A stretch of DNA of 60,008 bases from an uncultured Flavobacteriales bacterium (lineage in GTDB: Bacteria > Bacteroidota > Bacteroidia > Flavobacteriales_D > Sanyastnellaceae), in assembly GCA_905479395.1 (NCBI GenBank), contig CAJQMI010000039.1, forward strand, positions 1 through 60,008. Direction: 5' to 3'. Positions 1 through 60,008 of this stretch are shown one piece after another (the stretch's first letter is position 1; every line of letters begins with the position of its first letter). A model generated the notes under the pieces. That model did not search any database, was not told the origin of the DNA, and worked only from the letters and a program-made list of their open reading frames with translations. A program made the translations under genes and the position numbers.

Positions 1-1399
1 CGATTGCCACCAATACCTCAAAGCCATGGCTCAGGAGATAGCCTCGATCGCCGGTATAATTGATGTAATTCCAAATGGCGAACGCCATGGCACCATTTCT
101 ATGAATTTCTTCAAATGTGATTTCCCACTCATTGTGGCATTCCTCACCGTTCATGGTTACCATAGGGTACAAAGCAGCGCCATCTGAAAACCCAAGTTTT
201 GTCGCGTTCTCGATTGCTTTGCCCAAGTGATTGTAACGGTAAAGCAACAACTGTCGTGCGACAGAGCGATCATGCCCGGCTAAGAAAAAAGGAAGGCAAT
301 ACGCTTCCGTATCCCAATAACTGGCTCCACCGTATTTTTCTCCTGTAAATCCCTTTGGTCCGATATTTAGGCGGGCATCGTCTCCGCGATACGTTTGATT
401 CAGGTGAAAGACGTTGAATCGAATCGCTTGTTGAGAGGCCGCATCGCCTTTGATGCGAATGTCACCGCGATGCCAAACGTTTGCCCAAGAATGAATGTGG
501 TTGATTTTGAGAGCGTCAAACCCTTTGACCTTTGCATTCTTTGAGATTTGCTGCGCGCGTTTGAAGATTCTACTTGGCTCTTCTTGCAAAGAAGTAATGA
601 CGCCAACGTACTTTTCAAGCGCAATCGAATCGTTGCAACTCAGCTCTCGCCGATAAATGCATCTAGCCGAACGGTCATGCACTTCGTGGCCAGCAACTGG
701 CAATTCTTGTCGTTCATTATCGTTCTCATAGAATGCCTGAGTGGCCATGCTCAATGCTGCGTGAAAGCCTGACTTTTCTGTTTCATTGTGAACGATTCCA
801 TTTCCTTGTTCATCCGATTCAGCTTTGTGAAAATGCCAAAACGCATCATCCCAATTGGAGTCCTCATTTTTGACGTCTCCATCTAAAAATGGCTGGACAT
901 CAATCAACAACGAATCTGACAAGGCCGTGACCGTGTAGCGCAGGGCTCCAACCTCAGCTTCATTCATAGAACAAAACCGCTCCGTTTTTACGGAAACGAC
1001 CTGCCCTTCATTCATTTCTACCACAAAAGATCGGCGCAGAACGCCTTCTCGCATGTCGATGGACCATTGGAAATCTCGAACATCTTTTGCCTTGTTAAGG
1101 TCCAAAGCTTCACCGTTGACCCACACGTCGACGCCAATCCAATTTGTTGAATTGAGAACCTTCGCGAAATATTCAGGGTAACCGTTTTTCCACCAACCAA
1201 CGCGTGTTTTGTCCGGATAATAAATACCTGCGAGGTAAGATCCTTGGAGGCTTTGGCCAGAATAACGCTCTTCAAAATTGGCGCGCTGCCCAAACCGCCC
1301 GTTTCCAATGGACAGAAGAGACTCAAAGGATGGAACTGCAGCTGGAGACCATTCCTTGGTTCCAACAATCCATTCATCCAATAAGCCTTGCTGGTTCAT
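1..1399 (-). CDS. GH65 family maltose (disaccharide) phosphorylase, C-terminus beyond window
   Basis: An open minus-strand frame starts at the ATG at 1399 and runs off the left edge, giving about 466 N-terminal residues of a family usually near 750-800. GH65 enzymes split alpha-glucosyl disaccharides with phosphate, releasing beta-glucose-1-phosphate and glucose. The N-terminal beta-sandwich begins near the motif IGNGRFGQR. The (alpha/alpha)6 catalytic domain contains GGASYWDTEAY and then ECHNEWEITFEEIHRNG, where Glu424 of HNEWE is the likely general acid. The start overlaps the pgmB stop as ATGA, so the two are probably translationally coupled. With pgmB next door, maltose is the best substrate guess; trehalose or kojibiose phosphorylase remain possible, and the sequence alone does not separate them. 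No signal peptide, so cytoplasmic. Confidence 0.9.
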   Translation of the reverse strand, partial: MNQQGLLDEWIVGTKEWSPAAVPSFESLLSIGNGRFGQRANFEERYSGQSLQGSYLAGIYYPDKTRVGWWKNGYPEYFAKVLNSTNWIGVDVWVNGEALDLNKAKDVRDFQWSIDMREGVLRRSFVVEMNEGQVVSVKTERFCSMNEAEVGALRYTVTALSDSLLIDVQPFLDGDVKNEDSNWDDAFWHFHKAESDEQGNGIVHNETEKSGFHAALSMATQAFYENDNERQELPVAGHEVHDRSARCIYRRELSCNDSIALEKYVGVITSLQEEPSRIFKRAQQISKNAKVKGFDALKINHIHSWANVWHRGDIRIKGDAASQQAIRFNVFHLNQTYRGDDARLNIGPKGFTGEKYGGASYWDTEAYCLPFFLAGHDRSVARQLLLYRYNHLGKAIENATKLGFSDGAALYPMVTMNGEECHNEWEITFEEIHRNGAMAFAIWNYINYTGDRGYLLSHGFEVLVAI

Positions 1400-2055
1400 T
1401 GAGAAAAATCAAGCTTTCCTATAATCCCTTCGAGGCTTAAGCCATTTAAACTCTCAAATGAAGCATGGGCGGTTTCCAGACCACTGCCAACACCTACCAC
1501 TGGAAATCCTCCTGTCTTGGCTGCCTCAATGCCCGATTGTGCATCTTCAAAGACCAAGCAGTGTTCTGGTGAAACATCCATTGCTTTTGCCGCTTTCAAG
1601 AAAACCTCAGGGTCAGGTTTTGATAATGTGATGTTGTTACCGTCTACAATGGTGTCGAATCGATGGATCAAGTCCAATTTCTTCAAAATCATTCTGGCAT
1701 TTTTGGAAGAGCTCCCCAAACCAATTTGAATTTTTGAATCCGCCATTTCGTCCATCAAAGGAACGATGCCGTCCAGCACATCCACTGAAGTCGTTGACTC
1801 CGCGAGACCGAGGTACAAGGCATTTTTCTTATCCATCAATTGAAGCTTTGTTGCTGAATCCAATATCAGATTGCCTTTTCGTAAAATATACTCAAGGCTA
1901 TCTACACGGGACACCCCCTTCAATTGTTCGTTATCCTCTTCTGTAAATGGGATAACAAGCTCATTCGCAAGCGCCTGCCAGGCAGCGAAGTGGTGCCGAG
2001 CTGTATCGACAATCACACCGTCCAAATCAAAAATGCAGGCCTTTACATTGAGCAT
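1396..2055 (-). CDS. pgmB: beta-phosphoglucomutase (HAD superfamily)
   Basis: 219 residues, normal length for the family. It converts beta-glucose-1-phosphate to glucose-6-phosphate via a phospho-aspartate and the 1,6-bisphosphate. HAD motif I is FDLDGVIVDTA, with nucleophile Asp10 and acid/base Asp12. The cap helix carries the substrate-recognition stretch LKGVSRVDSLEYIL. Motif II is GLGSSSKN and the metal-binding motif is VFEDAQSGIEAA. The gene begins 1 nt after the upstream kinase gene and overlaps the following GH65 phosphorylase gene by 4 nt. The pair supplies the two consecutive steps of phosphorolytic maltose use, which strengthens both calls. Cytoplasmic. Confidence 0.93.
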   Translation of the reverse strand: MLNVKACIFDLDGVIVDTARHHFAAWQALANELVIPFTEEDNEQLKGVSRVDSLEYILRKGNLILDSATKLQLMDKKNALYLGLAESTTSVDVLDGIVPLMDEMADSKIQIGLGSSSKNARMILKKLDLIHRFDTIVDGNNITLSKPDPEVFLKAAKAMDVSPEHCLVFEDAQSGIEAAKTGGFPVVGVGSGLETAHASFESLNGLSLEGIIGKLDFSQ

Positions 2056-2056
2056 A

Positions 2057-2920
2057 TTAAGCTACATTAAGGATGTAATCCAAGTGATACTTTGATAGCC
2101 CGTCTATGGGTCGCTTGATGATTTGCCCCACTTCTATCCCCTCTCGAGCGCAAACATGACGAAGGACACTCTGAAAATGATAAGCGACGGAACCGACAAA
2201 ATGAACGGGGCAGTCCTTGTAGCCATCGTAGCATTTGATGTGGACATCTACAAAAGCCTGAAAACCTTCTTCAAGCAACGAAATGATTTGTGGCACTTCC
2301 TGATGACGACCCAAGAAGGTCATAAAGGACGCCAAGAAAACATTCGCATCTGATTCTTGATAAACCCGGTTCACGATATCGTCCTTGCCAAAGTTAAACG
2401 TGGCCTGAAAATCTTCTTCTACAGTGGCGTCCAACTTGTGATACAAATGCAGGGCCAACAGCTTCTTGCCAAACCACGAACCACTCGCCTCATCTCCTAA
2501 GATATAAGCGAGAGCCGGAACTTCTTCACGTGTCACCTTTCCGTCAAAATAGCATGAATTCGATCCAGTTCCGATGATGCAGGTGATGGCTGGCTCGCCG
2601 CTATACGTGCTGTAAGCCGCACCATCCAAATCATGCCCCACGTGAATCTCAGCGGATGTAAAGACTTGTTTCAATCCGCTGGAGATGACCTGACAAAGAG
2701 CTTCGGAACTGCTTCCAGCTCCATAAAAATATACCCGATCAACATCCGAAGCAATTTCCATGGCTTCAGAAGATTCTGTCATTTTCGACTGCACCAAATC
2801 AGCATCGTGAAAATATGGATTGAAACCCATGGTGTGAAATTCCATGAGCGACCTTCCCTCCTCATCGATGAGCATCCAATCGCATTTGGTTGAACCGCTA
2901 TCTGCTATTAATATCTTCAT
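2057..2920 (-). CDS. BadF/BadG/BcrA-type sugar kinase (N-acetylglucosamine kinase-like; candidate glucokinase)
   Basis: 287 residues of the ASKHA ATPase fold. The phosphate-1 loop is ADSGSTKCDWMLID near residue 6, the phosphate-2 region is CIIGTGSNSCYFDG near 115, and the family signature GDEASGSWFGKKLL lies near 142. Relatives in the Bacteroidota are usually labelled N-acetylglucosamine kinase. Here the gene sits between gapA (39 nt upstream) and pgmB (1 nt downstream), in an operon whose GH65 enzyme releases free glucose. A glucose-phosphorylating role is therefore inferred from context, not shown by the sequence. No signal peptide; cytoplasmic. The family call is solid, the substrate uncertain. 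Confidence 0.8.
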   Translation of the reverse strand: MKILIADSGSTKCDWMLIDEEGRSLMEFHTMGFNPYFHDADLVQSKMTESSEAMEIASDVDRVYFYGAGSSSEALCQVISSGLKQVFTSAEIHVGHDLDGAAYSTYSGEPAITCIIGTGSNSCYFDGKVTREEVPALAYILGDEASGSWFGKKLLALHLYHKLDATVEEDFQATFNFGKDDIVNRVYQESDANVFLASFMTFLGRHQEVPQIISLLEEGFQAFVDVHIKCYDGYKDCPVHFVGSVAYHFQSVLRHVCAREGIEVGQIIKRPIDGLSKYHLDYILNVA

Positions 2921-2959
2921 GTGATCGACTTTTAATTTTCAAAAGGTCCAGCGCTCCAA

Positions 2960-3976
<1,017 letters not shown>

Positions 3977-4948
3977 TCAGATGGACAATATTTTTGCGAT
4001 GCGAACCTCGTCCTCAAGGCTTGCCGTTTTATTATGAACAACTTCCTCAAAAGGGAAGAAAACAAGCTGGTCGTTGATAACGCCAGCCATGACATTCTTT
4101 TTGCCTGACAACAGGCCCTCAACAGCCGAAACACCTAGACGCGATGCCAAAACTCGATCGGCACACGTGGGGTCGCCTCCTCGCTGCAAATGACCGAGAA
4201 CAGTTACCCTGGTTTCGTAAGCACTGTCCAAACTATACACCTTCTTTGCGATTTCAAACGCTCCACCTTCAGGATGGCCTTCTGCTACGATCACGATGCT
4301 TGACGTTTTATTCGATGCTTGACCCAGCTTTAGTATGTCAACCAAATGTTCGATTGTGATTTCACTTTCTTTCGTCATTACCGCTACTGCACCAGTTGCA
4401 ATTCCTGCATGCAAGGCAATGAATCCACTATCGCGTCCCATTACCTCAACGAAAAACAATCGATTGTGACTGTCGGCTGTATCTCGAATTTTATCAACCG
4501 CTTCCACAACTGTGTTGGTGGCTGAATCAAAACCAATGGTAAAATCACTGCCTGACAAGTCGTTGTCGATTGTGCCCGGGATCCCGATCACGGGAAAGCC
4601 TGTTTCTTTGCTAAAGTGCATAGCGCCAGTAAACGTGCCATTGCCTCCAATGACCACAAGCGCGTCAACGCCCTGTTCTACCAATTGCTGGTGCGCCTTT
4701 CTCCGCCCCTGCTCTTCCCTAAACTCATCGCATCGTGCAGATTTCAAAATCGTGCCGCCTCGACCAAGGATTTTGGCTACTGAACGCACGTGAAGACGCT
4801 TGAAATCCCCAGCAATCAAGCCTTGGAATCCTTGAAACACGCCCACCGCTTCGCAGTCATGATACACAGCTGTACGCACGACAGCGCGTATTGCCGCATT
4901 CATACCAGGCGAATCACCTCCAGACGTTAAAACTGCAATTTTCTTCAT
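3977..4948 (-). CDS. pfkA: ATP-dependent 6-phosphofructokinase
   Basis: 323 residues from the ATG at 4948; an upstream in-frame start at 4981 would add 11 residues that do not fit the family. The enzyme phosphorylates fructose-6-phosphate to the 1,6-bisphosphate. Visible motifs are IAVLTSGGDSPGMNAAIR at the N-terminus (ATP site), a GGTILKSARC segment, GNGTFTGA, and PGTIDNDLSGSDFTIGFDSA, which carries the catalytic aspartates. An EVMGRDSGFIALHAGIA motif and GHLQRGGDPTCADRVLA follow. The Gly residues of the ATP loop fit an ATP-dependent rather than a PPi-dependent enzyme. It is the first gene of the minus-strand operon and is transcribed away from the Nudix-like regulator gene. Confidence 0.96.
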   Translation of the reverse strand: MKKIAVLTSGGDSPGMNAAIRAVVRTAVYHDCEAVGVFQGFQGLIAGDFKRLHVRSVAKILGRGGTILKSARCDEFREEQGRRKAHQQLVEQGVDALVVIGGNGTFTGAMHFSKETGFPVIGIPGTIDNDLSGSDFTIGFDSATNTVVEAVDKIRDTADSHNRLFFVEVMGRDSGFIALHAGIATGAVAVMTKESEITIEHLVDILKLGQASNKTSSIVIVAEGHPEGGAFEIAKKVYSLDSAYETRVTVLGHLQRGGDPTCADRVLASRLGVSAVEGLLSGKKNVMAGVINDQLVFFPFEEVVHNKTASLEDEVRIAKILSI

Positions 4949-4992
4949 GAATAGTTCGTCATGTAAATCGTCGTTCGTCATTGGAACGGCCG

Positions 4993-5023
4993 CGAATATA
5001 ACATGAATTACGGACGCTCACAA
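4993..5023 (-). promoter_or_regulatory. candidate promoter of the pfkA-gapA-pgmB-GH65 operon
   Basis: On the minus strand a TTG (complement of 5021-5023) is followed after 20 nt by TATATTCG (complement of 4993-5000). This matches the Bacteroidota pattern TTTG, 17-23 nt, TAnnTTTG at seven of eight -7 positions. The predicted leader before the pfkA ATG at 4948 is about 35-45 nt. This is a motif match by eye; no transcription start is known. Confidence 0.42.
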
Positions 5024-5028
5024 GGTAA

Positions 5029-5043
5029 GTGTATTATTTACAC
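5029..5043. promoter_or_regulatory. candidate operator dyad between pfkA and the Nudix-like regulator
   Basis: The sequence GTGTA-TTATT-TACAC is a perfect inverted repeat with 5-nt arms and a 5-nt spacer. It lies just beyond the -33-like TTG of the pfkA promoter and upstream of the regulator's own -7-like box, so a bound protein could affect both directions. The adjacent Nudix-like regulator is the natural candidate ligand, by position only. Confidence 0.35.
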
Positions 5044-5066
5044 ATACAGAGGCACAGATAATATTG

Positions 5067-5074
5067 TACTTTTG
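5067..5074 (+). promoter_or_regulatory. perfect TAnnTTTG -7-like box adjoining the regulator start codon
   Basis: TACTTTTG matches the Bacteroidota -7 consensus exactly and ends 5 nt before the ATG at 5080, so transcription would begin at or beside the start codon. No good -33 TTTG is visible 17-23 nt upstream, so it could also be chance. Confidence 0.35.
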
Positions 5075-5079
5075 ACACT

Positions 5080-5781
5080 ATGTCCCAAAACCAATCCCTT
5101 CACTTGTCCGTAGACTGCGTAGTTTTCGGATACGATGACGATGGGCTCAAAGTCCTTTTAATCAATCAAAAGGACTCTTCGCCAGACCAAAACTCTTCCC
5201 CGTGGTCCCAATTGCCCGGCGATTTGATCCTACTTGATGAAGGCCTCGACCAAGCAGCGCAGCGTGTTCTTTTCGAATTGACCCAGATCAACGGCGTGTA
5301 TTTGAAACAATTCATGGCTTTTGGCGACCCCAATCGCGTCAAAGATTTAAAAGACCGCGCTTGGCTTCAATCCGTTCGAAACCTTCCCGAACAACGTGTC
5401 GTCACGGTAGGCTACTATGGATTGGTAAGCCTTCAAGATTTTACACCTCGCCCTGCGTCATTTGCAGGAGGCGCACAGTGGGTGGACCTGCAGGAAGTTG
5501 GACCACTGGCTTTTGACCATAACATTATTTTGGATCAAGCATTTGAGACCCTCAAAGAGCAGTTGGAAAGCCAACACATCAGTTTTGAGTTGCTTCCGAA
5601 GAAATTCACCCTGACTCAACTGCAGGCTTTGTATGAAGTGATATTGGATAAAAAACTTGACAAACGGAACTTCAGGAAAAACGTAAAGAAGATGACTCAC
5701 GTGGTGCCTTTGGATGAAAAGCAAACCGGTGTGATGCATAAGCCCGCTCAGCTATTTAGCTACGAGCCTCGAAAAAACTAA
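5080..5781 (+). CDS. Nudix-like transcriptional regulator (NrtR/TrrA type)
   Basis: 233 residues: an N-terminal Nudix fold (about 8-140) and a C-terminal winged-helix region (about 150-220, with FTLTQLQALYEVILD and KRNFRKNVKKM). In this architecture the Nudix domain usually senses a small ligand and the winged helix binds DNA. The Nudix box at 47-72 is degraded: where the consensus has R-E-x-x-E-E, this protein reads R-V-L-F-E-L, so two metal-binding glutamates are missing and hydrolysis is unlikely. It is divergent from the pfkA-to-GH65 operon and 2 nt upstream of the CotH gene, first in the starch cluster. A role as sugar-responsive regulator of both arms is inferred from position and family. 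Confidence 0.82.
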   Translation: MSQNQSLHLSVDCVVFGYDDDGLKVLLINQKDSSPDQNSSPWSQLPGDLILLDEGLDQAAQRVLFELTQINGVYLKQFMAFGDPNRVKDLKDRAWLQSVRNLPEQRVVTVGYYGLVSLQDFTPRPASFAGGAQWVDLQEVGPLAFDHNIILDQAFETLKEQLESQHISFELLPKKFTLTQLQALYEVILDKKLDKRNFRKNVKKMTHVVPLDEKQTGVMHKPAQLFSYEPRKN

Positions 5782-5783
5782 CC

Positions 5784-8093
5784 ATGCACCTCCGCAAAAC
5801 GTTTCTCGGGATCATAGCACTTGGATTCATTGTGCTTAGCTCTGCGCAAGAATTATTCCAACACCCAGCGGCAGCCCCGCCCTATCTGTCCGAAACTTTA
5901 CCCTCCGTTTACATCGAATGTGGCGATGCATTGGAATGGATGTTTGAGGAAGAAAACTGGTATTCCAACGTTGAACACCCCGCGACTTTCACGTTTGTTT
6001 CTGAGAATGGATCCGAAACGGTCGAAGAAGTGGGATTTCGTTTGCGCGGAAATACATCACGGGCGGCAGCGAAGAAATCTTTCAAAGTCGCATTCAATTC
6101 GTTTGATGCTGATGCAAGTTGGCAAGGGCTAAAAAAACTAAATCTCAATGGCGAGCACAATGACCCAAGCACAATGCGAGCTCGTCTCGTTTGGGAAAGC
6201 TTTCGTGATGCAGGGATTCCAGTATCGAGGAGCACCCACATCAAACTATTCTTGAACGGCGAGTACCACGGCATTTACCTCAGCAGCGAACATTTGGACG
6301 GGCGTTGGCTCAACAAACGCTTCCCATTTGGCCATGGGAACCTTTGGAAATGCACCTACCCGGCAGAATTGACATTCATCAGCAATGATCCGGATGATTA
6401 CAAATTCACCGCTTGGTCAGAACAACGGGTTTATGAACTGAAGACCAATGAAGCTCAGGACGACTACACTGCGCTCGCTGAATTCATTGATGCCTTGAAC
6501 AATTCAAATGATAGCGAGTTGCCGTGCGCCCTGGAGGCTGTATTTGACGTCGAGGGATACCTCAAAACCATGGCTGGCGAAATACTGGTCGGGCATTGGG
6601 ACAATTATATTGGAAACAAAAACAACTTCTACCTTTATCAAAGAAGCTTTGACGAACGATTGATGTACCTGCCTTATGATGCAGATAATACATTGGGTAT
6701 TCAATGGTTTGGAGAATGGACAAGTCAGGACCCCTATGCATGGACAGAGTCAAGCAATCGTCCACTTTATCAAAGGATTTTAGAAAACGACAGCTACCGT
6801 GATCGATTCTCGTGGTACCTCAATTGGTGGATGGAGAATTGGCTCACCACAGAATGGGCTTTGGAGCGTGGCGAATGGATCCAGAGCCTGCTGAGCCAAG
6901 GCATTGATTTGGATGCTTTTTACAGTTTGGATTATGGCTTTACGGCAGAGGATTTTGAAGCCTCGGTTTCAGAGCCTTGGGGTAACCATGTCGCGCATGG
7001 CATTGTTCCTTTTGTTGAGTCCCGTAATTTTTGGGCCGAGGTCCAAATCGAGCCATCCGAAGAGGTGCCAAATTCAACTCCATTTGCGTGGGCCAAAGGC
7101 CCGATCATGAACGACACTTTGCTCGTGCAAGCTTGGGCTCATGAGGCACAGGACACCGATTCATGGAATCTGCTGGCTGAGATTGAATTCCCTGATGGAT
7201 CATCAACGAGTGCACAAATGGCCGCTGACATGAATCAACTCCACGGCACGTTATGGCAATGCAGCATTCCCATGAACGGCAATGGCTTCGCGCATTGGCA
7301 AGTTCACGCCACCACGCCCAACGGGTCTGCAATGCAGTCGCCTTGCTCACCTCGAAAGATCTGGAATTCAATGCCCATCAATTCCATCATCATCAATGAA
7401 GTCATGCCAAAAAACAGCCTGGTCTATGCGGACGCTGAAGGTGAGCATCAAGATTGGGCCGAATTGTACAATGCGAGCAACGAAGCAATCAATCTCACTT
7501 CTTTTTTCCTCAGCAATCGCTGGTCTGACCCAAGTCGCTGGGCCATTCCAAATGTGACATTGGACCCAGGCGCACACCTCTTGGTCTGGTGCGATGACGA
7601 ATCCGAAGAAGGTCCTCTGCACGCGTCTTTCAACTTGGATGCATCGGGTGATGAACTGTTGCTCTTCCGCCGAGAGGACAATGAATGGCGTCTGAGCGAT
7701 TCCGTTTCTTGGACAGCTGCAACAGAAAACGAATCCTATGGACGCGATGTCGATGGTTCATCGGAATGGGTTTGGTTTGAATTTTTAAGCCAAAACCCTC
7801 CAACGCCCAATGCACCGAATGGTGCGACCACGGAAATCACTCCCCCCTTTCGTCAGACTCCGGAAGAAATTTGGTCTGTCTATGCTCTTGGTCATTCCTC
7901 AGTTGCTGATCGCATCAGCAAGCTTCCTTTCTACTCCCGCTGGAATGTTTGGAGCATCGATGGCAAAATTATTACAAATGGACACGGAAATGATTTGATC
8001 TGCACCAATATGTCCACAGGATTTTTCATTTTGGAATACCATGATGAAGAGAACAATCTCTCCGGATTTCACCGCTTTTACTACACAAATTAA
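5784..8093 (+). CDS. secreted CotH-like kinase with lamin-tail domain and probable T9SS tail
   Basis: 769 residues. A signal peptide (about 1-21) ends at SSAQ. A CotH-type atypical kinase fold covers about 40-400: GFRLRGNTSR and KKSFKVAFNSF near 84-107, LNLNGEHNDPSTMRARLVWE near 119-138, and the metal-binding motif YDADNTLG at 298-305 with Asp299 and Asp301. A lamin-tail domain follows at about 532-655 (IIINEVMP, WAELYN). The last ~70 residues resemble a type A T9SS sorting domain (WSIDGK, STGFFILEYH). CotH of Bacillus phosphorylates spore-coat proteins. The target here is unknown. The gene is 2 nt after the regulator and 7 nt before the amylase, an unusual member of a starch locus. Confidence 0.85.
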   Translation: MHLRKTFLGIIALGFIVLSSAQELFQHPAAAPPYLSETLPSVYIECGDALEWMFEEENWYSNVEHPATFTFVSENGSETVEEVGFRLRGNTSRAAAKKSFKVAFNSFDADASWQGLKKLNLNGEHNDPSTMRARLVWESFRDAGIPVSRSTHIKLFLNGEYHGIYLSSEHLDGRWLNKRFPFGHGNLWKCTYPAELTFISNDPDDYKFTAWSEQRVYELKTNEAQDDYTALAEFIDALNNSNDSELPCALEAVFDVEGYLKTMAGEILVGHWDNYIGNKNNFYLYQRSFDERLMYLPYDADNTLGIQWFGEWTSQDPYAWTESSNRPLYQRILENDSYRDRFSWYLNWWMENWLTTEWALERGEWIQSLLSQGIDLDAFYSLDYGFTAEDFEASVSEPWGNHVAHGIVPFVESRNFWAEVQIEPSEEVPNSTPFAWAKGPIMNDTLLVQAWAHEAQDTDSWNLLAEIEFPDGSSTSAQMAADMNQLHGTLWQCSIPMNGNGFAHWQVHATTPNGSAMQSPCSPRKIWNSMPINSIIINEVMPKNSLVYADAEGEHQDWAELYNASNEAINLTSFFLSNRWSDPSRWAIPNVTLDPGAHLLVWCDDESEEGPLHASFNLDASGDELLLFRREDNEWRLSDSVSWTAATENESYGRDVDGSSEWVWFEFLSQNPPTPNAPNGATTEITPPFRQTPEEIWSVYALGHSSVADRISKLPFYSRWNVWSIDGKIITNGHGNDLICTNMSTGFFILEYHDEENNLSGFHRFYYTN

Positions 8094-8100
8094 TGAACCC

Positions 8101-10923
8101 ATGCCAAAGCTCTTTTGTGTCAACATCTTACTCATCGCTGCATTTCTAATTCCGAGTCATTTGGTTTCTCAAGTGGTCTGGACTGAACCCGCATTCCCAT
8201 CTGCAGATGACGAAGTCGTGCTCTACTTCAATAGCGCGCTCGGAAATGGTGAATTGATGGGGGTCATTCCTGTGTTCATTCATACAGGAGTTATCACATC
8301 CAATAGCTCGGGCCCATCGGACTGGCAAAATGTGCAAACCACCTGGGCAACATCAGACGCTTCCGCACTGCTGAGTCCTGAAGGAAATGGAGTTCATAGC
8401 TTTGATTTCAATGGTCTTTCACTTGCCGACTACTATGGAATAGATGAAGGTGAAGAAATTGAAAGCCTGGCCATGGTATTCAGAAATTCCTCTGGGAGCT
8501 TGGTGGGGCGGGCTGCCGATAACTCTGACATCTTTTATGCTGTGAGCAATGGAAGCTTCAGCGCTTCACTCCAGACACCTGCATTGGGATATGCCGTGCT
8601 TTCAATCGACGAAGAATTTGAAATCATCGGACAAGCGAGTGAATCAGGTGAGTTAAGCATTTCAATCAATGGCGAGATTGTCGCTAGCAATTCCGGTTCT
8701 GAAGTCACACATTTATTCACTGCTTCTGAAGGAGGACAGTACACCGTTGAGTTGATCGCAAATAATGGAAGCATCGCAGCCACAGACGTGGCAAGCATCT
8801 CTGTTTTACCAGATTCTCCAACAACAGGGTGGCCAACTGGAAATGGACAGGACGGCATCGAGTATCTCAGTGATTCATCTGTCAAGCTTCAATTGCACGC
8901 TCCTGGCAAAGACTTCGTCTTCGCAGTTGGTGACTTCAGTGATTGGGAATTGCGGTACGATTTCTTGATGACGCAAAGCCCTGATGGCAACAAGCATTGG
9001 ATTGAAATCGACGGATTAACACCCGGCGAAGAGTGCCGGTTTCATTACCACGTAATGCCCGATGACATGCGTGTCGCTGATCCCTATTCCGAAAAAATCC
9101 TGGACCCCTGGAATGATGGTTGGATTGCTGACGCAACCTACCCCGATCTACTGGCATTCCCCAACATGCTCACTGAAAACACACCTGTATCTGTGATGCA
9201 ACCTGGAATGCCTGAATTCAACTGGACGGATCAAGGCTTCACAAGGCCTGAGCAACGTTCATTGGTTATCTACGAGTTGCTCGTTCGTGACTTTACAGAT
9301 GAAGGCAATTTTCAGACCATTCTAGACACGTTGGATTACTTAGATCGCTTGGGCATCAATGCCATTGAATTCATGCCCGTAAACGAATTTAATGGCAATG
9401 ATAGCTGGGGATACAATCCGACATTCTTCTTGGCTCTGGACAAAGCTTACGGCACTTCTGAAGTGTTCAAAACGCTCATCAATGAGTGCCACAACCGTGG
9501 CATAGCCATTTTGCTCGATATCGTTCTAAATCATGCAGATTTTCCTCATCCATACTTAAAGCTTTATTGGGATGAAACCAGTTTCCAACCTGCAGCGAAC
9601 AACCCTTGGTTCAATGCAGTCGCACCGAATCCCGAAGCTTGGTTTTTTGACTGGAACCACGACAGTCCAATGACCAAGGAACACATGAAGCGAATCCTTG
9701 ATCACTGGGTGAATGAATTCCATGTGGATGGCTATCGCCTTGACTTCTCCAAAGGAATGACCCAAACGCCAGGTGACGGAAATGGCTACGACCAAAATCG
9801 CATCGACTTGCTCAATGAATATGCCAACCATCTTTGGCAGGACGACCCTGATTTATATATGATCCTAGAGCATTGGACTGAACTTTCCGAACAGCAAGCC
9901 CTCGTCGAAGATGGGTTCATGGTATGGGCAAATGCGACCTACGATTACAGTGAAGCAGCAATGGGCTACCCTTCCAACTTAAGTTGGGCCAGTTATCAAA
10001 ATCAGGGCATGAGCCAGCCGAGCATCGTATCGTATCCTGAAAGTCATGATGAAGAACGCATGATGTACAAGTGCTCTGAATTTGGCAACGGCTCGGGCGC
10101 TTATCAGATTGACGATCTCAACACTGCCCTGGAGCGCATGGAAGCCATTCAATGCTTTAACATCCTCCTGCCAGGACCCAAAATGATTTGGCAATTCGAG
10201 GAACTTGGATACGATTACTCCATCAATACTTGCAGTGACGGAGTGACCATAAGTGAAAACTGCCGCACAGAGTCAAAGCCTGTTCGTTGGGATTACCGGA
10301 ATAACCCCAACCGCTATCGGATTCATGAAGTTATTTCTGGCTTGTGCAAGCTAAAACATGACCATCCAGGCACATTCAATAGTCCCAACTATAACTGGGA
10401 CGTCAATGGATATGGGAAAAGACTCCACCTCAGCGGTGAGATGAATGCCGTTGTGGTTGCGAATTTTAAAGTTGACGCCATCGATATGATTCCGGGCTTT
10501 CAGCACACCGGAGAATGGTGGGATTACTTTACAGGAGAATCCATCAACGTGTCAGACATCAGTGCATTTATGAATTTTGCACCAGGTGAGTATCACGTTT
10601 ATGTTGATCAAACACTTGATTTCCCATCACCAGTGATAGAAACAGCGACTTATTCCATACCTGAGGCTCCTTCCCTCTATCCAAATCCGACGAACAACTA
10701 CGTTTTCTGGAAACTACCGATCGATCATGCTTCTCCGTATGACGTAAAAATTTCAAATCATTTGGGTCAGACCGTCAGGAAGCAGATTGGCCAACGAATG
10801 ATTGCGAGCGAATCCACGCTCGGAATTGATTGCAACGCGCTTCCTCGTGGGATTTACCTCATTCAAGTGAATCAAGGCAATCAGACATTCACCAGCCAGC
10901 TCTCCGTCCAGCCTCTTCGTTGA
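8101..10923 (+). CDS. secreted GH13 alpha-amylase family enzyme with CBM48-like module and T9SS tail
   Basis: 940 residues from the ATG at 8101; an upstream in-frame ATG at 8041 would bury the signal peptide (LFCVNILLIAAFLIPSHLVS). The N-terminal module of about 130 residues resembles that of the protein at 15984. Then comes a CBM48-like E-set (FAVGDFSDWE, FHYHVMPDD), the GH13 barrel, and a type A T9SS domain over the last ~75 residues (YPNPTNNYVFWKL, LPRGIYLIQV). The catalytic set is complete: Asp548 in GYRLDFSKG, Glu590 in ILEHWTE, Asp650 in ESHDEER, and region I is DIVLNHADF. It probably cuts starch or glycogen outside the cell and stays anchored to the surface. Whether it is an endo-amylase or a branching-type enzyme is not certain. 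Confidence 0.92.
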   Translation: MPKLFCVNILLIAAFLIPSHLVSQVVWTEPAFPSADDEVVLYFNSALGNGELMGVIPVFIHTGVITSNSSGPSDWQNVQTTWATSDASALLSPEGNGVHSFDFNGLSLADYYGIDEGEEIESLAMVFRNSSGSLVGRAADNSDIFYAVSNGSFSASLQTPALGYAVLSIDEEFEIIGQASESGELSISINGEIVASNSGSEVTHLFTASEGGQYTVELIANNGSIAATDVASISVLPDSPTTGWPTGNGQDGIEYLSDSSVKLQLHAPGKDFVFAVGDFSDWELRYDFLMTQSPDGNKHWIEIDGLTPGEECRFHYHVMPDDMRVADPYSEKILDPWNDGWIADATYPDLLAFPNMLTENTPVSVMQPGMPEFNWTDQGFTRPEQRSLVIYELLVRDFTDEGNFQTILDTLDYLDRLGINAIEFMPVNEFNGNDSWGYNPTFFLALDKAYGTSEVFKTLINECHNRGIAILLDIVLNHADFPHPYLKLYWDETSFQPAANNPWFNAVAPNPEAWFFDWNHDSPMTKEHMKRILDHWVNEFHVDGYRLDFSKGMTQTPGDGNGYDQNRIDLLNEYANHLWQDDPDLYMILEHWTELSEQQALVEDGFMVWANATYDYSEAAMGYPSNLSWASYQNQGMSQPSIVSYPESHDEERMMYKCSEFGNGSGAYQIDDLNTALERMEAIQCFNILLPGPKMIWQFEELGYDYSINTCSDGVTISENCRTESKPVRWDYRNNPNRYRIHEVISGLCKLKHDHPGTFNSPNYNWDVNGYGKRLHLSGEMNAVVVANFKVDAIDMIPGFQHTGEWWDYFTGESINVSDISAFMNFAPGEYHVYVDQTLDFPSPVIETATYSIPEAPSLYPNPTNNYVFWKLPIDHASPYDVKISNHLGQTVRKQIGQRMIASESTLGIDCNALPRGIYLIQVNQGNQTFTSQLSVQPLR

Positions 10924-10951
10924 AAAAAACACCCTACTTCGTGTTGTTTTT
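10923..10951 (+). terminator. candidate terminator or attenuator hairpin between the amylase gene and susC
   Basis: An A-rich arm ending in AACAC pairs with GTGTT-G-TTTTT across an 8-nt loop, with one bulged G. It sits directly at the amylase stop codon and ends in a T run. It could lower read-through into susC or act as an RNA processing site. The stem is A/T-rich and weak. Confidence 0.33.
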
Positions 10952-10996
10952 ACACCTTTTGACTGACTACATTGCAACAGCAACAAAACACAACCC

Positions 10997-13900
10997 ATGC
11001 TCAGACCAAGCCTTGTCGCATGCCTCCTCTTGTTCCTATCTCATGGACTTGACGCACAAAAACTGACTGGAATCGTCGTGGATTCGAATGGCAGTCCTCT
11101 TCCGGGAGCTTCCATGATTGCAGATGGCACCAATGGTCAATTCACGGATGCAGAAGGAAAATACAGTTTCACACTCGCATCGGGGACCCACCAGATTGTC
11201 TGCTCATACATTGGATACATTGCTCAAACAAAGTCTGTTGAAATCGGCTCAGCCAATCTAACGCTCAACTTTGCACTGGCTGATGACGCCGTTCTGATTG
11301 AGGACGTCGTGGTCGTCGGCTATGGTGTCCAGAGGAAAAAAGAAGTCACCGGAAGCATCGTACAGGTGAATTCAAAGCAAATAACGGGTGTCCAAACACC
11401 TTCTTTCGAAGCGGCTTTGCAAGGCCAAGCGGCAGGAGTTCAAGTCAGCCAATCATCCGGAGTTGCAGGCGCACCGTCTTTGATTCGCGTGCGTGGTGTG
11501 GCCTCTGTTTCTGCGGCTGGCGATCCGCTTTATGTGGTTGATGGAATCCCGATCACTCAAGAATATTTCTTACGCGGAAATTCTGGAGCGCTTAACAACA
11601 ATCCACTCGCCGCAATCAATCCGAATGACATCCAATCCGTAGAAATACTCAAGGACGCGGCTGCCACAGGCATTTATGGTTCTCGAGGGGCCAATGGTGT
11701 CATTTTAATTACAACGAAACGCGGAAAAAAAGGCACTTCGTTTGAATTCAGCACACGCACCGGAGTCGGCACGCCTGCCACACGTCCCAATATGATGGAT
11801 ACGGAAACGTACTTGGCGTTGCGTCAAGAAGCTTGGGAAAATGACGGTGGTACCGGATATGTGTGGCTACCGAACATGACCACTGTTTCCGACAATGCCG
11901 ATACCCGACAAGAAGCGTATCAACGTGCATTGCTAACCAATACAGATTGGGTGAATGAAACCGTTGGAGTTGGCGTCAAAAATGCTGTTAATTTTGGCGT
12001 TCGACATGGCACTGAACGATATAATTTCTATGCCGGAGTCTCCAAGGACAACAACGAAAGCTACCTCAGAGGCAACTCATATGATCGCACAAGTGCCCGG
12101 GTGAATTTCGATTGGAAGCCCACTCCAAAAACGAAAGTCTTGTTAAGCTCTTCCCTCAGCAGGGGTGAAAACAACCGCATTGACGCGGCATGGTCCGGTG
12201 GCCTTGGAGATGCAATGGCCAATGCATTGCCGTACTACCCTGTGCAATATGCTGAAGATGAATTGGATGCCAATGGCAATGTCACCCATGAAGCAGGTGA
12301 ATACTTCCTTTGGTTTGACGAATGGGGCGGAACGAAGAATCCGGTAGCTGTTCGTGAATTGAAAAAATGGAAAACCACAGAAGATCGCTCCATCAGCAAC
12401 GCTCAATTGATTTATTCTCCAATCGAGAATCTCAACTTGAAGGCCAGTGGTGGTTTCGACTACTTGCACCTCAAGGAAGACGTATTCAATCCAGGAGCAC
12501 TTTCCATCAACACAGATCTTGGAAGCGCGAGCCGCTACGCCAACTTTGTGTTGAATTGGAATTACAGTGCAACGGCCGATTACAGGCTGGAATTGGATGA
12601 CAAACAATCCTTGAGCTTCCTTCTAGGAAGTGAATTTCAAAGGACAGACAATTATGGTTATGGCTTGTTTTTCGGACAAGTGGAAGGTCCCATATTCGAG
12701 AGTGACTCTCTCAGTCTAGACGCCGATAGTGTCAACACGCGAAGAAATACCCCATCACAGCACAGCTTCCTCTCCTATTTTGGTCGTCTCAATTACAGCC
12801 TCAACGACCGGTACTTTTTCCAAGCGACAGCTCGGGTGGACGGGAGTTCGAGATTTGGTCGAGAAAGTCGCTACGGGTTCTTCCCTTCTATTTCTGCGGG
12901 CTGGGTAGTGTCTGATGAAGATTGGTTTCAAAGCAAAACCATCAGTTTCCTCAAAGTGCGATCGAGCATGGGCCTCACTGGAAATGCAGCTCTTCCTGAT
13001 TATGCCAGGTTCGGCACCTATTCTGCTGCAGACAATGGCACAACCTACGCAGGAGATTCCATTTTGTATCCGCTACAGCCAGAAAACCCCACGTTGCGCT
13101 GGGAAACATCACGCACCGTGGATGTCAGCGTCGAAATGGGGTTGTGGTCAGATCGTGTCACATTTGAACTCGCGGGTTACCACAAATACTCTACCGATGT
13201 CTTGATGAACGTGAGTACGCCAGCGAGTACAGGATTTACCAATTTCTGGGACAACGTTGGCACCATTTTAAATCGCGGCATTGAATTGTCCGTTAAATCT
13301 CGCAACACAATCGGCGCCTTGCAATGGACGACAGATTTGAATGTTGCGCGCAACTACAATGAATTGGTCAACATTGGGGAATACACACCTGACGCTGTCA
13401 GCGGCGGAACCAATGATTCGCGTGTCATCGTGGGGCGCCCTGTAGGATCATTCTACCTTGTGGAACACAGCCACGTAGACCCCGAAAATGGGCTTCCGGT
13501 GTACATCGATTTGAATGGCGAAGAAACCTATGATTACAACAATGACATTCGGAAATATGTCGGAGATGGCCTTCCCGAATTCATTGGTGGCTTTACAAAT
13601 GCGTTTAAATATGGAAACTGGGACCTCAGTGCGCTGGCTACTTTCAGTGTAGGCGCCAAAATCTTCGACTCATCAGCCAAGCGTCAATTGGGAGTGGTTA
13701 GCGGCTGGAACATGCGCACTGAAAAACTTGATCGTTGGCGACAACCTGGCGACGATGCCTTGTATCCGCGATTAACCCTGGATGAGACAACCTACAGTTT
13801 GCCTTCAGGATTTCCATGGTGGAATACCAGCTTATTCATTTATGATGCCTCTTACTTGCGGTTGCGCAACCTGACCATTGGTTACAATATCCCTCTGGAT

Positions 13901-14098
13901 GCAGCCAGCACGCTTCAAAACTGTCGAGTTTCCATCAATGCCACCAATCTTTTCACAATCACAAACTTTCCGGGGCTTGACCCAGAAGTCGTTCGCGATT
14001 TTGAAAATGCACAAGACCGGAACATGAGTCCAAACGTGACCTACCTCACACCACCACAGGAGCGATCCTTCACCCTCTCTGTTTCCACCAACTTCTAA
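10997..14098 (+). CDS. susC: SusC/RagA-family TonB-dependent outer-membrane transporter
   Basis: 1033 residues, normal for the family. The signal peptide ends near GLDAQ. A carboxypeptidase-regulatory-like domain covers about 22-105 (TGIVVDSNGSPLPGAS, CSYIGYIAQ). It is followed by the SusC motif EDVVVVGYGVQRKKEVTGS, a plug with SIRG-like RVRGVASVSA, DPLYVVDGIP and SVEILKDAAATGIYGSRGANGVI, and then the 22-strand barrel. The C-terminus ends in an aromatic strand (RSFTLSVSTNF). It would import oligosaccharides with the SusD partner 9 nt downstream, powered by TonB. With two GH13 genes in the locus, maltodextrins are the expected cargo. Confidence 0.96.
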   Translation: MLRPSLVACLLLFLSHGLDAQKLTGIVVDSNGSPLPGASMIADGTNGQFTDAEGKYSFTLASGTHQIVCSYIGYIAQTKSVEIGSANLTLNFALADDAVLIEDVVVVGYGVQRKKEVTGSIVQVNSKQITGVQTPSFEAALQGQAAGVQVSQSSGVAGAPSLIRVRGVASVSAAGDPLYVVDGIPITQEYFLRGNSGALNNNPLAAINPNDIQSVEILKDAAATGIYGSRGANGVILITTKRGKKGTSFEFSTRTGVGTPATRPNMMDTETYLALRQEAWENDGGTGYVWLPNMTTVSDNADTRQEAYQRALLTNTDWVNETVGVGVKNAVNFGVRHGTERYNFYAGVSKDNNESYLRGNSYDRTSARVNFDWKPTPKTKVLLSSSLSRGENNRIDAAWSGGLGDAMANALPYYPVQYAEDELDANGNVTHEAGEYFLWFDEWGGTKNPVAVRELKKWKTTEDRSISNAQLIYSPIENLNLKASGGFDYLHLKEDVFNPGALSINTDLGSASRYANFVLNWNYSATADYRLELDDKQSLSFLLGSEFQRTDNYGYGLFFGQVEGPIFESDSLSLDADSVNTRRNTPSQHSFLSYFGRLNYSLNDRYFFQATARVDGSSRFGRESRYGFFPSISAGWVVSDEDWFQSKTISFLKVRSSMGLTGNAALPDYARFGTYSAADNGTTYAGDSILYPLQPENPTLRWETSRTVDVSVEMGLWSDRVTFELAGYHKYSTDVLMNVSTPASTGFTNFWDNVGTILNRGIELSVKSRNTIGALQWTTDLNVARNYNELVNIGEYTPDAVSGGTNDSRVIVGRPVGSFYLVEHSHVDPENGLPVYIDLNGEETYDYNNDIRKYVGDGLPEFIGGFTNAFKYGNWDLSALATFSVGAKIFDSSAKRQLGVVSGWNMRTEKLDRWRQPGDDALYPRLTLDETTYSLPSGFPWWNTSLFIYDASYLRLRNLTIGYNIPLDAASTLQNCRVSINATNLFTITNFPGLDPEVVRDFENAQDRNMSPNVTYLTPPQERSFTLSVSTNF

Positions 14099-14107
14099 TT
14101 CCTTACC

Positions 14108-15472
14108 ATGAAATCTAAGATATTTTTCATTGTTACAGCGCTGCTGCTTGGTACGGTTTCTTGCGATCATTTGCTCGAATTTGAGCCTGGAGATGTAATT
14201 CTAGCTGAAGATGCAATCCGGAGTGCAGACGATTTGCAGCGCTTGTTGGTGAGCAATTATGACGTGCTAGCGAATCTTTATGGAGGCCGTGTGCAAATCG
14301 TGAATGAGCTGCGGGGACCTAATTTTGGAGCACCTGACAACAGCCTGGATTTCACGGCCGTCTACAACCGAGAGACCACGTTTTTCACAGGAATCAACGC
14401 TGGAATTTACACCGACTTCTACTATGCGATCTACCGATCGAACGTGGTGATTGAAAACTTCAGCATTGTGGAGGATTTGGCTGATGCCGATCGAACGCGG
14501 CTTGAGGCGGAAGCAAGATTCATTCGAGCCTTGTGCCATTGGGGAGCTGTAAAAATGTACGCAAAGCCTTTCGGTTACTCGCTGAGCAATGATCACGCAG
14601 GAGTCCCCTTGAGACTTGCCCCGAGTCAAGATCCGCTTCCGCGAGCTACTGTAAAAGAAGTATATGATCAGGTATTGGCTGACTTGGAATTTGCAGCAGC
14701 CAATTTGCCAGACCAAAATGGGCCTTACGCCACTCGAATGGCCGCTGAGTCCTACCTCGCTCAAGTGCATTTCCTCATGAGCAATCACGAACAATCTGCG
14801 GGCTATGCGTCCAGCGTAATCAGTTCAGATTTGTACTCACTGGACGGGGACTTGGACCGGTTCGAAACAGACATCATCAATCCCGAAACCATTTTTGGCA
14901 TTGTCAGCCAACCAAATGACTTCCGCAGCTCTTGGTTCCGGGATAATTTGCGGTCAGACAACACAAGCAACCCACAATTGGCTTTCAGCGAAGACTTTGC
15001 TTTTTTCATGAGCTTATCAGGAGCCGCAGATGGGCGTTCGGCCTGGTATACGCCCGGACCAAGAGCTTTGATCAATCGCTTCAATGACAAGGAATACTTC
15101 AACATCCCACTCTCTCACCTCACCTTGATGCACCTCATACGGGCCGAAAGCCTCGGCGAATTAAATCAAGATCTCTCGACGGCAATCGCTGACTTAAATG
15201 CAATTCGGGCAAGAGCTTATGGGACAGGAAACAATGAGATTGGCAGCGATGCCATGGCAGCAGAAATCATTGCAGCCGCGAGAGAAGAATATCGCAAAGA
15301 AACAGTTTGTGAAGGCACATGGATTGATCAATTGCTCCGACGCGGAGCATCGGGAGAGCCGATCTTCATTCGTGGAGCCCCTTGGGATTGCCCGGGTGTT
15401 TCCCTTCAATTTTCGAACAGTGAGACAACTGTGCAAGGCTTTGAACTGAACGAGGAAGGTGGCTGCCTATAA
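14108..15472 (+). CDS. susD: SusD/RagB-family starch-binding-type surface lipoprotein
   Basis: 454 residues. The signal peptide is type II with a lipidated Cys at residue 20 (LLGTVSC), followed by the typical FEPGDVILAEDAIRSADDL stretch in place of the usual LD-P-x-x-x. TPR-like helices follow: YRSNVVIENF, AEARFIRALCHWGAVKMYAKPFGY, and VPLRLAPSQDPLPRATVKEVYDQVLADLE in sections. The C-terminal region has AIADLNAIRARAYG, EYRKETVCEGTWIDQLLRRG. SusD proteins cap the SusC barrel and bind the glycan. It sits 9 nt after susC and 11 nt before the next lipoprotein gene, so co-transcription is likely. The protein is somewhat shorter than typical SusD (about 500-550). Confidence 0.95.
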   Translation: MKSKIFFIVTALLLGTVSCDHLLEFEPGDVILAEDAIRSADDLQRLLVSNYDVLANLYGGRVQIVNELRGPNFGAPDNSLDFTAVYNRETTFFTGINAGIYTDFYYAIYRSNVVIENFSIVEDLADADRTRLEAEARFIRALCHWGAVKMYAKPFGYSLSNDHAGVPLRLAPSQDPLPRATVKEVYDQVLADLEFAAANLPDQNGPYATRMAAESYLAQVHFLMSNHEQSAGYASSVISSDLYSLDGDLDRFETDIINPETIFGIVSQPNDFRSSWFRDNLRSDNTSNPQLAFSEDFAFFMSLSGAADGRSAWYTPGPRALINRFNDKEYFNIPLSHLTLMHLIRAESLGELNQDLSTAIADLNAIRARAYGTGNNEIGSDAMAAEIIAAAREEYRKETVCEGTWIDQLLRRGASGEPIFIRGAPWDCPGVSLQFSNSETTVQGFELNEEGGCL

Positions 15473-15483
15473 ATTCATGCAAA

Positions 15484-15987
15484 ATGAAAACGATGAATCA
15501 TACACGAAACTGGGCCTTTTTCCTGCTTTTGGGCACGGGAATTTGCTTCCTTGGTAGTTGCAAGCCCGAAACCAACGGGGACATCGGAGATCCCTTTGAC
15601 AAGGTCCAGGGCATGGTGGGCACTTGGGAGCTCAGTAGCTTCACCCAACAAGACTTGAACAGCCCCGTCAAGGAAGTCCGGGACTTAAGTGCTTTCTTCA
15701 TTGATGGAATCGTCACGCCAATCCAATTGACGTTTGGCGAGGATCGCTCTTATGGTGTGGCCATTGAAACGGGCAAAAACTATTTTGGGCCAGGCGGGAC
15801 TTGGGGCTTTGATGACGACCTCTACCCCACTTTCTTGCAACTGTACACTGCAACGGACACCCTTTCTTACAACTTAGGTGGAATGGTCAGAGAATTTGAT
15901 CAAACCATGCGCATCGAATACCGGAGAGAGTGTGAAGCGACTGAGACCAATATTTACACTTTTGAATTCAATCGAATCAACGGATGA
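15484..15987 (+). CDS. small lipoprotein in the Sus-like locus (DUF5004-like)
   Basis: 167 residues with a type II signal peptide and a lipobox at GSC (CFLGSCKPE). The mature part reads as a single beta-barrel-like domain starting MVGTWELSSF and ending YTFEFNRI, the pattern of the lipocalin-like DUF5004 family of Bacteroidota lipoproteins. No catalytic motif is visible. It is 11 nt after susD and overlaps the next gene by 4 nt (ATGA). By position it could be an accessory surface glycan-binding protein of the SusE/F kind, but nothing in the sequence proves binding. An alternative start 9 nt downstream would keep the signal peptide. Confidence 0.65.
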   Translation: MKTMNHTRNWAFFLLLGTGICFLGSCKPETNGDIGDPFDKVQGMVGTWELSSFTQQDLNSPVKEVRDLSAFFIDGIVTPIQLTFGEDRSYGVAIETGKNYFGPGGTWGFDDDLYPTFLQLYTATDTLSYNLGGMVREFDQTMRIEYRRECEATETNIYTFEFNRING

Positions 15988-16847
15988 ACAAGTTAAAAAC
16001 GCATGCGCTTTTCGCCTCAATCGCCATTGCATCCGGTGCTTTCACCGCGACAGCTCAAAAGGTGTACGTCTTACCTTCTCCGACCGATGCAAGTTCAGAG
16101 ATGACGCTGTTCATTGACATGAATCAAAGCGAAGATGGCATTCAAAACAATGGCCTATCGGGAATCATTGACGCACACCCAGATACGGCCATCTTTCTAT
16201 GGACATGGGACCCATCTGGACCAGCCGCTGGCAATGGTGATTGGGATAACTCTGCAAGCCATCAGCAACTGACCAAAGTGGGTCCGAAATTATATTCCAT
16301 GTCATTTATTCCAACAGAATATTATGGCGTCGATGGGCCGCAACTTTTTGCGCGTGGAATCTCATGCCTTGCCAAACTTCAAAATGGAATGGAAGCAGAA
16401 GGATTTCCGTTTGAGGCGAAATCAGAAGACATGCATGTTGATATCATACCAAAGCTTTGCGATGCTCGGCTATGCGTTTTTCCTGAATTGAGGGAGCCCG
16501 ATGACTATGTGACCATCACGTACGACAACAACAAGGAAACGATTTACGAGGGTTTGCAGGGCATGGGTGAGGATGACTGTTATATCTATCTTCTCGGCAA
16601 AGTTGACGCATTCACAAGCTATGAACTGACTCCTGAAAATGAAGTCGTTTTAAATCCAGCCTTGAAACTCGTTTCAATGGGAGATGGAAAGTTCAGAAGC
16701 ACGCTAATTCCTGAAGATATATTTGCCCCTATGCTTGCAGAAGGTGAATCCTTGAATGAAATCTGGTACTACATCGTTCGTGACGGATTCACGTACCCCC
16801 CAGGTCCACCACCGTTTGAAATCATTCCACTCTTGAATTGCGAGTGA
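15984..16847 (+). CDS. secreted two-module protein at the SusE position
   Basis: 287 residues with a type I signal peptide (ASIAIASGAFTATAQ). The mature protein appears to hold two copies of one beta-rich module: about 26-150 (P-x-D-A-S-S-E-M-T-L-F, then EYYGVDG) and about 160-285 (EPDDYVTITYDNN, then a final IWYYIVRDGFTYPP). The first module resembles the N-terminal part of the GH13 protein at 8101, which has ADYYGID at the matching place. This suggests a shared carbohydrate-binding or docking module. No enzyme motif, lipobox or T9SS tail is visible. It overlaps its upstream neighbour by 4 nt and the GH13 lipoprotein start by 1 nt. I do not know an experimentally defined family for it. Confidence 0.68.
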   Translation: MNKLKTHALFASIAIASGAFTATAQKVYVLPSPTDASSEMTLFIDMNQSEDGIQNNGLSGIIDAHPDTAIFLWTWDPSGPAAGNGDWDNSASHQQLTKVGPKLYSMSFIPTEYYGVDGPQLFARGISCLAKLQNGMEAEGFPFEAKSEDMHVDIIPKLCDARLCVFPELREPDDYVTITYDNNKETIYEGLQGMGEDDCYIYLLGKVDAFTSYELTPENEVVLNPALKLVSMGDGKFRSTLIPEDIFAPMLAEGESLNEIWYYIVRDGFTYPPGPPPFEIIPLLNCE

Positions 16848-19246
16848 TGTCCCATTGGAAGACTTTGCTTGCCATGAAAAATCATCTCTTTTCCAAAGGC
16901 CATGCATCCGCATGGCTTTTTGCTGGCGCACTAATTGCGTTTTTCTCTTCATGCAGTCATCAATCGACACCCCGTGCAGAGAAGGATGAGGCCTTGATCA
17001 TGCCCATACAACTTGAGTCCGATAGCACTTGGATTATGCTGGATGAATTCAAGGCTTGGACAGGCCCTCTTGATTCGGCCAACTGGGAAAATGGCACGTC
17101 GCTGCCACTGGTTGCTCATCCTACAACCGGGGCGTCAGCCATTCTTCTTCAAGAACAACCTATCCACGCTTTGGGCCATCTCCAACTTTGGTCGGATGGT
17201 CAATCAATTGAAATTCCAGTTTTAAAAACCTCTAAGCGCACAATTCGAATTGGCCTTGCCGTTCGTGAAGACATGACAGAAGCCAGCATTATGGGGGGGT
17301 TCACCGGATGGCAAGCCAATCCAATCCCAATGACGAGGGCAGAGGACAGCCTTTTCGCAGATTTGACTCTGGACAAGGGCACGCATTTGTACCAGTTCAT
17401 CGCCAATGGCCAAGAATTCCCAGACCCCTCGAATCCAATGCAAATGGCCAATGGTTTCGGTGGATTCAACTCCATTCTCAATGCTGGAAACAACGATGCG
17501 CCGCCTTCCCTTTCAACCGAATTTGATGAGCACTTTAAGTGCACCACTCTGCCCAATTGCTTTTACGCAATTTACTGGAACAATGAACTCATTCAATCTG
17601 AGTATGCCGATGAAAACGGTCATTTTGAGTTCCATGCACCCGAAGAAGCCGATGGGCTAATCCGCTCACACCTTCGAATTTGGGTTGCAACTGAACACCA
17701 AGTTGGCCAAAATGCATTGATTCCATTGCACAAAGGCATGCCGGTGACAAATCCGCAGCTCCTTACAAGGCACGACCGGCAATCGATGGTAATGTACTTT
17801 CTGATGGTGGATCGCTTTAAAAACGGGAACACTTCCAATGACTGGGAGTCCAACAACCCAGCCGTTCATCCGAATGCCAATCACAAAGGAGGCGATTTAG
17901 AAGGATTGCAACAAGCCATTCCTTACCTGGACTCACTGGGAATCAACACGGTATGGGTTTCACCCATCACTCCCAATCCCGATGACGCTTGGGGGTTTTG
18001 GTCAGATCCATCAACCGAAGTGACAAGCAAGTTTAGCGGCTACCATGGCTATTGGCCCATTGCATCCAGCGGCGTCGATCGCAGGTTTGGAGACATGCAC
18101 ATCTTTCATGGTTTGGTTGATGCGATTCATTCGAACGATATGAACATCCTCATTGATTACGTTGCGAATCACGTTCATCAGGACCATCCTGTCTATCAAA
18201 ACCATCCAGATTGGGTGACGAATCTTTATTTGCCAGACAGCAGCCTCAACACACAACTTTGGGATTCTCAGCGCCTCACTACTTGGTTTGATACATTTAT
18301 GCCCACCCTTGATCTTGAAAGAAAAGAGGTGTTTGAAACCATGACTGATAGCGCACTTTGGTGGGTGAAAAACAGTCAAATTGATGGGTTTAGACATGAC
18401 GCGACCAAGCACATTCCTGAAGTATTTTGGAGGCGACTCACTGAGAAAGTGAGAACTGAAACGAAAGGTTCGAATCGAAGCATCTTCCAAATTGGCGAAA
18501 CCTACGGCCCGCCTTCTTTGATCCAGAAGTACGTCTCGAATGGCATGCTCGATGCTCAATTTGACTTCAACCTATACGACGCGTATGTTGCCGCGTTTGC
18601 AAGTGACAAGCCTGATCTCACCAACTTGCTTGCCATTGCGAATCAAAGCCTCAGCGCCTATGGGCCGCACCATTTGATGGGAAACATCTCCGGCAATCAG
18701 GATCGCCCTCGATTTGCCTCCTTATCGGACGGCTCGCTCAATCCTGGAGAAGACACAAAATTGGCTGGTTGGACCCGCGACATACAACACAATGGAGAAC
18801 GCGGCTACATCCGCATGGGATGGCTCATGGCTTCGTTGATGAGCCAAGCTGGAATTCCCTGCATTTACTACGGGGATGAAATAGCAGATGCTGGTGGCAA
18901 TGACCCTGACAATCGCAGAATGATGCGTTTCACCAATTGGAATGAATCTGAAAAGCGTGTTTGGAACATGACACGGGACTGGATAGCGCTGCGCAAATCC
19001 CGCATGAGCTTGATGTATGGACAAAGTACCTATTCCTTGCACGAGTCTGCACCCGGAGTGCTCCTCATCGAACGCACTTACCTCGATGAGAAAACATTGA
19101 TCCTGATCAATACCACCGCAGATCAGAAACAAATTCCATTGCCCACAAAAACGGAATCACATGTGCTCGAAGGCCCAGCCATTCTCGAAGAAGGAAATGT
19201 CATTTTAGCGCCCAATGCCTGCGCCGCTATTCACATCGGACAATGA
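16847..19246 (+). CDS. GH13 neopullulanase/cyclomaltodextrinase-like lipoprotein (SusA-like)
   Basis: 799 residues from the ATG at 16847, which overlaps the upstream stop as TGATG; an ATG at 16874 is also possible. A long type II signal peptide ends at FFSSC. An E-set/CBM-like module (SIMGGFTGWQ, HLYQFIANGQEFPDP) precedes the barrel. The catalytic set is complete: region I DYVANHVHQDHP, Asp518 in GFRHDATKH, Glu551 in IGETYG, Asp619 in SGNQDRPR. Family members cut maltodextrins and pullulan. The lipobox suggests anchoring in the periplasm or at the surface, so it likely trims oligomers around the time of import. It is the last gene of the plus-strand cluster. Confidence 0.93.
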   Translation: MSHWKTLLAMKNHLFSKGHASAWLFAGALIAFFSSCSHQSTPRAEKDEALIMPIQLESDSTWIMLDEFKAWTGPLDSANWENGTSLPLVAHPTTGASAILLQEQPIHALGHLQLWSDGQSIEIPVLKTSKRTIRIGLAVREDMTEASIMGGFTGWQANPIPMTRAEDSLFADLTLDKGTHLYQFIANGQEFPDPSNPMQMANGFGGFNSILNAGNNDAPPSLSTEFDEHFKCTTLPNCFYAIYWNNELIQSEYADENGHFEFHAPEEADGLIRSHLRIWVATEHQVGQNALIPLHKGMPVTNPQLLTRHDRQSMVMYFLMVDRFKNGNTSNDWESNNPAVHPNANHKGGDLEGLQQAIPYLDSLGINTVWVSPITPNPDDAWGFWSDPSTEVTSKFSGYHGYWPIASSGVDRRFGDMHIFHGLVDAIHSNDMNILIDYVANHVHQDHPVYQNHPDWVTNLYLPDSSLNTQLWDSQRLTTWFDTFMPTLDLERKEVFETMTDSALWWVKNSQIDGFRHDATKHIPEVFWRRLTEKVRTETKGSNRSIFQIGETYGPPSLIQKYVSNGMLDAQFDFNLYDAYVAAFASDKPDLTNLLAIANQSLSAYGPHHLMGNISGNQDRPRFASLSDGSLNPGEDTKLAGWTRDIQHNGERGYIRMGWLMASLMSQAGIPCIYYGDEIADAGGNDPDNRRMMRFTNWNESEKRVWNMTRDWIALRKSRMSLMYGQSTYSLHESAPGVLLIERTYLDEKTLILINTTADQKQIPLPTKTESHVLEGPAILEEGNVILAPNACAAIHIGQ

Positions 19247-19261
19247 TCCAGGAAGACAATT

Positions 19262-19825
19262 TTAGTCCACAAATTCGTCAAGCACATACCGCCATCGAAA
19301 TTGCCATTCGCCATCACCTGTGTTGATGCTTTTATCCCATCGCAATTGTCCAGGAAGACGCTCCAATCGCCAACGTTCTATCACCGCCTTACCTTCGTCT
19401 GACGCGCCACGAGTCAGAGTCGTTGTCAAACCTTCAGATGAAACAAACCATTTCGACGTTTGCGCTTGGCGGTCTGAGAGAGCCGCGACTTCGATCACAC
19501 CTTCTGCTTGATTCCACGTCCACATCTGGGCTGATTTTTCAATTTCTTCGTTTGATTCAATGGAAATTTGAAGCACAAATCCATCTTCCTTTCCATTGCG
19601 TAATCCATCAATACGCGAATCGCGGGCCACGATTTCTTCAGAATCATTCGCTTCGACTTCGAACCGTCCGACATAACTTCCTTCCAGTGCAAACATCCAA
19701 TCTGGTGTTTGTTGCGCTTGAAGCCACATAGGAGCCAAACTAAAAGCAATTCCAAAGGCAATTCCAAGGGCAAACAAGATGCAGGTGGACTTACTTCTGC
19801 AATCGAAGTCGGATTTCTTTGTCAT
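19262..19825 (-). CDS. secreted protein of unknown function
   Basis: 187 residues. A hydrophobic segment at about 13-37 (ILFALGIAFGIAFSLAPMWLQAQ) looks like a signal peptide ending at AQA/Q. The mature domain is about 150 residues, acidic, rich in Trp and Ser, with beta-type patterning (FALEGSYVGRFEV, WTWNQAEGVIEVAAL, WRLERLPGQLRWDK). This is compatible with a small lipocalin-like barrel, but I recognise no family. It ends 15 nt after the GH13 gene in convergent orientation and starts 29 nt from the divergent PQQ-type dehydrogenase gene, so the two may share regulation. Confidence 0.65.
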   Translation of the reverse strand: MTKKSDFDCRSKSTCILFALGIAFGIAFSLAPMWLQAQQTPDWMFALEGSYVGRFEVEANDSEEIVARDSRIDGLRNGKEDGFVLQISIESNEEIEKSAQMWTWNQAEGVIEVAALSDRQAQTSKWFVSSEGLTTTLTRGASDEGKAVIERWRLERLPGQLRWDKSINTGDGEWQFRWRYVLDEFVD

Positions 19826-19860
19826 ACGGCAAATTACAGCCGTAATTTGGAACCATGAAA
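19818..19860. promoter_or_regulatory. overlapping divergent promoter-like region built on a 20-bp dyad
   Basis: The 29-bp spacer between two divergent ATGs contains CAAATTAC-AGCC-GTAATTTG at 19830-19849, a perfect inverted repeat. Each arm carries TAATTTG, close to the -7 consensus, pointing at its own gene. Rightward, TTTG at 19818-19821 lies 21 nt upstream of the box. Leftward, a TTTC (complement of 19857-19860) lies 20 nt upstream. Both predicted transcripts would start at or next to the ATG. Confidence 0.45.
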
Positions 19861-21258
19861 CGCACTTCTTCTCTTCTTTTCGCTCTTCTTGTGTTTACAA
19901 TCAGCTCCATTTCCCAAACGACTTGGGAGGTTGGAAATACCACATTGACTGAATACGACCTCGTTACAGGAGTGCAAATTCCGTGGGAGATTTTATGGGG
20001 ACCTGATGATCACATTTGGATGACATCAAGAAAAGGTGAAGTGATGCGCATCGAACCTGAAACCGGAAACTACAACGTTGTTTTGGAGCGCAACGTCATC
20101 AGCAACGGCAGCGGTGAGCCAGGCATGTTGGGCATGGCCATGCACCCTGACTGGGAGAATTCACCCAAAGTGTATGTGGTTTATTGCACGGGAAGTGCAT
20201 TCAATGGAGATGAACATCTCAGCGTTTTCGATTGGGATGGTACTTCACTGGTCAACGAAGAAATTTTGTTGACAATCCAAGCAGGAGGCATTCACAACGG
20301 AAGTCGTTTGCTCGTTTTACCCGACAACACTTTGCTCATGACTGCAGGAGATATTGGTTCATCCTCCTTGGCACAATTGGAAGGTTCGCTTCAAGGAAAG
20401 ACGTTGAGGCTCAATTTGGATGGAAGCGTTCCAGATGATAATCCGATTGCAGATTCTTACGTGTACACCATTGGAAATCGAAACAGCCAGGGACTTGCTC
20501 TCGGAGCGAATGGAATCGTGTACAGTTCTGAACACGGACAAAACTCCAATGATGAGCTAAACATTGTCACTGCTGGAGGCAATTACGGCTGGCCGAATGT
20601 TGAAGGTTTTTGCAACACCATTGGAGAACAAGCTTTTTGTGAAGAGAATGATGTGATTGAGCCCCTCGAAGCTTGGACTCCTTGCATCGCCGTCAATGGC
20701 ATCGAGTATTACAACCATGAAGCCATTCCTGAGTGGCAAAATTCAATCTTAATGGCTGTACTCGGAGGTTTAGGAGGCCAATACGAACGATTGAGTGTTA
20801 TGCATCTCTCTGATGATGGTTTGAGTGTCACAGGGGAAGATCAATTCTTTTCGAGCTTCAACCAACGGGTCCGAGATGTTGCAGTAAATCCATACACCGG
20901 TTCCGTTTATGTCGCTTTTAATGGCACATCTTACCCTGGGAATGGCCCCAACATCATCAAGGAGTTTCGCAATGAATCATTTGCCTCATCCTTGTCAGAC
21001 GACTTGCAAATTGGAGCAACAATCAATGCCTTTCCAAACCCCGCAAATGACAACATTCGGATAGATTGGGATATGCCCATGACCCAAGGAGAATTTGAAG
21101 TGTATTCATACAACGGACAGTTGATCAAACGCGGAACACTCAACGGCGCCAACTCATCCTTGGTGCTCGACACATCTGACTGGTCTGCAGGATCTTATTT
21201 CGTGCGAGCAGTGCATGCAACAGGAACAGTCACAGCCACATTCCAAGTAGCCCACTAA
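19855..21258 (+). CDS. PQQ-dependent sugar (aldose) dehydrogenase-type secreted protein with T9SS tail
   Basis: 467 residues. Signal peptide about 1-20 (FALLVFTISSIS). The six-bladed propeller of the soluble glucose/aldose sugar dehydrogenase family runs to about 385. Visible motifs are GEPGMLGMAMHPDW, the catalytic-type His146 in GGIHNGSRLLVLPD, the PQQ-contact type GNRNSQGL with Arg209, SSEHGQNSNDELN and GGNYGWPNVEG. A type A T9SS sorting domain follows at about 390-467 (AFPNPANDNIRIDW, SAGSYFVRAV). The family oxidises aldoses to lactones with PQQ as cofactor. It is secreted and probably surface-attached. A TonB-dependent receptor gene lies 56 nt downstream. Confidence 0.88.
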   Translation: MKRTSSLLFALLVFTISSISQTTWEVGNTTLTEYDLVTGVQIPWEILWGPDDHIWMTSRKGEVMRIEPETGNYNVVLERNVISNGSGEPGMLGMAMHPDWENSPKVYVVYCTGSAFNGDEHLSVFDWDGTSLVNEEILLTIQAGGIHNGSRLLVLPDNTLLMTAGDIGSSSLAQLEGSLQGKTLRLNLDGSVPDDNPIADSYVYTIGNRNSQGLALGANGIVYSSEHGQNSNDELNIVTAGGNYGWPNVEGFCNTIGEQAFCEENDVIEPLEAWTPCIAVNGIEYYNHEAIPEWQNSILMAVLGGLGGQYERLSVMHLSDDGLSVTGEDQFFSSFNQRVRDVAVNPYTGSVYVAFNGTSYPGNGPNIIKEFRNESFASSLSDDLQIGATINAFPNPANDNIRIDWDMPMTQGEFEVYSYNGQLIKRGTLNGANSSLVLDTSDWSAGSYFVRAVHATGTVTATFQVAH

Positions 21259-21274
21259 AAACAATCTGTGAACC

Positions 21275-21297
21275 AGGCGGAGCAAAACGCCTTTATT
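21275..21297 (+). terminator. weak candidate terminator after the PQQ dehydrogenase gene
   Basis: AGGCG and CGCCT form a 5-bp G/C-rich stem with an 8-nt loop, followed by TTTATT. It lies between the dehydrogenase stop and the receptor start. The short stem makes it uncertain. Confidence 0.3.
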
Positions 21298-21314
21298 CAG
21301 AATTGCCTCAAGCA

Positions 21315-23381
21315 ATGAAGCCATCTATTCTCGTCCATCTCGCTTGGACGCTCGCGTTAGCGTTCCCACAATCTGCGCGGTCTCAAACCGTGAGTTCTCC
21401 AGAAGACACGACCCTCTTCAAAACGGCGTCTGTTCTCTCTTTGCGAATTCCTACGCCCGAAGATCGTGTGAGTGGAAATGCCCATACACTTTCAACAGAA
21501 ACGCTACAAAATGGTCGCTCACCCGATCTTGAGGACGCCCTGAATGCACTGCCCGGAGTTCGAATGGAAACACGAGGTTTCGGTGGCTCTAGGAGATTGC
21601 AGATCAGGAGCAGTGGCATACGTGCTCCGTTCGCCGTTCGCAATGTGCACATGCTCATGGATGGCTTCGTTCTCACCAACGCAAGTGGCATCTCTCCTCT
21701 GGACTTATGGAACCCTCAATGGATGTCGCAACTAGAAGTGCTTAAGGGCCCTGTCGGCGCTATCTACGGCAGTGGCTATGGTGGTGTGCTTTTGGGAACC
21801 TCATTGAATTCCTTTCAAGACAAGAAGACATCCAGCATTTCAGGGTATTCTCGTCTGGCAACAAATGGCTCTGACACGCTGTCGTTGAATGGGATCAGTA
21901 GCGAATCGGGTTTCCAATGGCAACGAATTTCTAACAGCACAGAATGGACATTGCGCGGATTATGGAACGAAGTGCCCGGTGGGCGCTTGCATGAGTCCAA
22001 TGGGCGAAAACAATTGGAATTTCACCGAAGAAAGAAAATGGAGGACGGACGCCTTACCCACCTCTGGACGGGATGGATGGATGCCTCTTGGGATTTACCT
22101 GGCTCTCTAAACGCAAGCGATGCAAACCTTGCCCCAGCCTCCTCTCCTGGTGCTGAATTTGATGCTCATGTGGATCGCATGCGGACTTGGATTGGGTACA
22201 GTTCTGAAAAAAGGCAAAATGAAAAACAAAGCGGTTTGTGGATCTATGCCCAACACACCGAGAAGCAAAACCCATTTGGCACCAGCCCTTACTTCAATGG
22301 CTTAAAAGATGAATCAGAACAGTTTGCTTCGGCTCGCTGGTGGGAGGCCAAAACAGCGTTGCTGTCGAACGGATCAAAATTTACTTGGGACAAAACTGCC
22401 ATCCTCCGAGCTGAGGATCTTTCATTGCGAGAATCTGATTTGAATCCTGTGGATGATGCTTACCGTTATCAGTTTCAAAGCATCACTATTAACGCCTGGG
22501 GAAGTTCAGGCATACGTCTTGAAAACAACAAGTGGCAACTCGATGCGCAAATGGCATTCGAATGGATGAGACGGAACACAGACGGAGACGGCACGGTTGA
22601 TGATGGCTCCAAATTGGCCATTGCAGAAAATTACAAGCACCTCGCAGCGTTGCCTTTCATTGGATTTTCATTTGAGTTTACGGAACAATCCCGTCTGTTT
22701 CTTCAATACGGCAAGGCAACAAGTCATCCCACCACATTTGAACTGGTCGACCCTGACCTTTACACAACACTCAATCTCCTGCCAGAGAGAGCAAATGCGA
22801 TTGAACTAGGCTGGAAGGGAAATACCGACTTCAAGCAGGCATCGGTAACTTACTCGTTGCAAGCCTACCAGCAGGAAGTCGGCAATGCGATCGCTTCTGT
22901 TCAAAGAGAAAGTGACGGCTTCTACATCGACAACATTCAAGGCCTGCAAATGGTCGGTTTGGAAGGATATTGCAATGCAATGGTAACGCTGAAAAATAGC
23001 CATTGGGTGGTCCTTCAAGGACAGGGCAGTATGAATCGCCACTCCTTCAATTCCGTAACCGAGGCATTGCCAGGAACTCCTTTGCATGCTTCCAGTTTTC
23101 AAGCAGCGTATCACACCGAACGCTGGGCTGCGGGCACAATGCATTACTGGAACGATCGAATGCCTCTGCACAACAGCAAAGATGATTGGTCCCAAGCCCA
23201 TCAGCGTTTAGATGCCTGGATATCGCTCAGGAGCGCTGCATGCACATGGCAATTTGGCGTGCGGAACATTCTCGACTCCAAATACTCCAGTTGGTTTCAA
23301 ACGAATGGATTCGGAGGTCGCTATTTCAACCCAGCGCCTGCAAGACTTGTTTGGCTGTCCTGGAGGTGGCAAATCAGTTGA
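21315..23381 (+). CDS. TonB-dependent outer-membrane receptor
   Basis: 688 residues from the ATG at 21315, which gives a clean signal peptide (MKPSILVHLAWTLALAFPQSARSQ); an in-frame ATG 12 nt upstream is less likely. The plug at about 45-170 has DLEDALNALPGVRMETRGFGG, LQIRSSGIRAP and LEVLKGPVGAIYGSGYGGVLL. A 22-strand barrel follows and ends in LVWLSWRWQIS. Unlike SusC it has no carboxypeptidase-like N-terminal domain and no SusD partner, so it is more like siderophore, vitamin or cofactor receptors. It follows a PQQ-type dehydrogenase gene by 56 nt, which makes PQQ a candidate substrate by context only. Its last 8 nt overlap the convergent OmpA-family gene. Confidence 0.9.
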   Translation: MKPSILVHLAWTLALAFPQSARSQTVSSPEDTTLFKTASVLSLRIPTPEDRVSGNAHTLSTETLQNGRSPDLEDALNALPGVRMETRGFGGSRRLQIRSSGIRAPFAVRNVHMLMDGFVLTNASGISPLDLWNPQWMSQLEVLKGPVGAIYGSGYGGVLLGTSLNSFQDKKTSSISGYSRLATNGSDTLSLNGISSESGFQWQRISNSTEWTLRGLWNEVPGGRLHESNGRKQLEFHRRKKMEDGRLTHLWTGWMDASWDLPGSLNASDANLAPASSPGAEFDAHVDRMRTWIGYSSEKRQNEKQSGLWIYAQHTEKQNPFGTSPYFNGLKDESEQFASARWWEAKTALLSNGSKFTWDKTAILRAEDLSLRESDLNPVDDAYRYQFQSITINAWGSSGIRLENNKWQLDAQMAFEWMRRNTDGDGTVDDGSKLAIAENYKHLAALPFIGFSFEFTEQSRLFLQYGKATSHPTTFELVDPDLYTTLNLLPERANAIELGWKGNTDFKQASVTYSLQAYQQEVGNAIASVQRESDGFYIDNIQGLQMVGLEGYCNAMVTLKNSHWVVLQGQGSMNRHSFNSVTEALPGTPLHASSFQAAYHTERWAAGTMHYWNDRMPLHNSKDDWSQAHQRLDAWISLRSAACTWQFGVRNILDSKYSSWFQTNGFGGRYFNPAPARLVWLSWRWQIS

Positions 23382-25299
23382 TCACCACAATTTCTGTTCT
23401 GCGATTCATCGCTTTTCCTTCATCAGTATCATTTGACTGAATCGGAACGGATGCACCGAGGCCGAGCAACTCCATTCGTGTGCGATCCACGCCACGTTTT
23501 TCGAGAAAATCAGCGACCGATTCTGCCCTCTGCCTACTCAGAATCATGTTGTTCTCGAAAGAGCCATCACCATCGGTGTGGCCAATGATCTCGATCCGTA
23601 TTTCCGATTGCAGCATGGTCTTAGCAAGCTGTTCAAGTTCAGGCTGAAAGCTATCCGCCAAGTCTGCTGAAGACTTTTCAAAACGAACATCGCGCAAAGT
23701 CATGGTCATTCCCACTCTGAGTCTTTCCAATGGAATGGGAACAAATGAATCCAATTCAGACGCCCCTTGAAGCGTCGTGCTGAAAAAGGCAAAATCAGGA
23801 TGCTCTACTTGAACAATCACCTCTTCCTCATTGGAGTAAGACAACGTAAACTGTCCATCGTCTGGGTTTGACCGTTGCGTGCTCAAAATGACTCCTGCCT
23901 TATTGAGGACTTGCACCCTCGCACTGACTGGGGTTCGAGTCTTAGAATCAAAGACTCCACCCTGCCATAGCGCCACAGCATTAGCACTCACTGCTTCAGG
24001 CAATTCAAACTCCCATAAATCAAGATTTCCTGGCTCTTCTCGATCTGTTGCAAAAATGGCATGTCGGCCATCTGCGAAGACCTGCAAACTGTTCTCGTCA
24101 CCACTGGTATTGATGGGGTAGCCCAAATTTTCGGGAGTTGACCATGACCCATCCTCAGATTTTCTGCTGACATACAGGTCCATGCCCCCCATTCCTGGCA
24201 GGCCGTCTGAAGCAAAATACAAAGACACCCCGTCTGAATGCAGAAAGGGATTCTCCTCTCTTCCAGCGGTATTGATCACGTCAGATAATCGAGAAGGCTG
24301 CATCCATAACCCTGCTTCATTCCTTTCACTGATGTAAATATCCTGGACCAACTCATTTGATTCTTTTGATCGGAAGGCGCGAACAAAATACAACTGCTGT
24401 CCATCTGCACTTAAAGCAGGCTGACTTTCCCAACTCGTTGAGTTCAATTGGCTCAAGTTGATGGCCTCATTGTATGCAGAAGTCTTCACGTTGAAATTGC
24501 TCTGAAACAAGTCGCAAGAACCCTCTCCCGATCGATTTCCATAGGAGCCATCTACTCCAGCACATGCAGTAAAAACCAACAGTCTGCCATCTCCTCGTAT
24601 CGAGGGTGCTCCCTCATTCCGAGTAGTGTTGATCTCGGCAATGGGGCGCACTGTTTGCCAAACCTCACCGACTCGCTCTGCTTCGTAAAAGTCCTCTTGA
24701 CCAAAAGATCGCCCCGGGTAATCCAACTCACGAGTGAAGATCATGCGATCACCACTTGCAAACAACGCTGGATAATATTCCGGATCGTCTGTATTCACAT
24801 CGCCGCCAAGTGCAGAAGGATCGAGCTCTGTGGGCGATTCAAAGGCCATTTTAGCAAACCGTACGGATTGATTTAAAAGTTGATCTTTCATTGACCAATC
24901 GGAGTTGGTATACCCCTCTTGCATAGCATCAAAAGCCTCATCATAGCGGCCAGCGCGATATGACAACCGAATCAATGACTCGAGCCATTTTTGTCTTTTA
25001 TCTGGATGCGCCTCCGTTGCTCGCAACAATGGCACCAGGGCGTTATCCCAATCCTTTCGCTTTTCATAGATCTGACTTTTGAGCATGTAGGCTTCAAAAA
25101 ACAAAGGGTCCACGCGAAGGGCTGACTCCAATTCCACAAGGGCCTCGTCTCGCCTGCCTTGACTGTACAAATAGGTCGCTTGCTCGTAGCTCTTCAAAGC
25201 TCTTTTCTTTGACGATTGAGCATATGAACTGTTTCCGAGTCCAAAGAAAATGAACCCAAGAATAAGAATGGCTTTGGTCTTATTGAATTGCTTGCTCAT
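23374..25299 (-). CDS. OmpA-family envelope protein with TPR and PD40 repeats
   Basis: 641 residues from the ATG at 25299, chosen because it gives the signal peptide MSKQFNKTKAILILGFIFFG. Order: signal peptide; TPR repeats at about 30-150 (SYEQATYLYSQGRRDEALVELESAL split over two helices); PD40/WD40-type beta-propeller at about 170-430 (PALSADGQQLYFV, PFLHSDGVSLYFASDG, LQVFADGRHAIFATDR); a carboxypeptidase-like beta-sandwich at about 440-520; and OmpA-C at about 530-641 (IEIIGHTDGDGSFENN, LSRQRAESVADFL). OmpA-C binds peptidoglycan, so the protein probably ties the outer membrane to the wall. The architecture recalls PorE/SprE-associated T9SS proteins, but assignment to that system is not certain. 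Confidence 0.88.
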   Translation of the reverse strand: MSKQFNKTKAILILGFIFFGLGNSSYAQSSKKRALKSYEQATYLYSQGRRDEALVELESALRVDPLFFEAYMLKSQIYEKRKDWDNALVPLLRATEAHPDKRQKWLESLIRLSYRAGRYDEAFDAMQEGYTNSDWSMKDQLLNQSVRFAKMAFESPTELDPSALGGDVNTDDPEYYPALFASGDRMIFTRELDYPGRSFGQEDFYEAERVGEVWQTVRPIAEINTTRNEGAPSIRGDGRLLVFTACAGVDGSYGNRSGEGSCDLFQSNFNVKTSAYNEAINLSQLNSTSWESQPALSADGQQLYFVRAFRSKESNELVQDIYISERNEAGLWMQPSRLSDVINTAGREENPFLHSDGVSLYFASDGLPGMGGMDLYVSRKSEDGSWSTPENLGYPINTSGDENSLQVFADGRHAIFATDREEPGNLDLWEFELPEAVSANAVALWQGGVFDSKTRTPVSARVQVLNKAGVILSTQRSNPDDGQFTLSYSNEEEVIVQVEHPDFAFFSTTLQGASELDSFVPIPLERLRVGMTMTLRDVRFEKSSADLADSFQPELEQLAKTMLQSEIRIEIIGHTDGDGSFENNMILSRQRAESVADFLEKRGVDRTRMELLGLGASVPIQSNDTDEGKAMNRRTEIVVIN

Positions 25300-25359
25300 T
25301 TTGATTTTATTTGCACGTATTCGAAAGCAATAGATACGATACACACCTTGTACAACCAA

Positions 25360-25887
25360 ATGCAACAAGTCGTAAAAATCGGACTGATTTCAGACAATCA
25401 CGGTCATTGGGATGAAAGACTCAGCCATCATCTGCAAGATTGCGATGAAATATGGCATGCCGGTGATATTGGTCGCCTTGAGGTGACGGACGCTATTGAC
25501 GCACTCAAGCCAAAGCAAACACGCATCGTATTCGGAAACATCGATAATCATCTGATTCGTGCTGAATTTGATGAAGAACTTCTATGGGAAATTCAAGGTC
25601 TCAAGTTTTATATGACCCACATTGGTGGCCGGCCTGGGCGTTATGCTAAAGGTGTCCGTGCGGCCCTTCTTCAACACAAACCCGATGTATTTGTCTGCGG
25701 ACACAGCCATTTATTGCTCATCAAACGTGATGCAAGCTGGGGAGGATTGTATGTGAACCCAGGCGCTTGTGGAATGCATGGTTTTCATAAGAAGCGCACC
25801 CTCATAAAATTTGAAGTGAAAAATGGCAAATTGGATCAAATGCAGGTGATTGAATTAGGAGACCGCAGCTCTAGCAGAGGAGTTTAA
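25360..25887 (+). CDS. YfcE/MJ0936-family metallophosphoesterase
   Basis: 175 residues from the ATG at 25360 (MQQVVKIGLISDNHG); an upstream in-frame start at 25288 lies beyond the divergent gene's start and adds residues unlike the family. All metal-site motifs are present: SDNHG, HAGDIGR, VFGNIDNHL, THIGG, and CGHSHLLLIK. These enzymes are two-metal phosphodiesterases, often active on model substrates with unknown natural ones. Cytoplasmic, monocistronic by appearance, divergent from the OmpA-family gene with 60 nt between starts. Confidence 0.9.
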   Translation: MQQVVKIGLISDNHGHWDERLSHHLQDCDEIWHAGDIGRLEVTDAIDALKPKQTRIVFGNIDNHLIRAEFDEELLWEIQGLKFYMTHIGGRPGRYAKGVRAALLQHKPDVFVCGHSHLLLIKRDASWGGLYVNPGACGMHGFHKKRTLIKFEVKNGKLDQMQVIELGDRSSSRGV

Positions 25888-25985
25888 TGATTTTTTCACT
25901 ATTATTGCATTGTCCTTGATAGGAAGCATTCATTGAGTGCACGAACACTTTGTTTCGTTCTACTACTTTTATCATTGAAATCGAT

Positions 25986-26021
25986 TGAGCTTTTACCAAA
26001 AGCTCTCGTCCTCGAAAAGGA
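25986..26021 (+). promoter_or_regulatory. two tandem hairpins upstream of rho
   Basis: GAGCTTTT-ACC-AAAAGCTC (25986-26004) is a perfect 8-bp stem with a 3-nt loop. Two nucleotides later GTCCT-CGAAA-AGGAC (26007-26021) forms a 5-bp stem. They end 40 nt before the rho ATG. If transcribed they would structure the rho leader; they could also form a terminator or processing site for the upstream gene. Where the promoter lies is not clear. Confidence 0.42.
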
Positions 26022-26061
26022 CACACCCAAAGCATATACTATACTATTGATATTATAATTG

Positions 26062-28083
26062 ATGTACGACATCATTGAACTCAATGCGAAGAAGGTCCTT
26101 GAACTCAAGGAAATCGCAAAAAAACTCGGAATCAGCCGACTTGAAAAACTGAAAAAGCAAGATCTTGTTTACAGCATTTTGGATGAGCAGGCATTAAGGC
26201 CTGGCGAAAACAAAAAAGCTCCTGTAAAGCCGAAATCTAAGCCTGCCTCATCTCGTGCCAAAAAAGATTCAACCGAGGACACAACCGAGGTAAAGTCTAA
26301 AAAGGCACCGTCACCAAGGCAACCGAAGAAAGATTCTTCGGATTCGAAAGCCAACGAATCGGCGGATAATTCCGAACAAAAAGGAAAACGCCAACCCGGT
26401 GACGCCATTCGGGAACGAAGGGCGAAACAAAACGCCAACAAAGAAGACAAGAACGCAGAAGATATCCGAAAGGGAGGCGACAAAGGGGATGTCACAGCAG
26501 AAAGCGGAGAATCCAAGAAACGAAACGACGACAGAGGCCGCGATGACAAGCGTCGCAATGACAAACGTCGCGACGACAAACCCCGCGACGACAAACGTCG
26601 CGACGACAAACCCCGCGACGACAAACCCCGCGACGAAAAACCCCGCGATGAAAAGCGCCGTGACGACAAGCCACGCGACGACAAGCGCCGTGACGACAAG
26701 CCACGCGACGACAAGCGCCGTGACGACAAGCCACGCGACGACAAGCGCCGTGACGACAAGCCTCGCGATGAAAAGCAGGGCGAGGAAAAGCAGGGCGATG
26801 AACGAGGAGATCGCAGGAACAATGATCGACGCACCAACGATCGACGAGACAACGATCGACGAGACAACGACCGACGAGGAAATGATCGACGTGGAAATGA
26901 CCGACGGGGCGGAAGAAACGATCGCAAGGACCGTTACTTAAGTGAGCCAGAAGAACATGGATTCAATTTTGATGGCATCATCACAGCAGAAGGTGTTCTA
27001 GAAATACAAACAGAAGGGTTTGGCTTCCTACGCTCTGCGGATTATAATTACCTGAATTCGCCTGATGACGTTTATATCACGTCGCGCCAGATTAAACAGT
27101 ATTCCCTGCAAACGGGTGATACAGTAATCGCCAAAGTACGTCCTCCTCGTTTGGGCGAGAAGTTCTACCCGTTGATTGATGTAATGAGCATCAATGGGCG
27201 TTCTCCAGAGTGGGTTCGTGATCGCATTCCCTTCAAGTTCCTTACACCGCTTTTCCCTCAAGAAAAGTTCAAACTGAGCACGCGCGGAGGAAACATCAGC
27301 ACGCGACTCATGGACCTTTTTGCGCCCATCGGCAAAGGACAGCGCGGCATGCTTGTATCACAGCCAAAGACGGGTAAAACAACACTTCTCAAGGATGTAG
27401 CCAATGCCATTGCCCTCAATCATCCCGAGGTATATTTATTGATTTTGCTCATCGACGAACGTCCTGAAGAAGTGACGGACATGAAGCGAAGTGTCAATGC
27501 AGAGGTCATTGCATCAACATTCGACGAACCTGCTGATCGGCACGTACGCATCGCCGATCTTGTTTTGGAAAAAGCGAAGCGCATGGTAGAGTGCGGGCAC
27601 GACGTCTGTATTCTGCTTGATTCCATCACCCGATTGGCACGAGCATACAACACCGTTTCTCCTAGTTCAGGTAAAATCCTGAGTGGAGGTGTCGAAGCGA
27701 ATGCATTGCAAAAACCAAAGCGTTTCTTTGGAGCTGCTCGAAACATCGAGAATGGCGGATCGCTGTCAATTATTTCAACTGCACTCACCGAGACTGGCTC
27801 AAAAATGGACGAAGTTATTTTTGAGGAATTCAAAGGTACAGGCAACATGGAATTGCAGCTTGACCGCCGTATTTCAAATCGTCGCATCTACCCTGCAATC
27901 GACATTCTATCATCAGGAACGCGTCGCGAGGATTTGCTCATGGACAAAGAAACACTGCAACGGATTTGGATTTTAAGAAAGCATTTGGCAGACATGAATT
28001 CTGTTGAAGCCATGGAGTTCATGAAAGACCGAATGGAGCAAACCCGCAGCAATGAAGACTTTTTATCTTCAATGAATGGATAA
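26062..28083 (+). CDS. rho: transcription termination factor Rho with long charged disordered insertion
   Basis: 673 residues from the ATG at 26062 (a TTG codon lies just before it), against about 420 for E. coli Rho. The Rho-N helix domain is at about 1-45 ([22 protein letters not shown] in part). A charged low-complexity region at about 50-290 is dominated by Arg, Asp, Lys and Pro in repeats such as [10 protein letters not shown]. The RNA-binding OSB domain follows ([27 protein letters not shown]). The ATPase core is intact: Walker [13 protein letters not shown], Walker B-type [16 protein letters not shown]-loop region SGGVEANAL, and [11 protein letters not shown]. It terminates untranslated transcripts as a hexamer. 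The insertion is typical of Bacteroidota Rho. Confidence 0.97.
26656..26760 (+). repeat. rho: 30-bp tandem repeat inside rho
   Basis: Three perfect 30-bp copies (26656-26685, 26686-26715, 26716-26745) and a 15-bp partial copy encode [10 protein letters not shown]. Degenerate copies of the same unit extend upstream to about 26536, and a related R-R-x-N-D unit follows to about 26915. Identical codons between copies indicate recent in-frame expansion. Confidence 0.93.
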
Positions 28084-28621
28084 GCTTCGGCTTCTGTTCT
28101 TTGCGGGCCCACTCACTTGGTTGGCACTCAAATACTACGCATTAGGAACCTGGACTTGGGAAAACTCTACCAAGTTTGGGATCCTTCTCAACCTTGCGTT
28201 CGTAACCATTGTAGCAGCTTACGCGACGCATCGTGCCTACAAAAATCATGGACACGATTTTTTGGAACGGTGGAAACAAGTCTCCAGGAAAACATTGACC
28301 TACGCATTGATCATGCCTGCCATTTTAGGCCTTTGGTACTATTTCCTCGCAGCAGATGCACTCGCCTCACGCCAAACATTGAAAAAAAACCAAGCGACAG
28401 AGCAGATTATGGATGAAACAGCTTTCGCCGAAATGGTTGCAACGAATCCGCAATTGCTGGACACTGACCGCAATGAGATCATCAAACGACAACATGCCAA
28501 TATTGACGTCTTCTTCTCCCCTGTTTTTTATATCGGCATGGCCACATTAGCTTGGTCATTTGTTGGACTGATTTTATCTGCCATTTTTGCTTTGATTTTG
28601 CCGAAAATTTGGACGGCTTGA
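28076..28621 (+). CDS. small integral membrane protein (DUF4199-like)
   Basis: 181 residues with four predicted membrane segments, at about 4-24, 32-52, 78-98 and 145-178, and a hydrophilic loop at about 100-140. It overlaps the rho 3' end by 8 nt, so the two are probably co-transcribed. The size and layout fit the DUF4199 group of Bacteroidota membrane proteins, whose function is unknown. No active-site motif is visible. The family label is tentative. Confidence 0.65.
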
Positions 28622-28627
28622 TTTTTT
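28600..28627 (+). terminator. candidate terminator at the end of the rho transcript
   Basis: GCCG and CGGC form a short stem around an A/T-rich loop that can pair further, followed by TTGATTTTTT. The stem overlaps the stop region of the membrane-protein gene. The four G/C pairs make it modest. Confidence 0.33.
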
Positions 28628-28694
28628 AGAAACTTGCCAATTTTTACTTCAAGCACTCCGTTATAGTTTTACACGACAACCTCGCTCGAGCAAC

Positions 28695-29450
28695 ATGCCA
28701 AATTTCCTTCTTGAATCCCCACTCGTCTCTCGCCAAACCACTTTTAAGAAAGTGTGGATTCTAATCGGTTTCGCATGCCTTGTATCCACTCAAAGTTTTG
28801 GACAAGGAGGCCGGAAAAACCTCGCTGCTTTTGATGCGAAAAAATACCACTTTGGCTTCAGCATAGCAGGCAATCAAAGTGATTACAACATCATTCAGCG
28901 TCCAGAATTTTCTTTCTCAGACAGTTTAATTCAGATCATTAACCAGCCACAAGCTGGCTTTAATTTGGCTTTGGTTGCTTCTTGGAATATGACCAAAAAC
29001 CTGCATTTACGCTTTCTTCCGGGTCTTTCATTTCAAGATCGATCGCTTGAATATCATTTCCAGGATGAAGATGACGTGGCAATCAAAAGCAGGAGGACAG
29101 AGGCTGTTTACCTCGACTTCCCTTTGCTTCTGAAACTCAGAACTGACCGCATTGGCAATGTGGCTGCCTTTGCAGTCATTGGCGGTAAACTTAGCAAAGA
29201 CATGCAGTCTCAGGAAGAAACCAATCAACAACTGCAAAGCGAATACATTTTACGTCTTGAATCTGGGAACTCATCCATTGACATTGGTGCTGGCGTTGAC
29301 TTTTTTCTTCCGTTTTTCAAATTTAGCATCGAAGGCAAGTTCGAACTTGGACGCAGAAACATCATGATCCAAGACGAATCAGAGTTCTCTGCTCCATTGG
29401 AATCCTTGAAAACAAGGTCTTTCATTCTTTCATTGTGCTTTGAAGGTTAA
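28695..29450 (+). CDS. porT: PorT/SprT-like type IX secretion outer-membrane protein
   Basis: 251 residues. An N-terminal hydrophobic segment ending in SFGQ acts as signal peptide. The mature part is an eight-stranded-type beta-barrel with the PorT pattern: KYHFGFSIAGNQSDYNI near the start, then LRFLPGLSFQDRSLEY, EAVYLDFPLLLKLRTDRIGN, AFAVIGGKLSKD, IDIGAGVDFFLPFFKFSIE, and a final LKTRSFILSLCFEG strand. PorT is required for secretion through the T9SS in gingipain-secreting and gliding relatives. This window encodes several T9SS cargo proteins, which fits. The next gene starts 6 nt downstream. Confidence 0.83.
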   Translation: MPNFLLESPLVSRQTTFKKVWILIGFACLVSTQSFGQGGRKNLAAFDAKKYHFGFSIAGNQSDYNIIQRPEFSFSDSLIQIINQPQAGFNLALVASWNMTKNLHLRFLPGLSFQDRSLEYHFQDEDDVAIKSRRTEAVYLDFPLLLKLRTDRIGNVAAFAVIGGKLSKDMQSQEETNQQLQSEYILRLESGNSSIDIGAGVDFFLPFFKFSIEGKFELGRRNIMIQDESEFSAPLESLKTRSFILSLCFEG

Positions 29451-29456
29451 TCCAAC

Positions 29457-31313
29457 ATGTTGAAGTTTCTGCTGCCTAAAAAACACGCGCCTCGCTGGAT
29501 GGTGACCGCAGTTGATTTAACGGTAAGCGTATTCGCCTTGTATGCCGCCGCTCTTCTTCGATTTGAATTTCGCATTCCTCAAGAAGAATGGGAAGTTTGG
29601 AAGGCGTTTCTGCCAGTGTTCCTTACAGCCCGCATCACGGCTTTTCTGCTCTTCAACACCTCCGCAGGAATCATCCGACATACAGGCTTAGAAGATGTCA
29701 AGCGCATCGCTTTGTGCACAAGCGCTGTCACCGTTGTATTTGCCAGCGCAAATTTAATCGCAGCAAAGCTCGGCAATGGGCCCTATTGGATTCCTTTCAG
29801 CATACTTGGGATCGAATGGATTTTGACCACCGCCACAATGGTGTCGAGCCGCTGGCTCGTGAAATGGCTTTACCTGCAAAACAAGCGACATCCTGGGATC
29901 AAGACACAAATCGCAATTTACGGAGCGGGAGAAGCGGGCTTGCTCGCAAAAGAGGCCATCGATCGAGAATTAGGTGATTCTGGAATGAAGCTAATCGCCT
30001 TCATCGACGATGATCGAAATAAAATTGGCAAGAAGATAGAAGGAATCGATATCCTCAGCCCCAACCAAGCAGAAATCCTTTTTGCTGGTGGGCGGATTGA
30101 CCAAATGATTCTCTCCATTCAAAATCTAAACAAAGAGCACAGACGGCGCATGGTCGACATGGCACTTCAGCACGGAGTTCGGCCTTTGGATGTGCCACCG
30201 GTGGACCGTTGGATCAATGGCTCTTTATCACTTGGACAAATTAGAGAGCTCAACATCGAAGATTTGCTTGGCAGAGAGCCAATCAAAATGAATTCGCAGC
30301 ACATACATGAGGATATGAATGGCAAGCGCATTGTTGTCACTGGTGCCGCTGGATCAATCGGTTCTGAATTGGTCCGGCAATTGCTCATGTACAAACCTGA
30401 GATCTTGCTGGCCATCGACCAAGCAGAAACCCCCATGCATGACCTTCACCTGGAACTGAAGGCGCTCGGAGTTGATGATCGCGTCGATCTTCAGATTGGT
30501 GACGTACGAGACGCTCAGCAAATCCTTGACACGCTCAAAGTTTTCAAGCCAGACGTAGTCTTTCATGCGGCAGCATACAAACATGTGCCTATGATGGAGA
30601 AACAGCCCTGGCAGGCTTTTGACACAAATGCCATGGGCAGTAGGAATGTGCTCAAGGCCGCCGAGGCTGCGAAGTGTCCGCGCTTTGTTTTCATTTCAAC
30701 AGACAAGGCTGTGAATCCAACAAGTGTCATGGGAGCCACAAAACGACTTGCCGAACTTTTGGTGCTTCAGAGTGCGTCCAATTCCAACACCCAATGCGTC
30801 ATCACCCGATTTGGGAATGTGCTCGGAAGCAACGGTTCGGTCATCCCTTTATTCAAAAGACAAATCGAATCTGGAGGTCCTATCACCGTCACTGACAAGG
30901 AAGTTACACGGTACTTCATGACGATACCTGAAGCCGTATCGCTTGTATTGGAGGCTGCCACTATGGGCGAGCAGGACGACGTATTCGTTTTCGATATGGG
31001 GCAGTCAATCAAAATTCTTGATTTGGCAAAAAAAATGATTGCACTCGCTGGCCTTGAAGAAGGAAAAGACATCGAAGTCGCAATAACAGGATTGCGTCCA
31101 GGAGAAAAGATGCATGAAGAACTTCTGTCTCATCGTGAGTCTATGCTTCCGACCCACCATCACAAAATTATGAGAGCAAGCACGCCACCTTCACTGAGCT
31201 CTGACGATATTGAGAACATAGTGGAGCTGTCCAAAGCCAAGGGCTCGCATCAGGAAACGCTTGTCCTCTTAAAAACATTGATTCCTGAGTACCAAAGAAA
31301 CTCAGGTCAATGA
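29457..31313 (+). CDS. membrane-bound nucleoside-diphosphate-sugar 4,6-dehydratase (WbpM/CapD family)
   Basis: 618 residues. Four membrane segments lie within about 12-130. A first Rossmann domain (AIYGAGEAGLLAKEA) covers about 145-265. The catalytic short-chain dehydrogenase domain begins at about 288 with VTGAAGSIGSELVRQL. The catalytic region TDKAVNPTSVMGATKR has Met where ordinary epimerases have Tyr, the S-M-K triad known for WbpM-type enzymes. The family forms UDP-4-keto-6-deoxy-HexNAc for capsule, O-antigen or glycoprotein sugars. It is isolated here from other polysaccharide genes, so its pathway is open. It follows porT by 6 nt. Confidence 0.9.
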   Translation: MLKFLLPKKHAPRWMVTAVDLTVSVFALYAAALLRFEFRIPQEEWEVWKAFLPVFLTARITAFLLFNTSAGIIRHTGLEDVKRIALCTSAVTVVFASANLIAAKLGNGPYWIPFSILGIEWILTTATMVSSRWLVKWLYLQNKRHPGIKTQIAIYGAGEAGLLAKEAIDRELGDSGMKLIAFIDDDRNKIGKKIEGIDILSPNQAEILFAGGRIDQMILSIQNLNKEHRRRMVDMALQHGVRPLDVPPVDRWINGSLSLGQIRELNIEDLLGREPIKMNSQHIHEDMNGKRIVVTGAAGSIGSELVRQLLMYKPEILLAIDQAETPMHDLHLELKALGVDDRVDLQIGDVRDAQQILDTLKVFKPDVVFHAAAYKHVPMMEKQPWQAFDTNAMGSRNVLKAAEAAKCPRFVFISTDKAVNPTSVMGATKRLAELLVLQSASNSNTQCVITRFGNVLGSNGSVIPLFKRQIESGGPITVTDKEVTRYFMTIPEAVSLVLEAATMGEQDDVFVFDMGQSIKILDLAKKMIALAGLEEGKDIEVAITGLRPGEKMHEELLSHRESMLPTHHHKIMRASTPPSLSSDDIENIVELSKAKGSHQETLVLLKTLIPEYQRNSGQ

Positions 31314-31329
31314 GATAGCTTGTGACAGT

Positions 31330-31947
31330 ATGTCTGACGACTCCCGACTCCAAGACTCCTTTTTGACTTTAGCAGGTCCAGCTTCTGGCATGTTTAAAGT
31401 CAAGGGATCCAAACACTTTGGTTTTGTTTTTCCAATCACCCACGCGAGCGAGGTTGACCAACATTTGAAGGCAATCAGGAAGAAATACCACGATGCTCGC
31501 CACCATGCATATGCATACCGCATTGGTATCGATGGGAGCAATTGGCGCGCCTCCGATGATGGAGAACCCAGCAATAGCGCCGGACCACCTATTTTAGGAG
31601 CATTCAAAAGTCGAGAAATCACCAATTCCTTGGGAATTGTTGTCCGATACTTCGGCGGAACTAAGCTTGGCGTCGGAGGACTGATTGAAGCTTATCGAAC
31701 AGCAACCCTATATGCGTTGGATGATGCTCAAATTGTTGAGCAAATCATAGTTGATACCTTCGAGCTTTCCTTTCCTTATGAGTTGATTGGAACAGTCATG
31801 AACCACCTCGATCGATGGAGCGCTGCACCAAAAGAACAATCTTTTCTCGAGTCATGCATGATCATTGCTGAAATAAGAAGGTCTCAATCAATTGCGTTCG
31901 AACAGGCCACGCTCGAAATCTATGGACTTGATATAAAAAAGAGGTAG
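31330..31947 (+). CDS. YigZ/IMPACT family protein
   Basis: 205 residues, normal size. The UPF0029/IMPACT domain at about 20-125 shows KGSKHFGFVFPI, KKYHDARHHAYAYRIG, ASDDGEPSNSAGPPIL and VVRYFGGTKLGVGGLIEAYR, all hallmark motifs. A C-terminal ferredoxin-like domain follows at about 135-200. Bacterial members have no firmly established role; eukaryotic IMPACT binds the GCN1 ribosome-associated regulator. Cytoplasmic. It starts 16 nt after the dehydratase gene and is followed by a convergent gene. Confidence 0.9.
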   Translation: MSDDSRLQDSFLTLAGPASGMFKVKGSKHFGFVFPITHASEVDQHLKAIRKKYHDARHHAYAYRIGIDGSNWRASDDGEPSNSAGPPILGAFKSREITNSLGIVVRYFGGTKLGVGGLIEAYRTATLYALDDAQIVEQIIVDTFELSFPYELIGTVMNHLDRWSAAPKEQSFLESCMIIAEIRRSQSIAFEQATLEIYGLDIKKR

Positions 31948-32004
31948 CATTTCTTTCTGAGGTTTTTCAATCGCTCGCTTGTAATTCATTGTATTTGCAA
32001 CAAA

Positions 32005-32032
32005 AAAGCAGCGACCAATCGGCCGCTGCTTT
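32005..32032 (-). terminator. intrinsic terminator of the FG-GAP protein gene
   Basis: AAAGCAGCG and CGCTGCTTT form a perfect 9-bp stem with a 10-nt loop. Read on the minus strand the stem is followed by a run of six T (complement of 32002-32007), the classic layout, about 25 nt after the stop at 32057. It may also stop plus-strand transcripts from the YigZ-family gene, though with a weaker T run. Confidence 0.75.
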
Positions 32033-32056
32033 CATTGATATTATTCTTGAGCTTGC

Positions 32057-34879
32057 TTATTGCAAAACTACTTGCTTTACCAACCCACCCTGTTGCGCGT
32101 TCAATTTGAACACATACGTTCCTTTCGCAAGACCAGACCAATCGAACCATTGACCCGAAGAAGCCAAGCCTTGGTCGACCACGGCCCCGGTAGATGACAT
32201 CATGCTCCACTCCAGCATTCCTTGCTGCTCACCTGACACCTTCAACTGAACACGTCCGTTGGATGGATTCGGGTACAAGTCCAAGGCCACTCCGATCTGT
32301 TCTGCAATGCCCGTTACATTGATTGTATAAGGAATTCTTTCTGAAGCACAGGCAATTGAAGGCGATTGGACCACCCAATTGTAGAAGAAATAGTAATAGT
32401 TATAGGCGTTGTTTCCTCCGGCAGTGCTTTGCGTGATGGAAGCCATGTCACCAATTGCGTATGGATAGTTCATATCCGTATCAGGAGCATCTCGCCACAA
32501 TTGTGGGTCATCGTCCAAAGAACGCAGTCCGTAACCCATGCCTTCCGCTACTTCAAAATCCAACACAACAGTGCTCATACCATCCGTGACTTCAAATGAT
32601 CCAGAGACAACAACGTTGCCGTCCGAGTCAATGACACCAATCTCACGCGAACCGTCGCCATTGGCGTAAACGTCGACGCTATGAATCACGATGTCCTCGT
32701 AAGCATCAAACAACAGCCAACGAATGCTGTTGTCGTGGTACTGGCCCTCATCTGTTTCTGACCGGCCACCATTCTCCTCCATAAAGTCTTCCGCTGCAAT
32801 GTCCTCAACCCAAACTGTTGTTGAAACTTGAGCATCCAATTCGAAACTTGACCCAACGGCCATTGCCTCTAGTGCTGTTTCAGAATCGTACCAAAACGTC
32901 GTTTCAGATGAAGATTCCAGCGTGACAACTTGTGGACCATCCAAATCCGTTGGCCCTGTGATGACAGGTGCGTTAGGAGCGTCCAGAACAACGACGACAA
33001 ACTCCTCAGACGGGTTGGCATTTCCGCAAATGTCTGTTACAGTCAGGAAGTAAGTACCCGACTCGATGACATTTATGCTTTGCGTTTCAGCTCCATTGGA
33101 CCAAGACCAATCCCCAGCGCTTTCAGACACCAGATCGACTGAACCTCCTGCGCAAAAGCTCAACTCGCTCAAGGCATTTACCACTGGCGCTTCTGGGGTA
33201 ACTACTTCCACCGAGACAACCGTCGAAACAGCAGCGCATCCATCCGCGTCATAAGCGGTTACGCTGTAATTGCCGGATTCACCGATGGACAATGAAGATT
33301 CTGTTGATCCATTCGACCATGCATAGCTTGCAAAGTCACCTTCAACAATCATTTCGATTGTTTCTCCTGGGCAAATGGATGTTTCCCCTGAAACGGTCAA
33401 CGTCAAATCTGTCATGCATGGCGCTTCGAGCAAGTTGTGGTATTGATCGATGCTTGGGTTTTCAATCACCGTCTGCATTCCGCTCGGCCAGCTAATCGTC
33501 ACCGCATCGATGCTCTCGATTTCGCCCAACCCAAACATGCATGCAAACGTGTTGGTGATGCCATAACTCTCACCTGCACGCACTTCACGAATCTGTGTAC
33601 CGAAGTCACCTGTGATGATCACGGTGGCGCCAACGGCATCTTTGTTGGATTCGATGCCTTCCAAGTCAAAAGCGATCCAATGATTGTCGTTGCCTTCGTT
33701 CAACCATAACATGTCATCGTTATTGTTATCAGGGCTGTTGTAGCCGTTTCCGTAGCTCGCATACAAGTCAGCAAATCCATCACGATTGACATCGCCAACA
33801 GCAAAGCTGTGCATGGTATCACCTGCTACAAACACGTCTTGCTCAGTGAATGTGCCGTCACCGTTGTTGTGAAAATAGGAGTGAAAACCGCCTGAAATCA
33901 GAACGTCCACATATCCGTCATTGTCAAAGTCAGTCATTTTCGCTTGCAACACAAAGCCGCTAACGCCGAGACCTGCCTCCTCAGTAATGTCCGTGAAGTA
34001 ACCGGCACCATCGTTCTGCAGCAATCGCATCGTGGTAGAGTGATTGGTTAAGTAGCAATCAAAATCGCCATCGTTGTCGTAGTCTGCATAATCAACCGTC
34101 CAACTTTGCTCATTCAGAACCAAACCTCGCTCTTCTGCAACTTCAGTCCAGGTTCCATCACCATTGTTCATCCAGATTTGGTTGATCCGACGCGGATCAT
34201 TCGGGTCACTCACAAATTGACGGCATTTCGCAATGGTCAAATCCAAATCACCATCGTGATCGAAGTCACAGAAGACGGTTCCGTAGTTGCCGCTGTGGTC
34301 TGTAGAAGGATAATCACTGTAATCGTAGTTTGTGAGGTCAATCATTTCTTGATCGTAATCCAATGCCGAACCATTGCCTTTCCAGATTCGAGAAAGCGCA
34401 TCGTCGTGGCATCCAAAGACGTCCAATTGACCGTCGTTATCGATGTCTGCGAAGTTGCACGCTTGCATAAACATGTTGCCATTTTCCAGGTCAAAGTCGG
34501 ACCATTGTCCAACGCCATCAATGTGCTTTACGTGGACACCATCGTATGAGCCGCCAGCAAAGACATCTTTGTGACCATCGTTGTCATAATCACCAATGGT
34601 CATTCCCCATTGGTTGTTGTTTGACACATCACCATAATTCACCTCGCTGAAGTTCCCAGCGCCATCTTGGTAAAGAACCTTTACTGTGGTCGATCCGTCC
34701 AGAACAACAATGTCGTCATAGCCGTCGTTATCCATATCAGTGAAGCCTACGCAGTTGCCACTGTTGTAACTGTCTGGCAAAGAGGAGGAGGCGTTTGAGA
34801 AAGTCTGGGCATTTGCTGCAAAAGCAAATAAGCAAACTGAAACGCTAAAGGCAAAAATTCGCATGGTATTGGTTTTCAT
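32057..34879 (-). CDS. secreted FG-GAP/ASPIC (UnbV-like) protein with T9SS tail
   Basis: 940 residues. Signal peptide about 1-24 (FAFSVSVCLFAFAANAQ). FG-GAP/VCBS-type propeller repeats at about 35-395 each contain a calcium-loop-like D-x-D-N-D-G (for example DMDNDGYDDIVV, DYDNDGHKDVFA, DFDNDGYVDVLI). An ASPIC/UnbV domain lies at about 400-480 (VGATVIITGDFGTQIREV, AVTISWPSGMQTV). Two Ig-like modules follow (SICPGETIEMIVEG; FCAGGSVDLVSES), then a jelly-roll-like region, and the type A T9SS domain over the last ~80 residues (LYPNPSNGRVQLKV, LAKGTYVFKL). Probably a large surface adhesin or binding protein; ligand unknown. It is monocistronic with its own terminator. Confidence 0.9.
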   Translation of the reverse strand: MKTNTMRIFAFSVSVCLFAFAANAQTFSNASSSLPDSYNSGNCVGFTDMDNDGYDDIVVLDGSTTVKVLYQDGAGNFSEVNYGDVSNNNQWGMTIGDYDNDGHKDVFAGGSYDGVHVKHIDGVGQWSDFDLENGNMFMQACNFADIDNDGQLDVFGCHDDALSRIWKGNGSALDYDQEMIDLTNYDYSDYPSTDHSGNYGTVFCDFDHDGDLDLTIAKCRQFVSDPNDPRRINQIWMNNGDGTWTEVAEERGLVLNEQSWTVDYADYDNDGDFDCYLTNHSTTMRLLQNDGAGYFTDITEEAGLGVSGFVLQAKMTDFDNDGYVDVLISGGFHSYFHNNGDGTFTEQDVFVAGDTMHSFAVGDVNRDGFADLYASYGNGYNSPDNNNDDMLWLNEGNDNHWIAFDLEGIESNKDAVGATVIITGDFGTQIREVRAGESYGITNTFACMFGLGEIESIDAVTISWPSGMQTVIENPSIDQYHNLLEAPCMTDLTLTVSGETSICPGETIEMIVEGDFASYAWSNGSTESSLSIGESGNYSVTAYDADGCAAVSTVVSVEVVTPEAPVVNALSELSFCAGGSVDLVSESAGDWSWSNGAETQSINVIESGTYFLTVTDICGNANPSEEFVVVVLDAPNAPVITGPTDLDGPQVVTLESSSETTFWYDSETALEAMAVGSSFELDAQVSTTVWVEDIAAEDFMEENGGRSETDEGQYHDNSIRWLLFDAYEDIVIHSVDVYANGDGSREIGVIDSDGNVVVSGSFEVTDGMSTVVLDFEVAEGMGYGLRSLDDDPQLWRDAPDTDMNYPYAIGDMASITQSTAGGNNAYNYYYFFYNWVVQSPSIACASERIPYTINVTGIAEQIGVALDLYPNPSNGRVQLKVSGEQQGMLEWSMMSSTGAVVDQGLASSGQWFDWSGLAKGTYVFKLNAQQGGLVKQVVLQ

Positions 34880-34892
34880 TTAAACAGGTCTT

Positions 34893-34927
34893 GCAATATA
34901 ACAGCCAATGTGTGAATTGGTTGCAAA
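34893..34927 (-). promoter_or_regulatory. candidate promoter with dyad for the FG-GAP protein gene
   Basis: On the minus strand TTTG (complement of 34924-34927) is followed after 23 nt by TATATTGC (complement of 34893-34900), a partial match to the -7 consensus. Between them lies CCAAT-N6-ATTGG (34905-34920), and a TTGCAA hexamer flanks each side (34891-34896 and 34921-34926). The spaced symmetry suggests a repressor or activator site. Confidence 0.35.
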
Positions 34928-34976
34928 ATATTTTAATGTGTGCAGTTTTCAGGGAATGAACGCCTGTATTCTGGCT

Positions 34977-34984
34977 TAGATTTG
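34977..34984 (+). promoter_or_regulatory. perfect TAnnTTTG -7-like box adjoining the mtaB start codon
   Basis: TAGATTTG matches the consensus exactly and ends 4 nt before the mtaB ATG at 34989, predicting a leaderless mRNA if used. No clear -33 element is present at the usual distance. Confidence 0.33.
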
Positions 34985-34988
34985 CTTC

Positions 34989-36287
34989 ATGACACCGGGA
35001 GGAACTGCAGCATTTCACACCTTAGGGTGCAAGTTAAATTTTAGCGAAACTTCGACCATCGCTCGTGATTTAGCGAATGCTGGTTACGCTCGTGTTGGAA
35101 TTGACGATGCGCCAGATGTTGTTGTCATCAATACGTGCAGTGTGACAGATCAAGCTGACGCAAAATGCCGAAATGCTGTGCGTCGCGCTCGAAACGGAAA
35201 TCCCAGCGCCTTTGTCGCCGTCGTGGGATGCTACGCACAATTGAAGCCACAAGAAATAGCCGAAATTGACGGTGTGAACCTCGTACTTGGCGCACAAGAA
35301 AAGTTCAACTTACCCGAGCATTTAAAAGCTATGGAACAAGAAGATGCGACTGCCATTCAAGTAAATCCCATCAAGGAGGTCAAGGCTTTTGTCCCCGGGT
35401 TCTCAAGCAACGATCGCACGCGAGCCTTTTTAAAGGTGCAAGATGGCTGCGACTACTTCTGTTCATTTTGCACGATTCCACTCGCACGAGGTCGATCTCG
35501 AAATGCGTCCATAAGCGAAACGTTAGAAATCGCCGAAAAAGCGGCTCATTCCGGCGCCAAAGAAATTGTTCTTACCGGTGTTAACATCGGTGATTTTGGC
35601 AAAACAACAGGCGAATCTTTTCGAGACCTCGTTCAAGCCCTCGACGAAAAAATAAAAGTACCGCGCATTCGAATTAGCAGCATCGAGCCCAACTTGCTGG
35701 ATGAGACAATCATTGACTTTGTGAGTCGAAGCAGACGATTCCAACCCCATTTCCACATTCCGCTGCAGAGTGGATCAGATCGGATTTTAAAATCCATGCG
35801 CAGACGTTATCGCACAGATCTGTATGCTGAGCGCATTGTGCGAATTCGCCAAAACATGCCACTAGCGAGCGTTGGTGTAGATGTCATTACCGGTTTTCCG
35901 GGAGAAGATGAAGATGCCTTCCAAGAAACTTACTCTTTTTTGCAGGAACTTCCCATCAGTTATCTGCATGTCTTTACTTACTCGGAACGCGATAAAACAA
36001 CAGCGATAAGAATCGAAGATTCAGTGCCCGTGCACGTTCGAAAAGAAAGGACCAAAATCCTGAGAACACTTTCGCTCAAGAAACAACGGGCGCACTATGA
36101 ACAATTTCTTCATGCTACGCGCGATGTATTGTTCGAAGACTCCACAGAGGATGGCCTTCGTTTTGGCTACACGCCAGAGTACGTGAGAGTCGGTGTGGAT
36201 GAATCCTCCGTGGCCGCCAACGAAATTGCTCAAGTCCAACTCACCGCTATCCGAGCGAATGGTTTCATGCATGGTTCACGCACGTAA
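34989..36287 (+). CDS. mtaB: tRNA t6A37 methylthiotransferase MtaB
   Basis: 432 residues, normal length. It adds a methylthio group to t6A at position 37 of tRNAs reading ANN codons, giving ms2t6A. The N-terminal UPF0004 domain carries the three cluster cysteines (TLGCKLNFSE, INTCSVTDQAD, VVGCYAQ). The radical-SAM motif is CDYFCSFCTIP (C-x3-C-x2-C), and a C-terminal TRAM-like domain follows at about 370-432. Motifs IRISSIEP, HFHIPLQSGSD and DVITGFPGE are typical of the MiaB/MtaB family. LGCKLN, rather than the MiaB-type GCQMN, points to MtaB. The N-terminal motif begins within 12 residues, so the start codon is well supported. Confidence 0.93.
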   Translation: MTPGGTAAFHTLGCKLNFSETSTIARDLANAGYARVGIDDAPDVVVINTCSVTDQADAKCRNAVRRARNGNPSAFVAVVGCYAQLKPQEIAEIDGVNLVLGAQEKFNLPEHLKAMEQEDATAIQVNPIKEVKAFVPGFSSNDRTRAFLKVQDGCDYFCSFCTIPLARGRSRNASISETLEIAEKAAHSGAKEIVLTGVNIGDFGKTTGESFRDLVQALDEKIKVPRIRISSIEPNLLDETIIDFVSRSRRFQPHFHIPLQSGSDRILKSMRRRYRTDLYAERIVRIRQNMPLASVGVDVITGFPGEDEDAFQETYSFLQELPISYLHVFTYSERDKTTAIRIEDSVPVHVRKERTKILRTLSLKKQRAHYEQFLHATRDVLFEDSTEDGLRFGYTPEYVRVGVDESSVAANEIAQVQLTAIRANGFMHGSRT

Positions 36288-36301
36288 CGCAACAGTTAAA
36301 A

Positions 36302-37504
36302 ATGTACCCAACCCTCTACCATTTATTTCTTGACCTCTTGCAATGGGACTTGCCCGCGCTCAAGTTGATCAACTCATTTGGTCTTTTTGTGGCCCTTGCA
36401 TTCGTGACAGCAGCAGCAACCCTGCGCCGTGAAATGAATCGAAAAGAGGAGCTCGGAATCTTTAAACCAGCTTCAATCACCGTGATTTCAGGCGGCCCGG
36501 TTGGCATCGGTGAATGGGTGACCCAAGCATTCATTGGCTTTATTCTCGGCTGGAAATTTCTCTACCTGCTCATCAACGCCAACGAACTCTTTGCGAGCGG
36601 ATTGCCTCAGTCCCATTTATTCAGCTTGGAAGGGAATGTAGGGCTTGGGCTATTCTTTGCACTTCTCATGATCGGATGGAAATGGTGGGAAAGCCGTGCC
36701 ACACGTTCTCAACCTGTGAAAGAAGAAAAGGTGCTAATCCACTCAAGTCAGCATGTTGGCGGAATTGTGGCTGCCGCTGCGGTTGGCGGAGTCGTAGGTG
36801 CAAAGTTTTTTCATTTGCTAGAATACCCTGAAGAATTGGTCCGATTCTTCACAGATCCCTCCCTGTCCAACTTCCTCGGAGGCCTCACCATATACGGTGG
36901 ACTCATCGTTGGAGGTTTAGCCGTGTATGGTTATGCTCGAAAAAATCAGCTCCACTTTCTCCACCTTGCTGATTCTGTTGCGCCGGGTTTGATGCTTGGA
37001 TACGGTGTTGGACGAATTGGTTGCCAAGTGAGTGGAGATGGCGATTGGGGAATACCCAATCCCAACCCAATGCCAGAATGGCTGAGTTGGCTTCCTGACT
37101 GGATGTGGTCCTATCAGTTTCCAAACAACGTAAATGGCGTTTTTGGAGAACGATTAGCAGGTTACACAGGTCGGCTCATTGGCCCAGGAGACCCATGGCC
37201 ATCATTCGCAGGGTATGGAACTTACCTCGACCCAGGAGTTTTTCCAACTGCTTTCTACGAGACGGTTATGGCGACGATTATTTTTGTCTTTCTGTGGTTG
37301 ATGCGCAAGCGTTTCAAGACAGCGGGCACATTATTCGCATTGTACTGCATGTTCAATGGTGCCGAGCGCTTTTTCATCGAGAAAATCCGTGTAAATGCGG
37401 TCATTGAACTTGGCTCCATTCATTTCACTCAGGCTGAACTGATTTCGACCATTACCTTTTTTGGCGGAGCCATTTTGCTTGGGGTGCTGCTTAGAAAGAG
37501 CTGA
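36302..37504 (+). CDS. lgt: prolipoprotein diacylglyceryl transferase (long Bacteroidota form)
   Basis: 400 residues, longer than E. coli Lgt (about 290). It transfers diacylglycerol from phosphatidylglycerol to the lipobox cysteine of prelipoproteins in the inner membrane. Multiple membrane segments are evident. The conserved core reads FLGGLTIYGGLIVGG, then PGLMLGYGVGRIGCQVSGDGDWG, with the essential Arg of GRIGC, and PTAFYETV followed by NGAERFFIEKIRVN. The segment at about 255-310 (PNPNPMPEWLS and onward) is an insertion seen in long forms. It is 14 nt after mtaB. Several lipoproteins in the window (SusD, the GH13 lipoprotein) would be substrates. Confidence 0.93.
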   Translation: MYPTLYHLFLDLLQWDLPALKLINSFGLFVALAFVTAAATLRREMNRKEELGIFKPASITVISGGPVGIGEWVTQAFIGFILGWKFLYLLINANELFASGLPQSHLFSLEGNVGLGLFFALLMIGWKWWESRATRSQPVKEEKVLIHSSQHVGGIVAAAAVGGVVGAKFFHLLEYPEELVRFFTDPSLSNFLGGLTIYGGLIVGGLAVYGYARKNQLHFLHLADSVAPGLMLGYGVGRIGCQVSGDGDWGIPNPNPMPEWLSWLPDWMWSYQFPNNVNGVFGERLAGYTGRLIGPGDPWPSFAGYGTYLDPGVFPTAFYETVMATIIFVFLWLMRKRFKTAGTLFALYCMFNGAERFFIEKIRVNAVIELGSIHFTQAELISTITFFGGAILLGVLLRKS

Positions 37505-37513
37505 CCTTATGCA

Positions 37514-37534
37514 CCGTATCATTTGCAAATACGG
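37514..37534. other. inverted repeat between lgt and the sigma-factor gene
   Basis: CCGTAT and ATACGG flank a 9-nt centre that itself contains TTTGCAAA-type symmetry overlapping the right arm. It lies 10 nt after the lgt stop and 47 nt before the sigma-factor ATG. There is no T run, so a protein-binding site is as likely as a terminator. Confidence 0.3.
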
Positions 37535-37581
37535 CACCAGCATTAAACCTTAAGCTTTCGCAGTCGTCGAAAAGCAGTCAG

Positions 37582-38166
37582 ATGAAAGTGGAATCAAAAT
37601 ACGCTCAACCGTCGTGGCTTGCCGACTTGCAGTCTGCTGACTTAATGGTCAAAAACCGAGCGTATCAGGCCATGATGGATGAATGGCAGCGACGCGTCTA
37701 TTCGCACATCTACCAACTTGTTGGAAATCATGCAGATGCCGATGATACCACGCAAGAAACCTTCATACAGTTGTTGAAGTCAATCCACACATTTGAAGAA
37801 AGATCTCAATTTTCTACCTGGCTGTTCACAATTGCACACCGCAAAGGAATTGAAACACTGCGGAAGCGTTCAAGAATCAAAAAACATGTGGTAAATGATG
37901 ACGAAGCGTTAACACGAAACATGACCAGTCCTCAAGCACAACACCTCAGTGCTGAACAAATAAATCATCACTTGGAGCGTGCGATTCAAGGTTTACCAAC
38001 CCGCCAAAAACAGGTTTTCTTATTGCATTACTACGAAGGACAGTCGTTTCGATCCATTGGTGAAATCACTGGTATCACAACAGGTGCTTTAAAAGCAAGT
38101 TATCACCACGCACGAAAAAAAATCGAAACGGCTCTTGCAAATGACAAGGACTTGAATCTCTTTTAA
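37582..38166 (+). CDS. ECF-family RNA polymerase sigma factor
   Basis: 194 residues. Region 2 lies at about 25-95 (YQAMMDEWQRRVYSHIYQLV in part, then ADADDTTQETFIQLLKSIHTF and FSTWLFTIAHRKGIETLRKR). Region 4 lies at about 130-185 (LPTRQKQVFLLHYYEGQSFRSI, then EITGITTGALKASYHHARKKI), with a clear helix-turn-helix. There is no region 1 or 3, as expected for ECF factors. Followed by a small single-pass membrane protein gene and a Spy-like periplasmic protein gene on the same strand, it probably heads an envelope-stress type module. The regulon cannot be read from this window. Confidence 0.93.
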   Translation: MKVESKYAQPSWLADLQSADLMVKNRAYQAMMDEWQRRVYSHIYQLVGNHADADDTTQETFIQLLKSIHTFEERSQFSTWLFTIAHRKGIETLRKRSRIKKHVVNDDEALTRNMTSPQAQHLSAEQINHHLERAIQGLPTRQKQVFLLHYYEGQSFRSIGEITGITTGALKASYHHARKKIETALANDKDLNLF

Positions 38167-38193
38167 ACCTTCAGCGCCTTCAAAACGACAAAC

Positions 38194-38547
38194 ATGCGCA
38201 TGGACACCAAACAAAAACATAACATCCCTCCAGTTTCTGGAATGCCTGCGTCCGATTTTTTCGAGGAGCAGCGCCATCAAATCTGGGTGAAGGCGATGGC
38301 AAATGAAACGCAAAGCAATGATGGGTTTCTGAAGGAACCGCTCCCAAAAGTTCGCTATGCTGCAGTCTTTATCGCGTTCATTAGCGCTGCTGGATTCATA
38401 CTCTTTTCGGCGCAGCAAGAAACGTGTGAAAGCTTTATCTGCCTGTGGGAAGCGACCGACAAAAAAAGCCTGCAGATCTCCGAAACAGAATTGGAACAGT
38501 GGCTTTTGGACGACGAGTTATTTTGGGAAATTTCCAAATCCCTCTAA
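38194..38547 (+). CDS. single-pass membrane protein, candidate anti-sigma factor
   Basis: 117 residues. A cytoplasmic-type N-terminal part (1-50, motif ASDFFEEQRHQIWVKAM) precedes one membrane segment at about 54-71 (AAVFIAFISAAGFILFSA) and a short acidic outer part with LQISETELEQWLLDDELFWEISKSL. It lies 27 nt downstream of the ECF sigma gene, where anti-sigma factors usually sit, and its topology fits. It has no zinc-binding anti-sigma motif and is not recognisable as a known family, so the role is inferred from position and topology. An ATG 6 nt downstream is an alternative start. Confidence 0.6.
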   Translation: MRMDTKQKHNIPPVSGMPASDFFEEQRHQIWVKAMANETQSNDGFLKEPLPKVRYAAVFIAFISAAGFILFSAQQETCESFICLWEATDKKSLQISETELEQWLLDDELFWEISKSL

Positions 38548-38574
38548 AAGTAAATCCAGAAAAAAAAGAACACC

Positions 38575-39099
38575 ATGTACAATTCAATCACCATTCAAAT
38601 TGTCCTAGCCAGCTTTTTGTGGACCTGCTTTAGCACCAACGCCATTGCGCAACGCCATCACGAAACAAGCCAAAACGCTAAAAAGAAGCCATTCGTGGGC
38701 AAAGATCGTGTTCAAGCCTTGCGCATCGCTTTTTTCGTCGAAGAATTGGAACTCACAGCCGAGGAAAGCCAAGAGTTTTGGCCCATCGCACACGCTGCTC
38801 AACAAAAATTCAGGCACCATGGAGACCTGATTCGCGCAAAGGAAGATAGCCTGCAAAAATACAGACTTGACACCCTCTACTTCAATGAGCAGAACTGCAT
38901 GCAAAGACTAAATGAACTTGACGAGCTTCACCATCAAGGCATCGACTTGAAGAGCGATTTCATAAAAGATGCGCTCGAAGTAATCGGCTACGAGAGGGCT
39001 TCAAAATTGCCTATAATCGAGCGCAATTTCAGGAAGAGCATCTTGAACAAGAAAATAGGCGACAACAACATTCCACCACCTCCACCGAAGCATTATTGA
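38575..39099 (+). CDS. Spy/CpxP-like periplasmic protein (sensor of ECF-type sigma factor)
   Basis: 174 residues with a signal peptide ending near AIAQ. The mature protein is mostly helical and charged: RVQALRIAFFVEELELTAEESQEFWPIAHAAQQKF, given here in overview, has the L-T-x-x-Q-like element as LTAEESQEFWP. The tail is NNIPPPPPKHY. Bacteroidota genomes often place such proteins, annotated as sensors of ECF-type sigma factors, directly behind an ECF sigma gene and a small membrane protein gene, as here. A chaperone-like or sensor role in the periplasm is likely but unproven. Confidence 0.7.
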   Translation: MYNSITIQIVLASFLWTCFSTNAIAQRHHETSQNAKKKPFVGKDRVQALRIAFFVEELELTAEESQEFWPIAHAAQQKFRHHGDLIRAKEDSLQKYRLDTLYFNEQNCMQRLNELDELHHQGIDLKSDFIKDALEVIGYERASKLPIIERNFRKSILNKKIGDNNIPPPPPKHY

Positions 39100-39100
39100 C

Positions 39101-39529
39101 TCACGATTCGTCGTTGTTCAATTGCAAACAGACCCCATTGATGCAATAGCGCTGCCCCGTGTCCGTCGGGCCATCTGGAAACAAATGACCGAGGTGGCCA
39201 TCGCACGATTTGCACCGCACTTCAATGCGAGTCATACCGTGTGTGCGATCCAGCCTCTCAACAATGTTATCAGGCTGCGCGGCTCGATCAAAACTTGGCC
39301 AACCGCAACCTGAGTCAAATTGGGCTTCACTTTTGAACAGTTCAGTACCGCAACCCTGGCAATTGAAAATGCCAGATTCACCCACTTGGTGAAACTGCGA
39401 ACTGAAAGGGCGTTCTGTTCCGTTTTGGCGGAGAACGCGAAACGCCTCAGGACTCAATGATTCCTTCCAAGCTTCTTCCGAACGAATAGGATCACTTGAT
39501 GAACCCTGCTCTTTTTGCTCCTCACCCAT
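39101..39529 (-). CDS. msrB: peptide methionine-R-sulfoxide reductase
   Basis: 142 residues. It reduces the R form of methionine sulfoxide in proteins. The zinc site has two CxxC pairs (CQGC and CKSC). The substrate pocket is CGWPSFD and GHLGHLFPDGP, and the catalytic cysteine lies in GQRYCINGVCLQL. No signal peptide, so cytoplasmic. It begins 5 nt after the rhlE stop on the same strand, so the two are probably one transcript, pairing an RNA helicase with oxidative repair. Its stop lies 1 nt from the convergent Spy-like gene. Confidence 0.95.
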   Translation of the reverse strand: MGEEQKEQGSSSDPIRSEEAWKESLSPEAFRVLRQNGTERPFSSQFHQVGESGIFNCQGCGTELFKSEAQFDSGCGWPSFDRAAQPDNIVERLDRTHGMTRIEVRCKSCDGHLGHLFPDGPTDTGQRYCINGVCLQLNNDES

Positions 39530-39534
39530 GCCGA

Positions 39535-40860
39535 CTATCGTTGGTTGGGTTTGTTTTTGTTGAATGGTTTTTTGCTGCGATTTCCGCCATCGCCTCCTTG
39601 AGATTTCCCACCTCTGAAAGGCTGACGCCCACCACGCCCGCCTGATTGTCCAGGTCGCCCGCCATGCCGACCTCCACCTCCACGGTTTTTCGGATTGTAT
39701 TCTGGTCCTTTGCCAAGTCTCTCTGGAATCTCCAGTTTTGGCACTTCCTTTTCAATCAACTTTTCAATTTTACCAAATCGAAATTGATCGTCGGGATTGA
39801 TCAAGGTGACACCTTCTCCGTCCTTGTCTGCGCGGGCAGTTCTGCCGATGCGGTGAACGTAATCTTCTTCGTTTGGTGGCACGTCGTAATTGACTACGAG
39901 CTCAATGCTATCGATATCAATTCCGCGGCTTACAACGTCTGTTGCTACCAAAATTGGAAATTTCTTTTGTCGGAACCCCAACATCACAGATTCGCGCTCT
40001 GATTGCTCCGCATCTGAAGAAATGCGTTCACAGCGAATTCCTGCCTTCTTGAGTGTGCGCGTAATTTGCGCAACCGTTCGCTTTCGAGATGTAAAGACAA
40101 TCCCCGATTTAACGTTGCGGTCTTTCAATACTTCAACCAACACCTCGTCCTTTTGATGGTCGAACAAGACGTAAGCACCCTGCTTGATTTTTTCAGCTGG
40201 CTTCGACAGCGCCAATTTGACGGTGACGGGGTTGTTGAGCAAATCTTTGGAGAGCGTTTCGATGCGATCTGGCATCGTAGCACTGAACAACAAGGTTTGT
40301 CGGTCTTTTTTGCACTTTTCTGCAATGCGCATGATGTCACCATGAAACCCCATGTCGAGCATGCGGTCAGCCTCATCGAGAATTAAGCAGGTGAGTTCTG
40401 ACAAATCGACGTAGCCCAGGGTCAGATGCGATAGGAATCGACCAGGGGTAGCTATGATGATATCCGCACCCTTTGTCAGGGCTTTCTTCTCTCGCGAGAA
40501 ATCTTGACCAGATCCTCCACCATAAATGGCCAGGCTCGTGACTTTCGCATAATAGCCGAACCCTTCCACAGCTTGGTCTATCTGCTGAGCCAATTCGCGC
40601 GTTGGGACGACAATGAGCGCTTTAATCTTCCCGTTGTCCGGGGTATCCAAAATGCGATCGATGGTTGGCAACAAAAAAGCACCCGTCTTTCCTGTACCCG
40701 TTTGGGCTATTCCCATGAGGTCTTGTCCTGCCAAAATCTTTGGAATGGACTCAGATTGAATTGGTGTTGCCTCTTGAAATCCCATCGCATCCACGGCGTC
40801 CATGACGTCTGGATGAAGGTTCAATGCATCAAATCTGACGCGTTCGTTATTATCTTCCAC
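39535..40860 (-). CDS. rhlE: DEAD-box RNA helicase, RhlE-like
   Basis: 441 residues. All helicase motifs are visible: Q motif GFQEATPIQSESIP, motif I AQTGTGKTGAF, Ia PTRELAQQ, II DEADRMLD, III SATMPD, then IV-VI including VATDVVSRGIDID and HRIGRTARADKDG. The last ~50 residues are rich in Gly, Arg, Lys and Asn (NRGGGGRHGGRPGQSGGRGG), a typical RNA-binding tail. It probably acts in ribosome assembly or RNA turnover, as RhlE proteins do. Divergent from the PKD-protein gene, upstream of msrB. Confidence 0.93.
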   Translation of the reverse strand: MEDNNERVRFDALNLHPDVMDAVDAMGFQEATPIQSESIPKILAGQDLMGIAQTGTGKTGAFLLPTIDRILDTPDNGKIKALIVVPTRELAQQIDQAVEGFGYYAKVTSLAIYGGGSGQDFSREKKALTKGADIIIATPGRFLSHLTLGYVDLSELTCLILDEADRMLDMGFHGDIMRIAEKCKKDRQTLLFSATMPDRIETLSKDLLNNPVTVKLALSKPAEKIKQGAYVLFDHQKDEVLVEVLKDRNVKSGIVFTSRKRTVAQITRTLKKAGIRCERISSDAEQSERESVMLGFRQKKFPILVATDVVSRGIDIDSIELVVNYDVPPNEEDYVHRIGRTARADKDGEGVTLINPDDQFRFGKIEKLIEKEVPKLEIPERLGKGPEYNPKNRGGGGRHGGRPGQSGGRGGRQPFRGGKSQGGDGGNRSKKPFNKNKPNQR

Positions 40861-40930
40861 GCCTTAAAGGTAACCCGCTTGCAACTTATGTGTCACTTAT
40901 CGGGTTGATATATCGTAATTAAGACGTCGA

Positions 40931-43693
40931 ATGATCCCTATAATGCAATCAGCCATCTGTGTCAACATGTCCATTCTGAGCAAAACGCTCGGAAGGTTTG
41001 CACTATTTATGCTGCTCGCAATAGGAGGTTTATTCATACAAGCCGAGAACAATAAGGGCTTCGCTGCTCATGCAATGGGTGGAGAGATCGTTTACGAATA
41101 CCTTGGCAATGGTGATTTTGAAATCTCCCTCATTTTTTACCGCGAGTGCTTCGACAATGAACAGCCCTTCGGCTGGCAGAACGGAGGAACCAACCTTGAC
41201 CCTCAGATTCAGCTTGGCATTTTTGAAGGGAACAGCGCATTCAACACTTATACTGTAGATATAGATGTTTCAACGATCGAGCCTCTTGAAACAATTTTAG
41301 AAAACCCGTGTGGGAATTTGCCTGAGGATTTGTGCATGCAAAGGCTAGAATACTCCATCACAGTAAATCTTCCTCCAAGTGCTGTTGGTTACGATTTGGT
41401 CTTCCAGCGATGTTGTCGCAACCCAGGAATTTCGAATCTCCCCAATCCAGGAAACATCGGAATCACGCTCACAACGCAAATTCCTGCGTTTGTAGACGAC
41501 TCAAATCCAAACAGCAGTCCGATTTTCAACACGTTCCCACCCGAAGCCATATGCACCAACTTTGATTTCTTCTTGGACCAAGGTGCAACTGACGCTGACG
41601 GCGACTCATTGAGCTATGCGTTTTGCACTCCTCTCAATGGCGGCAGCACAGACAACCCATCACCTGCTCCTTCACCGGCTGCAACATTCAACGAAATACC
41701 ATGGGGGGCTGGATTTGGAGCGTTGGATCCCATACCGTCCGCTCCACCTTTTGAGATAGACTCGGAAACGGGAGCAATTACAGGGTTTCCCACAAATCCC
41801 GGTGCTTACGTTATTGGGATTTGTGTCTCCGAATACCGTGATGGAGAATTGCTCAGCACAGTTATGCGGGATTTCCAATTCAATGTGGTGATGTGCGACC
41901 CAACGATTATTTCAGCTGCACAACCACAATCGACAGATCAATATTGCATCGGTGAAACCATTGAATTTTTCGAGAATTCGATTGGTGCTCAAGATTTGCT
42001 TTGGGACTTTGGAGTTGAAGGAATTGAGACCGACATCAGCCTTGAAGGGTCCCCCACCTATACCTACCCAGACACAGGGACCTATGAGGTGATGCTCATT
42101 GCAAATCCGTCATGGCCCTGCGCAGACACTTCTAGCCAAGTATTCTACATCTACGAACCCATTGAGCTGGAAATCGAACTGAATGATTTTGCTTGCCTCA
42201 ACGGTGTTGAAGCGTTTGATTTGTCCGTGAACGGGGCCTTTACGAGCAGCACGAACATCACTTGGACATTTCCAGGTGGCTTGCCGTCTAGCTCCAATTT
42301 AGACAGTCCTGGTTGGGTGACGTTTGCCAACGAAGAAAACTGGAACGTGACAGCTGTAGCTGAACATTATGGATGCGTTTCCAATCAGACATTTGAGTGG
42401 ATTGCTCCCGCAGATCCGTTCGCAGAGATTGCCGACCAATCTTCTTTTTGTGAAGGGTACACATTTGACTTCGATAACCTGTCGGCCAATGGCGAAAGCT
42501 GGGAATGGGATTTTGGGGTCACAGGAAATGACGACTTTTCAAGTGAAGAGTCACCAACCTTCACTTATCCGTACCCTGGGATATTCGATGTCGAATTGAT
42601 TGTTTCAGCGCCATACACTTGCAGCGATACCGCGTTTGCGACCGTTGAAATATTCCCGGAAATTGATCCAGCGTTCGAAACCCCCGACCCGGAATGTTTT
42701 TCCACCAATAACTTCAGCCTATCTCCTATTTTTACCAACCAGCCCGAAACGCAATACAGCTGGAATTTTGGAGGTGAAATCACCAGTGCGGACATTGCGA
42801 ACGCATCTGTCAATAACCTCTCCTATGCAGCGCCAGGGACATACACGGTTGAAGTGACGGCGACAGCGAATGGCTGTGATGTTGTGGCAAGCGAAGAAAT
42901 TTGGGTCATTGAAGATCCCTCTATCAATTTCCAAGCCGGCCCGGCTGCAGGTTGCCCTCCGCATTCTGTAAGCTTCGTAAATAACAGTGTCACTGAAACA
43001 GCTACATCGTATGAATGGCAGTTTGGCGATGGGACCGTTTCTGTGGCCGCGAGCCCGAATCACATTTACGAGACATCTGGAAACTTCTCGGTAACGCTTT
43101 TGATGAACGCCGGCGGATTTTGCAGCCAAGAGCTAATCCTAACTCAAAACAACCTCATTCAAGTACTGCCAGTTCCGCAAGCAGGTTTTGACATCACTCC
43201 GAATCAAGTGGACATATTGGACCCAACTGTCAGCTACGAGTCAGTCAATGCCAATGGTTTGAATTGTTTCTACAATTTCGGTGACGGAGGTTCATCAACC
43301 GATTGCTCCGGAAATTACACGTATTCAGACGGAGGCCTTTTCGAAGTGACGCAAACAGTGATCAATTCTGCAGGCTGCAGTAGTTCTGCGACAGGAGAAG
43401 TAGCCGTTTCCGGCAATGTTTTTTATGCTCCTAACAGCTTTACACCGAACAATGACGGAGTAAACGATGTGTGGATTCCAGTAGCACTCGGCATTACTTA
43501 TTACAATCTGCAAATATTTAACCGATGGGGTGAGTTGATTTGGACTACCATAGACTCCAATGAACCTTGGCTTGGCAACTCGCAGAGCGGCGCCTATTAT
43601 GTTCCCGACGGATTGTATCATTACCAGGTGAAAATAGAGGATCAGCTGAAGTATCCGAGGACATATTCCGGATCCATTCAGCTCATCCGATGA
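40931..43693 (+). CDS. large secreted PKD-domain protein with gliding-type (type B) T9SS tail
   Basis: 920 residues from the ATG at 40931; the ATG at 40967 also gives a good signal peptide (FALFMLLAIGGLFIQA). An N-terminal domain at about 50-330 has many cysteines and the sequence AMGGEIVYEYLGNGDFEISLIFYREC in part. PKD and Ig-like repeats fill about 335-800 (for example YTYPDTGTYEVMLIA, FTYPYPGIFDVELIV, IYETSGNFSVTLLM). The C-terminus has the gliding-motility-associated domain: YAPNSFTPNNDGVNDVW, FNRWGELIW, and a final YSGSIQLIR. This tail routes proteins to the T9SS. A surface adhesin is likely; the ligand is unknown. Confidence 0.9.
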   Translation: MIPIMQSAICVNMSILSKTLGRFALFMLLAIGGLFIQAENNKGFAAHAMGGEIVYEYLGNGDFEISLIFYRECFDNEQPFGWQNGGTNLDPQIQLGIFEGNSAFNTYTVDIDVSTIEPLETILENPCGNLPEDLCMQRLEYSITVNLPPSAVGYDLVFQRCCRNPGISNLPNPGNIGITLTTQIPAFVDDSNPNSSPIFNTFPPEAICTNFDFFLDQGATDADGDSLSYAFCTPLNGGSTDNPSPAPSPAATFNEIPWGAGFGALDPIPSAPPFEIDSETGAITGFPTNPGAYVIGICVSEYRDGELLSTVMRDFQFNVVMCDPTIISAAQPQSTDQYCIGETIEFFENSIGAQDLLWDFGVEGIETDISLEGSPTYTYPDTGTYEVMLIANPSWPCADTSSQVFYIYEPIELEIELNDFACLNGVEAFDLSVNGAFTSSTNITWTFPGGLPSSSNLDSPGWVTFANEENWNVTAVAEHYGCVSNQTFEWIAPADPFAEIADQSSFCEGYTFDFDNLSANGESWEWDFGVTGNDDFSSEESPTFTYPYPGIFDVELIVSAPYTCSDTAFATVEIFPEIDPAFETPDPECFSTNNFSLSPIFTNQPETQYSWNFGGEITSADIANASVNNLSYAAPGTYTVEVTATANGCDVVASEEIWVIEDPSINFQAGPAAGCPPHSVSFVNNSVTETATSYEWQFGDGTVSVAASPNHIYETSGNFSVTLLMNAGGFCSQELILTQNNLIQVLPVPQAGFDITPNQVDILDPTVSYESVNANGLNCFYNFGDGGSSTDCSGNYTYSDGGLFEVTQTVINSAGCSSSATGEVAVSGNVFYAPNSFTPNNDGVNDVWIPVALGITYYNLQIFNRWGELIWTTIDSNEPWLGNSQSGAYYVPDGLYHYQVKIEDQLKYPRTYSGSIQLIR

Positions 43694-43733
43694 AGCGGAA
43701 TTTGATGCGAAATCGTGTCCATTGTACAAAAAT

Positions 43734-43764
43734 TTTGGATAAACGAATCCGTCCAATATATTAG
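43734..43764 (+). promoter_or_regulatory. candidate promoter of the DUF3276 gene
   Basis: TTTG at 43734-43737, a 19-nt spacer, and TATATTAG at 43757-43764 match the Bacteroidota promoter pattern with one mismatch in the -7 box. The predicted leader is about 10-15 nt before the ATG at 43784. Confidence 0.45.
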
Positions 43765-43783
43765 CGTTCATAGAATCGACACC

Positions 43784-44203
43784 ATGAGCGAGCATAGCAA
43801 CAGAGAAGAGATTTTTTCAAAACCCGTGCGTGCAGGAAAGCGAACGTACTTTTTTGATGTAAAGGCAACACGTGGCCGAGATTTGTACATGACCATTACC
43901 GAAAGCAAACGAAGATTTGACGATGACGGCAATGTGCATTACCAGAAACATAAAATCTTCCTCTACCGAGAAGACTTTCAGAATTTTGAAGAGGGCTTCG
44001 TTGCCGCTGTCGACAAGATTGACGAATTGATGGCTACAGGAGAATACCGCGATCCCATCGCTGAAAGAGAGGCGAAAAATGCCAACTCCGATTCCACGGA
44101 ATCAACGGTGGATCACGACTCAAGCGTTTCAGATGAATCTGAAACTTCCACGGAAAAGTCATCCCACGAAAGTTCAGACGACATCAGTTTTGACGACCTC
44201 TAA
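43784..44203 (+). CDS. DUF3276 (PUR-alpha-like) nucleic-acid-binding protein
   Basis: 139 residues from the ATG at 43784; a longer reading from 43715 adds residues that fall in the promoter. The PUR-type domain occupies about 10-90: IFSKPVRAGKRTYFFDVKATRGRDLYMTITESKRRF (shown in sections here as the KPVRAGKRTYFFDVK and DLYMTITESK motifs), then IFLYREDFQNFEEGF. The last ~45 residues are acidic and Ser-rich and look disordered. The family is widespread in the Bacteroidota and spirochaetes and binds single-stranded nucleic acid in studied members. Cellular role here not known. Confidence 0.85.
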   Translation: MSEHSNREEIFSKPVRAGKRTYFFDVKATRGRDLYMTITESKRRFDDDGNVHYQKHKIFLYREDFQNFEEGFVAAVDKIDELMATGEYRDPIAEREAKNANSDSTESTVDHDSSVSDESETSTEKSSHESSDDISFDDL

Positions 44204-44514
44204 GACTTGGTGATACGCCAGCTTGCTGGTCTCATTCTAGAAGCATTTCGAAGTTGAAAAACGATCGAAAACCGACGATCCCTGAAGGTGGATAAGCGTT
44301 GAAAACTTTTAGGCGAAGCACAATTGTGGCACGCTATCTTTGAAATGTTCGAGTGGGCATATGCTGTAGCTTTCTTCACCTGTTTGAGTGCATTGGATGC
44401 GCACAAATGAGGCTGTTAAATCCACAACATTCCTTATTTGAATGCTCTCTCATACTAGTTCTGGGTCGGACACGTTTTTTAACTGGACGCAAGAACTGAA
44501 AATTACACGAAGCC
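44204..44514. other. 311-bp intergenic region upstream of parA
   Basis: No gene is supported here. It holds a short hairpin CCAGC-TT-GCTGG (44218-44229) after the DUF3276 gene, a DnaA-box-like GGTGGATAA at 44287-44295 (complement matches TTATCCACA at 8 of 9), and a perfect -7-like TATCTTTG at 44335-44342 that may serve parA, with only a poor -33 (TTTA at 44308-44311, spacer 23). No parS-like palindrome was seen. Confidence 0.4.
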
Positions 44515-45327
44515 ATGGGCAAGGTCATAGCAATAGCAAATCAAAAAGGAGGAGTAGGTAAGACAACAACGGCAATCAACTTAAGCGCTTGCTTTGCTGT
44601 TTTGGAATACAAGACGCTTCTCATTGATGCTGACCCACAAGCAAATGCAACTTCTGGGCTTGGAATTGATCCGTCTTCAGTTGAGTCAGGGACATACGAG
44701 GCTATGCTTGGCGATGCCGGAGTAAAGTCTTTCATCAAGTCTACTTCCACCCCCAACTTGGACGTGTTGCCAGCCCGCATAGACCTTGTCGGTGCAGAGA
44801 TTGAATTGATAGCTGTCGATGAGCGAGAGCATCAGCTGCGCAAATCCATTGAACATCTCAAAGAAGATTATGACTTCATACTCATCGATTGTTCGCCGAG
44901 TCTTGGTTTGATTACGATCAATTCACTGACTGCTGCGGATTCGGTGCTTGTGCCTGTTCAATGTGAATATTTTGCTTTGGAAGGATTGGGCAAATTGTTG
45001 AATACCATTAAAATTGTTCAAAGTCAGCTCAATGAATCATTGGACGTAGAGGGAATACTTTTGACGATGTATGATACCAGGTTAAGGTTGGCCAATCAGG
45101 TCGTTGATGAGGTGCGAACACATTTCCAAGACATGGTCATGAAAACTGTCATCCATCGAAATACGAGGCTGGGTGAGGCACCTAGCTTCGGTGAGTCGAT
45201 CATTATGCACGATGCTTCTTCCAAAGGTTCTGTCAACTATTTGAACTTGGCGAGGGAAATTTTGCAACGCAACCGAATGACCCAATTGACGGATGATGAA
45301 AAAACCATCCCACTGACCAATTCATAA
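44515..45327 (+). CDS. parA: chromosome partitioning ATPase ParA (Soj)
   Basis: 270 residues. The deviant Walker A motif KGGVGKTTTAINL is at the N-terminus, with DADPQANATSGLG (A') next and DFILIDCSPSLG as Walker B. The C-terminal part has EYFALEGLGKL and the helix TRLRLANQVVDEVR. ParA forms ATP-dependent dimers on the nucleoid and moves ParB-parS complexes. Absence of an N-terminal helix-turn-helix fits the chromosomal Soj type. It is 14 nt upstream of parB, and dnaA is about 9 kb away, consistent with a location not far from the replication origin. Confidence 0.95.
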   Translation: MGKVIAIANQKGGVGKTTTAINLSACFAVLEYKTLLIDADPQANATSGLGIDPSSVESGTYEAMLGDAGVKSFIKSTSTPNLDVLPARIDLVGAEIELIAVDEREHQLRKSIEHLKEDYDFILIDCSPSLGLITINSLTAADSVLVPVQCEYFALEGLGKLLNTIKIVQSQLNESLDVEGILLTMYDTRLRLANQVVDEVRTHFQDMVMKTVIHRNTRLGEAPSFGESIIMHDASSKGSVNYLNLAREILQRNRMTQLTDDEKTIPLTNS

Positions 45328-45341
45328 GACAGGGGGAAGCG

Positions 45342-46232
45342 ATGGCAAAGAAACAAGCCTTGGGAAAGGGATTAGGCGCATTGCTTTCAGATGCGCCAGT
45401 GCGATCAACATCTGTAAAAAGGGATGATGCCCCACCCATCATCGGAAAAATGGCAGGCAACATCGCATTGCTGACCATCAGTCAAATCGAAGCGAACAAA
45501 GACCAGCCGAGAAAAGATTTTGAGGAAGCTCCGTTGCAGGAGTTAGCCACTAGCCTCAGTGAACTGGGTATCATACAGCCCATCACTGTCCACAAAGTAA
45601 GAGCTGAGAAGTACCAAATAATCAGTGGGGAAAGAAGGTTTCGAGCAGCACAACTTGCCAACCTAGATGTTATACCCGCCTACATTCGTCAGGCCGACGA
45701 CCAAACGTTGCTCGAGATGGCATTGGTCGAGAACATCCAACGCGAGGATTTGCATTCCATCGAAATTGCAGTCTCTTTCCAAAGGCTCATTGAAGAATGC
45801 GACCTGACGCATGAAGAGCTCGGAAAGCGTCTCGGCAAAAGCCGCAGCAGCATCACAAACTATGTGCGTCTTTTGCAACTGCCTGGCCCAATGCAAATCG
45901 CAGTGCGCACAAAGCAAATTAGCATGGGTCATGCACGGGCATTGATTGCAATAGATGATGCCAATTGGCAAGGCGAAGTATTCAATCGAATCATCAAAGA
46001 CAGCCTATCAGTTCGTCAGGTCGAGGAATTGGCACAAGTCAAAAAGACGCCCACAATTTCAAAGAAAAAAAACCTACTCACGTTTGACGAACAAAAAGTA
46101 CAAGCTGACCTCAGGTTAAGATTTGGCCGGAACATAAATCTCAAGAGCTCAACAGGAGGCAAAGGGAAAATTGAGATCCCTTACTCAACCGCAGAAGAAC
46201 TCGATGCTCTGCTCGAAATGTGGGGGATCTAA
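45342..46232 (+). CDS. parB: chromosome partitioning protein ParB (Spo0J)
   Basis: 296 residues. The N-terminal lysine-rich start (KKQALGKGLGALLSD) is typical. The ParB/Srx CTPase domain at about 40-130 has NKDQPRKDFEE, then LGIIQPITVHKV, the GERRFRAAQLA motif and ALVENIQREDLHSIE. The helix-turn-helix follows (LTHEELGKRLGKSRSSITNYVRLL, cited in part), and the C-terminal dimer domain reads LRLRFGRNINLKSS. It binds parS sites and spreads as a CTP clamp. It starts 14 nt after parA, and its stop overlaps the next ATG by one base (TAATG). Confidence 0.95.
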   Translation: MAKKQALGKGLGALLSDAPVRSTSVKRDDAPPIIGKMAGNIALLTISQIEANKDQPRKDFEEAPLQELATSLSELGIIQPITVHKVRAEKYQIISGERRFRAAQLANLDVIPAYIRQADDQTLLEMALVENIQREDLHSIEIAVSFQRLIEECDLTHEELGKRLGKSRSSITNYVRLLQLPGPMQIAVRTKQISMGHARALIAIDDANWQGEVFNRIIKDSLSVRQVEELAQVKKTPTISKKKNLLTFDEQKVQADLRLRFGRNINLKSSTGGKGKIEIPYSTAEELDALLEMWGI

Positions 46233-46840
46233 TGATGTTATTTCGTTTGAGAAACTGCAATTTTCGCATCACCAAGGTGACAGGTTGGCTCCTGACACTG
46301 CTCATTGTAAGCTTTTGCATTGAACCTGCGCATGCAGAAGGTGGCATGCCGTCAGATGTTCAGCATTTGTCGGACAGTTTATTGACCGAATCAGAACTTA
46401 GCATTCGCAAAACAACGCGTTTAGCTCTTTTCATTCCTGGTGCGGGACAATTGGCCAATCGCAACTACTTCAAGGCCGCCTGCGTCTGGGGGGGCATGGC
46501 ATACGGGATGCAGTTCCTCATCGCCAACACGCAAGACCTGAAGAACACCCGTTCTAATTTAATCGATGCGATCAATCAAAATGCAGGATTCGCTACAATC
46601 AATGCACTGACAGAACGAGAAACATACGACCAACGTTTTCGGGATATTTCATGGCTGCTGTTGTTTGGAATCCATGGCCTTTCCATTCTTGACGCTCATG
46701 TTAGTGCTAACTTGCACGCGTTTGATGTCTCTGAAGACCTATCCTTGCGTTGGGGCATCCTGCAAGTTCACAACCGATCCACTATTGGGATGGCTTTGGC
46801 TTGGCAACCCAACTCAAAAAAGCCGATCATTTTAAATTAA
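46232..46840 (+). CDS. DUF5683 membrane/envelope protein
   Basis: 202 residues from the ATG at 46232, which overlaps the parB stop; a GTG at 46220 is the other option. An N-terminal hydrophobic signal (WLLTLLIVSFCIEPAHA) precedes the DUF5683 pattern: RKTTRLALFIPGAGQLANRNYFKAACVWGGMAYGMQF (seen in sections as LFIPGAGQLANRNYFKA) and a second hydrophobic stretch WLLLFGIHGLSILDAHVSANL. This protein is regularly found between parB and lepB in the Bacteroidota. Its function is unknown. It is 9 nt upstream of lepB. Confidence 0.85.
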   Translation: MMLFRLRNCNFRITKVTGWLLTLLIVSFCIEPAHAEGGMPSDVQHLSDSLLTESELSIRKTTRLALFIPGAGQLANRNYFKAACVWGGMAYGMQFLIANTQDLKNTRSNLIDAINQNAGFATINALTERETYDQRFRDISWLLLFGIHGLSILDAHVSANLHAFDVSEDLSLRWGILQVHNRSTIGMALAWQPNSKKPIILN

Positions 46841-46849
46841 ATCGTCCAT

Positions 46850-48451
46850 ATGCCCTTTACGCAATCATTACCCTGGATTCTGTTGTTAGCACTGCTTTTG
46901 GTGCATTCAATATTCCTGCCAAAACTCTTCAGAAAAGCAGGATTTACAGATTGGCATGGATACGTACCTGGACTGAATTATTGGACATGGCTCAAGGTCA
47001 TCGGTCGTCCGTGGTATTGGATCTTATTGCTTATAATTCCCGGAATCAATCTCGTGATACTCACCATCATGCAAGTGGAGTTGGGCATAGGATTCAATCA
47101 ACGCTCCACTGCACAACAATGGAAGATGGGAGCTTTAGCGTGGTTTTTCATTCCACAGTTGAGCATGGGAGATGAGGCTTTTCTCGGAAAACGGGATTGG
47201 ACAAAGAAGAAGAAGTCTGCAATTCGTGATTGGAGTGAATCCATCCTCTGGGCGTTGGTGGTGGCCACAATTGTTCGAGCCTTTATTTTCGAGGCGTTCA
47301 CCATTCCAACAGCATCCATGGAAGGCAGCATGTTGGTTGGTGATTACCTCTACGTTAGCAAAACTGCTTATGGAGCCAAGGTGCCTCAAACCCCCGTCTC
47401 CATTCCGCTCATTCACAATGTGATTCCCGGAGGCATGACGCCGAGCTACCTCGAATGGTTTGCACTTCCCTTTACACGCCTGCCAGGGATTCGCAATGTT
47501 GAGCGCTATGACGCAGTGGTATTCAATTTCCCTCACGGTGACACCATCGTGGTGGACCCCAATCTATCTGGACACGATTATTATGGGATTCTGCGCCGTG
47601 AAGGCATTGCGAGTGCACAAGGAAGCATCGAAACCTACCTTCAAGATCCTTCGAGATTCAATGCTCAGGCTCGTTCTAGATTGGCCAAGCGTTATGGCAT
47701 CAAAGGCCGTCCGCTCGATAAAACTGAGAATTACGTCAAGCGATGTGTGGGTTTGCCCGGTGAAACCATTGGCGTAGTCGATGGGGTTTTGCAAATCAAT
47801 GGAGAAGCCATCACTCCCCCTGCAGGCGTTCAATACGAATACATCGTGACCTTCAAGTCTCAACTTGACGCACGTCGAGCTATCGCAGGACTCGACCTCA
47901 CCAATGTGGACCTAGGCGCGGCCAAGATGAATGGGGATGCTGTCGAAGTAACGATGGCATTGACTCAATCTGAAGTGGATATTCTTGGCAATGGTGATCT
48001 GGCCAAATCAATGGTTCGCATGGATGTTTCATCGAGGCGTGGCTCGCTTGAGATGTTTCCCAATGTATCCTCTGAAGAATTTGATCAATGGGATCCAGAC
48101 AACCTCGGCCCTATCCAGCTTCCGCATCAAAACATGACGGTTCTTCTGAACAAGCGCAATCTCTCGCTCTACCGGCGTGCGATCGTCACGTATGAAGGAC
48201 ACACATTGGAAGAGCGGGATGGAAACATTTACATCGACGGTGAGATCACAGATTCCTATACGTTCGGACTGGATTATTACTGGATGATGGGGGACAATCG
48301 GCACCGGTCAGCTGATTCTCGAATGTGGGGATTTGTTCCACAAACCCACGTGGTTGGTCACGCCTCTTTCATTTGGTTTTCCAAACAAAATGAGGCGCAA
48401 CACGGCGAAAGTAAAATTCGCTGGGACCGCATGTTCCAATCTGTGAAATGA
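46850..48451 (+). CDS. lepB: signal peptidase I (long Bacteroidota form)
   Basis: 533 residues. N-terminal membrane segments lie at about 5-22, 45-70 and 120-145. The catalytic serine is Ser156 in IPTASMEGSMLVGDYL and the general base is Lys297 in NYVKRCVGLPGETIG. The third signature GDNRHRSADSRMWGFVP is near 480. Long insertions lie between the Ser and Lys motifs and after the Lys. It removes signal peptides from exported proteins at the inner membrane. The gene is 9 nt after the DUF5683 gene and overlaps the WbqC-like gene by 4 nt. Confidence 0.95.
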   Translation: MPFTQSLPWILLLALLLVHSIFLPKLFRKAGFTDWHGYVPGLNYWTWLKVIGRPWYWILLLIIPGINLVILTIMQVELGIGFNQRSTAQQWKMGALAWFFIPQLSMGDEAFLGKRDWTKKKKSAIRDWSESILWALVVATIVRAFIFEAFTIPTASMEGSMLVGDYLYVSKTAYGAKVPQTPVSIPLIHNVIPGGMTPSYLEWFALPFTRLPGIRNVERYDAVVFNFPHGDTIVVDPNLSGHDYYGILRREGIASAQGSIETYLQDPSRFNAQARSRLAKRYGIKGRPLDKTENYVKRCVGLPGETIGVVDGVLQINGEAITPPAGVQYEYIVTFKSQLDARRAIAGLDLTNVDLGAAKMNGDAVEVTMALTQSEVDILGNGDLAKSMVRMDVSSRRGSLEMFPNVSSEEFDQWDPDNLGPIQLPHQNMTVLLNKRNLSLYRRAIVTYEGHTLEERDGNIYIDGEITDSYTFGLDYYWMMGDNRHRSADSRMWGFVPQTHVVGHASFIWFSKQNEAQHGESKIRWDRMFQSVK

Positions 48452-49092
48452 CGGCAGTATTGCCTCTCGTTCCCTTTCCGCCTTTGCACTGGTGGCATCT
48501 TGCCACCAATTGCCATGGGGGTGGTTTTATTTACGAGGACAGCGGTCATTTCACGCGGCAAACCTTGCGCAACCGCATGGTAATAAGCGGCCCACAAGGA
48601 AAGGTGAATTTATCATTTCCAGTGCGTTCGGGCAATCAGAGCGACGAACACACGATTCTATCGTCGCATTTTGCACCTGTACATTCATTCAGAACACTGC
48701 AAGCCGCTTACGGAGGAGCTCCATTTTTTGAGCATTTTGAAGATGAATTGCGTGAATTGTGGCATAGATATTTACCCGAAACATCGCAGGACCTCAAACC
48801 CTTGAATGCATTCAGTCAAGCAACAATCGATTGGGCTGCGCAGCAATGCCAATGGATTCTCATTCCGATCAACGACCCCGCCCCTGCCTTTGAATCGTCA
48901 AATATGGATTTGCGCGACAAGCGGAAACTTACAGGAGATGGCTGGACGTTTCTGCGGTACACTCAACTGTTTGAATCCGTGAATGGCTTCACTCCTGCTT
49001 GCTCAATTTTAGATGCACTCATGACGCTTGGTCCTGCAGAAGTTCGCGAACAAATCAAGTTTCTCGTGAGGCAAGGGCCCAACTCGAACTAA
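48448..49092 (+). CDS. WbqC family protein
   Basis: 214 residues. The family pattern is clear: PFPPLHWWHLATNC near the N-terminus, then FTRQTLRNRMVISGPQGKVNLSFPV (RNRMVISGPQGKVNLS), HSFRTLQAAYGGAPFFEHFEDEL, and the C-terminal RYTQLFESVNGFTPACSILDALMTLGP stretch in part. WbqC proteins occur in O-antigen clusters, but the biochemical role is not established; in the Bacteroidota the gene commonly follows lepB, as here with a 4-nt overlap. Cytoplasmic, no membrane segment. Confidence 0.85.
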   Translation: MTAVLPLVPFPPLHWWHLATNCHGGGFIYEDSGHFTRQTLRNRMVISGPQGKVNLSFPVRSGNQSDEHTILSSHFAPVHSFRTLQAAYGGAPFFEHFEDELRELWHRYLPETSQDLKPLNAFSQATIDWAAQQCQWILIPINDPAPAFESSNMDLRDKRKLTGDGWTFLRYTQLFESVNGFTPACSILDALMTLGPAEVREQIKFLVRQGPNSN

Positions 49093-49101
49093 ATTTGCGC
49101 C

Positions 49102-50196
49102 ATGAACGAAGCGACTGCCCAAAACACAAAAACTGCTTTGCATCAAAACCACATTGATGCAGGAGCTAAGATGGTCCCTTTTGCTGGCTTTGAAATGCCT
49201 GTTTCCTATGCCGGATTGGTGCAGGAACATCATGCTGTCAGGCAGTCATGTGGAATGTTTGACGTTTCACACATGGGCGAATTTCGCGTAAGTGGTCCTC
49301 AATCACTCGAATTGATCCAATGGATAACGACCAACGATGTCAGCAAACTACACCCGGGAAAAGTCCAGTACAGCTGCATGCCAAATGGACAGGGTGGCAT
49401 CGTTGACGACTTATTGGTTTACTGCATTGATGAAGAGGAATACATGTTGGTGGTAAATGCCTCCAACCGTCAAAAAGATTGGGAATGGATTGCATCTCAA
49501 AATCGATGGAACGCAACGGTAGCAGATGAATCTGATGAATGGTCACTCATCGCTGTCCAAGGACCAAAAGCATCGGATGCCCTGCAGCCTCTTGTGCAAG
49601 AATCTGGCATCGCCGAAATGGCCTACTATACTTTCCAACAAGCGACCATCGCAGGTCAAAAAGTCTTACTTAGCGCAACGGGCTATACGGGCGCTGGAGG
49701 CTTCGAAATATACCTGCACAACAACCATGCTCAAAAAGTTTGGGAAGAGCTGCTAGCTGCTGGTGTGGAACCGTGTGGATTAGGCGCAAGGGATACACTT
49801 CGCATGGAAGCTGGGTTTTGTCTCTACGGCAACGACATCGACGAAAACACCTCTCCCATTGCCGCTGGACTCGGATGGATCACCAAATTCAACGATGAAT
49901 TTGTCGATAGCATGCGCTTCGCGAAAGAAAAAGAAACTGGGTCGACGCAGCTGCTCAGAGGGCTCGTGCTCGAAGAACGCGGCATACCTCGACAAGGCTA
50001 TGACATCGAATCTGCCTCCGGAAAAATCATCGGCAAGGTCACAAGCGGCACCCAGTCCCCAACACTTGGCAAAGGAATAGCAATGGGTTACATCAATCGA
50101 GAGCACGCTGGACTTCACGAAATTGTATGGATACGCATTCGCAAAAAAACAATTCCTGCAAAGGTCACCCGTCCCGGATTCTTACCCAAAGCTTGA
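49102..50196 (+). CDS. gcvT: aminomethyltransferase (glycine cleavage T protein)
   Basis: 364 residues, normal length. It transfers the methylene group from the H protein's aminomethyl-lipoyl arm to tetrahydrofolate and releases ammonia. Visible motifs are MVPFAGFEMPVSYAGLVQEHHAVR, FDVSHMGEFRVSGP, the folate-site GGIVDDLLVY, TGYTGAGGFEIYL, GLGARDTLRMEAGFCLYGND and VTSGTQSPTLGKGIAMGY. All mapped catalytic-type residues, including the Asp of the ARDTLR segment, are in place. The other glycine cleavage genes are not in this window. It starts 9 nt after the WbqC-like gene. Confidence 0.96.
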   Translation: MNEATAQNTKTALHQNHIDAGAKMVPFAGFEMPVSYAGLVQEHHAVRQSCGMFDVSHMGEFRVSGPQSLELIQWITTNDVSKLHPGKVQYSCMPNGQGGIVDDLLVYCIDEEEYMLVVNASNRQKDWEWIASQNRWNATVADESDEWSLIAVQGPKASDALQPLVQESGIAEMAYYTFQQATIAGQKVLLSATGYTGAGGFEIYLHNNHAQKVWEELLAAGVEPCGLGARDTLRMEAGFCLYGNDIDENTSPIAAGLGWITKFNDEFVDSMRFAKEKETGSTQLLRGLVLEERGIPRQGYDIESASGKIIGKVTSGTQSPTLGKGIAMGYINREHAGLHEIVWIRIRKKTIPAKVTRPGFLPKA

Positions 50197-50289
50197 TTTC
50201 AAAGGCATTCCGTATCTTCGGGGTGCTCAGCGCTAAGCTTGGCATATCATTCAAATCGCAATGCTATTCTATCCCAGAAGAAAAAATCT

Positions 50290-51063
50290 ATGAACCACGT
50301 TGAAGTATGCTTTTCACCTGCCGATTACGCTTTGTATGAATCAGGGTTTGACTTGGTGGTAGTCATTGACGTTTTGAGAGCCACATCTGCCATTTGCACT
50401 GCTCTGGAAAATGGCGTTGCGCGCATTAAACCCGTTGCGCAAGTCGAAGAAGCAAGGGAATGGCAAAGCAAAGGATTCATAGCCGCAGCGGAACGCAACG
50501 GTGAAATTGTCCCGGGATTTGACATGGGCAACAGCCCCGTCACGTTCATGGAAAAGGCAGCGCAGCTTAAAGGCAAAACGGTGGTATTAACCACGACGAA
50601 TGGCACCAAAGCAATCGATATCGCTTCTGATAAAAAAACTGTGGTCATCGGTGCATTGAACAACCTTGATGCACTCAGCAATTGGCTTTTGCAACAAGAT
50701 GAAAACGTGCTAATTCTTGGTTCGGGCTGGAAAGACAAGTTTAATCTTGAAGACACAATTTGTGCAGGTGCGATTGCCGACCAATTGCTTGGCTCAGGAA
50801 AGTTCATCGCAGACGAAGACAGCACGGTAGCTGCCAAATTCATCTACCGCTCTGCACGAGACAACATGTTTGCTTTTTTAAAAGCATCCTCGCATCGACG
50901 AAGATTGCGAAAGCTAAACTTGAACGAAGACGTGAAATACTGCCTTACGCCCAACAATGTGACAACCATTCCTATCTTAAAAGATGGATTTTTGGTGCCA
51001 TTGAATGAAGCTGAAACGCCATCCCGAACACTCCCTGCTGAGCAGGCCTCATTGGCTCGTTGA
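50290..51063 (+). CDS. comB: 2-phosphosulfolactate phosphatase family protein (ComB-like)
   Basis: 257 residues from the ATG at 50290 (MNHVEVCFSPADYALY); an in-frame start at 50239 would add residues outside the family. Family motifs: VVVIDVLRATSAICTALENG, AERNGEIVPGFDMGNSP, VVLTTTNGTKAID, NVLILGSGWKDKFNLEDTICAGAIAD (in part). ComB removes phosphate from phosphosulfolactate in coenzyme M synthesis in archaea. Many bacteria without methanogenesis carry it. No comA is nearby, so the product could be sulfolactate for another sulfonate route. Its 3' end overlaps the next gene by 59 nt. Confidence 0.85.
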   Translation: MNHVEVCFSPADYALYESGFDLVVVIDVLRATSAICTALENGVARIKPVAQVEEAREWQSKGFIAAAERNGEIVPGFDMGNSPVTFMEKAAQLKGKTVVLTTTNGTKAIDIASDKKTVVIGALNNLDALSNWLLQQDENVLILGSGWKDKFNLEDTICAGAIADQLLGSGKFIADEDSTVAAKFIYRSARDNMFAFLKASSHRRRLRKLNLNEDVKYCLTPNNVTTIPILKDGFLVPLNEAETPSRTLPAEQASLAR

Positions 51064-52024
51064 GGACTTTAACAAAAAGACTTTCACCAACGCTACGCCA
51101 TGCTTTAGGCGTTTCCTTCCTCTTCTTCTGTGCCCTCTCTCAATCGGTTGGGGATTTTCTGCGCATCGGAAAATTATAGATGTTGCGATTCAGCATGTAC
51201 CAGAACCGCTGCACAATTTCCTCAAAACAAACCGAGATTGGCTCGTCGAACACGCCCTAGACGCTGATCTACGCAAACACTCAGTCATTGGAGAAAGAGA
51301 GAGACATTACATCGATTTGGATGAATTTAGAAACCAGCACAGCGGGATGGAATGCATGCCGCCTGCAAATTGGAAACATGCTGTCAGTGAATTTGGAGAG
51401 GCAACACTGAGAGAACACGGGATTGGCCCTTGGAATGTCCAATGGCAATTCAATAAGCTCATCGAAGCATTTCGTCTCAAAGACAAGGATAGAATTCTCA
51501 GATGCACTGCAGATCTTGCTCACTACGTATCCGATTTGCATGTGCCTTTGCACACAACCAAAAACTACAACGGAGCCCTGACCGGACAACTCGGAATCCA
51601 TGCGCTTTGGGAAACTCAAATCCCCGAACTCAAAATGGATGCGTTCAATCTTTCGCGTCCTTTGAATTCGCCAATCTACAATCCCGCTTGTGCAGACTCG
51701 ATCTGGAGCGTTGTTCTGGATAGCCACGAATGCTTGATCCTGGTTTTTGGCGCAGAACGAGAAACCATGACTGAAATTGGAGAAGTGAATGCCTTTTCAT
51801 TCGCGGAGCGCGGCAGAGTGCGTCAAAAGGTGCGTTCAGAACAATTTCTACTTCGCTATTATCTCAAGTTAGATGGACAAGTTGAACGGCGCATGGTCGA
51901 TTCCATTCAAGCTTGTGCGATATTTTGGTATACTGCATGGGTACAAGCAGGGCAACCGCAGTTGCCCGCAGAAGAATCAGAAAAAAGACGCTTTTGCGCG
52001 ACAATTGAATGGCTCATGAATTAA
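51005..52024 (+). CDS. zinc-dependent phospholipase C/S1-P1-nuclease-like secreted protein
   Basis: 339 residues from the ATG at 51005, the only ATG near the 5' end. A hydrophobic stretch FLPLLLCPLSIGWG is followed by Trp then GFSAHRK, matching the mature N-terminal Trp that binds zinc in this fold. The other zinc ligands fit: HALDADLRKH, ERERHYIDLDE, then DLAHYVSDLHVPLHTTKNYNG and LGIHALWETQIPEL. This fold cuts phospholipids or nucleic acids. The signal peptide has a long 35-residue N-region, and the start lies 59 nt inside comB, which is unusual. The next gene overlaps by 16 nt. Confidence 0.83.
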   Translation: MKLKRHPEHSLLSRPHWLVEDFNKKTFTNATPCFRRFLPLLLCPLSIGWGFSAHRKIIDVAIQHVPEPLHNFLKTNRDWLVEHALDADLRKHSVIGERERHYIDLDEFRNQHSGMECMPPANWKHAVSEFGEATLREHGIGPWNVQWQFNKLIEAFRLKDKDRILRCTADLAHYVSDLHVPLHTTKNYNGALTGQLGIHALWETQIPELKMDAFNLSRPLNSPIYNPACADSIWSVVLDSHECLILVFGAERETMTEIGEVNAFSFAERGRVRQKVRSEQFLLRYYLKLDGQVERRMVDSIQACAIFWYTAWVQAGQPQLPAEESEKRRFCATIEWLMN

Positions 52025-53121
52025 ATGTTCTCATCCTAAATCCGTTTCACGGCGGTTCACATGCCCAGTGGGCGGATGCATTGCAACAAAACTGGGGAGG
52101 ATTGAAGAATCGAAAAATAAGCTTGTTGACTCTGCCGGGAAGGCATTGGAAGTGGCGTATGCACGCAGCAAGTGCTGAATTTGCTCGGCAATGTGCATTA
52201 ACAACCACGCTTCCTCATGCCATCATTTGCACAGATATGATGGATGTTGCCACGTTCAAAGGAATGCTCCGGAAAGATTGGGCCGGTGTCCCCATCGTTC
52301 AGTACTTCCATGAAAATCAAATTACATTTCCCTGGAGCCCTGCAGATAAGGACGCACAAACTGGTCGGGACCGAACGTATGGAATGATGAACATCCTTTC
52401 AGCAATGGCGTCGGATGCAATCTGGTTTAATTCCCATTTTCATCGGAAAAAGTTTCTGGATGCAATCCCGAAATTCATGCACCCGATGCCGGATGAAAAG
52501 CTTGTGTTTTCGGAACATCCATTCGAAAAGAAATCGAGCGTCGTCCCCATTGGCATTGCATACCCTGAGAACGTTGATGCCCAGAGGAAATGCAATGATG
52601 CGCCGACAATTTTGTGGAATCACCGCTGGGAATTTGATAAAGCACCTGAGTTCCTTCTCAATGCTTTGAGGGACTTCGAGGCCCATGGTTTATCGTTTTC
52701 CCTCATTCTTACAGGGCCTCAATTTTCCTCCACTCCTCCAGCACTGGATCAAATCGTGTCAAACTTTCAAGCGAACATCATCCATCAAGGATATTGCGAA
52801 AACCGAAAGGATTATCAGCAACTCTTGATGAGAAGTGATTTTGTAATTCACTCACCGAAGCAAGAGTATTTTGGAATCAGTATTTTAGAGGCATTGGCAC
52901 ATGGCGTCATCCCCATATTGGGCAGAGGAAATGCCTATGACGATTGGTGCCAAGAGAAATTCTTGGTAGATGACGCCAAAACGCTCCGCTGCCGCTTTCA
53001 AGAATTTTCGAGAGAACCGACACCGCATCGAAATGATGCTCGAAAAATCGCCAAACAATTCAAGTGGGAAGAAGTGATACGGCTATACGACTCAGCCCTT
53101 ATTTCATTGCTGAAGGGTTGA
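52009..53121 (+). CDS. DUF3524 glycosyltransferase, tRNA-queuosine mannosyltransferase (QTMAN/GTDC1)-like
   Basis: 370 residues. The N-terminal DUF3524 half shows ILNPFHGGSHAQWADAL, YFHENQITFPWSPADKD and YGMMNILSAMASDAIWFNS, closely matching the pattern of animal GTDC1. The C-terminal GT4-type half has ILWNHRWEFDKAPEF, HQGYCENRKDYQQLLMRSDFVIHS and EYFGISILEALAHGVIPIL, including the EFFGxxxLEA-type motif that binds the sugar nucleotide. The human protein mannosylates queuosine at position 34 of tRNA-Asp. A tRNA or related acceptor is inferred for this one. No Q-biosynthesis genes are in the window. It starts within the last 16 nt of the phospholipase-like gene. Confidence 0.87.
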   Translation: MAHELNVLILNPFHGGSHAQWADALQQNWGGLKNRKISLLTLPGRHWKWRMHAASAEFARQCALTTTLPHAIICTDMMDVATFKGMLRKDWAGVPIVQYFHENQITFPWSPADKDAQTGRDRTYGMMNILSAMASDAIWFNSHFHRKKFLDAIPKFMHPMPDEKLVFSEHPFEKKSSVVPIGIAYPENVDAQRKCNDAPTILWNHRWEFDKAPEFLLNALRDFEAHGLSFSLILTGPQFSSTPPALDQIVSNFQANIIHQGYCENRKDYQQLLMRSDFVIHSPKQEYFGISILEALAHGVIPILGRGNAYDDWCQEKFLVDDAKTLRCRFQEFSREPTPHRNDARKIAKQFKWEEVIRLYDSALISLLKG

Positions 53122-53520
53122 ATCCCCTGCGTCTTGGATGGCACGCAACAAGAATTCAGGAAGAGCCACTGGACGCAAAGTTTCTTTGCTCAGGCAAGCC
53201 AATTCAACAATTGCCTCCGACACAATGGCATCATGAACAAAAAGCTGACAATTGAAGCCAATGCGAATCCGTCCCTTCAACATAACCGTCGTTTGCACCG
53301 AAACAATGTCGTCATAAAGCACGGCACCTTTGTATTTAATTGATAAATCGATGACCGGAAGCAAAAATCCTTGCAACTCTATTTCGGTGTATGGGCATCC
53401 CAAATCACGAAGCATCTCAATTCGAGCCGCTTCCAAATAGTGCAGATAGGAAGCATGATGAACACGTCCCATTTGATCCGTTTCACCGTAACGCACTCGC
53501 ACTCTATAGTTATGAACCAT
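53104..53520 (-). CDS. 4HBT-family acyl-CoA thioesterase
   Basis: 138 residues of the hot-dog fold, YbgC/FadM type. The active-site motif is RYGETDQMGRVHHASYLHYLEAARIE, with the catalytic Asp of ETDQMG. The C-terminal part has VSVQTTVMLKGRIRIGFNC and AIVELACLSKETLRPVALP. It hydrolyses acyl-CoA or acyl-ACP thioesters; substrate unknown. Its 3' end overlaps the convergent glycosyltransferase gene by 18 nt. It is divergent from dnaA across a 331-bp gap. Confidence 0.9.
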   Translation of the reverse strand: MVHNYRVRVRYGETDQMGRVHHASYLHYLEAARIEMLRDLGCPYTEIELQGFLLPVIDLSIKYKGAVLYDDIVSVQTTVMLKGRIRIGFNCQLFVHDAIVSEAIVELACLSKETLRPVALPEFLLRAIQDAGDSTLQQ

Positions 53521-53533
53521 TTTGACTTCAATT

Positions 53534-53562
53534 TTGAGAACTACAAGAACTCAATATTTGAG
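53534..53562. promoter_or_regulatory. three alternating half-sites upstream of the thioesterase gene
   Basis: TTGAG (53534-53538), CTCAA (53550-53554) and TTGAG (53558-53562) alternate in orientation. The last two form the 13-bp palindrome CTCAA-TAT-TTGAG. They lie 14-42 nt upstream of the thioesterase start, where a promoter would be, suggesting an operator. Confidence 0.28.
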
Positions 53563-53769
53563 CACAACAAAAGTTTTAAGATATCAACAACGTCTAAATT
53601 GGCTCTTTCATATACCACTCATTATCAATAATTTACAAATATAATCAAGACGAATGACTGATAATAGCTTTTACAGCTTATGTAATAATGACCCTCCTCG
53701 AGATCAGAATTAAAAAAAGGTAAAAGTCAAGGGTCAAAACGTTTTTTTTTCCGCGAGTTTATCAGAATC

Positions 53770-53798
53770 TTGCACACGCTTTCGAACGGTACTTTTTG
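53770..53798 (+). promoter_or_regulatory. candidate dnaA promoter
   Basis: TTG at 53770-53772, a 17-nt spacer, and TACTTTTTG at 53790-53798. The second element has one extra T relative to the TAnnTTTG consensus. The predicted leader before the dnaA ATG at 53852 is about 45-50 nt. Confidence 0.35.
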
Positions 53799-53851
53799 AC
53801 CGAACGAAATATCAAAACCAACCCTCTCTGAACTTCTAATTCAGCCGAATC

Positions 53852-55294
53852 ATGAATCAAGATCACTTAGCCGTCTGGAACAATTGTCTCGACATCATCA
53901 AAGACAACATCAGCAGCCAAGCGTTCAAAACATGGTTTTACCCGATCAAACCCGTCCGGCTTGAAAACAAGGTGCTAACCATCCAAGTTCCGTCGCAATT
54001 TTTCTACGAGTGGCTTGAAGAGCACTACATTCAACTGCTCAGCAAAACCATTCACAAAGAATTAGGCCCTGATGCTCGTCTAGAGTACAGCATTATCATG
54101 GAGAATTCGGGGGCCTCAGGAAATCAGGCAGCGAGTCCGTATGCTGTCAAAATGCCAATGACCAATCGACAGGCCACGAAAAATCCAGCTATATCGATGA
54201 GTGCGGGCATCCATGAAACCCCCATCAAAAATCCATTTGTTATTCCGGGGCTTCGAAAGCTCAACATTGATTCGAACTTGAATCCAAATTACAACTTTGG
54301 ACAGTTCATTGAAGGAGAATGCAACCGCCTTGCCCGATCCGCTGGATTCGCTGTCGCGAATAAACCTGGAGGCACCTCGTTCAATCCTCTCTTGATCTAC
54401 GGATCAACTGGACTCGGGAAAACACACCTGGCTCATGCTATCGGACTGGAAATCAAAGAGCAAAATCCTGAACTTACTGTTCTGTACGTGAGCTCAGAGA
54501 AATTCACTCATCAATTCATCGACGCCGTCAGAAATAACTCTGTCAACGACTTCAGTCATTTCTACCAAATGGTAGACGTGCTCATAATCGATGATGTTCA
54601 GTTCTTTAGCGGCAAGGAAAAGACACAAGATGTCTTTTTCCACATATTCAATCATCTCCACCAAACTGGAAAGCAAATTGTCCTCACTTCGGACAAAGCA
54701 CCGGTGGAAATGCAGGGCATGGAGCAACGACTTCTTAGCCGTTTCAAATGGGGTCTGAGCGCTGATTTACAGGTGCCATCGTTGGAAACCCGAATGGCGA
54801 TTCTCGAAAAAATGATGTACGCCGATGGCATTGAATTGCCTCGAGAGGTGGTTGAGTATCTCGCGTACAGCATAACCTCAAATGTCAGAGAGCTTGAGGG
54901 AGCCCTTATTTCTTTGATAGCGCAGAGCAGCTTAAACAAGAAGTCAATCACCTTGGATCTTGCCAAGCAAATGATTGACAAATTCGTTAAGAATACAGCC
55001 CGCGAAGTGAGCATAGACTACATCCAAAAGGTCGTTTGTGATTATTTCGATCTTCCATTGGAACTGCTCAAGTCCAAAACAAGGAAACGTGAGATCGTGC
55101 AGGCGCGACAGATTGCCATGTACTTCTCCAAGAAAATGACCAAAAGTTCGCTGGCCAACATTGGACTTCATTGCGGAGGAAAAGACCACGCAACCGTTCT
55201 TCATGCCTGTCGCACGGTCAATAACCTGCAGGAGACAGACAAACATTTCCGGAAGTATTTGGACGACTTGGAAAAAAAGCTTGCCATACACTAA
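53852..55294 (+). CDS. dnaA: chromosomal replication initiator DnaA
   Basis: 480 residues, normal. Domain I is at about 1-80 (VWNNCLDIIKDNISSQAFKTWF in part) and a linker follows to about 125. The AAA+ domain III has Walker A GSTGLGKTHLAHAIG, Walker B VLIIDDVQFF, sensor I TSDKAP and the arginine-finger segment EQRLLSRFKWG. Domain IV, which binds DNA boxes, has KTRKREIVQARQIAMYFSKK and the signature GGKDHATVLHACRTV. It opens the replication origin. The start codon is well supported by the MNQDHLAVWNNC start. A phosphatase gene follows after 6 nt. Confidence 0.98.
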   Translation: MNQDHLAVWNNCLDIIKDNISSQAFKTWFYPIKPVRLENKVLTIQVPSQFFYEWLEEHYIQLLSKTIHKELGPDARLEYSIIMENSGASGNQAASPYAVKMPMTNRQATKNPAISMSAGIHETPIKNPFVIPGLRKLNIDSNLNPNYNFGQFIEGECNRLARSAGFAVANKPGGTSFNPLLIYGSTGLGKTHLAHAIGLEIKEQNPELTVLYVSSEKFTHQFIDAVRNNSVNDFSHFYQMVDVLIIDDVQFFSGKEKTQDVFFHIFNHLHQTGKQIVLTSDKAPVEMQGMEQRLLSRFKWGLSADLQVPSLETRMAILEKMMYADGIELPREVVEYLAYSITSNVRELEGALISLIAQSSLNKKSITLDLAKQMIDKFVKNTAREVSIDYIQKVVCDYFDLPLELLKSKTRKREIVQARQIAMYFSKKMTKSSLANIGLHCGGKDHATVLHACRTVNNLQETDKHFRKYLDDLEKKLAIH

Positions 55295-55300
55295 TTGGGC

Positions 55301-55735
55301 ATGAAGCGTGTACTGGTCGTTTGCTTGGGCAACATTTGCCGATCACCGATCGGGGAAGAATTGCTTCGAATACACGCAAAAAAAAACAGTTATAACCTAT
55401 TCGTTGACTCAGCAGGGACATCAGGTTGGCACCAAGGAAACTCACCTGATCCGCGATCATGTGAAGTCATGAAGCGACATGGCCATAACATTGATTCGCA
55501 GCGATCAAGGCCTTTGATAGATCAAGACTTGCAAACGTTTGACTGCATTTTGGTCATGGATGCCCAAAACCTTGCTGATACCCAATCGCTCCCTGTGGGT
55601 CAAGCCGAAATTCAATTGTTCGTACCAAACACAGACGTGCCAGACCCATATTACGGAGAAGGTGACGGCTTCATGCATGTCTATGAAATGTTAGATAAAG
55701 CTGCAGAAAACTGGATTAAAACTTGGTCGACCTAA
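55301..55735 (+). CDS. low-molecular-weight protein tyrosine phosphatase
   Basis: 144 residues from the ATG at 55301; a TTG at 55295 is also in frame but less likely. The P-loop VCLGNICRSPIGEELL holds the C-x5-R-S catalytic motif (Cys9, Arg15 approximately), and the general acid Asp is in VPDPYYGEGDGF near the C-terminus. The middle motif SAGTSGWHQGNSPDPRS is typical. Such enzymes dephosphorylate tyrosine, often on exopolysaccharide kinases; no such kinase is nearby. Cytoplasmic, 6 nt after dnaA and 38 nt before the methyltransferase gene. Confidence 0.94.
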   Translation: MKRVLVVCLGNICRSPIGEELLRIHAKKNSYNLFVDSAGTSGWHQGNSPDPRSCEVMKRHGHNIDSQRSRPLIDQDLQTFDCILVMDAQNLADTQSLPVGQAEIQLFVPNTDVPDPYYGEGDGFMHVYEMLDKAAENWIKTWST

Positions 55736-55773
55736 TGCTTTAGGGCTGTGAATTCAAACATTACAATTCTTTT

Positions 55774-56478
55774 ATGAAAACGCTTCATCTGATTCCCAAC
55801 ACGCTCGGATGCCGGTTGCCGCACGAAGTCCTCTCCGCCCGTGCCATTTCCGCATTGGGGAATTGCAACCGACTCATCGTTGAAAGCGATCGCAGCACAA
55901 GGCGCCTCCTCAAGGATGCCTTCCCAGATGAAAATCCAAACATCAAACCAAGTTTCCTTCTCAATGAGCATACTCAGCCAGAAGATCTGGTCGATTTGCT
56001 GCAGTGGTTCAAAGACGATGGAGACATCGCCTTGCTCTCAGATGCTGGAGCACCTGGAGTAGCTGACCCCGGAGCAGCAGCTGTCCGAATGGCGCACAAT
56101 GCCGGCTGGCGCGTCATCCCCCACGTTGGCCCAAGCTCCATTCTTCTCGCCATTATGGCCTCGGGAATGAATGGCCAAAATTTTGCTTTCAAAGGTTACT
56201 TGCCACGAGACGATCAACGCCGCGACAAACTCTGGAGGGAAATGAACGAAGGACTGCAACGAAGGAAAGAAACGCAGATATTCATGGAGCCTCCCTATCG
56301 CAACGATACCACATTCGCGGAATGTTTGAAGCGATTAAACGCAGACCAACAGCTGTGCGTTGCTGTCGACATCACACTTGACAGCGAATGGATACAATCG
56401 AAAACAATTGAAGACTGGAAAAAAGTCCCAAAGCCAGAATTGAACAAGAGGCCCTGCCTGTTTCTATTGGGCAATTAG
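55774..56478 (+). CDS. RsmI-like SAM-dependent methyltransferase (tetrapyrrole methylase fold)
   Basis: 234 residues. The fold markers are present: LHLIPNTLG at the N-terminus, IALLSDAGAPGVADPGAAAVRMAHNAGW (in part) for the SAM loop, VGPSSILLAIMASGMNGQNFAFKGYLPR, and IFMEPPYRNDTTFAECLKRL. These match RsmI, which 2'-O-methylates C1402 of 16S rRNA, but the protein is shorter than RsmI (about 285) and lacks its C-terminal domain. A paralogue of RsmI with an unknown target is likely. The gene overlaps the convergent FKBP-like gene by 15 nt. Confidence 0.86.
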   Translation: MKTLHLIPNTLGCRLPHEVLSARAISALGNCNRLIVESDRSTRRLLKDAFPDENPNIKPSFLLNEHTQPEDLVDLLQWFKDDGDIALLSDAGAPGVADPGAAAVRMAHNAGWRVIPHVGPSSILLAIMASGMNGQNFAFKGYLPRDDQRRDKLWREMNEGLQRRKETQIFMEPPYRNDTTFAECLKRLNADQQLCVAVDITLDSEWIQSKTIEDWKKVPKPELNKRPCLFLLGN

Positions 56479-57528
56479 AGCAGAAGAAGCGTCTTTGACC
56501 GAATCCGAGACAACACTCCACTCCCATTGAAAGCCCACCACATCATTCGGTGCTAAACCTACGCTTGGAACTCCCTGATTCCCAAAAGCATAAGAAACAG
56601 GGCAGTGACACTCCCAACGAGTGCGGCTGGGACTCTGCCTCATCATCCCCTCAAGAATTGGCAGTACCTGCTGATCATCACCGACTCGAAAAGACCATTC
56701 GTTCCACCCCAAATCGAGCTCATTGCCGAGAAACACTGATGATCGGAATGTTCGCATGCTAATTTCTACTTGCGCACCATTCACAAATCCCGTCTCATCA
56801 ATGGCTGTCGAATCATTCCACGATATGCAAGGGCTTGGAACCAATTCAGGATGCTGAATCCAACTCCCATCACTTGGCCAAAGGCCTGATTCAAATGCAT
56901 CGATGATGTCGTTCCAATTGCCCGCAAGAGAGGCAGCTGCGGGAACAGCGGCTACAGGATGCGATTCAAAAAACTCAATTTCCATCCACAAAACTGCATC
57001 TTGGGGCACGAGCGGCGGCCAACCTGACAATCCCCAGGCCAAATGTGATGGCACAAGAGCACTCAAAGCGTTCGTTGCGACCAATCGTTTGGCCAACTCA
57101 TGGAAACCCACCGGCCAATTTGACGCATCAACGACCAATGAAAAAGGCTGCTCAACGGTCCAATCAAATAGAAGCGTCGAATCCATGAGCATCACCCTCC
57201 CAACCCAAGAAAGAGTATCACCCTTTTCAATCGTCCGTGGATCATCCAACAAAGGACCTTGAATCAATTGTATTCCAGACGCTTGATGAAGAAACCCACC
57301 TTGCACCTGCCACCCCCAAGAACGGCTAACCGAATCAATCATCAGCGCTTCCTTCTCTGCATTGCGTTGATTCAATTCAATCAAATCGAGCATTGAAACA
57401 GGTCGCTTTGGAACTGGAACTTTTGACGAATCACATGAACAAAAAACCGCACAAATCAGGGCAAGCACGAGATTTGTTGCGTTTCTCACCTTCACTTGAT
57501 GCAGCAGACAGAACCAATGCTGAATCAT
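56464..57528 (-). CDS. lipoprotein with two degenerate FKBP-type domains (GldI-position)
   Basis: 354 residues from the ATG at 57528, which overlaps the nrnA-type stop as ATGA. A hydrophobic segment ends in a lipobox-like FCSC. Two FKBP-fold domains can be traced: about 90-200 (KGDTLSWVGRV, FSLVVDASNWPVGFHELAKRL, SHLAWGLSGWPPLVPQDAVLWMEIEF) and about 245-350 (VNGAQVEISMRTF, WSFRVGDDQQVLPILEGMM, PVSYAFGNQGVPSVGLAPNDVVGFQWEW). Many usual active-site aromatics are altered, so isomerase activity is doubtful. In flavobacteria the gliding-motility PPIase lipoprotein GldI lies next to a DHH phosphoesterase gene, so this may be its counterpart. Confidence 0.7.
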   Translation of the reverse strand: MIQHWFCLLHQVKVRNATNLVLALICAVFCSCDSSKVPVPKRPVSMLDLIELNQRNAEKEALMIDSVSRSWGWQVQGGFLHQASGIQLIQGPLLDDPRTIEKGDTLSWVGRVMLMDSTLLFDWTVEQPFSLVVDASNWPVGFHELAKRLVATNALSALVPSHLAWGLSGWPPLVPQDAVLWMEIEFFESHPVAAVPAAASLAGNWNDIIDAFESGLWPSDGSWIQHPELVPSPCISWNDSTAIDETGFVNGAQVEISMRTFRSSVFLGNELDLGWNEWSFRVGDDQQVLPILEGMMRQSPSRTRWECHCPVSYAFGNQGVPSVGLAPNDVVGFQWEWSVVSDSVKDASSALIAQ

Positions 57529-58583
57529 CGCTGTTCGATGATCCAATTCTCCAATACTGCATCCACCTGCGCCTTTGCATCAGCCAAAGAAAGCCCCAGT
57601 AAAACTCCCCCAGCTGCATTGGTATGGCCACCTCCACTGAAATGTGCTGAAGCCAAAGCCTGAACATCAACCATTCCTTTGGACCGAAGACTCATCTTGA
57701 CTTTTCCAGGGTCTGACTCTCGCATAAAAATGGCCATCTGCACTCCTCGAATCCCCAAAATGCGATTCACGAGTCCTTCGGTATCTCCTGAAACATAATT
57801 GAAACGTTCCAAGTCATTTAGACCCAATGCAATGACGCCTATCCCCGCCTCTTCCCAAATTTTCAATCGTTCACTCAAAGCAAACCCATGAAGCTGAACC
57901 CGGCTCAAAGACTGATCATCGAATGTTGCTTCGTGAACTTCAGCATGATTTAACCCCAAATCCAGCAAGGCAGCAATAACGGCGTGCGTATGGCCCGTAA
58001 CGGACGGAAATCGAAAAGAGCCCGTATCCGTTACAATGCCCGTATACAGACATTGTGCAGCCTCCAAATTCATATCTGACCAACACCCACTGGACAACGC
58101 CCAATCACAAATCAATTCACATGTCGAGCCACACAAAGGGTCTGAAACCATAAGCTCAGCGAATGCATCCGGGTCACGATGGTGATCAATCATAATACGC
58201 TTGGCGCTGCAAGTTCGAATCACTTCAGCCAAACTACCTGCACGATCCGGTGCATTGTAATCCAAGCAAAACAACACATCTGCCGTGCCGATTATCTCTT
58301 CTGTTGCTTCTGGTTCTTCACTGTGAAAACGGATGGATGCAGCACCCGGCATCCAATCCAAGAATGCAGCAAAGCGATCTGGTAAGACAACGGACGCTTT
58401 CAAACCTTGCGCAGCAAACAAATGGAACAGACCGAGCACTGACCCCACAGCATCGCCATCAGGAGAGCGGTGCGCAGTGATTGCAATCTTTGAACCTCCA
58501 TCAAGCAATTCCTGCATGGCTTGCAGTACTTGCGGTGTCCAGCCAACGCTCACTTTCCGCAATAAATTTTCTTCAGTTGTCAT
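57525..58583 (-). CDS. nrnA: DHH/DHHA1 phosphoesterase, NrnA-type (oligoribonuclease / pAp phosphatase)
   Basis: 352 residues from the ATG at 58583; the preceding in-frame codon set begins with a TTG. The DHH domain has HRSPDGDAVGSVLGLF, LDYNAPDRAG and the signature MIDHHRDPD. The middle region has GSTCELICDWALSSG, then YTGIVTDTGSFRFPSVT. The DHHA1 domain ends with KMSLRSKGMVDVQALASAHFSGGGHTNAAGG (in part), including the GGGH motif. NrnA degrades short RNA and 3'-phosphoadenosine-5'-phosphate. It overlaps the FKBP-like gene by 4 nt and is divergent from the DUF6702-like gene across 33 nt. Confidence 0.92.
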   Translation of the reverse strand: MTTEENLLRKVSVGWTPQVLQAMQELLDGGSKIAITAHRSPDGDAVGSVLGLFHLFAAQGLKASVVLPDRFAAFLDWMPGAASIRFHSEEPEATEEIIGTADVLFCLDYNAPDRAGSLAEVIRTCSAKRIMIDHHRDPDAFAELMVSDPLCGSTCELICDWALSSGCWSDMNLEAAQCLYTGIVTDTGSFRFPSVTGHTHAVIAALLDLGLNHAEVHEATFDDQSLSRVQLHGFALSERLKIWEEAGIGVIALGLNDLERFNYVSGDTEGLVNRILGIRGVQMAIFMRESDPGKVKMSLRSKGMVDVQALASAHFSGGGHTNAAGGVLLGLSLADAKAQVDAVLENWIIEQR

Positions 58584-58616
58584 GTCTTGCAAGTTACCAC
58601 GACCTAATTTTGTTCC

Positions 58617-59156
58617 ATGCAGTTAGCTCGCATCTTATTCGTCATCTTCTTCACATGCTCTAGTTACGCCGCGAAAAGCGATGCATCCCTGGACCACGAT
58701 TTCCATTTCAGCCGCCTGGCCTTGGAATGGAATTCTAAGACCGCTACTTGGCAAGGAATTTTGCGCGTGTTTACAGATGATCTGGAGCGAGGGCTTTCAG
58801 CAGCGAATGGCAATGATCTCACCTGGCGCCTCGGTGATCGACGCGAGCGAGAAGGCGCGGATCTCGCCATTGCAGAATATGTCATGGCACACTGGACAGG
58901 CATTGCAGGACCGAATTCACAAACAACTTTGCAATGGAACTACGTGGGCAAAGAAATCGACTTGGACCTGAGCTACATCTACATTGAATCAAATGCCATT
59001 GAGGCCCCTTTGCCTTTGGAAATAACCTCAAATGGTTTTTTCGAATTGTTCGACGATCAGGTCAATGAAGTCACTTTCAACTTAGGTGGAGAATCCAGAC
59101 GTGAATGGCTCAGCCAAGAATCTGCATCGGTTCGCATTGAATCCATTGCTCCATGA
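58617..59156 (+). CDS. secreted DUF6702-like protein
   Basis: 179 residues. Signal peptide about 1-18 (ILFVIFFTCSSYAA). The mature sequence is beta-rich and acidic with the pattern HDFHFSRLALEWN, GILRVFTDDLERGL, IAEYVMAHW, YVGKEIDLDLSYIYIES and FELFDDQVNEVTFNLGG, as in the DUF6702 family of Bacteroidota. Its function is unknown; such genes often sit near metalloprotease or TonB genes, none of which is adjacent. It overlaps the nth start by 4 nt (ATGA). Confidence 0.75.
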   Translation: MQLARILFVIFFTCSSYAAKSDASLDHDFHFSRLALEWNSKTATWQGILRVFTDDLERGLSAANGNDLTWRLGDRREREGADLAIAEYVMAHWTGIAGPNSQTTLQWNYVGKEIDLDLSYIYIESNAIEAPLPLEITSNGFFELFDDQVNEVTFNLGGESRREWLSQESASVRIESIAP

Positions 59157-59803
59157 AGAAACTTGAAAAAGTCGCATTTATCCTGCACGAACTGGAACGG
59201 CTTTATCCCAAACCGCCTGTGCCGCTGGATCACACCGACTCTTACACGCTGCTCATCGCAGTTCTCCTCTCTGCACAATGCACCGATGCTCGTGTAAACA
59301 CCGTCACCCCCGCCCTGTTTGATTTGGCAAATACGCCTGAGAAAATGACCAAAGTGACGGTTGAAGCGATCAAAGCAATCATACGTCCATGTGGGTTGTC
59401 CCCCGCAAAATCAAAGAACATCCACCGTCTATCTGAATTGTTGATGGAACATCATGATGGGGAAGTTCCGAGCAGTTTTGAGGCACTTGAAGCATTGCCA
59501 GGAGTGGGACACAAAACAGCATCGGTCGTGATGGCTCAAGCCTTTGGAGTGCCTGCTTTTCCGGTAGACACTCACATCCATCGGCTGATGTACCGTTGGG
59601 GACTTTCAAACGGAAAAAGTGTGGAACAAACCGAACGCGACGCCAAGCGGCTCTTTCCTAAGGAAAAATGGAATGACCTCCACTTGCAAATCATTTTTTA
59701 CGCTCGAGAATATAGCCCTGCGCGGGGTCTCAAATGGCAAGATGACCACCTGTTGCGCAAGTGTGGCCGTCCATCAGAGCAACGGAAATGGATGTCCAGC
59801 TGA
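59153..59803 (+). CDS. nth: endonuclease III (DNA glycosylase/AP lyase) without the iron-sulfur cysteines
   Basis: 216 residues. It removes oxidised pyrimidines and cuts the abasic site. The helix-hairpin-helix LPGVGHKTASVVMAQAF contains the catalytic Lys, and PAFPVDTHIHRLMYRW contains the catalytic Asp. Motifs LLIAVLLSAQCTDARVN and RPCGLSPAKSKNI are typical. The usual C-terminal C-x6-C-x2-C-x5-C of the [4Fe-4S] loop is absent: the end reads YSPARGLKWQDD, then LLRKCGRPSEQRKW, with a single Cys. This cluster-free variant looks like a clade feature. It overlaps the upstream gene by 4 nt. Confidence 0.94.
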   Translation: MKKLEKVAFILHELERLYPKPPVPLDHTDSYTLLIAVLLSAQCTDARVNTVTPALFDLANTPEKMTKVTVEAIKAIIRPCGLSPAKSKNIHRLSELLMEHHDGEVPSSFEALEALPGVGHKTASVVMAQAFGVPAFPVDTHIHRLMYRWGLSNGKSVEQTERDAKRLFPKEKWNDLHLQIIFYAREYSPARGLKWQDDHLLRKCGRPSEQRKWMSS

Positions 59804-59815
59804 GCCTTAACTAAC

Positions 59816-60008
59816 ATGGCACGAAATCATTTTGGCGTAAATCCATCTGCAAAAGCTCATCCGTTCGAGCGTTTACTCAAAAACGTGAGGCACCGCCTGA
59901 ATCTCATCCATGATTTGTGGGTGCACGGGAAGCGTCCTCCTGCCATAGTCACCTACCCTGAATTGCCCCCTCGACGCAGCGCATTGCACAAGATCTGCCG
60001 TGAATTGA
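59816..60008 (+). CDS. start of an unidentified gene, cut by window end
   Basis: An ATG at 59816, 12 nt after nth, opens a frame that stays open to the window end, giving 64 codons. The visible part is basic (MARNHFGVNPSAKAHPFERL, then LIHDLWVHGKRPP and YPELPPRRSALHKICREL). I recognise no family from this fragment. Short spacing after nth supports a real gene. The rest lies outside the window. Confidence 0.5.
   Translation, partial: MARNHFGVNPSAKAHPFERLLKNVRHRLNLIHDLWVHGKRPPAIVTYPELPPRRSALHKICREL

Follow-up and report, generated by a model that had tools for sequence, protein, structure and literature searches.

The question raised by the locus described here is whether a glycosyltransferase named for its action on queuosine (Q) in animal tRNA has a bacterial relative that carries out comparable chemistry. 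As described in papers citing Zhao et al. (2023, PMID 37992713), animal QTMAN (GTDC1) is the tRNA-queuosine alpha-mannosyltransferase, and its acceptor is tRNA-Asp (PMC12518689, PMC8654956). A 2020 review (PMC7694415) does not assign ManQ to bacteria, and no report of mannosyl-queuosine or of QTMAN activity in bacteria was found in a search of the open-access literature. The window, by which is meant the whole 60,008-nucleotide stretch of DNA analysed here, comes from an uncultured Flavobacteriales bacterium, and an earlier note had proposed that one of its genes is a homologue of the animal enzyme, implying glycosylated queuosine or a related tRNA modification in this lineage. Table 1 collects the relevant features.

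Table 1 Features of the window discussed in the text; residue numbers refer to the QTMAN-family protein.
Feature	Position	Strand	Basis
Rho factor	26059..28083		
MtaB	34989..36287		
GcvT-like gene, syntenic in Flavobacteriales loci	49102..50196	+	named from its sequence, synteny
2-phosphosulfolactate phosphatase family gene, syntenic	50239..51063	+	Pfam, synteny
Upstream gene, no Pfam match; adjoins QTMAN in Flavobacteriales (conserved)	51005..52024	+	ORF list, Pfam, synteny
QTMAN-family GT4 (GT-B) glycosyltransferase, 370 aa	52009..53121	+	Pfam PF12038 + Glycos_transf_1, AlphaFold, PDB relatives
GGSH motif, residues 15-18	52051..52062	+	sequence, alignment
YFHENQ motif, residues 99-104	52303..52320	+	sequence, alignment
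WNHRWEFDK, residues 203-211, mostly invariant	52615..52641	+	alignment
EX7E motif, E286-E294 (EYFGISILE)	52864..52890	+	sequence, alignment
GNAYDDW, residues 307-313; most of family: xLxYPE	52927..52947	+	alignment

The open reading frame is real, starting with ATG and overlapping the preceding gene by its first 16 bases, and the family to which it had been assigned is the right one, since the product has a full-length QTMAN_N domain followed by a GT4-type C-terminal domain. The Pfam model QTMAN_N (PF12038, ‘tRNA-queuosine alpha-mannosyltransferase N-terminal’) matches over its entire length (1-168/168) on residues 6-183 with E 2.9e-52 and a score of 177.3 bits, the curated cut-off being 25 bits, while Glycos_transf_1 covers residues 192-311 (E 4.4e-8); no NCBIfam equivalog fits. 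The three motifs picked out in the earlier note, GGSH, YFHENQ and the EX7E stretch (which we take to be the motif of retaining GT4 enzymes), are all present and belong to the best-conserved parts of the homologue alignment. Across 59 homologues S17, H18, R50, H101, Q104, N204, R206, W207, D210 and K211 are all invariant (H18 of GGSH is invariant across alignment A1), and the window protein keeps every one of the near-invariant family residues, namely GSH, WKWRM, HENQ and WNHRWExDK. A match to the QTMAN pattern along the whole length had also been claimed, which holds for QTMAN_N but not for the LxYPE element that follows EX7E, replaced here by GNAYDDW; LxYPE is common in the bacterial members examined, carries no published requirement and was not treated as defining. 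Set beside the animal enzyme, the window protein is alike in having a full-length QTMAN_N and a GT4 C-terminal domain (by Pfam model) together with GGSH, YFHENQ and EX7E, and unlike it in being bacterial and in having GNAYDDW for LxYPE. Judged by its sequence, then, it is a member of the QTMAN family, tied to animal QTMAN via the Pfam model, and the gene adds one member to a broad, patchy bacterial family to which Pfam had already given a name.

An AlphaFold model built on alignment A1 (pLDDT 94.4, pTM 0.91) confidently predicts a GT-B fold. GT4 enzymes figure among its best GT-B matches in the PDB, with sucrose-phosphate synthase at Z 31.4, followed by MshA, BshA and GlgM, and with GDP-mannose-bound PimB' (3oka) at Z 25.6; PimA-type GDP-mannose enzymes (2gej, 4n9w) are weak matches by profile. 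PimA and PimB', which are GDP-mannose GT4 enzymes, share the retaining GT-B fold and resemble the C-terminal half of the window protein weakly by profile, but they act on phosphatidylinositol lipids and leave the QTMAN_N half unmatched save for a short overlap. A sequence search found no solved QTMAN structure. The fold tells us the class of chemistry, not the acceptor.

For the acceptor we turn to the genomes, beginning with that of the host. The earlier note had pointed to tgt and queG or queH as the genes to look for, and in part they are there: the genome has TGT (G000:C108) and QueG as well as two matches to QueA, while QueH, and also QueC, were not found in what is a 90% complete genome, so that their absence may be a gap. 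Matches to QueC near E 1e-5 were read as other ATP-pyrophosphatases (they are short and partial) and left uncounted. Because tgt, queA and queG are all encoded, the host should on this showing make queuosine; its TGT has the pocket GGLSVGE, of the preQ1 type, and in the simplest reading the route probably runs from salvaged preQ0 or preQ1 through TGT, QueA and QueG. In this the host differs from eukaryotes, which import queuine, whereas it has queA and queG with which to make Q. QueA is also present in all four close relatives. The host genome and many other Bacteroidota have two QueA-family matches each, the second of them weaker. MtaB, which had been cited as evidence of an active set of anticodon-loop modifications, is indeed encoded in the window; it acts on t6A37, a different pathway, and is silent on queuosine.

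The family is widespread but patchily so. QTMAN_N occurs in 58 of 218 genomes (27 of 111 genera) of the Bacteroidota, the window's own phylum, in 14/151 Chloroflexota genomes and in 34/237 of a Desulfobacterota-type phylum (that of G231), and in none of 14 control genomes, E. coli among them. A protein search gave 292 related stretches, and Spirochaetota, Bacillota, Planctomycetota, KSB1 and Neomarinimicrobiota are all represented in the best 80; the carriers include named isolates, Citrifermentans, Geomonas, Oceanirhabdus, Maledivibacter and Desulfonema. In one Bacteroidota family (f22; L121-L127, L002-L013) 15 genomes carry a pair of QTMAN homologues that come from distant branches; of the two, the second has a MutL-like gene nearby and the change K211R.

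Does possession of the gene track queuosine? When carriers from different phyla are taken together, QueA is present in 37 of 44, some of the remainder being small MAGs. Within the Bacteroidota a co-occurrence test has no power, QueA being present in 217/218 genomes. The Chloroflexota are more informative, and it is their pattern that, indirectly, speaks best for a role in queuosine modification. Ten of the 14 carriers there are without QueA, which is above expectation (p 0.005) and at first sight contrary to such a role. Yet all ten have TGT, as against 6/12 of the QueA-less non-carriers (one-sided Fisher 0.012, uncorrected for kinship; eight of the ten fall in one clade of the tree). The TGT pocket in these carriers reads GGSLG in 10/10 cases (L145-L154), while in the three QueA-containing Chloroflexota carriers having TGT it reads GGL[SA]VG. 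Queuine-inserting TGTs are reported to read, typically, GG[LS][AS]G, in which the bulky valine is missing (PMC11570991), and GGSLG shares with these the glycine in place of valine while differing at one residue (L for A/S). A pocket of the queuine type in all ten means that Q is possible without QueA, and these carriers probably obtain it directly by salvaging queuine. Four of these Chloroflexota genomes hold, in addition, a second and divergent TGT-family gene (L155-L158) in which the pocket stretch is GFGFGGWPLD.

TGT itself is present in 23 of the 29 carriers tested, with no match in the other six (G147, G195, G199, G247, G227 and G239). Three of these, G147 (L115), G195 (L116) and G199 (L139), are about 99% complete, belong to a single Bacteroidota family (f34) and have QueA but not TGT, QueG or a true QueC. 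In their QTMAN proteins the near-invariant His18 of GGSH has become Arg, with further losses in G199, a change that would fit loss of selection on the original activity in a family without TGT. The link can only be called suggestive, because His18 has also been lost in G018, G073 and G013, carriers that do not belong to the 29 in the TGT count. On the whole, then, the proposal of queuosine glycosylation finds good co-occurrence with Q genes behind it, which is nonetheless imperfect, and it concerns a clade that departs from a conserved motif of its family.

Two alternatives bear on what the protein modifies. It could be a QTMAN-family GT4 enzyme acting on some other bacterial acceptor, such as a glycolipid, glycan, small molecule or protein, with the activity on Q-tRNA in animals a specialisation that arose later or separately. 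The range of acceptors used by GT4 enzymes is very wide, and the nearest solved folds serve the synthesis of sucrose-phosphate, bacillithiol, mycothiol and glycans; the carriers without TGT point the same way, as does gene context, where in over 120 loci none of the que genes (TGT, QueA, QueG, QueH, QueC) lies near a QTMAN copy, and where 79 same-strand neighbours yield no recurrent operon partner, the top counts being four methyltransferases and three glycosyltransferases; a few carriers do have such genes adjoining. Against such an acceptor stand the ten QueA-less Chloroflexota carriers, every one of which keeps a TGT with a queuine-type pocket, the disappearance of an invariant His in the TGT-less family f34, and a distinctive N-terminal domain that Pfam names after a tRNA-queuosine enzyme, and we consider this alternative unlikely, if by no means negligible.

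It could also be that Q34 is indeed glycosylated, with a sugar, or on a GUN tRNA (Asn, His or Tyr), other than that of the animal enzyme. Animals already have two sugars on two tRNAs (PMC12518689), the second enzyme being QTGAL, the queuosine galactosyltransferase, which (compared here by description) likewise glycosylates Q34, in its case on tRNA-Tyr, and which differs in using galactose, the homoallylic hydroxyl and a beta linkage (PMC12518689). The motif directly after EX7E is changed in the window clade, and there is the matter of GluQRS (YadB), the glutamyl-Q34 tRNA-Asp synthetase, which like the proposed QTMAN activity decorates Q34 in bacteria but is a relative of the aminoacyl-tRNA synthetases that attaches glutamate, and as a protein is unrelated to QTMAN. 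GluQRS in bacteria uses Q34 of tRNA-Asp. If QTMAN always competed for that nucleotide, the two enzymes should exclude one another, yet in the Desulfobacterota-type phylum QTMAN is found in 6/30 genomes with GluQRS against 28/207 others (p 0.40), and since the two do not avoid each other it follows that tRNA-Asp must not be assumed. GluQ and GluQRS are both named in the review cited above (PMC7694415). For all that, no positive evidence favours any other sugar or tRNA, and the remaining conserved residues are those of the family, so a departure of this kind from the animal enzyme seems to us improbable.

The peculiarities of the window clade deserve separate comment. In the tree the window protein clusters on a long stem with proteins from four Flavobacteriales MAGs (59-70% identity), its identity to the remaining A1 members being 31-38%, and the loss of LxYPE in favour of GNAYDDW is common to it and these four close relatives (L014-L017). 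A long stem and a lost motif are what might be expected of a decaying or non-functional relic. Against this, differences between the window gene and its 70%-identical relative L014 fall 88/55/201 by codon position, so the frame is under purifying selection; every other invariant residue is kept, the fold is confidently modelled and synteny is conserved in several Flavobacteriales, and decay is accordingly a very remote prospect. The order GcvT-like gene, 2-phosphosulfolactate phosphatase, upstream gene, QTMAN is common to the window, L047, L117 and others, of which L047 and L117 (the latter in a genome of the window's own family) keep the usual family motifs, and we take the window QTMAN to be no separate gene but that very gene, changed by rapid evolution within a single lineage. 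Horizontal transfer of a distinct subfamily was considered as the source of the long branch and is less likely, given that the gene order matches that of these canonical members. A mobile or viral origin was also considered; there was no match in plasmids and none confirmed in viral contigs, and the gene is chromosomal as well as syntenic.

Weighing in favour of a Q34 role are the full-length QTMAN_N, the retained near-invariant residues, the PimB'/PimA relatives, TGT, QueA and QueG in the host, QueA in 37/44 carriers, the Chloroflexota TGTs, His18Arg in f34 and the chromosomal, syntenic setting; weighing against it are the TGT-less carriers (6/29), the want of que neighbours or an operon partner, the lack of GluQRS exclusion, the long stem and LxYPE loss of the window clade, and the concentration of 8/10 Chloroflexota cases in one clade. 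On balance we lean, by no great measure, towards the window protein being a QTMAN-family retaining GT-B enzyme that puts a hexose, most likely mannose, on Q34 of one or more GUN tRNAs. TGT, QueA and QueG would in that event first generate Q34 from a salvaged precursor, after which the hexose, most likely mannose from GDP-mannose, would move to a hydroxyl of the queuosine cyclopentenediol at position 34. We infer Q34-tRNA as the acceptor from the evidence just listed; mannose, the GDP donor, tRNA-Asp and the allylic 3-OH would be carried over, by analogy, purely from the animal enzyme, and exactly manQ on tRNA-Asp must be rated lower than an animal-type Q34-tRNA glycosyltransferase in general.

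On a wider view, it seems to us an evenly poised proposition that many bacteria from several phyla have glycosylated Q in their tRNA, that the animal enzyme comes from an older, mainly bacterial family, and that the window clade, with its changed motif, has perhaps changed its sugar or its tRNA. Were the activity to be confirmed, bacteria would join animals in having hexosyl-queuosine as a wobble modification, the named isolates among the carriers would allow study of its purpose, and the question would arise of whether animal QTMAN came from the bacterial family. Elsewhere in the window, the Rho factor is 674 aa long, some 260 residues beyond the 413-residue model.
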